A stretch of DNA of 32,003 bases, taken from an uncultured Clostridia bacterium. Lineage in GTDB: Bacteria > Bacillota > Clostridia > Christensenellales > Borkfalkiaceae. Shown in pieces: positions 1 to 32,003 of this stretch. How positions within the stretch are numbered: the stretch's first letter is position 1; every line of letters begins with the position of its first letter. Made by a program: the position numbers and the translations under genes. The stretch covers positions 1 through 32,003 of the forward strand of contig CALVMP010000012.1 in the NCBI GenBank assembly GCA_944346655.1, read 5' to 3'. Below the pieces are notes generated by a model. That model did not search any database. It was not told the origin of the DNA and saw only the letters and a program-made list of their open reading frames with translations.

Positions 1-1191
1 AACGAAACTTTCGTCTACGACAACATGGGCAACCCCACCACCTACCGCAATAAACCAGCCACATGGAAGGGCAGGCAATTACTCACTTTCAACGGCAACA
101 CCTTCACCTATGACGGCAGGGGCAGGAGAACAAGTAAGAATTCCCTTACATTCCTTTACGATGCCGAAGGCAACCTTGTAAAGCAATCCAACGGACTTGA
201 ATTCTACTATGATTTCGAAGGAATTGCGGCATGCAAATATGGCGGCAATACATATATTTATATCACCGACGGACTGGGAAATGTCATTGCCCTTATTGAC
301 AGCGACGGCAACGAAGTGGTACAATATTGGTACGACGCATGGGGCAACCATAAAGTCGTAAACAGTTCGGGAGTGGAAATCACCGACCAAAACCATATAG
401 GAAACCTCAACCCGTTCAGGTACAGGGGTTACTATTTCGACCGCGAAACCGGCTTGTACTTCCTGCAAACGCGCTACTACGACCCCGAAATAGGTCGTTT
501 CCTCAACCGCGACTCCGTTGCATACGCCGACCCTCAAACCATTAACGGGCTTAACCTCTACGCGTATTGTTTGAATAATCCTATAGCATATGTGGACCCC
601 ACGGGGCAGGGTATTTTCATTACCATAATAATTGGGTCGCTTGTAGCCGGGCTAATTAACGGTACAATTAATGCAATTAATACGGCGGTCAATGGTGGTA
701 ATCTTACTGAGAGTTTTGCTTCTTTTGTTGAAAATGCAATTACTGGCGTGGCTATGGGTTTTTCGATGACTTTAGGCGGCTTTGCGGCCGTAGGATCATT
801 CGGGATTGCTGCAATAGCGGGGTCAGTAATACTTTCAACGGCTGTAAGTTTTGGCGCTGGTATGGGAGCATATTATGCAGGGGAATCTATAAGAGGCAAT
901 AGTGTAAATTTGGGCGATTCTTTAGCGCAAGGCGGAGTCACCGCATTGGCTGGAATTAATAGTTTTATGATTGGGTTTACTATGGGTAAGACAGGTTTAT
1001 TTGAAAACCTTAAGCCTAATAATAGCTTTTCTGCATATATATCCTCATCAAAACAATCCGGCTTGAAAGGTATTAATTCTTTTGCTTATGCGGGAATTAG
1101 CTATTTAGAGAATAATTTAATCTCTATGGCTCTACGCAGTGGAATAAAATGGTTGGTTACAATGCCCTATTTGCGTAGGATTTTAGATTGA
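1..1191 (+). CDS. Rhs/YD-repeat protein, C-terminal part with variable hydrophobic tail (5' end outside window)
   Basis: The reading frame is open from base 1, upstream of the first ATG at 25, so this is the 3' end of a longer gene (396 codons visible before the TGA). The first ~200 residues are typical Rhs core: YD-type repeats (FTYDGRGRRT, LEFYYDFEG, WYDAWGN) and the RHS-associated core signature (NPFRYRGYYFDRETGLYFLQ, then RYYDPEIGRFLNRD, LNLYAYCLNNP, YVDPTG). After PTG, near base 605, the protein changes to a ~190-residue tail rich in Gly, Ala and Ile with long hydrophobic stretches, and the DNA becomes AT-rich. In Rhs and other polymorphic toxins the core forms a shell and the post-core tail is the exchangeable toxin; a tail like this could be a membrane-active toxin (inference). 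The next gene starts 19 bases downstream and is a candidate immunity gene. I recognise no toxin family, and a non-toxic wall-associated YD protein remains possible. Confidence 0.9.
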   Translation, partial: NETFVYDNMGNPTTYRNKPATWKGRQLLTFNGNTFTYDGRGRRTSKNSLTFLYDAEGNLVKQSNGLEFYYDFEGIAACKYGGNTYIYITDGLGNVIALIDSDGNEVVQYWYDAWGNHKVVNSSGVEITDQNHIGNLNPFRYRGYYFDRETGLYFLQTRYYDPEIGRFLNRDSVAYADPQTINGLNLYAYCLNNPIAYVDPTGQGIFITIIIGSLVAGLINGTINAINTAVNGGNLTESFASFVENAITGVAMGFSMTLGGFAAVGSFGIAAIAGSVILSTAVSFGAGMGAYYAGESIRGNSVNLGDSLAQGGVTALAGINSFMIGFTMGKTGLFENLKPNNSFSAYISSSKQSGLKGINSFAYAGISYLENNLISMALRSGIKWLVTMPYLRRILD

Positions 1192-1210
1192 TTTTAATAA
1201 GGAAATTTCT

Positions 1211-1708
1211 ATGGCAACACCTCAATTGACCATAAAGGAACCTGCTTGGGTTTATCTTTTAACCATAATTTTATGTTTATTAATAATTGCTTTTTCAATT
1301 ATTGTTAGCGTATTTATTTTAAATGCTGAAGGCGTAACGCCACAGGACGAATTAGCTATTAAGATATATGCGTATATTTCTACTTCATTAGTATGCACAT
1401 TACTTTTATGTGTTATCATTTGGAATATTGTAGCATGGAAAAAAAGAAAATATTTGTTTTTTGATGAACAAATAGTTGTTATGTTCGGGAGTAAAGTTAC
1501 AAGTAGCATTAACTACACTGATATCGATTATTATGTAGATAGCTGGTTTTATGGCGTCGTTATTAAAGGCAATGAAAATAATCAAATAAAGCAAAATAAT
1601 AGGTCAAAATCAAGGGTGTTTTCTCTTCATTTAAATCAAGACACTAAAAGTAAGTTAATAAAATTTTTAAATTCAAAGGGAATTTCAAATAATCTGCCTG
1701 TTGTATAA
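1211..1708 (+). CDS. Small membrane protein of unknown function, candidate Rhs immunity protein
   Basis: 165 residues, starting at ATG 1211 behind a plausible Shine-Dalgarno (AAGGAAA). Two strong membrane segments are visible, about residues 14-38 and 51-75, followed by basic residues (WKKRKYLFF) and a ~85-residue soluble part rich in beta-prone and Asn/Lys residues (positions ~80-165), loosely like the PH-type C-termini of small bacterial membrane proteins. It lies 19 bases after the Rhs gene, on the same strand, with the same AT-rich composition, and is closed by a strong terminator. Position and composition fit an immunity protein to the Rhs tail, especially if that tail acts on membranes. 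This is inference from context only; I recognise no family. Confidence 0.7.
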   Translation: MATPQLTIKEPAWVYLLTIILCLLIIAFSIIVSVFILNAEGVTPQDELAIKIYAYISTSLVCTLLLCVIIWNIVAWKKRKYLFFDEQIVVMFGSKVTSSINYTDIDYYVDSWFYGVVIKGNENNQIKQNNRSKSRVFSLHLNQDTKSKLIKFLNSKGISNNLPVV

Positions 1709-1713
1709 TTCCC

Positions 1714-1747
1714 CTCCCCGCGGCGCGTGCGCCGCGGGGAGTTTTTG
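1714..1747 (+). terminator. Intrinsic terminator of the Rhs unit
   Basis: A perfect 13-bp GC-rich stem (left arm 1714-1726, CTCCCCGCGGCGC; right arm 1729-1741) with a very tight loop is followed at once by GTTTTTG. It starts 6 bases after the stop codon of the small membrane protein and has the canonical stem plus U-tract form in the plus direction. Confidence 0.9.
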
Positions 1748-1810
1748 TATGTAGTGAAATTTTAACATTCAATAAGTGACGGACGGAACGAAGGGAACTA
1801 TTGCGGCATT

Positions 1811-1853
1811 TGATTTTACAATAATAAGGAATTCCTTATTATTAAGAAAATCA
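1811..1853. repeat. 43-bp near-perfect palindrome
   Basis: A perfect 24-bp palindrome, 1820-1843 (AATAATAAGGAA and its reverse complement), is flanked after a 2-3 base mismatch by a second matching arm (TGATTTT at 1811-1817, AAAATCA at 1847-1853). It lies in the gene-free stretch between the convergent Rhs and tsf units. No loop and no U-tract follow, so it is not a standard terminator. It could form a cruciform, bind a dimeric protein or be a mobile-element end. Outside it, 1748-1918 holds nothing I can name. Confidence 0.6.
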
Positions 1854-1918
1854 TTACTACCACAATAAAAACGTGTAAAAACCGTAAAAAAGCGTGAATT
1901 TTATTATATTTTGAGCCA

Positions 1919-1947
1919 ATAAAAAACGCGGGCAAAATGCCCGCGTT
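1919..1947 (-). terminator. Intrinsic terminator of rpsB-tsf
   Basis: Read on the minus strand, a 9-bp stem (AACGCGGGC at 1925-1933, pairing with 1939-1947) with a 5-base loop is followed by a T-rich run (complement of 1919-1926). It starts about 24 bases after the tsf stop codon. Confidence 0.9.
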
Positions 1948-1970
1948 ATGCGTTTTGGGTTAAGATTTTA

Positions 1971-2876
1971 TTAGTTCTTTTTCATTGCGGCAACCTGCTT
2001 TGCAACTTCTTCGGAGAGGTCTTCGGACTTCTTTTCGATGCCCTCGCCCATCTCCCAGCGGACAAAGCGCGCTACGGTGAACTTGTTGCCGATAACCTGA
2101 CCGACGGTCTGGCTGTCGTCCTTTACGAAAGGCTGCTTTAACAGGCAGTTTTCAGAGTAGAACTTGCCCATTTTGCCCGCGACAATCTTTTCGAGAATGT
2201 TCTTGGGCTTGTTGGCGTTCTTGGGGTCGTTCTGCATCTGAACGAGCATGATCTCCTTTTCCTTTTCGATAACTTCGGCGGGGACCTCGTCCTCGGTCAC
2301 ATAGCCGGGCTTGGAAGCCGCTATCTGAAGGGCGATATCGTGAAGGGTCTCTTCGGAGCCTTCGGTATAGTTGGTTGCCTCCACCATTACGCCGACCTTG
2401 CCGCCCATGTGGATATAAGTTTCGATCTTGCCCGTCGTTTCATAGATGGCGAAGCGGCGGATAGAGATCTTTTCGCCGATGACGGCGGTTGCGTTGGTGA
2501 TATATTCCTTTACGGTTTCGTCGCCGATTTTGCACTCGTTGAGCGCTTCGACGTCGGCGGGCTTGTTCTGGGCGATTACCTTTGCAACGGATGAAACGAT
2601 ACCCTTGAACTTGTCGCCTGCGGAGACGAAGTCGGATTCGCAGTTGATTTCAACGAGAACGCCGACGCCGCACTCGGGGCAGACGTAAGCGCCGACGGCG
2701 CCTTCCGCCGCAATTCTCGATTCCTTTTTGACTGCCTTTGCAATGCCCCTTTCCCTTAAGAGTTCCGCAGCCTTTTCCATATCGCCGTCGGCGTCGGTCA
2801 AAGCCTTTTTGCAGTCCAACATGCCTGCGCCGCTCTTTTCGCGCAGAGTCATAACGTCCTTAGCTGTGAATGCCAT
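1971..2876 (-). CDS. tsf: Elongation factor Ts
   Basis: 301 residues. EF-Ts is the guanine-nucleotide exchange factor that recycles EF-Tu-GDP in the cytosol. The N-terminal UBA-like domain and EF-Tu contact region are clear (MAFTAKDVMTLREKSGAGML, then DCKKALTDADGDMEKAAELL, RERGIAKAVKK), as are core motifs such as VNCE/TDF-like INCESDFVS and the second-half block VQMQNDPKNANKPKNILEKI. I chose the ATG at 2876 over an in-frame start 24 bases upstream because AAGGAGG lies just before it and the family begins MA(F/I)TA. It follows rpsB by 66 bases, the usual S2-EF-Ts operon. Odd point: after AAEGAVGAY the protein has VCPECGVGVL, a CxxC pair where I would expect a Gly-rich or His-containing loop. 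Confidence 0.98.
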   Translation of the reverse strand: MAFTAKDVMTLREKSGAGMLDCKKALTDADGDMEKAAELLRERGIAKAVKKESRIAAEGAVGAYVCPECGVGVLVEINCESDFVSAGDKFKGIVSSVAKVIAQNKPADVEALNECKIGDETVKEYITNATAVIGEKISIRRFAIYETTGKIETYIHMGGKVGVMVEATNYTEGSEETLHDIALQIAASKPGYVTEDEVPAEVIEKEKEIMLVQMQNDPKNANKPKNILEKIVAGKMGKFYSENCLLKQPFVKDDSQTVGQVIGNKFTVARFVRWEMGEGIEKKSEDLSEEVAKQVAAMKKN

Positions 2877-2891
2877 AATTATCCTCCTTGA

Positions 2892-2914
2892 CGCAAGCAA
2901 ACAAAAAGCTTGCG
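2892..2914 (-). other. Small hairpin just upstream of the tsf ribosome binding site
   Basis: A 7-bp stem (CGCAAGC at 2892-2898 with GCTTGCG at 2908-2914) with an A-rich loop lies between the rpsB stop and the tsf Shine-Dalgarno. No U-tract follows, so it is not a clear terminator. It could tune tsf translation or mRNA processing. Confidence 0.4.
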
Positions 2915-2942
2915 GTATATTTTATTTAGATTGGGTGTAAAA

Positions 2943-3725
2943 TTACTCAGCCGCGCTTTCGCTCGCTTCGACTACTTCCTCGACAGAGGTGGGAGCGGCA
3001 AGCTGTTCTTCAGCCTTTTCCGCCTGTTCGTCCGCGGGGGTTTCGCCCTGGTTAGCTTCGATTACGGCGTTTGCTATAACGCCCGCAATGAGCTTGATGG
3101 CGCGGATTGCGTCGTCGTTGCCGGGGATTACATAGTCGATGAGGTCGGGATCGCAGTTGGTGTCGGTGATTGCGATAACGGGAATGCCGAGTTTGCGGGC
3201 TTCGGATACGGCGATATCCTCGTTGTGGGGGTCCACGACGAACATAGCGCCGGGCATTTTGGTCATTTCCTTAATGCCGCCGAGGTTGGTCTGAAGCTTG
3301 TTCATCTCTTCCTTAAGTTTTGCGACTTCCTTTTTGGGAAGAAGGTCGAACTCGCCGCTTTCCTCCATCTTTTCAAGCTTTACCATGCGGTCGATGCGCG
3401 AACGGATGGTCTTGAAGTTGGTTAAAGTGCCGCCCAGCCAGCGGGAGTTTACATAGTACATGCCGCAGCGTTCAGCCTCTTCCTTGATAGCTTCCTGAGC
3501 CTGCTTTTTAGTGCCGACGAAGAGGATGGATTTGCCCTCCTTTACCGTTTCGACGACGAACTTGTAAGCTTCCTCAATGAGACCTACGGTGAGCTGAAGG
3601 TCGATGATGTGAATGTCGTTGCGGGCTGCATAGATGTACTTGCTCATTTTGGGGTTCCACTTTCTGGTCTGGTGACCGAAGTGAACGCCTGCTTCCAAAA
3701 GCTGCTTCATTGTGATAACTGCCAT
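2943..3725 (-). CDS. rpsB: 30S ribosomal protein S2
   Basis: 260 residues. S2 assembles late on the 30S subunit and is needed for S1-type function and translation initiation. Family blocks are plain: [83 protein letters not shown] and [20 protein letters not shown]. The C-terminus carries an acidic tail (about residues 225-260) common in Bacillota S2. The start ATG 3725 is set by GGAGG 8-12 bases upstream; an upstream in-frame start 117 bases earlier would lie inside the leader. It is first gene of the rpsB-tsf operon, with a consensus-like promoter at 3846-3874 and a structured leader. Confidence 0.98.
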
Positions 3726-3750
3726 TTTAATTCCTCCGTTAAACCTCCCC

Positions 3751-3815
3751 GCAGGCGCAGTTTGTATGACGATTATTGCGGAATTGAAAAAATTTTTCCG
3801 CCACGGGTCGCCTGC
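3751..3815 (-). promoter_or_regulatory. Structured 5' leader of rpsB, possible S2 autoregulatory element
   Basis: The ~115-nt leader between the promoter and rpsB can fold into two nested helices: an outer 7-bp pairing (GCAGGCG at 3751-3757 with CGCCTGC at 3809-3815) and an inner 6-bp hairpin (GCGGAA at 3778-3783 with TTCCGC at 3796-3801). The ribosome binding site lies just downstream of the outer stem. Leaders upstream of rpsB in many bacteria mediate feedback by S2; whether this one does is inference, and I cannot match it to a named RNA family. Confidence 0.45.
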
Positions 3816-3845
3816 CCCACGGGTGTGAATTTTTATAGCCATGAT

Positions 3846-3874
3846 ATTTTAACAGAAAATATTGACCTTGTAAA
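3846..3874 (-). promoter_or_regulatory. Vegetative promoter of rpsB-tsf
   Basis: On the minus strand, -35 TTTACA (3869-3874), a 17-bp spacer and -10 TAAAAT (3846-3851) match the sigma-A pattern. Predicted transcription start is near 3839, giving the ~115-nt leader. Confidence 0.8.
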
Positions 3875-3967
3875 GCAAAAAAAGCCATACTTTTCCATAT
3901 TTATGGGCAATAACGCGCCAAATATTTTATAAATGTACGCGCACACACGCAGACGGGCGAAAACCCT

Positions 3968-4024
3968 GTATTAACTGTATTGCAAATATATAGTATTAAC
4001 TGTATTAATTGTATTTACTGTATT
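3968..4024. repeat. GTATT iterons, 9-bp spacing
   Basis: The pentamer GTATT occurs six times: at 3968 and 3977, then after a gap at 3993, 4002, 4011 and 4020. Consecutive copies are exactly 9 bp apart and mostly follow GTATTAACT; GTATTAACTGTATT is present twice (3968-3981, 3993-4006). The cluster lies ~95 bp upstream of the rpsB promoter, behind the lipoprotein terminator. It could be a multi-site binding array or a simple AT-rich decay product. The rest of the 3875-4084 stretch holds only AT-rich DNA and the weak terminator at 4044. Confidence 0.55.
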
Positions 4025-4043
4025 ATATATTAGACAAAATACA

Positions 4044-4071
4044 ACACCCCGCGGCGAATGTTGCGGAGTGT
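4044..4071 (-). terminator. Probable terminator of the small lipoprotein gene
   Basis: A 9-bp stem (ACACCCCGC at 4044-4052 with GCGGAGTGT at 4063-4071, one wobble pair) is followed on the minus strand by TGTATTTTG. It begins 14 bases after the stop codon. The U-tract is interrupted, so it may be leaky. Confidence 0.65.
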
Positions 4072-4084
4072 GTAACGTTGTTTT

Positions 4085-4474
4085 TTATGATGTATAAACG
4101 GTTGTGACCGTTCCACCCTCAAGAATGAGGATAAGTGAAAGATTACCGCCTCTTGCTTCGTAGGTTACGCCGAGGATTTCAACCTGGTCGCCGTCCTGAG
4201 TGTAGGACACTGCGGGAGCGCCGTTGACCGAAACAGTACCGTCCTCGGTGAATGCAAAAGATGCCGTTGCTTTGCCTGTTACCTCTGCCGCAGCTACCGC
4301 CGCATCAACGGCAAGCCGCTGCACGGTAGTTGCGTCGTCATTATACTCGTACGTTACTTCGCTGTATGTAAAGGTTTTTCCGGCAACGTTGGTTGTACAT
4401 GCAGCAAGTACAATAAGCATAGAAGCAAGCGCAACCACAATTGCTGTGGTTAAAAGTTTCCAATACTTTTTCAT
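4085..4474 (-). CDS. Small secreted lipoprotein of unknown function
   Basis: 129 residues. A lipoprotein signal is clear: basic start (MKKYWKLL), hydrophobic core, lipobox LAAC with the modifiable Cys at position 26. The ~103-residue mature part begins TTNVAGKTFTYSEV and is rich in Thr, Val and Ala with alternating polar and apolar residues, suggesting a small beta-rich domain; the segment AGKTFTYSEVTYEY resembles the start of short lipocalin-like lipoproteins of Clostridia, but I assign no function. The start at 4474 is preferred over an ATG 63 bases upstream because AAGGAGA precedes it and the signal peptide starts there. It is monocistronic, with a consensus promoter at 4509-4537 and a probable terminator after it. 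Confidence 0.85.
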   Translation of the reverse strand: MKKYWKLLTTAIVVALASMLIVLAACTTNVAGKTFTYSEVTYEYNDDATTVQRLAVDAAVAAAEVTGKATASFAFTEDGTVSVNGAPAVSYTQDGDQVEILGVTYEARGGNLSLILILEGGTVTTVYTS

Positions 4475-4508
4475 GTTTCTTCTCCTTGAAAAAAATTTTA
4501 CTGTATTG

Positions 4509-4544
4509 ATTATACCGCAATTTGCACGCTTTGTCAACAGCGTG
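4509..4544 (-). promoter_or_regulatory. Consensus promoter with an inverted repeat over the -35 box
   Basis: On the minus strand TTGACA (4532-4537), 17 bp and TATAAT (4509-4514) are a perfect sigma-A consensus. Start of transcription is predicted near 4502, leaving a ~28-nt leader. The -35 box sits in an inverted repeat, CACGCT (4525-4530) and AGCGTG (4539-4544) with 8 bases between, a plausible repressor site on a promoter that would otherwise be very strong. Confidence 0.85.
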
Positions 4545-4564
4545 TTTAAAAAATGCGGATAATT

Positions 4565-4846
4565 TCAGTTCGCGTCGTCCTCGTCAATCTCGCTCTGGTA
4601 AAAGTCGAAAACCTCCTGAAGAAGGTCCTCGTCCTCGATGGGTTCGAGCGTCTGTTCCCCTTCGTTGAGGCGGAATATGACGACCTCGTCCTCGGCAATA
4701 TCGTCGTTGGGTTCCGCGGCGAGCAGAAGGGTGTACTTTTCGCCCTTGTATTCGGTGACGTCCAGAAGCTTGAAATTGATAATTTTGCCCTCTTCGTCCA
4801 CAAGTTCGATAATTTCTTCCTCGTCGAGCATTTCTTCGTCAGCCAT
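4565..4846 (-). CDS. DUF1292 family acidic protein (YrzB-like)
   Basis: 93 residues, very acidic. The order of strands and acidic turns (ELVDEEGKIINFKLLDVTEY, then KYTLLLAAEPN, DEVVIFRLNEGEQTLEPIED, VFDFYQSE) is that of DUF1292/YrzB proteins, whose function is unknown. In Bacillota this gene commonly follows ruvX in the alaS-ireB-ruvX-DUF1292 neighbourhood; here it starts 39 bases after ruvX on the same strand, and ireB is not in the window. The start at ATG 4846 has GGAGG ahead of it; an upstream ATG at 4864 would add six residues. Confidence 0.88.
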   Translation of the reverse strand: MADEEMLDEEEIIELVDEEGKIINFKLLDVTEYKGEKYTLLLAAEPNDDIAEDEVVIFRLNEGEQTLEPIEDEDLLQEVFDFYQSEIDEDDAN

Positions 4847-4885
4847 AAAAATTTCCTCCGTCAATTTATTTTTAGTGTGCGCACA

Positions 4886-5311
4886 TTAATTTGTACGCTT
4901 ATTTATTTTATTGAGATACCCGTCGAGAATGTTTGCGGCGGCAAGCGCGTCGACGTAATTTTTGCGCTTTTCGCGGCGCATGCCCTCGGAGATCAACACC
5001 TCGTGAGCCATGACGGTGGTGAACCGCTCGTCCTCGCACACGACGGGGATGTCCGCCTCCTGCCTTAAAGCCTCGATAAACCGCGCCGTCTTTTGGGTCT
5101 GAAGCGCTTCTGTGCCGTCGAAATTTACGGGCAATCCGCAGACAATTGTGGTTGCGCCCTTTTCCTTAACGATTTTTAAAAGCGCCTCTATATCCTGCCT
5201 GAAGCCCTTGCGCCAATAGGTTGCCGAGGGCAGGGCATAGGTGTTGAACGGGTCGGACACGGCGATGCCTATGCGCTTATCACCGATATCGAATGCTATG
5301 TATCTTTCCAT
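4886..5311 (-). CDS. ruvX: RuvX/YqgF, putative pre-16S rRNA nuclease or Holliday junction resolvase
   Basis: 141 residues, normal length for the family, with an RNase H-like fold. Visible motifs: the N-terminal strand with the catalytic Asp (IAFDIGDKRIGIAVSDP), TTIVCGLPVNFDGTE, the central acidic motif VVCEDERFTT, and the C-terminal catalytic Asp in YVDALAAANILDGYL. Family members act on branched DNA or on the 5' end of pre-16S rRNA; the rRNA role is the better supported one in E. coli. ATG 5311 is fixed by the family N-terminus. There is no Shine-Dalgarno, and a TATAAT box ends 11 bases upstream, so the mRNA is probably near-leaderless. Followed by the DUF1292 gene. Confidence 0.93.
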   Translation of the reverse strand: MERYIAFDIGDKRIGIAVSDPFNTYALPSATYWRKGFRQDIEALLKIVKEKGATTIVCGLPVNFDGTEALQTQKTARFIEALRQEADIPVVCEDERFTTVMAHEVLISEGMRREKRKNYVDALAAANILDGYLNKINKRTN

Positions 5312-5322
5312 ACGGTAAAAGA

Positions 5323-5351
5323 ATTATAACACACAACCCCTCACCCGTCAA
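5323..5351 (-). promoter_or_regulatory. Promoter of ruvX, giving an almost leaderless mRNA
   Basis: On the minus strand TTGACG (5346-5351), 17 bp and TATAAT (5323-5328). The predicted +1 lies about 5 nt before the ruvX ATG. Confidence 0.8.
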
Positions 5352-5367
5352 CCCGTAAGTTAAAAAT

Positions 5368-5395
5368 AAAATGCGACAAAATGCGACAAAATGAC
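5368..5395. repeat. Tandem 10-bp repeat between divergent promoters
   Basis: AAAATGCGAC occurs twice in tandem (5368-5377, 5378-5387), followed by a shorter copy AAAATGAC (5388-5395). It lies between the ruvX promoter (-) and the promoter of the PRC-barrel-like gene (+), a position suited to a regulator of either gene. Confidence 0.5.
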
Positions 5396-5417
5396 GGCTG
5401 GCGGCAAGTTATACCCG

Positions 5418-5426
5418 TGATATTAT
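5418..5426 (+). promoter_or_regulatory. Extended -10 promoter of the PRC-barrel-like gene
   Basis: TGATATTAT (5418-5426) fits an extended -10 (TGn plus TATTAT). There is no good -35 box. The predicted start near 5433 leaves a ~26-nt leader that holds the AAGGAGA ribosome binding site. Confidence 0.5.
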
Positions 5427-5458
5427 ACAAATAACATAGAGCAAAAGGAGAACTTTGT

Positions 5459-5896
5459 ATGACAGTTTTAAAACTTTATTCCATGTCCGTTGTAAGGGTG
5501 GACGGCAAAAAGCGCGGGTACATACTCGCGGTTATGAACGCGGGCGGCGAAATTTTGCTGAAGTGCGCCGACGAAAACGAGAGGGAATTTTTTATCAACC
5601 CGCGGAGCATAGTTCGGACGGGAGGGGAAATAGTTTTCGACCGCGAATGCAAAAGAGAGCCGCACGCGGCTCCCCTGAGGCTGAACGCGCCCTGCTTTGA
5701 CGGGCAGGGCAACTATATAGGCGCGTTTGAGGACTGCGCACTCAAAAATTACGCCCTTAAAACCTTTCTGATAGGCGGCAAGAGATACCCCGCGGAGAGG
5801 GTCGCGGCAGGCGACGTTTTAATACTGAGGGACAAGAGCGACGCCCCGGCGGCAATTGCGGCAAAGGACCTGTTCCTTTCCGCAGTGATGAGTTAG
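5459..5896 (+). CDS. Probable PRC-barrel domain protein
   Basis: 145 residues with AAGGAGA 7-10 bases before ATG 5459. The protein is built of short beta strands separated by turns, and looks like two PRC-barrel-like halves: residues ~5-60 (SVVRVDGKKRGYILAVMNAG ... FINPRSIVRTGGEIVFD) and ~75-130 (LNAPCFDGQGNYIGAFEDCA ... RYPAERVAAGDVLILRD). PRC-barrel proteins in Bacillota (YlmC/YmxH group) bind partner proteins or RNA; no enzyme motif is visible here. It is a single plus-strand gene between two minus-strand units, and its TAG stop overlaps the TAA stop of the convergent gene. Family assignment is by fold-like pattern only. Confidence 0.7.
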   Translation: MTVLKLYSMSVVRVDGKKRGYILAVMNAGGEILLKCADENEREFFINPRSIVRTGGEIVFDRECKREPHAAPLRLNAPCFDGQGNYIGAFEDCALKNYALKTFLIGGKRYPAERVAAGDVLILRDKSDAPAAIAAKDLFLSAVMS

Positions 5897-6504
5897 GCGC
5901 TGTACTTTGCCGTGAGCTTTAAAAGCGCCGAAAAACAGGAGTTGAGCGCCTCGCCCTCCTGAGGGGAGACCGAGCCCTTTATCTGCATGACGGTGAGCGT
6001 TGTCTTTATGCGCTCGAGCTCCTGCCTGTCCGCGCGGGAGAGCGGCTTTAACAGCAGCCTGTCCGCCATGGAAATTGCGTGGTCGAGCTTTACCGTGCCT
6101 TCAGCCGCAGGCGCGGTTACGCGGCGGCGTTCGGGCTGACTTTGGGGCAGAGCCGAAAAGGTCGGCACGGCGGGATTTGCGGAACGGCGCACGCCCTTTG
6201 TGAACGCGCACACGATTCCGTAGTAAAGATAGCCGGCGAGCCAGAAGATTGCCGCCCAGAAAATTGCCGACGATACTTCCTCGCCGATGAGCAGAAGAGC
6301 CAAAAAGAGCGCCGTGAAGCAGTTGACGAAGGAGAGCACGCACCTTTTATTCATGCCGCGCACCCTTTCCGAAAGCGCCATGGCGAGGATAAAGAGTACG
6401 GCGAGCGAACAGAAAACTATTACCGCGGAAAAGACGAGCGTGGGAAAAGGCAGAGCCGAAAGCGAGGCAAAGACCCGGGCAAAGAAGTTATGTAAAGCAT
6501 CCAT
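5893..6504 (-). CDS. Membrane protein of unknown function downstream of addA
   Basis: 203 residues. Three hydrophobic segments (about residues 20-43, 57-77, 80-101) are followed by a Pro/Ala-rich linker and a ~70-residue helical cytoplasmic-type domain (KLDHAISMADRLLLKPLSRA ... FSALLKLTAKYSA). I recognise no family. I chose ATG 6504 over an upstream in-frame start at 6531 because TATAAT (6514-6519) lies just before it; neither start has a Shine-Dalgarno. It may be co-transcribed with addBA (64 bases after addA), though a hairpin lies in the gap. Its stop codon overlaps that of the convergent PRC-barrel-like gene. Confidence 0.75.
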   Translation of the reverse strand: MDALHNFFARVFASLSALPFPTLVFSAVIVFCSLAVLFILAMALSERVRGMNKRCVLSFVNCFTALFLALLLIGEEVSSAIFWAAIFWLAGYLYYGIVCAFTKGVRRSANPAVPTFSALPQSQPERRRVTAPAAEGTVKLDHAISMADRLLLKPLSRADRQELERIKTTLTVMQIKGSVSPQEGEALNSCFSALLKLTAKYSA

Positions 6505-6516
6505 AGTACACAAATT

Positions 6517-6548
6517 ATATCCGCCCTTCAATGCAAAGGGGCGGATAT
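6517..6548 (-). terminator. Hairpin after addA, weak terminator
   Basis: A 10-bp stem (ATATCCGCCC at 6517-6526 with GGGCGGATAT at 6539-6548) follows the addA stop by ~20 bases. On the minus strand it is followed by AATTTG, a poor U-tract, and its distal arm overlaps the TATAAT box of the next gene. The same arm sequence recurs in the permease terminator at 24629. Confidence 0.55.
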
Positions 6549-6568
6549 ATTGTCGAATTAAAGCTATT

Positions 6569-9500
6569 TTACACGTTTATCTGAACGAGACGGCGAAGGT
6601 CTATTATGCTCGCCTTGATAGTGTTTGCGTCGATGCCCATAATTAAACTTACGGCGCTTTTGTACAGTTCGAGCTGGCGGGTATACTTCTTTCTTATGCC
6701 GTCCTCGTCAAGCTTTACAAACTTATAATCTATTATGCGCACGCCGTCGGCGCCGACGGCGAGAAGATCTATCGCGCCCTGCACCAGAACGCCGTCGCGG
6801 GCTGAAGTTTCAAAGAGCTCGCAGGCGGGCAGCGTGCACAAAAATTCCTGCTCGCGGAATATACGCGCTCCCCTTACGGCTTCAAAGGCGGGCATCTTCA
6901 AAATCTTCGAAAGCCGCTCCGCCGAAAGGAGTTCAGCCTGCTCCGCCGAAAGGGTTCCCTCCTCCGTCATTCTATTTATCTCTGCGGAGACTCCCTCCCC
7001 GTCCGTGACGGAGAAGTCGCACAGCTCCAGAAATCTGTGGTACGCCGTGCCCGCCTCCCTGCCCGAGGGCAGGTCCTCATATTCGTCGCCGAAAAGGTAG
7101 TGCCGCGCCGTCTCCTCCTCCCCTTCATACGCCCTCATGAGCTGGGAAGCGGAAGTTTTTACGGCAAGGTTGCAGCTCTCCGCGCCGGAGTACCGCGCGT
7201 TCATGAGCGAAAGGTCGACATCCTCCCCTCCGCCGGCGACATTCAGCGGTGCGGATACCCCGGTAAAGTCGGTTAACTCCTCCATATATTCGGGCGAATA
7301 GTCGTCTATGTTGAACATTTTGGCGTAACAGTCGGCGTCGAGCCGGGCGACGGGATCGTACTTAGGCTTTTCGCCGACGAGCACATACAGGTTGCACATG
7401 GCGCGGGTGCAGGCTACGTAAAAGAGGTTGAGCTCGTTTTTTATGTCCTCGCTGCGGGCACGGGCGGCGCACAGTTCGCGAAAGATTGTGGTGCGCATGA
7501 GCTTTTGCCCGACATCGTAAGCACGGGGCGCGAAGCCGTACTTGTCGTCGAACGGCAGCTCGTTTGCCCTTTCGCCCGTGAAGGAAAGGGCTATGTCGGC
7601 GAGAATGACGACGGGATATTCCAGCCCCTTTGAGGAATGCATGGTGACCACCTTTACGCTGTCGGGCGAGGCGGGCACCGAGGACTTTAACGAAGGCAGG
7701 CGCTTTATTCGGGCGAGAAAGGCGCTTAAAGAGAGCTCGCCCCCGCCCGAATACACCTCCTGCTGGAGACGGCGGACTGCGGAAAGTTTTGCGCCGCCGT
7801 CTGAAGCGTAGCGGGCGGCAAGCCCCGAGTCGGACAGAATTTTATCTATGAGCGATGCGGCGCCGAGAATATCCGAAAGGCGCCTGTAATCGTTTATTTT
7901 TTTGAAAAATGAAGCGATCTTGCGCGTAAGGGCGTCGTTTTTGTACTTTCTGTAGTTGACGAGGCAGTCGCGGAAGGTCATGCGGGGGGCGCCGTTCTGG
8001 CTTATTCTGATTGCCGCCAGCTCGTCGCAGGTGAACCCGCCGACGGGTGAGAGCATGGCGGTTGCAAGCGGGATATCCTGCTGGCAATTGTCGATAAGGG
8101 AGAGAATATCGAGAAGCTGGACTATTTCGCCGCGCACGAGCAGATCGCCGTCGCCCGCCCCCTCTACGCCGTAACCCGCGTCGGTGAGGGCGCGGACTAT
8201 GCCGAGGGTGCTGTCGGACGCGTTTTTGCGTGTGAGAATGCAGATATCGCCGGGGCGGGCGGGCACCATTTTACCTTCCTCTATGGAGTAGTGCATTGAC
8301 GCCAGTTCCCGCCTGACCAGTTCGACGACGGCAAGCCCTTCGCGCGTGTGCCCCGTCCTTGCAACCTTATGTCCGAGCACGGAGTAAACTCCCGCCGCCT
8401 GCGGCGAGGGGCTTTCGTCCTTGCCGAACACGATAATTTTTGCGCTGCCGTAACCCTCGGGATACTTGCCGCCGCGGTGCATCACGCCGTCGTTTTTATA
8501 GTCTATGCCGCACGTTTCGTCCGTCATTACGGCGCCGAAAAGCGCGTTGACGAAGGAGAGCACGCCGTCGGACGAGCGGAAGTTTACCGAAAGTTTCAAA
8601 GCACCGTCGCTCTTTTGCATGTCGGTAAATTTTTTGGAGAAGAACACCGACTTGGAGCCGCGGAATCCGTAGATTGCCTGCTTGACGTCGCCGACGGTGA
8701 ACACCTCCTCCGCGCCGGCGAGGTTGATTATAGCTTCCTGCACGGGGTTGACGTCCTGATATTCGTCGACGAACACGTTTTTATACCGCGCGTTAACTTC
8801 CTCCCTGACCGCGGAGTCGGAGAGAAGTTCAAGCGTGAGATGCTCCAGGTCTGCCGGGTCGAGCACGTTTTCTTCGCGCTTAACTGCGGCATATTCGCCG
8901 TCGAACTGCAAAAGAACGTCTGAAAACGCCCGCGCAAGCTCGCCGCTCTTTAAAAAGGCGGCGTACTCCGTCTGCCTGTCCGAAAGGTTCTTTTTCAAGC
9001 CGTCGTACCTCTTTTTAATGTCGGCTTTGAGCTCGCCGAAGGCTTCGGAGAGCTGTTTTTCCTCCGCCGTTTTGCCGGAAGGACGGCGGGTGGAAGGATA
9101 AGCGGGGAGAGGCTCGAAGAGGTCGCCCGAAACCGCGGCGTCGAGGCAGGCATAAATTTCCCCCGAGATATCCTTTATTTTATTCAGCGAAGGGGGAATT
9201 ACGTTGCGGGCAAAAAAGTCGTCGAGGACGCTTTTCAAAACCGAACACTTCGAGGAAATGAGCGAGGAAAAATCGGCGCACACCCCGTTGAACCCCTCCT
9301 CCGTCCAGAGCGAATTCATTTCGCCGAGGCGCTGCCTGTAACCGGCGACGTTGCGCACCTGCTCGTAGGCGGCGGACAGAAGTTTGCGCACGTTGTCGTC
9401 GCTCCGCCTGCGGCGCAGGCAATCCAGAACGAGCAGAAAAGAGGGATCGCCCCCGTCATACAGCCTGTCGAAAAGGTTGTCCATGGCACGGGAGCGGAGC

Positions 9501-9892
9501 TCGGAGAGGCGGGCGTCGTCCACCACTATTTCAAACGAACGGTCGATGCCGAGCGCATAGAAGTGGGTGCGTATGAGGCGGGCGCAGAAGGAGTGAATTG
9601 TAGATATGTCCGCCGAGGGAATTTTGGCAAGCTGCACCTTTATCGAAGCGCGTTCGCCCTCCCCGCACGAGGCGAGGCGGGAGATTAAAGTTTTGCGCAG
9701 CTTTTCCTTTATCTGCGCAGCCGCCTTTTTGGTGAAGGTGACGGCGAGAACGGTGTCGAGGTCCCCGCCGCCCTGCAAAAAGTCGCACAGCTTTTGTATC
9801 ATTACAAAGGTCTTGCCCGACCCTGCCGAGGCGGAAACTATTATTTTGCCGCGGGCTTGTATCGCGGCTGCCTGTTCGGGAGTGTAGTTCAT
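6569..9892 (-). CDS. addA: ATP-dependent helicase/nuclease subunit A (AddA)
   Basis: 1107 residues. AddA is the UvrD-like 3'-5' helicase with a C-terminal RecB-family nuclease; with AddB it resects double-strand breaks and loads RecA. Visible: Q motif MNYTPEQAAAI; Walker A ASAGSGKT (residues 21-28); VLAVTFTKKAAAQIKEKLR (motif Ia); ISTIHSFCARLIR; Walker B VFVDEYQDVNPVQE; FTVGDVKQAIYGFRGSK (motif III); LSVNFRSS (motif IV); VKVVTMHSSKGLEYPVVILA (motif V); NLFYVACTRAM (motif VI). Near the C-terminus GAIDLLAVGADGVRIIDYKF is the nuclease core (D...DxK). It starts 16 bases after the addB stop, with a weak AAGGT ribosome binding site, so the two are co-transcribed. Slightly shorter than typical Bacillus AddA (~1230). 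Confidence 0.97.
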   Translation of the reverse strand: MNYTPEQAAAIQARGKIIVSASAGSGKTFVMIQKLCDFLQGGGDLDTVLAVTFTKKAAAQIKEKLRKTLISRLASCGEGERASIKVQLAKIPSADISTIHSFCARLIRTHFYALGIDRSFEIVVDDARLSELRSRAMDNLFDRLYDGGDPSFLLVLDCLRRRRSDDNVRKLLSAAYEQVRNVAGYRQRLGEMNSLWTEEGFNGVCADFSSLISSKCSVLKSVLDDFFARNVIPPSLNKIKDISGEIYACLDAAVSGDLFEPLPAYPSTRRPSGKTAEEKQLSEAFGELKADIKKRYDGLKKNLSDRQTEYAAFLKSGELARAFSDVLLQFDGEYAAVKREENVLDPADLEHLTLELLSDSAVREEVNARYKNVFVDEYQDVNPVQEAIINLAGAEEVFTVGDVKQAIYGFRGSKSVFFSKKFTDMQKSDGALKLSVNFRSSDGVLSFVNALFGAVMTDETCGIDYKNDGVMHRGGKYPEGYGSAKIIVFGKDESPSPQAAGVYSVLGHKVARTGHTREGLAVVELVRRELASMHYSIEEGKMVPARPGDICILTRKNASDSTLGIVRALTDAGYGVEGAGDGDLLVRGEIVQLLDILSLIDNCQQDIPLATAMLSPVGGFTCDELAAIRISQNGAPRMTFRDCLVNYRKYKNDALTRKIASFFKKINDYRRLSDILGAASLIDKILSDSGLAARYASDGGAKLSAVRRLQQEVYSGGGELSLSAFLARIKRLPSLKSSVPASPDSVKVVTMHSSKGLEYPVVILADIALSFTGERANELPFDDKYGFAPRAYDVGQKLMRTTIFRELCAARARSEDIKNELNLFYVACTRAMCNLYVLVGEKPKYDPVARLDADCYAKMFNIDDYSPEYMEELTDFTGVSAPLNVAGGGEDVDLSLMNARYSGAESCNLAVKTSASQLMRAYEGEEETARHYLFGDEYEDLPSGREAGTAYHRFLELCDFSVTDGEGVSAEINRMTEEGTLSAEQAELLSAERLSKILKMPAFEAVRGARIFREQEFLCTLPACELFETSARDGVLVQGAIDLLAVGADGVRIIDYKFVKLDEDGIRKKYTRQLELYKSAVSLIMGIDANTIKASIIDLRRLVQINV

Positions 9893-9908
9893 AAAAATTT
9901 ACCTTTAT

Positions 9909-12900
9909 TTACTCGTCGCCCCGCTCTTTCCTGACGATATGCGCTATCTGCGAGCACTTGACCGAGTGCTTTTCGCGGGGGAGGTCGAGCCCGGCGGCAA
10001 AGCCGCAGCTACCCGAAAGCTTGCAGAATTCGCACGCGCCGAAGGCGGGCGAGGGCGCGACGTTGCCTTCGCTCATCTCCCTCGCGCCCATGCGGGAAAC
10101 GAGGGTGGAATAGGTTAAAAAGTCGGCGAATTCGTCCTCGCCGAGGGCGCCTTCGGGAAGTTTTGCGCCCAAAGTTACGTCGACGTATTTGCTCTTCTGC
10201 TTTTCGGATATGGTCGTATCCGTGCTCTTTATGACCTCCTCCGAGCCGTCCATATATCCCTTGAGCCTGAACACGCCGTCGTGCTCGCCCTCGAAAGTTA
10301 CGCCCGCGGGGAAGTAGTAGGCGCCGACAGCCCTCCTACCCCTTGCCGAAGCCGAAAGATAGAGGGGAAGCTGGAGCTTCAGCCCCATGTAATAGAGGGG
10401 TGCCGAGCAGTCGAACGAGCCCGTTTTATAGTCGATTACCCTCACCATATCACCGCTCGAATCGACGCGGTCGATGCGACCGTACAGACTTAAATTACCG
10501 TCGAGGGGCATGCGGCAGACCTTTTCCACCTCCTCCACCGAGAATGTGGAATTTTTGAGCTGCTCGAAGGCGCCGAGGCAGACCTGCACGCTCTCCTCAA
10601 CCAGTCTCGCCGCGGCATATTCCCCCCTCTTGTCCGCCGAGAGCGACGAATATTTGGGGTCGGCAAGCAGTTCTTCCGCCGTTTTTTCGGCGCGGATTCT
10701 AAGCTCTTCCCGATCGCCCAGCGAATTTACGGAGGGAGAAAAGACCCTTTGCAGCACGGTGTGAATAAAGTTGCCGCAGTCGAGGGGGCGCATTACGCCT
10801 TCCTCCCTTTCGGCAAGCTTTAAGCCGCGGAGCATAAAGCACTTGTAGGGGCAGGAGAAGTAGGTTTCGAGCACGGTGGGCGAAAAGGAAGTGCCGTACA
10901 GCGGGGCGCCGTTTGAAATGTATGAAGGCACGGGCGAACCCGCGATTGCCGTCTGAGCCTCGCCCTCGTATCCGTTTGCGCACAGGGCAGAATATATTGC
11001 CGCGCGGACGCCCTGCGACTGTTCGGCTGCCAGCCTTCTCAAGGCGGGCGCGGGACGGGAGACGAGGTACTTTAAGTTTGACCGGTCCGAATAGAACGCC
11101 CTGCCCGTAAGCACGGGGAGTTCGCTGCCCGATGGGGTAACGAAGAGACTCTTCGCATAGTCGACGATTACGCTTACGCCCCCCTCCTCCCCGCCCTTGC
11201 GCACGGGATAGGAAAGATGCAGCGCCCGCCTGAACGCCGCAAGGTTGAGCCCGGCGGTTTCACGCAGGCGGGAGTTGACCTGCTGTATTTTGGGGGAAAT
11301 GATTATGTTTAAACTTTCGAGCGAGGTTAAGTCGCGGTCGGTGAGCACCGAGGTATCGTCGCCCGAAGAGGGCACGTCGCCCGTGAGCCCAGCGACGAAA
11401 ACGACCTCGCTGCCCGTGTTTGCGCACTTTAAAAGGTCGCCGACGAAAACCGCGTCCTGCTTGGGCGGAATGAGCGAGAGTTCGCAGGCGGTGAGTCCGC
11501 TCTTTAAAATGCGGGCAAACTCGCGCACGGGCATGACAGAACCCGCAGTCAGTCTTTCCGCTTCGTCTATAACCGCGTTTACGCTTTCGAACGCGCGCCC
11601 CGAAAACGCGGCGAGCGAGGGATATTCGTCAGCGAAGTCATTTGCCATGCCGCTGAGCACCGACTCTGCGGAGAAATCGGAAAGTATGGCGCGGAGCGCT
11701 GCGCAGAAGGCATGCCCGTCGCCCTTCGACGGTATGCGGGCAACACCCTTTAAGAGGGGTTCGCGCACGCGCCGCACGGCGGATATATCGAGGCCGAGCG
11801 CCGAAAGAATTTCTTCCTTCGGTTCCCTTTTTACTCCTCCGCGGTAGCCCGCGAGGCGAAGCATGTAGTTACAGAAGAGGTCCTTGTCCTTGCGGCGTTC
11901 GCCCTCGGTGAAGGGTTTGCCGTCGGGGCGGAAACTTTCGACGAAAAAGAGGGGGGAATTTACGACGGAGAGCACGCTTTCCTTTGTGCAGCCGTCCGCC
12001 GCGCAGTTTAAAAATCCCTCTAAAAAAGCCGAGACGGGGTGTGTGGAGAGCGGATACCTTATATCGAGATAGAAGGGAATACCGTACTCCGAAAACACGC
12101 GCGAAAGTTTGGGGGCGTAAGCCTGCATGTCGGGCAGCATGACGGAAATTTCGCGGTAGCGCACACCGCCTTCGAGAGCGTATTTTAAAATGTTGCAGGC
12201 GATATATTCGAGCTCCTCCTCTTCGTCGCCGCCCGCGAACAGGAATATGTTATCAGAGGGCGCGCTGCCCGCGGTATGGAAGCATTCGGGGTCGAATATG
12301 TGCCTGCGAAGGCGTTCCGCCGCGGGAATAAGGTCGGCGGGGAGGGCGACGCGGTTGGCTCCGCCGAAGTTTGCAGCCGCCTTTAAAAAGAAAGCGGAGG
12401 CTTCGTTTACGTACACCTCTTCCTTTCCGCCGATGAAAAGCCCGGTAACGTTTTTCGCGACGTCCATGCACGCCGAGGCGCACTCCGCAACCGAGCAGGT
12501 GAACGCCTGGAAGCCGAGGAATATTACCTCCGCGCCGCGCACGTCGGACGAGGCGATGACTTCGGGCAGCATGGCGAGATACCTGTTTCTGTCCACCGAG
12601 CCGCTCTCTTCAAGATAATCCGAGTACGCCCTGTACAGGAGCTCGAGATCGCGCAACTTGCCCTCGAGCAGGGGATTTTCGCTGGTGACGGAGGCGAGGT
12701 CGCCGGGCGTAACGCGGGAGGAGTATAAAAGCGCTATCGTGTCGTACACGTCCTGAGCCGCCGTGGCTGCGGAGAGCTTTTTAAACAGGGTGAGCTTTTG
12801 CCTGTTCTCCTCTATGAGCCTGCGCACAACCATTGCCGAGCCCTGGCTGGTCAAAAGATTTTCGCACTTGCCGCGGCGGGCGGAGAGAAAGCGGGCGAAG

Positions 12901-13082
12901 GTGTATACGGCGGTTGAAAAGGTGCCGCCGACGGCGGCGCAGACGGCGCGTTCGGCGGCAAGGGTCAGCCTGTCCTCGCAGAAAATTACGGTGCGGGCGC
13001 CCCTGCCCTCGTTATCCTTTACGACAGAACCGAGTTTTTTTAAAGCCGCGCTTAAGGTGGGCGCGGTGATGCAAGTTATCAT
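9909..13082 (-). CDS. addB: ATP-dependent nuclease subunit B (AddB), Walker A lost
   Basis: 1057 residues. AddB recognises Chi through an inactivated helicase fold and carries the 5'-strand nuclease. The C-terminal nuclease (GRIDRVDSSGDMVRVIDYKT) and the Fe-S cysteines are clear: YFSCPYKCF upstream and CEFCKLSGSC (C-x2-C-x5-C) near the end, matching the AddB pattern. The N-terminus begins MITCITAPTLSAALKKL, where many Bacillota AddB have a GxxGSGKT loop; no Walker A is present, so this subunit probably does not hydrolyse ATP, as in RexB. ATG 13082 was chosen because a promoter's TATAAT ends 7 bases upstream, which would put the A of ATG at +1; an upstream in-frame start at 13109 would precede the -10 box. 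Confidence 0.95.
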   Translation of the reverse strand: MITCITAPTLSAALKKLGSVVKDNEGRGARTVIFCEDRLTLAAERAVCAAVGGTFSTAVYTFARFLSARRGKCENLLTSQGSAMVVRRLIEENRQKLTLFKKLSAATAAQDVYDTIALLYSSRVTPGDLASVTSENPLLEGKLRDLELLYRAYSDYLEESGSVDRNRYLAMLPEVIASSDVRGAEVIFLGFQAFTCSVAECASACMDVAKNVTGLFIGGKEEVYVNEASAFFLKAAANFGGANRVALPADLIPAAERLRRHIFDPECFHTAGSAPSDNIFLFAGGDEEEELEYIACNILKYALEGGVRYREISVMLPDMQAYAPKLSRVFSEYGIPFYLDIRYPLSTHPVSAFLEGFLNCAADGCTKESVLSVVNSPLFFVESFRPDGKPFTEGERRKDKDLFCNYMLRLAGYRGGVKREPKEEILSALGLDISAVRRVREPLLKGVARIPSKGDGHAFCAALRAILSDFSAESVLSGMANDFADEYPSLAAFSGRAFESVNAVIDEAERLTAGSVMPVREFARILKSGLTACELSLIPPKQDAVFVGDLLKCANTGSEVVFVAGLTGDVPSSGDDTSVLTDRDLTSLESLNIIISPKIQQVNSRLRETAGLNLAAFRRALHLSYPVRKGGEEGGVSVIVDYAKSLFVTPSGSELPVLTGRAFYSDRSNLKYLVSRPAPALRRLAAEQSQGVRAAIYSALCANGYEGEAQTAIAGSPVPSYISNGAPLYGTSFSPTVLETYFSCPYKCFMLRGLKLAEREEGVMRPLDCGNFIHTVLQRVFSPSVNSLGDREELRIRAEKTAEELLADPKYSSLSADKRGEYAAARLVEESVQVCLGAFEQLKNSTFSVEEVEKVCRMPLDGNLSLYGRIDRVDSSGDMVRVIDYKTGSFDCSAPLYYMGLKLQLPLYLSASARGRRAVGAYYFPAGVTFEGEHDGVFRLKGYMDGSEEVIKSTDTTISEKQKSKYVDVTLGAKLPEGALGEDEFADFLTYSTLVSRMGAREMSEGNVAPSPAFGACEFCKLSGSCGFAAGLDLPREKHSVKCSQIAHIVRKERGDE

Positions 13083-13088
13083 GCAACC

Positions 13089-13117
13089 ATTATAACACAT
13101 TGCAGGCAAATTTTAAA
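13089..13117 (-). promoter_or_regulatory. Promoter of addBA, leaderless start
   Basis: On the minus strand TTTAAA (13112-13117), 17 bp and TATAAT (13089-13094); six bases follow before the addB ATG, so predicted +1 is the start codon itself. Confidence 0.7.
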
Positions 13118-13157
13118 GATTTTAACCTTTAAAAGTTTGCACTTTTTAATATTTGTA

Positions 13158-13166
13158 TGATATAAT
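13158..13166 (+). promoter_or_regulatory. Extended -10 promoter of the 13174 lipoprotein, leaderless start
   Basis: TGATATAAT (13158-13166) is an extended -10 (TGn then TATAAT). Seven bases separate it from ATG 13174. No convincing -35 box (TTGCAC at an 18-bp spacing is the best). It diverges from the addBA promoter ~65 bp away. Confidence 0.7.
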
Positions 13167-13173
13167 AGCGAAT

Positions 13174-14262
13174 ATGAATAAAATCGTTAAGATAGTTGCG
13201 CTTTGCCTTTGCGCCGCGAGCGCCTTTGCGCTTTCGGCATGCAGCGGCTGCAACAGCACAACTTCATACAAAGCCACCACTACGCCCAACTGGCTGATAA
13301 GGACAAGCTCCGCCGACGAGCTCGACGCCTCCTCTCCCCTTTTAACCTACGCCGAGCAGTCGACTTACTCGATTACCCACAGCGGAGCCGCAAACGGCAC
13401 CTACAGCTTTGAATACGGCGAGGGCGAATATACGACGAAGCTTTACGCGCAGCTTTTCAACTGGTCGACGGACACAATCGGGGAATATGCCGAAGACGAC
13501 CTGCGCGAGTATGTTTACGTATACGAAACCACGCTCACCCTGCCCGTTACGGTAGTTGTCGGCGACGAGCGCAGCGAACAGTTCGTGAACAAAATTTCGA
13601 CGGTAAGCTATTTCGCCTCGGCGGCGAACAATCTGAGACCGGTCTATTCTAAACAGGACATAAAGAGCGTTACCCCCAATGTTTTGCAGGCATCGTCGCT
13701 TTCAGGCAGCTACGTCGAGATGGACTGCATATACGAAACGCACTACAGCCAGGACGGGCGCAACGCAACCACTTCCGTCACCTACCGCAGCGGCGGGGAG
13801 GACTCGACCGCAACGGCTTCGACAGCTTCGGAATACACCGTGATAGACTCGAGCGCCCTTGCAATCGCCCTCCGCTCGCTGACCCAGAGCGGTACGCCCA
13901 CATTCGACGTATACGTGGGCGTGAACGGAAGCTCTGCAAGATATCAGGCGGCTTGGGGTTCGGCATACACCCTCGACAGAGAGGACGCCTCTCTCACCTC
14001 CGTAATCTCGGCGCTCGACGACGCAAGCGACGACGGCTACCTTCTGACGGGACTTACCGACGGCGTAAGACAGTACAGCGTAAAACCCGTCGTAGTAAGC
14101 CTTGTTTCGTCCATGGCGGGTCCTTCCACAACCTACCACGTGGCAAGCGTTACAAACACCGACATGAACGCGGGCAGAGCCGTGATAGTACGCATGGAGG
14201 AGACGGTACCCTTCAACCTCGGCACGCTCACCTACGATTTGCAATCTCTCACATTGGTATAA
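13174..14262 (+). CDS. Secreted lipoprotein of unknown function
   Basis: 362 residues. Lipoprotein signal: basic start (MNKIVKIV), hydrophobic core and lipobox LSAC with Cys23, followed by SGCNSTTSYK. The mature part (~340 residues) is rich in Ser, Thr, Tyr and Asp and reads as beta-strand-rich throughout, with segments such as TYSFEYGEGEYTTKLYAQLF, VYETTLTLPVTVVVGDE and FDVYVGVNGSSARYQAAWGS. I recognise no domain; it is probably an extracytoplasmic binding or structural protein anchored to the membrane. An in-frame TTG at 13153 would add 7 residues but overlaps the promoter, so ATG 13174 is preferred. No Shine-Dalgarno. Single gene, closed by a strong terminator. Confidence 0.85.
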   Translation: MNKIVKIVALCLCAASAFALSACSGCNSTTSYKATTTPNWLIRTSSADELDASSPLLTYAEQSTYSITHSGAANGTYSFEYGEGEYTTKLYAQLFNWSTDTIGEYAEDDLREYVYVYETTLTLPVTVVVGDERSEQFVNKISTVSYFASAANNLRPVYSKQDIKSVTPNVLQASSLSGSYVEMDCIYETHYSQDGRNATTSVTYRSGGEDSTATASTASEYTVIDSSALAIALRSLTQSGTPTFDVYVGVNGSSARYQAAWGSAYTLDREDASLTSVISALDDASDDGYLLTGLTDGVRQYSVKPVVVSLVSSMAGPSTTYHVASVTNTDMNAGRAVIVRMEETVPFNLGTLTYDLQSLTLV

Positions 14263-14275
14263 ACAATAAATGCAT

Positions 14276-14312
14276 ATCCCCTTCCTCCCTTGCGGGAAGA
14301 AGGGGATTTTTA
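14276..14312 (+). terminator. Intrinsic terminator of the 13174 lipoprotein gene
   Basis: The arms ATCCCCTT (14276-14283) and AAGGGGAT (14300-14307), extended inward by CCTCCC/GGGAAG, form a long stem followed by a run of T (14307-14311). It lies 13 bases after the stop codon. Confidence 0.9.
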
Positions 14313-14314
14313 AT

Positions 14315-14345
14315 AACCTGCGGAGCACTCTGTATGCCGCAGGTT
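14315..14345 (-). terminator. Hairpin after the metallophosphoesterase gene
   Basis: A perfect 9-bp stem (AACCTGCGG at 14315-14323 with CCGCAGGTT at 14337-14345) lies 6 bases after the stop codon on the minus strand. There is no good U-tract in that direction, so it may stabilise the 3' end or work with the adjacent plus-strand terminator. Confidence 0.5.
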
Positions 14346-14351
14346 AAAATT

Positions 14352-15041
14352 TTATATGCCGAGAGGAATAACGTCGTTGTAGACGGCGCGGAAGCGTTCG
14401 CCTATCGGGCAGTCGGCGTGGTAGTGCCCGAAGTACCAGCGTTTGAACGAGACTTCCTCCTCGAAGCGGGAGAGCATTATATTTTCGGGATAGACTCCCC
14501 GCTTGCGCGAGAGCATGCCCGCCGGCGCGAGCGATAGCGCCTTCTGCCCGCAGGAGTGGGTGATTATATAGTCCACCCTGTTGCCGTGTTTTGACAGGTT
14601 TTTAAGCCCCTCTTCAAACTCGGTCTGAGAGGGAACCTCCTGCGACCACCAAGAAAAGCTTTGGGTGCGGTACGCACTGTCGACGCTGGTTGCGCCGCCG
14701 AAGGTAAAAATTTTATTGCCCTCCAGCTCGAACACCTGACCGCGCATGAGGTGAATAACCGTCGGGCAGACGAAATGCACCCTGCCGCCCCTCCACACCC
14801 TTTCGGGCATGGAGTAAAGCAGGTCGAAATTTTCGTGGTTGCCGTCGGCGAAGAGCACGGTAAAGGGAAGTTGTTCATAGGGCTGTAAGTCGGCTTTTAA
14901 GGTCTTATCCCACCACACTCCGCCGAAGTCGCCGCAGATTATGACATAGTCGTCTTTGGTTAAGCCGGGGCGGCTTTGGGCAAAGCGGGCGAGCTTTGCA
15001 AAATCGACGCCGCCGTGGGTGTCGCCCGTGACGAAGATCAT
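14352..15041 (-). CDS. Calcineurin-like metallophosphoesterase
   Basis: 229 residues. The metal-binding motifs of the superfamily are in order: FVTGDTHGG (D-x-H), IICGDFGGVWWD (GD), FADGNHENF (GNHE), IITHSCG (H) and FGHYHAD (GHxH). Such enzymes are two-metal phosphomonoesterases, phosphodiesterases or nucleases; substrate cannot be read from the sequence. ATG 15041 is preferred over a start 129 bases upstream because AGGAGG lies 9-14 bases before it and the family starts with a short strand and GDTHG. It is last gene of the four-gene unit that contains the VirD4-like ATPase, 11 bases after the winged-helix gene, so it may provide a nuclease or phosphatase step for that system. Confidence 0.92.
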   Translation of the reverse strand: MIFVTGDTHGGVDFAKLARFAQSRPGLTKDDYVIICGDFGGVWWDKTLKADLQPYEQLPFTVLFADGNHENFDLLYSMPERVWRGGRVHFVCPTVIHLMRGQVFELEGNKIFTFGGATSVDSAYRTQSFSWWSQEVPSQTEFEEGLKNLSKHGNRVDYIITHSCGQKALSLAPAGMLSRKRGVYPENIMLSRFEEEVSFKRWYFGHYHADCPIGERFRAVYNDVIPLGI

Positions 15042-15052
15042 TTTCACCCCTC

Positions 15053-15649
15053 CTAAATGCTGTACATGGCATTGAAATCTTCGTCCGACAGGTATACCTT
15101 GAACCGCCCGAGCGAATCGGGGCTGGAGGATATGTAGACCTTGTCCATCATCCAGCCGAGGAAGGAACATGCCGTTGAGTAGTCGACGGGCAGATTTTTC
15201 CTTACGAGCAGAGCCGAGGCATAGCCATTATCTATGCACAGCCTGAGCGCCTCCACGCAGTATACCTCGTAAAAGCTTTCGGGCAGTTCGGGCGGGCGCC
15301 TGCGTTCGTCGCCGCCCTCGAAGAGGAAATTATACAGCCGTTCGGGGTCGATGTCGCACTTGCCGTCGTCGACGGCGCCGAAGAGCTCGCAAAACAGCCT
15401 GTCGCGCTCCTCGTCGCCGTCCGTCTCCGCCCCGTCAGCGGCGGCATATTCGGGGGGAAACTCCTCTTTTTCCACCGTGCAGACATAGGAGAGCCCGTCG
15501 GGGCAGGAAGCCGCCAGACCCTCCCTTACCATTGCGTCGACAACAGCCGCGGCTTTGGTGTAGCTTATGGAAAAGTGCGACTGTATGAGGGGGACGGAGA
15601 ACACTTCCTTTTCCCTGCAGAAGAGAATTATTTTGTTAAAACCGGTCAT
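15053..15649 (-). CDS. Protein with two FtsK-gamma-like winged-helix domains
   Basis: 198 residues. Two segments look like the DNA-reading gamma domain of FtsK/SpoIIIE: residues ~15-48 (FSVPLIQSHFSISYTKAAAV then VDAMVREGL) and ~131-176 (VEALRLCIDNGYASALLVRK then NLPVDYSTACSFLGWMMDKV). Both keep the family's S-x-LLQ-R-F-x-I-x-Y-x-x-A pattern, though the second has Leu-Pro-Val in place of the basic stretch. They are joined by an acidic linker (residues ~60-125). FtsK-gamma binds oriented DNA sequences and directs the motor; here the domain is on a separate polypeptide whose gene lies 12 bases after a VirD4-like ATPase gene of the same HerA-FtsK superfamily. AAGGAGG precedes ATG 15649. Function as a DNA-reading subunit is inference. 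Confidence 0.75.
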   Translation of the reverse strand: MTGFNKIILFCREKEVFSVPLIQSHFSISYTKAAAVVDAMVREGLAASCPDGLSYVCTVEKEEFPPEYAAADGAETDGDEERDRLFCELFGAVDDGKCDIDPERLYNFLFEGGDERRRPPELPESFYEVYCVEALRLCIDNGYASALLVRKNLPVDYSTACSFLGWMMDKVYISSSPDSLGRFKVYLSDEDFNAMYSI

Positions 15650-15661
15650 TTTGAACCTCCT

Positions 15662-17374
15662 TTAAATGTCCCAGCCCCTGCGCGGGCGGCTTTTCTTTAA
15701 CGTGAAGATATACTTTTCGTCAAAGGGATTGACCGAACTCACATAATCGTGCTCGGACGCCGCGGGCAGGGCGATGAATTCGGGACAGCGGTAATACCTT
15801 GTAAGCTTGGAGAAGAGCACGTAGCCCGAGTTCGCCTCGGTGACTATGCACTCGCCCTCGCCCAGGCAGGACAGTCTGCTCTTGGTTACGAGGCGGATTG
15901 TTTCAAGCTGGTAGTTGTCGATATCGTCACCCCTGCCGTTGAGCGCCGAAAGGGGGGATATGCGCGTTCTTTCGCCGCACTCGCGCGAAAACTGCTCGAG
16001 CGTGGAGTAGTTGTTGGAGCCCATGAACACCTTTACGTTGAGATTGTCGAGAATGATTTCAGATACCTCCTTGCCGTAAACGTTGGCAAGCTGGGCATAG
16101 GACTGGATTATGAGAATGAAAAAGATATTGCGCCCCGCGCAGGCGGAGATTGTGGTGTCGAACTCGTTTATGGCGGGGAAGTTGCCGAACTCGTCGAGGA
16201 CGAAATAGAAGGGAACTTCGAGTCTGCCGTCGGGGCTGCGGTTTGCCCGCTCTATGAGGAGCTTGTAGGCGTGCTGAACGAAGAGGGAAATTATCTGGTA
16301 GTGCGCCTTTATTTCGTCGCGGTAGTCAATGAAGATAGCCACGGGTTCGCGGACGATATCCTCCATATCGAACGAATTGCAGCCCGTTATGAGGCGCACG
16401 CCTACGTCGCGGAATACCGCGAGCTTGGCGTTGAAGGAGCTTATTACGCACTTGCGCGTGTTGGGCGCGTTTTCAATAAAGGAGTTTTTGGCGAGCAGGC
16501 GGGCGCGGGAGTTTTCGGGGCGCTTGGAAAAATAGCCGCCGTCGTCGTACCACGAGTCGCGGTCATCCCTGAACTGCGCCAAAATGGAAAGAATGGTGTT
16601 GAAGGAGAAGGTGTCCTCGGTTATGAGCTGCTTTTCGAAGTCGCCGTCGTCGCGGGCGTTGAGCGATTCCTCGCGGCTGTCCTCGAGCATAGCCCAGATG
16701 AACGCCTTCAGTACGTCCCTTGCCGTGTCCTCCCAGTAGGGGTCCCTGGTGTTGACGGTGGCAATGAACATGGCGGCCAAGTCGTCGATGTCCTTGCCGA
16801 CGTCGTCGACAGCCATTCTGACGATTGTCGAGAGGTCCCTGTCGAGCGCCTTGCGCGTTTTGTACACCTTGCCCCTGAAAACCGAGCGGGGACCGTCCTT
16901 GGTGTCGGCGACGCCCACCTCGTCATATACGGCGTACGCCTTCTGGTACTTGCGGTATATGGGGGTGAGCATATTCCAGCACTCGGAGTGGTTATAGTCC
17001 CTGAAGTTCATAAGGAGCACCTTGTACCCCGCCTCCCTCAACGCGGCGGAGGTGTGGCGGTAGAGCTCGCCCTTGGGGTCGGAAATTATCATGCTGCGCC
17101 TGTCCCCCCGCTTTGCGTTCGAAAGAATGGTGGGAATTACATACCCCGTCGTTTTGCCGAGGCGGGTCGCCGCGACGACGAGGGTGTGGTTTTCCTCCCC
17201 GGAATAGAGCTGCGAAAGTTTGCCGTCGCGGTATAAATTTGCCTTTAGCACGCCGCGCACGGGCGTTGAACCCAAACCTTCGTAGGGCACCCAGCCGAGA
17301 CCTTCGGCTGAGTCATAGTTTATGAGAGCGGCGTTTTCATAGTCGCCGAACACGTCTTTACCGAAATTTATCAT
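15662..17374 (-). CDS. VirD4/TraG-like coupling ATPase, soluble form
   Basis: 570 residues. HerA-FtsK superfamily, type IV coupling protein branch: Walker A AATRLGKTTG (residues ~68-77), IISDPKGELYRHT (~96-108), Walker B VPFYFVLDEFGNFP (~387-400) and the sensor-like IIQSYAQLANVYG (~422-434). Coupling proteins pump DNA or deliver substrates to conjugation machines as hexamers. The usual N-terminal two-helix membrane anchor is absent: the protein begins MINFGKDVFGDYENAALINY and has no hydrophobic segment before the ATPase. No relaxase, VirB4 or other mating-pair gene lies in the window. Its ATG overlaps the stop of the upstream gene (ATGA), which implies translational coupling; the FtsK-gamma gene follows after 12 bases. 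Confidence 0.92.
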   Translation of the reverse strand: MINFGKDVFGDYENAALINYDSAEGLGWVPYEGLGSTPVRGVLKANLYRDGKLSQLYSGEENHTLVVAATRLGKTTGYVIPTILSNAKRGDRRSMIISDPKGELYRHTSAALREAGYKVLLMNFRDYNHSECWNMLTPIYRKYQKAYAVYDEVGVADTKDGPRSVFRGKVYKTRKALDRDLSTIVRMAVDDVGKDIDDLAAMFIATVNTRDPYWEDTARDVLKAFIWAMLEDSREESLNARDDGDFEKQLITEDTFSFNTILSILAQFRDDRDSWYDDGGYFSKRPENSRARLLAKNSFIENAPNTRKCVISSFNAKLAVFRDVGVRLITGCNSFDMEDIVREPVAIFIDYRDEIKAHYQIISLFVQHAYKLLIERANRSPDGRLEVPFYFVLDEFGNFPAINEFDTTISACAGRNIFFILIIQSYAQLANVYGKEVSEIILDNLNVKVFMGSNNYSTLEQFSRECGERTRISPLSALNGRGDDIDNYQLETIRLVTKSRLSCLGEGECIVTEANSGYVLFSKLTRYYRCPEFIALPAASEHDYVSSVNPFDEKYIFTLKKSRPRRGWDI

Positions 17375-18951
17375 TTTGCGTTACCTCCGAATCCTATGGC
17401 GTTTGTAAAGTTGGAAGATGAAATGTACTGTTCGAGCATATGCGCGGTGACGGTTACTCCGCCGCTCCTCTCCGCGCCGCGCACGGCGGCTTCGATTGCC
17501 CTGCGGGCGACGGACGAAGTGCAGTCTGCAAGCCTTGAAAGGGCGTCGTCCGAAAGGCTTACAGCGCCGAACTCCTCTGCCATGCCGCCGAACACAGCCC
17601 TGCACTCCCCGTCGGTCATGGGCGAAATTTCCACCCTGCGGCAGCACGCTCTGAAGGGGTCTTCGTTGCGGCTGTCGGCAATGACGACGACGGCGGCGCG
17701 CCCGAGATTTAAGGTGACGCCGAGGTCTGCAAGGTGAAAGCGCGAGCGCTTTGCGGGGTCGGCAAAGTCGGCAACCGCCGAGAGTATGCCCCCGGGCACC
17801 TCGCCGCGCACGGTGATTATGTAGCAGTTGGGCTTGTCCTCGTCGGCGGTGCGCACAAAGATGTTGCCCCGCGAGGGCTCGGCGTCGTAGGAAGAGAGCG
17901 CGGACGCTTCTATGCGCTCGACATGCACGCCCGCAAGGCAGTCCGCGACGGCAGCCGAATAGGCTTCGGCAAGGTACGCGCCGTCGCACGAGAGCAGGAG
18001 CGAAGGACACTCGCCGCCCGCCTCAAGTACAGCCGAAAGGGCGCGGGACACCTCCTTTTCCTCCTTCCTGCAGAACGCGGGGGAGAGTTTTAACGGGGAC
18101 ACATGCGCGGGGAACTCTGCCCTGCCGAACTTTAAGGGCAGGTTGCCGACGGCGGCAATGAGGTCCTTTGCGTTAGAGTAGACAAGCCGTTCCTTGTCCC
18201 GCCCGCCGAGCACGGGGCTGTAGACGGTGCGGGCAAGCTTGGAATCGTACTGCCCGCGCTTTGCCATGCCGGAAGAGAACGCCTTGGCGACGAGCACGGC
18301 GCCTTCGGGAGCCTCCCCTCCGCAGCCGAGATCGCACGCCACGCCCGAGAGGGACGAAAAGGGCGTTCCCTCAGCCGCAAGCCTGAGGCGGGCGAGGTTG
18401 TAGTCGCGGTCGGGTCTGCTGTAGGCTATGAGCGCGAGGAGCGCGGGCACGTACAGCCAGTCGGCTGCCCTCGAGAGATACTTTAAGCCCTCGGCTTTGT
18501 TTTCCTCGAAGAAGATGCCGTTGTACATGAGGGTGCCGCAGACGGTGAGAGCCGCGACCGAACCCGAGTTTGCGCTGTCGGTCAAAGCCGCGTGGACTTC
18601 GTGGCGGGCGGCGTTCGCATTGGCAAAGACCGTCTTTTCAAGCGAGACGAGCACGTTACCCCTGATGCCGATAACCTCCTCATAGTCCTCGGACAAAGCC
18701 TTCCTTCTGCCCTCGATGACGGCAAAGTACTTGTTCAGCCGGCTGCGCAGCAGGAAGTCGTCGGCAGTCTTTATGCGGCTGACCTCCTCCGACGAAACTA
18801 TGGAGTACAGCCTCTCCTCTTCCTCCTCTTCTATGAAGAAGGTTTGGGCAAGGCGGGAAAAGAGTTCCTTTTTGTTCTTAAGAAACCTGCCTGCCATAGC
18901 CTCGCAGAGCATGTAGTGCGATAAAAATAATTCTGTTGTTGAGTTTAACAT
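17371..18951 (-). CDS. Sel1-like plus degenerate Lon-type AAA+ protein
   Basis: 526 residues. Residues ~1-100 are helical and acidic. Residues ~130-178 resemble Sel1 repeats (AALTVCGTLMYNGIFFEENK then AEGLKYLSRAAD). Residues ~315-495 have the order of an AAA+ module closest to Lon: a Walker A position without the lysine (LLLSCDGAYLAEAYS), a Walker B position without the acidic pair (CYIITVRGEVPGG), a sensor 1-like strand (AAVVVIADSRNEDPF), and the lid (RVEISPMTDGECRAVFGGMA ... LSDDALSRLADCTSSVARRA). It should not hydrolyse ATP. First gene of the VirD4 unit, overlapping it by 4 bases, so a scaffold or regulator of that motor is plausible (inference). ATG 18951 is set by AAGGAGG 6 bases upstream; an in-frame start at 18975 is less likely. 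Confidence 0.8.
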   Translation of the reverse strand: MLNSTTELFLSHYMLCEAMAGRFLKNKKELFSRLAQTFFIEEEEEERLYSIVSSEEVSRIKTADDFLLRSRLNKYFAVIEGRRKALSEDYEEVIGIRGNVLVSLEKTVFANANAARHEVHAALTDSANSGSVAALTVCGTLMYNGIFFEENKAEGLKYLSRAADWLYVPALLALIAYSRPDRDYNLARLRLAAEGTPFSSLSGVACDLGCGGEAPEGAVLVAKAFSSGMAKRGQYDSKLARTVYSPVLGGRDKERLVYSNAKDLIAAVGNLPLKFGRAEFPAHVSPLKLSPAFCRKEEKEVSRALSAVLEAGGECPSLLLSCDGAYLAEAYSAAVADCLAGVHVERIEASALSSYDAEPSRGNIFVRTADEDKPNCYIITVRGEVPGGILSAVADFADPAKRSRFHLADLGVTLNLGRAAVVVIADSRNEDPFRACCRRVEISPMTDGECRAVFGGMAEEFGAVSLSDDALSRLADCTSSVARRAIEAAVRGAERSGGVTVTAHMLEQYISSSNFTNAIGFGGNAK

Positions 18952-19001
18952 ATTTTCCTCCTTATTTGTAGCCAAACGCTCTTATATGCGTTTACAATTA
19001 T

Positions 19002-19030
19002 ATTTTAATATGCAGCGCCGCGCCGTTCAA
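19002..19030 (-). promoter_or_regulatory. Promoter of the VirD4-like unit
   Basis: On the minus strand TTGAAC (19025-19030), 17 bp and TAAAAT (19002-19007). A TATAAT box overlaps just downstream but has no matching -35. The predicted leader is ~45 nt. Confidence 0.6.
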
Positions 19031-19070
19031 GGCGGTTTTATTTATCCTTTGGGAAGCTTTTTACAAAATA

Positions 19071-19103
19071 AAAAACAACCTGTAAAATTTACAGGTTGTT
19101 TTT
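19071..19103 (-). terminator. Strong terminator after the XRE-type regulator gene
   Basis: A perfect 16-bp inverted repeat with a single-base centre (19071-19086 and 19088-19103, arms A5-CAACCTGTAAA). It ends in T5 on both strands and lies ~31 bases after the regulator stop codon, separating it from the VirD4-like unit. Confidence 0.9.
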
Positions 19104-19133
19104 AAAGGGTAAAAAAATATGCCTTTTTCGCCG

Positions 19134-19457
19134 TCAGTCAAAGACGATGATATCCTCCGGCTTTACGCCGGAGATGGCGCAATAAAATAGCATATCCTCC
19201 AGTCCTACGGGCGTTTTGCCCGATTCCCAGTTAAAAATAACGCTGTCCGAAACATTGAAAATTTTTGCAAGCTCTGCGCGGCTGATGTTCATGTCGATAT
19301 CGTACCTGCAATCTTCGCACAGACCCGAGCATTCGTTTTTGTCGTAGTTGAGGGCGCGGCATACGTTCCTGCGGAGCGCAAGATTGTCGTTCCTTAAAAT
19401 GAGCAGATTCCTGCCCGTCTTTTCCCAATTTATGTGCTTCCTTGAGATATTTGACAT
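19134..19457 (-). CDS. XRE-type helix-turn-helix regulator with a cysteine cluster
   Basis: 107 residues. Residues ~58-105 are an XRE/Cro-type HTH (SRAELAKIFNVSDSVIFNWE then SGKTPVGLEDMLFYCAISG), including the WE-G-K-P signature and the downstream helix. The N-terminal half is unusual: C33, C43, C47 and C50 (NVCRALNYDKNECSGLCEDC) could bind zinc or sense redox state. The start ATG 19457 is set by AGAGGATTATC; a start 105 bases upstream would add a Phe/Lys-rich stretch covering the promoter. It has its own promoter and terminator and sits between the YbjN/AAA+ unit and the VirD4-like unit, where it could control either. Confidence 0.85.
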   Translation of the reverse strand: MSNISRKHINWEKTGRNLLILRNDNLALRRNVCRALNYDKNECSGLCEDCRYDIDMNISRAELAKIFNVSDSVIFNWESGKTPVGLEDMLFYCAISGVKPEDIIVFD

Positions 19458-19506
19458 GATAATCCTCTTTGAATAATTTTTTTCGACAAATTTTGCCGGG
19501 AACGTT

Positions 19507-19535
19507 ATTATAACATATGTTTTTTTTAATTGCAA
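19507..19535 (-). promoter_or_regulatory. Promoter of the XRE-type regulator
   Basis: On the minus strand TTGCAA (19530-19535), 17 bp and TATAAT (19507-19512), with a ~43-nt leader to ATG 19457. Confidence 0.8.
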
Positions 19536-19567
19536 CAGTATTTTAAAAATTTTTTTGAACAATTTTT

Positions 19568-19598
19568 AAGCGCCGCGCGGAAACCCCGCGCGGCGCTT
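19568..19598 (-). terminator. Very stable hairpin after the second YbjN-like gene
   Basis: A 13-bp GC-rich stem (AAGCGCCGCGCGG at 19568-19580, pairing with 19586-19598) with a 5-base loop lies 19 bases after the stop codon. In the minus direction it is followed by AAAAATTG rather than U's; a T4 run exists only in the plus direction. It may stop RNA polymerase poorly but protect the 3' end. Confidence 0.6.
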
Positions 19599-19616
19599 TT
19601 GGTTTTAAATTACAAA

Positions 19617-20096
19617 TTATTCGTCCATGCCTTTAAGAAATTCCTCAAGCGACATGCGACCCTTTGCAAGGAGCAGAAGGGTGTCGTTGTACTTATCGAC
19701 GGTGTAGCCCGTGCAGGCGACCATGTAGGCGAGCAGGTCCTTTGAAATGAGGCTGTCCTTATAGCTTGCCGTCATTCTGAACATTACAGTGCCGTCGGCG
19801 AAGTTGTAGTCGAAACATCCGTCGGCGAGTTCGTAGTTTATGCGGCAGGTTACAACCGCGCCGAGCACCCTGTCGTCCCCGGAAAAGGTGACGGGTAAAT
19901 AGGAAAACAGGCGCACAAGCTCCCTTTCGGCGTCGACCGCGATAAGATAGTCCATGGGCAGATCTTCTCCGCGCATGGTGAATTTTACCATCATTTCGTC
20001 GTCCATGCGGTTGTAGCGCACCTCTTTTTCGTCGAGCATGGCACACAGGTTGTTATACATGTTCTGTGCATTTTTCATTAATATTGCGTCGGTCAT
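19617..20096 (-). CDS. YbjN-like protein, second copy
   Basis: 159 residues, AAGGAGG before ATG 20096. It has the YbjN pattern: an N-terminal helix (AQNMYNNLCAMLDEKEVRYN), a strand pair with GEDLPMDYLIAVDAERELVR, FSYLPVTFSGDDRVLGAVVT, then the family core NYELADGCFDYNFADGTVMF, and a C-terminal helix (LLAYMVACTGYTVDKYNDTL). YbjN folds like type III secretion chaperones and is thought to bind other proteins; no enzyme motif is seen. It is clearly a paralogue of the gene 12 bases upstream (shared GEDLP, NxxLxxGxFDYNxAxGxxxFR, SLIS, LL, TVDxYND), so this is a tandem duplication. It ends the AAA+ unit. Confidence 0.8.
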   Translation of the reverse strand: MTDAILMKNAQNMYNNLCAMLDEKEVRYNRMDDEMMVKFTMRGEDLPMDYLIAVDAERELVRLFSYLPVTFSGDDRVLGAVVTCRINYELADGCFDYNFADGTVMFRMTASYKDSLISKDLLAYMVACTGYTVDKYNDTLLLLAKGRMSLEEFLKGMDE

Positions 20097-20108
20097 ACCT
20101 TCTCCTCC

Positions 20109-20585
20109 TTACTGTATGAACTTTATTACCTCATCGGGTCCCATATTTTCCTTGGACACGGTGAAAAACTTATCGTTGTATTCGTCGACGGTGACGACCG
20201 TTGCGGCGAGCAGATACTTTAACAGATTTTCGGATATTAAGCTGTTTATGTAGCTTGAGGTAATTCTGAATAAAATTACGCCGTTGGCAAGATTATAGTC
20301 GAAACTGCCGTTGGGAAGCCCGTGGTTGGCGAGACTTACGGCGATTGCCATCAAAACGCGCTGGTCCTCGGGGACCTCGAAGGGAAGCTGCGAAAAGATG
20401 ATTATTATCTGCTTATCGGCGTCCACCTCAAGATGCAGCGAGATGGGCAAATCCTCCCCCTTGGTGCCGGTGGTGATGGTTAAATCCTCCTCGTTTGCGT
20501 CGTAGGTCCAGTCGAGGTTGTCGAGCATGCCGCACAGCGACCTGAATACGTTTTTTGCCTGCTTGAGTTGATTGTTGTCTGCCAT
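20109..20585 (-). CDS. YbjN-like protein, first copy
   Basis: 158 residues, AAGGAGA before ATG 20585. Same architecture as its downstream paralogue: AKNVFRSLCGMLDNLDWTYD, KGEDLPISLHLEVDADKQII, FSQLPFEVPEDQRVLMAIAV, NHGLPNGSFDYNLANGVILF, SSYINSLISENLLKYLLAAT, VVTVDEYNDKFF. The gene begins 12 bases after the AAA+ gene, and the pair may act as chaperones or adaptors for the AAA+ protein (inference; CbxX-type ATPases commonly act on a partner encoded next door). Confidence 0.8.
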   Translation of the reverse strand: MADNNQLKQAKNVFRSLCGMLDNLDWTYDANEEDLTITTGTKGEDLPISLHLEVDADKQIIIIFSQLPFEVPEDQRVLMAIAVSLANHGLPNGSFDYNLANGVILFRITSSYINSLISENLLKYLLAATVVTVDEYNDKFFTVSKENMGPDEVIKFIQ

Positions 20586-20597
20586 AATTTTCTCCTT

Positions 20598-22607
20598 TTA
20601 TATATTGAAACCGATTGTGGTTTTACGGGGCTCGTTGAACGCAAACTCCCTGTCGGCGGTTGCGTGTTCGAAGTCCTCCTTGGTGAGGATTACTTCCTTT
20701 TTGCCCTCGAGCTGACAGCGCAGAGCCGCCTTGCCGCAGGTGCGCTCGAACAGGTTGCGCACATAGCGGGCGTTGGAAAATTCCTTTGCCTGCATCAGAC
20801 TTTCGGGCAGATTTAAAAAGTATTGTTCGGCGGCTGAAAGGAGAGACTTGTCGTATTTGAGCTTGTACCTCGTTTCCGCCTGCTTTTCGAAGATCTGATA
20901 GAGCTCCTCCCTCGTGAAGTTGGGGAACTCCAAAGTGTAGGGCATGCGGCTGGCAAGCCCGGCGTTGCCCTGCATCATAACTTCCATGTCGTCGGTGTAG
21001 CCCGCCATTATTACCACAAAGTCGCTGCGGTGGTTTTCCATTTCGGCAATGAGAGTGTCGAGCGCCTCCCTGCCGTAGTCCCTGCTGTCCGCGTCCCCGC
21101 GGTAGAGGGAATACGCCTCGTCGATGAAGAGCACCGAACCGTACGCGTCGCGGCATATGGCTGAGGTTTTGGGCGCCGTTTCGCCGACGTACCTGCCGCA
21201 GAAATCCCTGCCCTTGTATTCATAGAAGTTGCCCACGCGGAGCACTCCCTTTTCCTTTAAAATTCTGCCGAGCAGGCGGGCGACAGTCGTCTTGCCAGTG
21301 CCGGGATTGCCCACGAAGCGCATGTGGAGGCACGGTCTGTCCTCTTCCGACCTCAGCGCCAGTTCTATCTGGGCGATTATCTCGTTTACCCTTGCCACTA
21401 TCCCCTCGCTGCCGACGAGTGATTTGAGCTCCTCCATGGCGGTTTTTCCGCCCTTTACGGGATTTACCGAACATATGAGAGCCGCCTCCTTCTGTCCGAT
21501 GACGGCTTCGTTTTTATTGAGGCGGGCGTTTTTGAGCTGCTTTTGGTAGACGAGCTCGCGGACGACCTTGCGCACGGTATTTATGCCGTAGAACCTGCCG
21601 TCGCTCTTTTCCTCGGCTATTCTCTCGAAAAAACAGCTCCATGCATTCTGCGAAAGGGAGAAGCCCAGCCTTTCGAGCTCGGCTTTGGCGCAACCCTTCA
21701 GCTCCTCAGCGGAGAGGGGCGGGAAGGCGACGGGAGTTATGCTTAAAACGTCGCCGAGGGCAAAGCCCACCCTCGAGAGCACGTCCTTATCGACAAAGGG
21801 AATGCGGAATACGATGATGTTGCCTGCGGCGCTCTTTTCGACGGTGCGCATGAACTGCCTGAAGGCGGAGGAGGACGTCTCGTCCATCCATTCGCTGATA
21901 TCGATGCACACTATTCTGTACTCGCCCGGTCTGTTTATGCGGTTGAGCGCGGAATATGCCGCGTCGAAGGGGTCGTTTTCCGAGCGGGAGAGCCTGACTT
22001 CGGTCTCGTCCGCAACCTTTGCAAGTCCGAGAGCGGTTATGTATCTTCCCAGAATTTCAAGGTAGGTCGACAGCCCGCAGCCATCGCCTATCGAGAAGAG
22101 ATAGGAGCGGTTCAAAAACACCTCGCCCGTGCCCGAGGAGGCAAGCAGCGGGGCAACCTCCTCCAGTTCCTTTAAAAGACCTTTGAACTGCACGGCGCCT
22201 ATCAGCCGTTCAGCCTCATTTTTTACCGCGGAGATATCCTCCCCTCTCCCCGGACGCATTGAAAATGCGCGGGGCGCGGAGCGTTTTTGCTCTTCCTCCG
22301 CGGCGCCCTCCTCTTTCTTTTCCGGCTGTTCCTCCGCATAGTCGCCGAGCTCGACGGAAAAAATTTTTCCTACCTCTTCGCCTTCGTACGCGGCGGAAAG
22401 AAGTTTTGAAATTTTATCCTCCGCCTCGGACGCGGAGAGAATGTTGCCCTCAAAGGAAAATGAAATTCTGTCGAAGGTCTGGTCCATGAGCGAAAACCCG
22501 TCTATTGAGAGCAATTCGCTCTTTATGAGGTCGACAGGCAGAAGGGCGTCCCCGCGGCGGCTGAGCACCCAGTTGCCGTCAAATTGTACAGTGAGTATCT
22601 TTTTCAT
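20598..22607 (-). CDS. CbxX/SpoVK-type AAA+ ATPase with a degenerate first ATPase domain
   Basis: 669 residues. The C-terminal AAA+ domain (residues ~395-655) is intact and of CbxX/CfxQ type: Walker A FVGNPGTGKTTVARLLGRIL (432-450 region), the pore-like segment GRDFCGRYVGETAPK, Walker B SVLFIDEAYSLYRG, sensor 1 VVIMAGYTDDM, arginine finger LASRMPYTLEFPNF. An earlier AAA-like domain (residues ~165-350) has FSIGDGCGLSTYLEILGRYI with no Walker lysine and RIVCIDISEWMD at the Walker B position, so it is inactive. The first ~90 residues form a small alpha/beta domain. CbxX-type proteins remodel a specific partner, and EccA of type VII secretion is a relative. ATG 22607 has a weak GGGAAAG site. First gene of a three-gene unit with the YbjN pair, spaced 12 bases apart. 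Confidence 0.9.
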   Translation of the reverse strand: MKKILTVQFDGNWVLSRRGDALLPVDLIKSELLSIDGFSLMDQTFDRISFSFEGNILSASEAEDKISKLLSAAYEGEEVGKIFSVELGDYAEEQPEKKEEGAAEEEQKRSAPRAFSMRPGRGEDISAVKNEAERLIGAVQFKGLLKELEEVAPLLASSGTGEVFLNRSYLFSIGDGCGLSTYLEILGRYITALGLAKVADETEVRLSRSENDPFDAAYSALNRINRPGEYRIVCIDISEWMDETSSSAFRQFMRTVEKSAAGNIIVFRIPFVDKDVLSRVGFALGDVLSITPVAFPPLSAEELKGCAKAELERLGFSLSQNAWSCFFERIAEEKSDGRFYGINTVRKVVRELVYQKQLKNARLNKNEAVIGQKEAALICSVNPVKGGKTAMEELKSLVGSEGIVARVNEIIAQIELALRSEEDRPCLHMRFVGNPGTGKTTVARLLGRILKEKGVLRVGNFYEYKGRDFCGRYVGETAPKTSAICRDAYGSVLFIDEAYSLYRGDADSRDYGREALDTLIAEMENHRSDFVVIMAGYTDDMEVMMQGNAGLASRMPYTLEFPNFTREELYQIFEKQAETRYKLKYDKSLLSAAEQYFLNLPESLMQAKEFSNARYVRNLFERTCGKAALRCQLEGKKEVILTKEDFEHATADREFAFNEPRKTTIGFNI

Positions 22608-22642
22608 GTGTTTCTTTCCCGGATAAAATGTATTACAAGACT

Positions 22643-22671
22643 ATTATAGCATTGTTTGGCAAACATTTCAA
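22643..22671 (-). promoter_or_regulatory. Promoter of the AAA+-YbjN unit
   Basis: On the minus strand TTGAAA (22666-22671), 17 bp and TATAAT (22643-22648); leader ~28 nt. It lies between this unit and the SLOG-type gene, with no terminator in the gap, so read-through from upstream is also likely. Confidence 0.85.
22653..22665. promoter_or_regulatory. Palindromic operator candidate inside the promoter spacer
   Basis: TGTTTGGCAAACA (22653-22665) is a perfect 6-1-6 palindrome placed between the -35 and -10 boxes of the AAA+ promoter. A dimeric repressor there would block RNA polymerase. I found no second copy at the other promoters of the block. Confidence 0.6.
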
Positions 22672-22689
22672 GCCCCCTTTTAAAAAAAG

Positions 22690-24465
22690 TTAAATATTTA
22701 CCTCGAGTCCGTTGCCGAGCATGTAGGAAACCCATATACCGTTTTCCACGATCTCTTCGCGTGCGACTTCCTTGATAAAGCCGTCCCTTTCGGCGTCGGG
22801 GCGGAAGGACACGTCCTTCCAGCGCTCGCACGCAGAGGCGTACAGGTTTGCCATTTTAAAGTTGTCGTCAGCCTTTCTGTCGTAGGACATCTTGCCGAAA
22901 TAACTGGAAAAAAGCAGGGACGCCGCCGTGGCTGTGCCGACTATGATTATGCCGAGGGAGCGCCACTCCACCCCGCCGGCCATTATGCCTTCCCAGAACC
23001 AGTTGTTGCCCGTGGCGTTTATGATGGCGGTGGCAAGCTCGAGGGCGAATATTACAAAGTATATGCCGACGGTCACGCCCGATATGCACCTGGAAAGGCG
23101 GCTGTTGAATACGCTCTTTGCCCTGTTTGCGCTCAGCTTCGAGGTGTGGTACTTAAGCTGTCCGGTGGGCTTTGAACTGATGCCCAGCCATACGTCTATT
23201 ATCTTCGACTTGTCGATGGCTGAAATTTTACCGGGATTGCATTCACAGATTATGCCCAACGCCTGAATTGCCTTGGCAATCCACAGCATGTCGCTCTTTT
23301 GCGTCCATGAATACAGGGTACATACGTTGTATAAACGCGATTGTTCGCTCAGCCCCATCGACATGTAGAACTGAATTCTCAAAGCTTCAGCCATTGCCCT
23401 GTATTCGACAAAATTTTTGTGGTATTTTTTGCGGTTGCCGAGGAACACGAGGGTCAACAGAAGAATGAGCGCGCACGTGCAGGCGAAGATCATCAAGGTA
23501 AGGGAGGCGTCGTCGTACAGAGTGAAGAAGAGCGCGACGAGCGTACCGAGGAAGGCTATAGCCAGCAGAAACTTGTTGTAGGGCTTCTGGTTGACGGTAT
23601 AGGAGAGGTGGTCCGCCTTTATGTAGTGGCTGCGAAGCCCGAGGCGGTAGTCGTCGAGCTGCTCGGGATTTGCCCACAGCTTTACGGCGTCGGTGCTGAC
23701 CGGAGCGGCGGCATTGTACTCTGCCGTGCGCTCTATAGTATCCTTTAAAAAGACGGGCGGTTCGGCAGTTTCGACGCGCACCGTTTTGGGCACGTTTACA
23801 ACCTCCATATGCAGCCACTTTGTAAAAATGCCGGGGTCTGCCGCGGAATCGAGCTTGTCCTTCTGCCTGCGCGTGTATATCCAGCAGACGGCGGCGTCGT
23901 TCAGAAGCCCGGGCTTGAAGAGGTGGTCCTTTGAAAGATACTTCTGCTCGAGCGCGAAGCTCACCACCTCGGCGGCGCCGCAGCCGAAGGGGTTGCTTTC
24001 GGGAGGTTCCTTGCCGTTCCACAGCGCAAGCAGTATGTGACTGTTCGCCGCCATATATATGCCGAGCTGGCGGTATTCGTAGTCGGTCTGCTTCATGTCG
24101 CGCTGGGTCTTTATCCAGTCGTAATTCTGCTCGGTATCGGGCGCGACGAACACGCGCTCGGCTCTGGATATGAGGCACCCGAACCTGACCTTTGCTTCGG
24201 CGTCCTCGATGCTCTCTATGTACCTCTTCTCCTCGCAGGGCATGACTACATACAGGGGTATGCCCGCTTCAACAGCGACTTCGGCGCACAGCATGTCAGC
24301 ACCCTCGGCAAGGGCGTTGAGCATTACGACGGGAGTGTCGCCGCACATTTGCTTTATCTTTAAAAGATCTTTTTTGACTTCTTCCTTTAAAGCGGGAATA
24401 TCTTCGGGATATAGATCGCGGTGACCCGTGACCCCGACCACGACGGGGATTTTTTCGCAGGACAT
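22690..24465 (-). CDS. SLOG-like nucleotide-sensor protein with two 2-TM (SLATT-like) modules
   Basis: 591 residues. The N-terminus (~1-200) is a Rossmann-like SLOG/LOG-type domain: VVVGVTGHRDL (6-18), MLNALAEGADMLCAEVAVEA then GIPLYVVMP (48-76) in the place of the GGAxGxD signature, and YMAANSHILLALWNGKE (137-153). Then ~90 linker residues and four membrane segments in two pairs: ~297-317 and ~321-343, and ~459-480 and ~504-523. Each pair is followed by a helix with the pattern seen in SLATT domains (FVEYRAMAEALR; FKMANLYASACERW). SLOG domains bind or process nucleotides, and SLOG-SLATT pairings were predicted as nucleotide-activated membrane effectors in bacterial conflict systems (Burroughs and co-workers). 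A pore-forming immune effector is therefore the leading inference. AAGGAGG before ATG 24465; own promoter. Confidence 0.85.
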   Translation of the reverse strand: MSCEKIPVVVGVTGHRDLYPEDIPALKEEVKKDLLKIKQMCGDTPVVMLNALAEGADMLCAEVAVEAGIPLYVVMPCEEKRYIESIEDAEAKVRFGCLISRAERVFVAPDTEQNYDWIKTQRDMKQTDYEYRQLGIYMAANSHILLALWNGKEPPESNPFGCGAAEVVSFALEQKYLSKDHLFKPGLLNDAAVCWIYTRRQKDKLDSAADPGIFTKWLHMEVVNVPKTVRVETAEPPVFLKDTIERTAEYNAAAPVSTDAVKLWANPEQLDDYRLGLRSHYIKADHLSYTVNQKPYNKFLLAIAFLGTLVALFFTLYDDASLTLMIFACTCALILLLTLVFLGNRKKYHKNFVEYRAMAEALRIQFYMSMGLSEQSRLYNVCTLYSWTQKSDMLWIAKAIQALGIICECNPGKISAIDKSKIIDVWLGISSKPTGQLKYHTSKLSANRAKSVFNSRLSRCISGVTVGIYFVIFALELATAIINATGNNWFWEGIMAGGVEWRSLGIIIVGTATAASLLFSSYFGKMSYDRKADDNFKMANLYASACERWKDVSFRPDAERDGFIKEVAREEIVENGIWVSYMLGNGLEVNI

Positions 24466-24496
24466 AAATTTTCCTCCTTTGAACGGTTACATAAAC

Positions 24497-24525
24497 ATTA
24501 TAAGATAAAAAATGTTAAAATGCAA
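24497..24525 (-). promoter_or_regulatory. Promoter of the SLOG-type gene
   Basis: On the minus strand TTGCAT (24520-24525), 17 bp and TATAAT (24497-24502), with a ~25-nt leader holding AAGGAGG. Between it and the permease terminator (24526-24621) I see only an imperfect hairpin around CTGAGGC...GCCTC at 24554-24590. Confidence 0.8.
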
Positions 24526-24621
24526 TAGTAAAAGTTATTTTTGTGCAAGGGGTCTGAGGCATTTGCAATCAGGCGAATATCGGCGCCTCGTCAGAACGGG
24601 CACCTCCGCCATGCGTTAGTC

Positions 24622-24654
24622 AACAAAAAATATCCGCCCGAAAAGGCGGATATT
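24622..24654 (-). terminator. Intrinsic terminator of the nucleoside transporter operon
   Basis: On the minus strand a 10-bp stem (AATATCCGCC at 24629-24638 with GGCGGATATT at 24645-24654) and a 6-base loop are followed by T6GTTG. It begins 14 bases after the last permease gene. Confidence 0.92.
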
Positions 24655-24668
24655 ATGATAAGGCAAAT

Positions 24669-25646
24669 TTATCTGTCCTCGCGGAAGTAGGAAAGCCCCA
24701 AACTTGCGGGCGCCTGCGTTTCGCGCTTGCCGATTATGGAAGTTACTATGAGCACCAACAGCGTTACGGCAAAGGGCACGATGTTTAAAAGGGGTATCTG
24801 ATAGAAGGCTATGCCCGTTATGCGCGAGGAGAGAATGTACAGGGCGCCGAACACTATGGAGCCGAGAATTGCGAGCGCGGGGCGCCACATGGTGAAGATT
24901 ACGAGGGCTATCGACAGCCAGCCTATGCCCTGGATGGTGGTATCCACCGTCGCGCCGACGATGCCGCCCATGTAGTCCATAACATAGCACAGCCCGCCCA
25001 GTCCCGCGATTGCCGCGCCGACAATAATAAAGGTATACTTATAGCCCGTGACGTTTATGCCGACGGCGTCGGCAGTGGCAGGATTTTCGCCTATGGCGCG
25101 GAGATTTAAGCCCACCTTTGTGTACCTTAAGACGACGGCTGCGATTACGGCTACGATTATGGAGAGGTAGACCATTGCCCCGTGGCTTAAGAAAATTTCG
25201 CCGAACCAGCCGAGCGCTTCATAGGGCATGGCGGCGAGGAAGAAGTTCTGCCCCGCCGAGGAAAGAGCCGTGCTTACGCCCTCGGTGAGGACGACTGAGT
25301 TTAAAAAGAAGGATGTAAAGCCCGCGCCGAATATGGTTACGGCAAGACCTGTAACGTTCTGGTTGCAGCGCAGCGTTACCGTTAAAAAGCCGTACACCGC
25401 GCCGAGAATGCCCGCAAATATCATGGCAAAGAGTATTGCCATAAAAATGGTCATGAACCCGTTGGGGTCGGCAGTCGGCATTAAGTAGAGCTTTGCGCCG
25501 AAGCACCCGCCCGCGGCGCCCACGCACATTATGCCGGGGATGCCGAGGTTTAAGTGCCCCGATTTTTCGGTGAGAATTTCACCCACGCAGCCGAAGAGGA
25601 ATATTGCGCCGAACTGAATGGCGTTGGAGAAAAATGTTGCGTCCAT
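24669..25646 (-). CDS. ABC transporter permease, nucleoside type (NupQ-like)
   Basis: 325 residues and about nine hydrophobic segments. Family signatures of the BPD_transp_2 permeases are visible: GEILTEKSGHLNLGIPGIMC near the N-terminus, GFLTVTLRCNQNVTGLAVTI in the middle, VGLNLRAIGENPATADAVGI (the coupling-helix EAA-like loop) and YVMDYMGGIVGATVDTTIQG then the W-LSIALVIF segment. With the upstream permease it forms the membrane channel of the nucleoside importer. Its ATG overlaps the previous stop (TAATG), so translation is coupled. Last gene of the operon, followed by a strong terminator. Confidence 0.93.
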   Translation of the reverse strand: MDATFFSNAIQFGAIFLFGCVGEILTEKSGHLNLGIPGIMCVGAAGGCFGAKLYLMPTADPNGFMTIFMAILFAMIFAGILGAVYGFLTVTLRCNQNVTGLAVTIFGAGFTSFFLNSVVLTEGVSTALSSAGQNFFLAAMPYEALGWFGEIFLSHGAMVYLSIIVAVIAAVVLRYTKVGLNLRAIGENPATADAVGINVTGYKYTFIIVGAAIAGLGGLCYVMDYMGGIVGATVDTTIQGIGWLSIALVIFTMWRPALAILGSIVFGALYILSSRITGIAFYQIPLLNIVPFAVTLLVLIVTSIIGKRETQAPASLGLSYFREDR

Positions 25647-26854
25647 TATGAGTTGCCCTCCTCCGATGTCTCTGTGATCTGTACTCCCCCCTCTGCCGCC
25701 TCCTCAGGCTGAGCTTCAGGTTCAACCTCTGCAACCGCCCCGTCTGCGGGCGGTTGCTTTGTCTTTTTCTTTATAAAGTTGAAGTGCACCTTGTAGCTTA
25801 TGAAGAACTCGCAGCCAATGAGGAAGAAATAGATAAGCCCCACGACTATGTCCGAAAGGGAAGAACTGGTAAAACCGAAGTCGGTGCAGACCTGCGACAT
25901 GCCGCGCGAAAGGAAGATTATGAAGAAAGCCACGCCAGCCATGATAAGGGGGTTGAACTTGCCCATCCAGGCAACCATTATGCCCGTAAAGCCCATGTTG
26001 CCGTCCATTGTGGTGGAGACCATGTGGTTGACCGAGCCGACGAGCAGAAAGCCTATGAGCCCGCACAGCGCACCCGAGAGACAGAGCGTCCTTATGATTA
26101 CTTTTTTTACGTTGATGCCCGCATATCTTGCGGTGTTTAAGCTTTCGCCGACGATTGAAATTTCGTAACCGTGCTTGGAAAAGCGCAGATAGCAGTAGAT
26201 TATCGCCGTGACGGCTACGACTATGAGCACGGGCAAAAGCACCCTGCCCGCTATACCGTCGCCGAGGGTGGGAAGATTGCCGTAGGGCAGGGGAGACATT
26301 ACGCCCGTGCCCGTGGGATACCACAGCGCTATGAAGAACGCCACCAGATACATGGCGATGTAGTTCATCATGAGGGTGAAGAGCGATTCGTTTGTGTTGA
26401 AGAACGCCTTGAACACGGCGGGGATTACAGCCCACACCATGCCCGCAAGTATGCTGGCGACAAACATTACGAGGCAGATGACCCCGTCGTTCACCTTGCC
26501 GCCCATGTAGAACATGCACATTGCCGAGGCAAGACAGCCCATGAGCACCTGACCGTTGCCGCCGAGGTTCCAGAACTTCATTTTAAAGGCGACAACGAGC
26601 GCTATTGCCACACCGAGAAGGAGCGCGGTGTTCTGCAAAAGCATCCAGAACCTTCTCTCCGTGCCGAATGCGCCCGAAAAGAGGGAGGCGAAGAACTCGA
26701 AAAATCCCCCCCTGCCGTCCGACGAAGCCGTTATGAATATGTCGCTTATTAAAAGCGCGATTATTACCGCCGCGGCGCGGACAATCATGCGCTTCCAGAA
26801 GGGCATGTCCTCGCGCTTGGTTATGTGAATCAAAGGTTGCTTTACGCGTTCCAT
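25646..26854 (-). CDS. ABC transporter permease, nucleoside type (NupP-like)
   Basis: 402 residues with about ten hydrophobic segments and a ~45-residue acidic cytoplasmic tail (PPADGAVAEVEPEAQPEEAA and onward). Recognisable blocks: FKMKFWNLGGNGQVLMGCLA, ALWYPTGTGVMSPLPYGNLP, the coupling loop YEISIVGESLNTARYAGINV, LVGSVNHMVSTTMDGNMGFT and GIMVAWMGKFNPLIM, which match BmpA-associated (YufP/NupP) permeases. The start overlaps the ATPase stop codon by one base (TAATG). It pairs with the 24669 permease. Confidence 0.93.
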   Translation of the reverse strand: MERVKQPLIHITKREDMPFWKRMIVRAAAVIIALLISDIFITASSDGRGGFFEFFASLFSGAFGTERRFWMLLQNTALLLGVAIALVVAFKMKFWNLGGNGQVLMGCLASAMCMFYMGGKVNDGVICLVMFVASILAGMVWAVIPAVFKAFFNTNESLFTLMMNYIAMYLVAFFIALWYPTGTGVMSPLPYGNLPTLGDGIAGRVLLPVLIVVAVTAIIYCYLRFSKHGYEISIVGESLNTARYAGINVKKVIIRTLCLSGALCGLIGFLLVGSVNHMVSTTMDGNMGFTGIMVAWMGKFNPLIMAGVAFFIIFLSRGMSQVCTDFGFTSSSLSDIVVGLIYFFLIGCEFFISYKVHFNFIKKKTKQPPADGAVAEVEPEAQPEEAAEGGVQITETSEEGNS

Positions 26855-28518
26855 TATTCGTCCTCCTCTATGCGCGTGTCCTTGGCAACGCCCATGGGTT
26901 TGCCCTTTTCCTCGGCGACGTCCAAAGCGCCCGTCATCATTAGACCGAGCCTCTCCTTTGTAGTCCTGTCGGCATGCACTACGCCCATCATTCTGCCGTG
27001 GCAGAGCACCATAATTTTATCGCACAGCGCGAGCATTACGTCGAGATCCTCGCCGATAAAGAGAACGCCCGTGCCCGCCTCCTTGCGGCGGTTCAATATA
27101 TCGTAAATGAGGTATGAGGAGTTGATATCCAGCCCGCGCACGGGATACGCCGTGATGAGCACGTTGGGGTCGGTGAGTATCTCCCTGCCGAGGAGCACCT
27201 TTTGCACGTTGCCTCCCGAAAGCCTCCTTACGGGAGTTTCGGTTGAGGGGGTCACGACGTCGAGCTCCTTTATGACCTGCTCCGCCTCAGCCCTTGCCAC
27301 CCTGCGGTTGACAAAGGGGCTGTGCCTGTCGAAAAATGAACCGACGGCGTTATATATGCGCTTTAAGAACGCCTTGAAAGGTTTTTCGTCCTCCTTAATC
27401 TCCAGCGGCTTGAAGCCCATGGTGTGGTCCTGATAGTTTTTGACCATCATGTTGTCGGTTATGGAGAGCGAGGGCGCGAGACCCATGCCGAGACGGTCCT
27501 CGGGAATAAAGGACATGGCTATGCCCTTTTTATAAATCTCCTTGGGGGAGAGCCCGACTATCGACTCGCCCTCGTGATATATGCCGCCGCTTTCTATCTT
27601 TCTCAGCCCCGCGATGGCTTCGCAGAGTTCCCTCTGTCCGCAGCCGGCTATGCCGGCAACGCCGAGAATTTCGCCGCCGCGGATAAAGAACGAAAGGTCC
27701 TCTATGGCTACGCTCCCCTCGTCGCTCTTTACGGTGAGGTTGCGTATCTCCAAAAGAGGTCTGTCTATCTCAGTTTCGGGGCGCTCGATGTTTAAAACTA
27801 TCTTCTGCCCCACCATCATTTCGGTGAGGGCGTCCTTGGTGGTCTCGGAAGTTTTTACGCAGCCGATATATTCTCCCTTTCTTAAGACAGCCACGCGGTC
27901 GGAGATCTCCATTACCTCGTTGAGTTTGTGGGTTATGATTATTATCGACTTGCCGTCCGCCTTCATCGCCCGCATTACCGAAAAGAGCTTTTGGGTCTCC
28001 TGCGGGGTAAGGACGGCGGTGGGCTCGTCTAAGATGAGAATATCCGCTCCGCGGTATAAAACCTTGATAATTTCCACCGTCTGCTTTTCGGAGACGGACA
28101 TATCGTAAATCTTCTTTTTGGGGTCTATTTCAAAGCCGTACTTTTGGGCGATGGCTGCGACCTCCCCGTTGCTGCGGGAGATTGAATAGCGCTTGCCGTC
28201 CTTTACGCCCAGCACGATATTCTGCGCGGCGGTGAAGATATCGATCAGCTTGAAGTGCTGGTGCACCATGCCTATGCCGAGTTTGAAGGCGTCGTCGGGC
28301 GAGGAGATTACCACCTCCCTGCCGTTGACCTTTATCTGCCCCTCGTCGGGATAGTATATGCCCGATATCATGTTCATGAGCGTAGTTTTGCCGCTGCCGT
28401 TTTCGCCGAGCAGGGCTAAAATCTCCCCCTTTTCAAGGGTGAGGTTTATGCCGTTGTTGGCTACGACGGGTCCGAAATATTTGGTAATGTTACTGAGTTC
28501 GAGGGCGGGTTGCTGCAC
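26854..28518 (-). CDS. ABC transporter ATP-binding protein, two-domain (NupO-like)
   Basis: 554 residues, two ABC cassettes. Domain 1: Walker A ALLGENGSGKTTLMNMISG (residues ~35-53), Q-loop GMVHQHFKLID, signature MSVSEKQTVEI (degenerate), Walker B ADILILDEPTAVLT, switch His IIITHKLNEV. Domain 2: Walker A replaced by VAGIAGCGQRELCEAIAG, good signature RLSGGNVQKVLLGREI, Walker B VLITAYPVRGLDI with Ala-Tyr where Asp-Glu is usual, normal asymmetry for RbsA/NupO types. A ~40-residue insertion (DEKPFKAFLKRIYNAVGSFF then DRHSPFVNRR) lies in domain 2. The start is GTG 28518, behind GAGG. It follows the binding protein after 101 bases containing a hairpin. Confidence 0.94.
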   Translation of the reverse strand: MQQPALELSNITKYFGPVVANNGINLTLEKGEILALLGENGSGKTTLMNMISGIYYPDEGQIKVNGREVVISSPDDAFKLGIGMVHQHFKLIDIFTAAQNIVLGVKDGKRYSISRSNGEVAAIAQKYGFEIDPKKKIYDMSVSEKQTVEIIKVLYRGADILILDEPTAVLTPQETQKLFSVMRAMKADGKSIIIITHKLNEVMEISDRVAVLRKGEYIGCVKTSETTKDALTEMMVGQKIVLNIERPETEIDRPLLEIRNLTVKSDEGSVAIEDLSFFIRGGEILGVAGIAGCGQRELCEAIAGLRKIESGGIYHEGESIVGLSPKEIYKKGIAMSFIPEDRLGMGLAPSLSITDNMMVKNYQDHTMGFKPLEIKEDEKPFKAFLKRIYNAVGSFFDRHSPFVNRRVARAEAEQVIKELDVVTPSTETPVRRLSGGNVQKVLLGREILTDPNVLITAYPVRGLDINSSYLIYDILNRRKEAGTGVLFIGEDLDVMLALCDKIMVLCHGRMMGVVHADRTTKERLGLMMTGALDVAEEKGKPMGVAKDTRIEEDE

Positions 28519-28560
28519 TTCGTTACCTCACATAAAAGATTTTCTTTTAAAGCGACAAGC

Positions 28561-28581
28561 GGCGGAGATCGATTCTCCGCC
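28561..28581 (-). other. Intercistronic hairpin between binding protein and ATPase
   Basis: An 8-bp stem (GGCGGAGA at 28561-28568 with TCTCCGCC at 28574-28581) and a 5-base loop with no U-tract. In ABC operons such hairpins often protect the 3' end of the binding-protein mRNA and make that protein more abundant than the membrane parts. Confidence 0.6.
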
Positions 28582-28619
28582 GGGTTGTGCCTTTAAATGC
28601 TAAAGCTTGTCCCTGCGAA

Positions 28620-29864
28620 TTATTCGGCGGAGGCAAGTTCGGTTATGCCGTCGATTCTTACGTCGAAGTAGGGAGCCGAACGGTGCTTAGATTCATAGAA
28701 TACGCCGTTCTCGACAGCCTCGGTTTCGTTTACATAGTCGCCGTTGGTATCGGCAAGATAGGAGGTGAGGTGACCGTCTGCGTCCACTTCGTACGCGCCG
28801 TTCTGCGTGCCGCTGACGGTGAAGGTTGAGCAGTCGAACACCTGAAGCGTACCTGCCTCGAGCTGTGCCTTTACCTCGTCAAGCTTTGCCTGCGTGCCCT
28901 CGGCTGCGGCTGTACCGAGCTCGGTGAGCGCTACGGCGCCGTTGTGCAGGGTGCCTACCCAGTCGTCGTCGATTTCGGTGCCGTTCATTGCGCAGTCGAT
29001 CATGTACTCGAAGTAGGGAACCCAGTTGATCCTCGAGGAGATGATATAGGTATTGGGGCAGGAAGAAGCGGTGCTGCCGTTGTAGGATACGTTGGGAACG
29101 CCGGCGGTTTCGCAGGCAGAGGGTGCGCCCATGGAGTCGGCATGCTGGGAGATGAGAGCCGCGCCGCGACCGATGAGAAGGTTAGCGCCGTCGCGCTCTG
29201 CTACCTCGTCATACCATGAGGAGGTGTAAGTAACTTCCATGGAAACGCTGATTTCGGTGTATTCCTCGACGGTGTTGCGCGCACCGAGGAAGAATGAGGT
29301 GTAGCCAGAAACAACTTCGGCATAGGGATATGCGCCTACGTAGCCTATTTTGATATTGCCCTGAGCGTCGAAATTGTTCGCTTTGAGTTCGTCGTTTTCA
29401 TACATTTCAACAAGCTTCATGCCTGCCGCAACGCCCGCGAGATATCTGCCCTCGTAGATGGAGGCAAAGGCGTTGTGGAAATTGTCAAGGTTTGAGCCCG
29501 CCGCGTATACGCCCGTTGCATGGCAGAATTCGATCTCGGGATAGTCCTCCGCAACCTGCATGAGGTACTGTTCGTGACCGAATGAATCGGCAAAGATTAC
29601 GTCGCAGCCCTGGTCTGCAAGGTCGCAAGCCGTCTCGTAGCAGGTGTTGTCCTCGGGAATGCCCGTTCTGATGATAAGCTCGACGTTCTTGTTTTCGCAG
29701 GCTTCCTGCATTGCCGTGATAAAGTTTGCGTCGTAGGTGGAATTGGAGTCGTGCAGCGCTATTAAGCCGACGGTAAATTCATCGTCGCCGCCGCAGGCAG
29801 CCAGCGTGGATACGCCCGCAACCGCGACCGTAGCCGCAAGACCTAAAGCCAAAAGTTTCTTCAT
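28620..29864 (-). CDS. BMP-family substrate-binding lipoprotein, nucleoside importer
   Basis: 414 residues. Lipoprotein signal MKKLLALGLAATVAVAGVST then LAAC, Cys24 as lipid anchor. The mature protein has the BMP/PnrA/NupN fold: FTVGLIALHDSNSTYDANFI, NVELIIRTGIPEDNTCYETA, CDLADQGCDVIFADSFGHEQ, EIEFCHATGVYAAGSNLDNF, HNAFASIYEGRYLAGVAAGM, IKIGYVGAYPYAEVVSGYTS. Members bind purine nucleosides outside the membrane. It is ~60 residues longer than many relatives. ATG 29864 has AAGGAGA; an upstream in-frame start (29906) lies in the xpt terminator. It heads the four-gene transporter operon. I see no clear promoter in the short gap after xpt, so it may also be reached by read-through. Confidence 0.95.
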   Translation of the reverse strand: MKKLLALGLAATVAVAGVSTLAACGGDDEFTVGLIALHDSNSTYDANFITAMQEACENKNVELIIRTGIPEDNTCYETACDLADQGCDVIFADSFGHEQYLMQVAEDYPEIEFCHATGVYAAGSNLDNFHNAFASIYEGRYLAGVAAGMKLVEMYENDELKANNFDAQGNIKIGYVGAYPYAEVVSGYTSFFLGARNTVEEYTEISVSMEVTYTSSWYDEVAERDGANLLIGRGAALISQHADSMGAPSACETAGVPNVSYNGSTASSCPNTYIISSRINWVPYFEYMIDCAMNGTEIDDDWVGTLHNGAVALTELGTAAAEGTQAKLDEVKAQLEAGTLQVFDCSTFTVSGTQNGAYEVDADGHLTSYLADTNGDYVNETEAVENGVFYESKHRSAPYFDVRIDGITELASAE

Positions 29865-29902
29865 ATTTTTATTCTCCTTATAAATAAAAATTTTAAACCG
29901 CA

Positions 29903-29935
29903 ACAAAAAAAACGCGCAGTATGCTACTGTGCGCG
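29903..29935 (-). terminator. Terminator after xpt, overlapping its stop codon
   Basis: On the minus strand the stem CGCGCACAGTA/TACTGCGCG (29925-29935 with 29913-29921, one bulged base) is followed by a run of eight T's. The xpt TAG stop (29924-29926) lies in the stem. It may be partial, allowing some transcription into the transporter genes. Confidence 0.85.
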
Positions 29936-30499
29936 GAATTCGACCGAGCTGTCGGTCATTTTTTCTATTATGGCGAGCGACTCGACGCGCACCCCTTCCG
30001 AGCGCAGTTTGTCCCCTGCACCCTGAAAAGCCTTTTCAATGGCGATTGCACAGCCCGCAAGCTGTGCGCCCGCTTCCTCGGTTATGCGCATGAGCCCCCT
30101 TACCGCATTGCCGTTGGCAAGGAAGTCGTCGACGATAAGAACGACGTCGCCGCTCTCTATATATTCATTTCCGACGGCGATTTCGTAGGTCTCCTTATGG
30201 GTGAAGGAATACACGCTTGCCGTGTACACGCTCGAAGGCATGTTGGCGCTTCTGTGCTTTTTGGCAAACACGACGGGCACGTGAAGGGCTATTCCCGCCG
30301 CGACGGCTATGGCTATGCCCGAAGATTCGACGGTGAGAATTTTCGTAACCCCGCAGCCCTCATAAAGGCGCGCAATCTCCCTGCCAACCTCTGCGATAAA
30401 GTCGGAGTCGATCTTCTGGTTTAAAAAGCTTCCGACCTTCAAAACGTTGCCGGGGAGCACCGTACCCTCTTTTAAAATCTTTTGTTCAAGCGCCTTCAT
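29924..30499 (-). CDS. xpt: Xanthine phosphoribosyltransferase
   Basis: 191 residues, normal length. Xpt converts xanthine and PRPP to XMP in purine salvage. The PRPP-binding motif VVLIVDDFLANGNAVRGLMR is clear, as are the N-terminal block MKALEQKILKEGTVLPGNVL then KVGSFLNQKID, ILTVESSGIAIAVAAGIALH and VVFAKKHRSANMPSSVYTAS. It lies directly upstream of the nucleoside importer, so uptake and salvage are grouped. The start ATG 30499 follows TTTAGG with poor spacing. In many Bacillota xpt is controlled by a guanine riboswitch; here the leader is only ~25 nt, too short for one. Confidence 0.96.
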   Translation of the reverse strand: MKALEQKILKEGTVLPGNVLKVGSFLNQKIDSDFIAEVGREIARLYEGCGVTKILTVESSGIAIAVAAGIALHVPVVFAKKHRSANMPSSVYTASVYSFTHKETYEIAVGNEYIESGDVVLIVDDFLANGNAVRGLMRITEEAGAQLAGCAIAIEKAFQGAGDKLRSEGVRVESLAIIEKMTDSSVEFRAQ

Positions 30500-30530
30500 C
30501 CTAAAGTACCCAAAGAAAAATTATAAAAAA

Positions 30531-30559
30531 ATTATACCACCGTGCGCCCTTTAAGTCAA
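30531..30559 (-). promoter_or_regulatory. Promoter of xpt
   Basis: On the minus strand TTGACT (30554-30559), 17 bp and TATAAT (30531-30536). A second TATAAT-like box lies ~12 bases further downstream. Confidence 0.8.
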
Positions 30560-30692
30560 ATGAATAGCCCGCCATTGTAAAATTTTTGAAAGCCGCAAAT
30601 TTGCCTTAAGCCCCATAAAAAACATGCGGCGGACTTGTAAGAAAATTCACCGCATTTATAAAGCACAGACAATATTGAATTTAACCGTTAAA

Positions 30693-30708
30693 GCCGCTAT
30701 AGCGCGGC
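30693..30708 (-). terminator. Weak hairpin after the GrpB-deaminase gene
   Basis: A 5-bp stem (GCCGC at 30693-30697 with GCGGC at 30704-30708) followed on the minus strand by TTTAACGG. It is the only terminator-like element between 30765 and the xpt promoter; the remainder of 30560-30764 shows nothing I can name. Confidence 0.3.
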
Positions 30709-30764
30709 AAAACTTTCCGCAAAAACACCGCTGCGCTGTACGTTTGAATCTTGCCCGTCCCTTT

Positions 30765-31661
30765 TTAATGCCACCACCCGGGCATCAGTTCCTTTAATTT
30801 CACGGACCTTTTTGTTTCATAGTCGCATAAAATTTCTGTATCTCCGGCGGATTTGCCGAGCTGCATCATTAATTCCCTGCACGCTCCGCACGGCATGCCC
30901 GCTTTTCCGTCCGGCATAACGGCGACTATTTTAACAATACGGCTTTCTCCGTTTGTAATCATATTGGCAACCGCATTTCTTTCCGCACACATTCCCAAAG
31001 AACAGGCGGTATCAATGCAAACGCCGGCATATATATTGCCCTTTGGGGTAAGAAGCGCGGCGGAAACGCTTCCCGCTTCAATCAACGGGGAAACAGACCT
31101 TTTATGCTGCACTATTCTTGCGGCAAGGTACAATTTATCCCATGCCCCGTCGAATCGGGAGAGGGCAGTTTCCTCCATGGCGCGCACAAAATTTTCCTTG
31201 CCTGCACAATATCCCTCAATGTCGTAAGGAAATTTGCGGGCGAGGGATATTTTGAACTCTGCATATTCCTCACGCTCTTTGCGGTGGTTGCGCATAAAGT
31301 CGCGGAACGCAAGGTGTCGTCCGATATTGTGCCAGTCGTCCGCGCGAAAAATATGAATCTGATGGGTCCGTTCGTCGCCGCCCTTGCGAAGATACCGCCT
31401 GCCGGATATCCCGAATTCGCCGAGATATTCATAGCCTGTTTTTACAAACTCCTCCGCAACGGCGTCCGCCTTTTCAAGATTTTTTACCGCCGCCATAATA
31501 TCTATGACGGGTTTTGCAGCCAAGCCCGGCACGGCAGTACTGCCGATATGATATATCGCAATGCAGTTATCTTTAAGAATACCGGCTATTCTGTCCTTTT
31601 CTTCCGCATATTTCAAAGCCCATTCGGGGTTATAGCCCACAACAGTTACATGCTGCGCCAT
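30765..31661 (-). CDS. Fusion of GrpB/UPF0157 domain and cytidine deaminase-like domain
   Basis: 298 residues. Residues ~1-165 are a GrpB/UPF0157 domain, a nucleotidyltransferase-fold family: VVGYNPEWALKYAEEKDRI, HIGSTAVPGLAAKPVIDIMA (38-57), THQIHIF and the helix LAFRDFMRNHRKEREEYAEF. Residues ~170-298 are a cytidine deaminase-type domain: SVSAALLTPKGNIYAGVCID (with A in place of the usual V-G-AA), CAERNA (Zn ligand Cys225, catalytic Glu227) and MPCGACREL (Zn ligands Cys258 and Cys261), all catalytic residues kept. The two halves are in one frame with no internal stop. AAGGAGG precedes ATG 31661. Likely a nucleotide- or nucleoside-modifying enzyme; the GrpB substrate is unknown. It lies upstream of purine salvage genes, which fits nucleoside metabolism or small-molecule detoxification. 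Confidence 0.92.
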   Translation of the reverse strand: MAQHVTVVGYNPEWALKYAEEKDRIAGILKDNCIAIYHIGSTAVPGLAAKPVIDIMAAVKNLEKADAVAEEFVKTGYEYLGEFGISGRRYLRKGGDERTHQIHIFRADDWHNIGRHLAFRDFMRNHRKEREEYAEFKISLARKFPYDIEGYCAGKENFVRAMEETALSRFDGAWDKLYLAARIVQHKRSVSPLIEAGSVSAALLTPKGNIYAGVCIDTACSLGMCAERNAVANMITNGESRIVKIVAVMPDGKAGMPCGACRELMMQLGKSAGDTEILCDYETKRSVKLKELMPGWWH

Positions 31662-31775
31662 TATTGCCGCCTCCTTTCAGTTTTACATAAATCATTGCAC
31701 CCGCCGCAGCCGCCGGCGATTACCTTTTCCGCAACACTTTCAACATATAAATATTTGTAAACTTAATTGCAGAAT

Positions 31776-31991
31776 TTAATCTTCGTCGCTTCTATCAGAA
31801 AATTCTGCCAGCTCCACATACTCTTTGAGTTTGCGCTGTAACAACTTTTTATCTATGAGTTTCAGCCTGTATTCCGAAACCAACGTTGGCGACAAGCTAC
31901 GGATGAGCGCATACTCTGCCACCTCGTCATCCTTGCTGGCGCAAAAAATAAGCCGGCTCTCTCGCGCTATAACGCTCTTTGACGCATAAAG
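31776..31991 (-). pseudogene. C-terminal remnant of a YhcG/DUF1016-type PD-(D/E)XK nuclease
   Basis: On the minus strand a 71-codon open stretch ends with TAA at 31778-31776. Its translation, for example RLIFCASKDDEVAEYALI then RSLSPTLVSEYRLKLIDK and LLQRKLKEYVELAE, matches the end of YhcG/DUF1016 proteins (usually IGLILC-x-KDDE-x-VEYAL ... SEYxL). An in-frame TGA (31994-31992) lies just upstream, and the sequence before RLIFC no longer resembles the family; the neighbouring frame contains YDFMRQRAL then a stop. So the gene is cut by a frameshift or deletion, or only its 3' end remains. No start codon or Shine-Dalgarno is evident. The window ends 12 bases later, so the upstream part cannot be judged. 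Confidence 0.65.
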
Positions 31992-32003
31992 TCATATAAA
32001 AGA

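Follow-up and report, generated by a model that had tools for sequence, protein, structure and literature searches.

Introduction

To our knowledge, the characterised ATP-dependent proteases of bacteria use AAA+ unfoldases. ClpX docks in a hydrophobic pocket of ClpP through a tripeptide, [L/I/V]-G-[F/L], according to PMC6110781; IGF loops are likewise treated in PMC9035409 and PMC12383707, and PMC12521514 describes peptidase docking by AAA+ partners as proceeding via loops or C-terminal tails and reports the loss of ClpP binding when the AGF motif of ClpC is changed.

Here we examine a locus in which a dead AAA+ protein (core 1), a soluble VirD4-type ATPase (core 2) and a winged-helix protein (core 3) are encoded side by side. 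The locus shares with ClpXP and ClpCP an AAA+ fold (that of core 1), a Phi-G-F docking motif in the partner protein and, in many operons, a ClpP with an intact triad. It differs from them in that the AAA+ domain of core 1 is dead, the motif lies in a tail at the C-terminus rather than in a loop, and the intact neighbouring ATPase is VirD4-type. Lon is the best fold match of the dead domain, but core 1 has neither a peptidase domain nor Walker motifs, and its N-terminus is Sel1-type. Core 2 is homologous over its full length to VirD4/T4CP proteins (CD1115, NF045973) and retains the Walker motifs; unlike them it has no membrane segment, falls in a clade of its own, has no PF03432 relaxase nearby and keeps fixed partners of another kind. 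Core 3 carries gamma-like winged-helix domains, which link it to FtsK/SpoIIIE, as does the FtsK/SpoIIIE motor found in the downstream protein of nine of 73 relatives. In the window, however, these domains stand alone, in a protein without a motor, a membrane domain or a canonical-like recognition motif.

We propose that the products of the three core genes make up an ATP-driven proteolytic machine dependent on ClpP, a reading that we give about an even chance of being right. Protein degradation is indicated by the Phi-G-F tail of core 1 together with a recurrent ClpP gene, both of which were overlooked in the first-pass annotation of this DNA.

Organisation of the locus

The window, by which we mean the whole stretch of DNA analysed, is the entire contig G000:C12 of 32,003 bases. 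Four of its genes (Table 1) follow one another on the minus strand in the order core 1, core 2, core 3 and metallophosphoesterase (MPE), with a 4-base overlap and then gaps of 12 and 11 bases; the tight packing described in the first-pass annotation was confirmed in all these coordinates and spacings. Between the operon and an upstream HTH gene lie a terminator-like hairpin and a weak promoter-like site, which suggest that the four genes form one unit separate from the HTH gene and so support the single operon that had been claimed. Both sites come from consensus scans, and the terminator scan returned 21 terminator-like sites against 13 expected.

Table 1. Features of the window locus.
Feature	Position	Strand	Basis
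Core 1, Sel1-type repeats and dead Lon/RuvB-like AAA+ domain (pseudo-AAA+ scaffold)	17371..18951	-	structure model, profile
Core 2, soluble ATPase of VirD4 type with both Walker motifs intact	15662..17374	-	Pfam, NCBIfam, motifs
Core 3, two winged-helix/FtsK-gamma-like domains with a disordered linker between them	15053..15649	-	Pfam, model
Calcineurin-like metallophosphoesterase (MPE), loosely linked passenger	14352..15041	-	PF00149, neighbourhood counts
Codons for the I-G-F-G-G motif in the C-terminal tail of core 1, proposed ClpP-docking plug	17383..17397	-	comparison of C-termini
Terminator-like hairpin closing the upstream HTH gene	19071..19103	-	consensus scan
Weak promoter-like operon site, 9/12	19002..19030	-	consensus only
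HTH regulator gene, own unit, recurrent neighbour; inner ATG taken as start	19134..19457	-	

Core 1 has no significant Pfam match, and a profile search with it retrieves Sel1-repeat proteins. In its AlphaFold2 model, built from 57 relatives (pLDDT 92.2), the C-terminal part resembles the AAA+ domains of Lon and RuvB by structure search, Lon giving the best match. Walker A is absent from all 57 rows of the family alignment and a loose Walker B occurs in one; judged by these motifs the ATPase is dead across the whole family, which argues against a recent pseudogene and bears out the earlier call of a dead AAA+ protein.

Core 2 matches PF02534 at E 3.2e-55 and barely passes the threshold of NF045973 (conjugal VirD4-like, CD1115 family), scoring 251.1 bits where the cut-off is 250. 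Walker A and B are intact in 9/9 aligned proteins, and neither of the other core proteins has intact ATPase motifs. None of the motors from the 81 best loci (defined below) has a membrane segment, scored as a 19-residue hydrophobic window above 1.8 anywhere in the protein; five of the motor frames start upstream of the true start, so we ran the test again beginning at the profile start. Ten of 17 other VirD4s do have a hydrophobic segment. The motor had been described as VirD4-like, cytosolic and without an anchor, and the PF02534 match and the missing segment agree with that. In a tree the 53 motor groups, obtained by clustering at 80% identity, form one clade (98/90) apart from the 17 other VirD4s, although bootstrap support is not fully settled.

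Core 3 matches the FtsK gamma profile PF09397 in two stretches at 2.2e-9 (37.3 bits against a cut-off of 30.6), and its model shows two confident winged helices joined by a low-confidence linker. The presence of gamma-like readers on a separate polypeptide, as first described, is upheld. Foldseek with the model gave no PDB match at E 0.001; FtsK gamma chains were among the matches listed, fitting compactly but at the weak E of 0.009-0.04, with TM by target 0.68-0.79 and rmsd 1.4-2.0 in nine of ten, and other winged-helix proteins ranked equal to or above them. By phmmer against the PDB, FtsK was reached at E 0.059 only. Among relatives, 34 of 73 downstream genes match the gamma profile at E 0.01 and nine of the 73 encode a soluble FtsK/SpoIIIE motor, that of L074 having alpha, motor and gamma parts. 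We looked behind the first winged helix for a motif like G-Y-N-R-A, which we take to be the recognition residues of FtsK gamma: 14 of 62 winged-helix genes have a canonical-like version, and the core 3 of the window does not. Sequence-directed DNA tracking, part of the original interpretation, could still take place, but the scarcity of the motif weakens the case for it. Together, the winged helices and the FtsK/SpoIIIE motor in 9/73 suggest targets that are bound to DNA.

Conservation and distribution of the module

Close VirD4 homologues (at least 49% identity) occur at nine loci in eight of 61 genomes, comprising the window's own and its relatives, and the dead AAA+ gene lies beside the VirD4 gene at 9/9. 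A scan of a species-genome collection yielded 342 confirmed relatives, of which the best 80, together with the window, make up the 81 best loci referred to throughout; L042-L049, duplicates of eight genome_contigs loci, were left out, and gene calls in relatives are open-frame picks. In 76 of the 81 best loci core 1 immediately precedes the VirD4 gene; a core 1 match is missing in four (L063, L078, L111 and L123). Downstream, 58 of the 81 have a winged-helix gene, and four further loci (L120, L124, L125 and L126) have a look-alike by eye. A gene directly after the VirD4 gene was called in 73 loci, and in 54 of them it is the winged-helix one. Cores 1-3 are a conserved module.

At L137-L140, short sister proteins take the position and have the tail of core 1 without its AAA+ domain. 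Their kinship with core 1 is judged from place, tail and inspection by eye, with a profile match for L138 only (E 1.5e-7). They adjoin further soluble VirD4s, 25-32% identical to that of the window, and a probable winged-helix protein follows downstream in L139 and L140 (by eye).

The order that the first-pass annotation expected to be conserved for all four genes is conserved for the first three and not for the MPE, a calcineurin-like protein (PF00149, 1.5e-10) encoded near the module in ten of the 81 best loci, or seven of 53 groups. It is found away from the module in genomes G027, G028, G007 and G014, and in genomes G013, G016 and G052, which are free of the module. We tried the MPE as a core part and rejected it on these counts: it is a passenger, and a role as a working part of the machine, suggested in the first-pass annotation, is not supported.

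Within its order the module is present in 27 of 297 genomes, spread over 14 of 125 genera, and in several genomes there is more than one match (two or three), some of them partial. In a sample of the phylum (398 genomes) the only match was in the window's own genome. By their database records the carriers are uncultured, largely gut-derived bacteria. An origin in phages or plasmids was also considered and rejected: core 1 has no match at E 0.001 in the phage and plasmid collections, and a scan of viral contigs gave three VirD4s at 27-30% identity.

A ClpX-like motif at the C-terminus of core 1

Core 1 ends in a stretch that its model leaves disordered. In the 57-row alignment this end is poorly conserved save for G520 (57/57) and F521 (53/57); the residue before G520 is Y, L or I in 48/57, and each of the two positions after F521 is G in 43/54. 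Defining Phi-G-F as [ILVMYFW]GF within the last 18 residues, we find it in 72 of the 77 complete core 1 C-termini of the 81 best loci, against 13 of 1040 other genes from the same loci. All four short sister proteins carry it as well, despite having no AAA+ domain.

We also turned to held-out relatives. Thirty stretches were retrieved, of which 14 were already among the 81, four were unusable and 12 were used; their identity to the closest of the 81 is 25-39%, measured in two cases over fewer than 60 residues. Phi-G-F is present in 12/12, in a set retrieved by a core 1 profile that takes in the tail at its end. Conservation of the tail is well supported.

In sequence, the tail resembles the ClpP-docking loop of ClpX, which in the window's own genome reads TTTLGFGGDV, with LGFGG beside the IGFGG of core 1. 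In relatives the first residue of the motif is often Y or F, both outside the published [LIV]-G-[FL]. Docking of core 1 onto ClpP is a well-supported prediction, and we infer a physical complex of the two.

Operon-encoded ClpP and its possible covariation with the tail

A ClpP gene lies within 9 kb in 48 of the 81 best loci (26 of 53 groups), on the same strand in all. It sits just upstream of core 1, the middle half of the distances falling within 40 bases of each other, and is absent from the other 33, the window included. The operon ClpP matches solved ClpPs at E 4e-59 and keeps the Ser-His-Asp triad in 23/23 aligned sequences, this alignment comprising 23 of 41 operon ClpPs listed. In PHROGs its best matches are phage head-maturation proteases (1.1e-40).

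Y62 and L114 of E. coli ClpP, which we take by number and position to belong to the docking pocket, were located by their spacing from the catalytic residues, and human Y118 presumably corresponds to Y62 by offset. The pocket residues of human ClpP are given as L104, Y118, Y138 and W146 in PMC6110781. Among the 23 aligned operon ClpPs the Y62 equivalent is Q in 21 and the L114 equivalent is T in 21, whereas housekeeping ClpPs have Y and L in 17/17; the N-terminal segment differs from these 17 too. Overall the pocket is altered in 45 of 48 operon ClpPs and unaltered in three (L124-L126). By sequence, then, the operon protein is a true ClpP whose docking pocket has mostly changed.

In the discovery set the nature of the tail goes with the presence of this ClpP. 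Over 71 loci (six with fewer than 900 bases upstream were left out), I/L tails occur 17 times without an operon ClpP and once with one, Y/F tails 42 times with and six times without, and the five loci without Phi-G-F all have one. Fisher tests give 6e-10 by locus and 9e-8 by group, post hoc values, since the loci that revealed the pattern also served to test it. Independent pairs on the tree number eight for and none against, with three lacking a tail contrast (sign test 0.008). By residue, Y accompanies an operon ClpP in 36/40, F in 6/8, and I/L goes without in 17/18. In the 12 held-out loci the association is not significant (p 1.0): Y/F with ClpP 2, Y/F without 7, I/L without 3. F tails with an operon ClpP make up one of eight there against six of eight in the discovery set, and one of the Y/F loci without ClpP, L183, belongs to genome G716, as does L174, a locus with ClpP. 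We regard the covariation as suggestive.

Single loci fall on either side of it. The sole I-tail locus with an operon ClpP, L124, has a pocket of the unaltered type. L127 (Y/F, no operon ClpP) and L074 are loci of one genome, and this genome has an altered ClpP; a search of nine I/L genomes found a single housekeeping-type ClpP in eight. Against the pattern, the ninth (L119, LGF) shows no clear ClpP; L125 and L126 combine an FGF tail with an unaltered-type pocket; L129 and four RGFGYGG loci stand outside it, and L060, L085, L094, L100 and L101 have Y/F tails in genomes with housekeeping-type ClpP only.

A proposed ClpP-dependent machine and its alternatives

In the machine that we envisage, the flexible Phi-G-F tail of core 1 would plug into the hydrophobic clefts of the ClpP barrel in the manner of the ClpX IGF loops. 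For the window, with its IGFGG tail, the barrel would be the housekeeping ClpP, whose gene is on contig C47; in many relatives it would be the ClpP encoded just upstream, with its altered clefts. Core 2 would supply the force as a soluble VirD4-type ring pulling the substrate into ClpP, a role that we assign to it because it alone among the core proteins has intact ATPase motifs. Core 3 would pick the target, probably proteins on particular DNA. PMC5826034 describes relaxases as being unfolded for type IV secretion by an unfoldase that is unknown, so a VirD4-type ring acting on a protein is not far-fetched.

The full form of this reading is that a soluble VirD4-type ring (FtsK/HerA superfamily) replaces the Hsp100 ring at ClpP via a pseudo-AAA+ adaptor with C-terminal IGF/YGF tails, is aimed by winged-helix/FtsK-gamma readers at DNA-bound proteins, and in some lineages is served by a ClpP of its own whose altered pocket matches; we put it forward tentatively, as somewhat more likely to fail than to hold. 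If true, it would be a new protease architecture, in which a dead AAA+ adaptor couples ClpP to a VirD4-type motor that drives it. It would show how a DNA or protein pump was converted into a proteolytic engine, and would provide an orthogonal adaptor-ClpP pair in the YGF tail and the altered cleft. The claim rests on a three-residue tail.

The same tail and ClpP evidence would serve a protease that tracks along DNA, in which core 2 moves on DNA guided by the gamma-like domains, core 1 merely tethers ClpP, and the cell's ClpX or ClpC with ClpP clears proteins from the DNA with no threading by VirD4 into ClpP. VirD4 and FtsK kin are DNA motors, nine of 73 downstream genes encode a soluble FtsK/SpoIIIE motor and ClpX is present in the window's own genome, all of which suits this arrangement. 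A housekeeping ClpX should, however, fit the altered pocket of an operon ClpP less well, and three of eight genomes searched have no ClpX above the cut-off; we consider it rather unlikely. If the ClpP links were incidental, the locus could be what the first-pass annotation took it for, a cytosolic, sequence-directed machine for DNA translocation or degradation. We find this improbable: the VirD4-type motor, the gamma-like domains and the conserved gene order fit, yet the MPE lies outside the module, a canonical-like recognition motif is found in 14/62 only, and the tail and the altered ClpP would go unexplained. Degradation of DNA in particular lost ground, as no recurrent nuclease family was seen among the neighbours of module loci.

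Core 1 might also be a regulator of ClpP, an inhibitor or a recruiter, within a stress regulon where VirD4 and ClpP handle different substrates. Both the patchy distribution (27/297 genomes of the order) and the varying partners (Hsp70-like, RuvB-like, HTH and DUF1292-like genes) would be in keeping with a regulon, but the short sister proteins retain the tail and the place beside the VirD4 gene, which ties docking to the motor, and we give the idea little credence. Scarcely credible, finally, is a decaying conjugative element, a possibility raised in the first-pass annotation and to which the NF045973 threshold just passed by core 2 might point. The motors form their own clade with a membrane segment in 0/81, the gene order is kept across diverse genomes, and a search confined to the PF03432 family found a relaxase in two of 13 carrier genomes, never on the contig of the module. 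In the window's own genome the PF03432 relaxase is on contig C20, together with a conjugative-type VirD4 that does have a membrane segment, and no conjugation genes were seen by eye among the open frames of the window contig. We therefore rejected a conjugative remnant. The ClpP-dependent machine is our preferred reading.

Neighbouring genes

The partners of the module change from locus to locus: among the 81 best loci, DUF1292-like genes occur in 24, two HTH families in 24 and 16, and the MPE in ten. The HTH family found in 16 is F7, which is also present at the sister locus L140. Given the patchy distribution and these changing partners, the module looks like an accessory system and perhaps acts in stress or conflict. 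In PADLOC-DB 2.0.0 no defence model matched core 1, core 3 or the MPE, and core 2 weakly matched mad8 (E 1.4e-4); among 86 chosen neighbours, taken without a control set, the matches are scattered. A literature search over the starts of abstracts, with most subscription journals outside it, brought up no published description that we recognised as this module, and VirD4, ClpP and Sel1 were all absent from the conflict-system papers searched in text.

Hsp70-like and RuvB-like AAA+ proteins were noticed by eye among the neighbours. In the nearest relative by AddB (73%), looked at as a candidate empty site, neither core 1 nor core 2 has a match; addB and a lipoprotein gene are still together and the genes beyond them differ, and the other flank could not be located in the stretch compared. 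At this other flank the window locus has an ABC-transporter ATPase gene.

IGF endings beyond the module and the ClpP of one relative

The unit adjoining the module operon encodes a CbbX/SpoVK-like AAA+ protein whose C-terminus reads TTIGFNI and which, judging by this ending, may therefore also dock on ClpP, as proposed for the tail of core 1, the pseudo-AAA+ protein. Two relatives from its family, in L117 and L120, have no IGF tail. The sister modules (L137, L138, L139 and L140) combine a more distant soluble VirD4 with a short core 1 ending in IGF; the HTH family of the window is also found in L140 (E 4.7e-50). In genome G459 (locus L112; completeness not stated) the only ClpP match is the ClpP of the module operon, and a search of the same genome for ClpX gave no match above the cut-off.

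Locations of neighbouring genes in the window and in relatives' loci
Location	Strand	Feature	Remarks
window 25-2000	+	RHS-repeat-like protein piece, contig end, then low-GC stretch	protein piece by eye
window 19617-20096	-	small gene 1 near module	
window 20109-20585	-	small gene 2 near module	
window 20598-22607	-	CbbX/SpoVK-like AAA+ protein	unit adjoining module operon
window 22690-24465	-	591-residue protein	weak SLATT/DUF4231 matches
L057:8432-9421		gene after core 3, FtsZ/tubulin-type start	by eye only
L074:11674-14259		861-residue winged-helix/FtsK protein	
L086:3802-8256		Snf7 match, trypsin-like protease and RuvB-like AAA+ in module operon	Snf7 match below cut-off; MIT-like stretch by eye
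L110:7657-10203		848-residue protein	RuvB_N + RuvB_C, weak TnsA-like match

Neighbouring genes in relatives and in the window

The Snf7 (ESCRT-III) match in the L086 operon, at E 8.3e-4, falls below the cut-off; a trypsin-like protease gene lies within the same operon. RuvB-like AAA+ genes are included in the module operons of both L086 and L077, and by eye their N-terminal stretch is MIT domain-like. In the L110 protein an N-terminal coiled-coil precedes the RuvB domains, and the weak TnsA-like endonuclease match follows them. The L074 protein has a winged helix at its N-terminus, after which come the alpha, motor and gamma domains of FtsK, with no membrane domain evident, and the L057 gene following core 3 (winged-helix/FtsK-gamma-like) begins with GVGGAG.

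One of the two small window genes matches the Pfam profile YbjN (PF10722, 1.8e-5), and by eye a protein near the L138 sister module looks similar. The N-terminal part of the 591-residue protein stands alone upstream of the module in two genomes (G007 and G010). After the RHS-repeat-like piece, GC is 0.32 at window 1001-2000.
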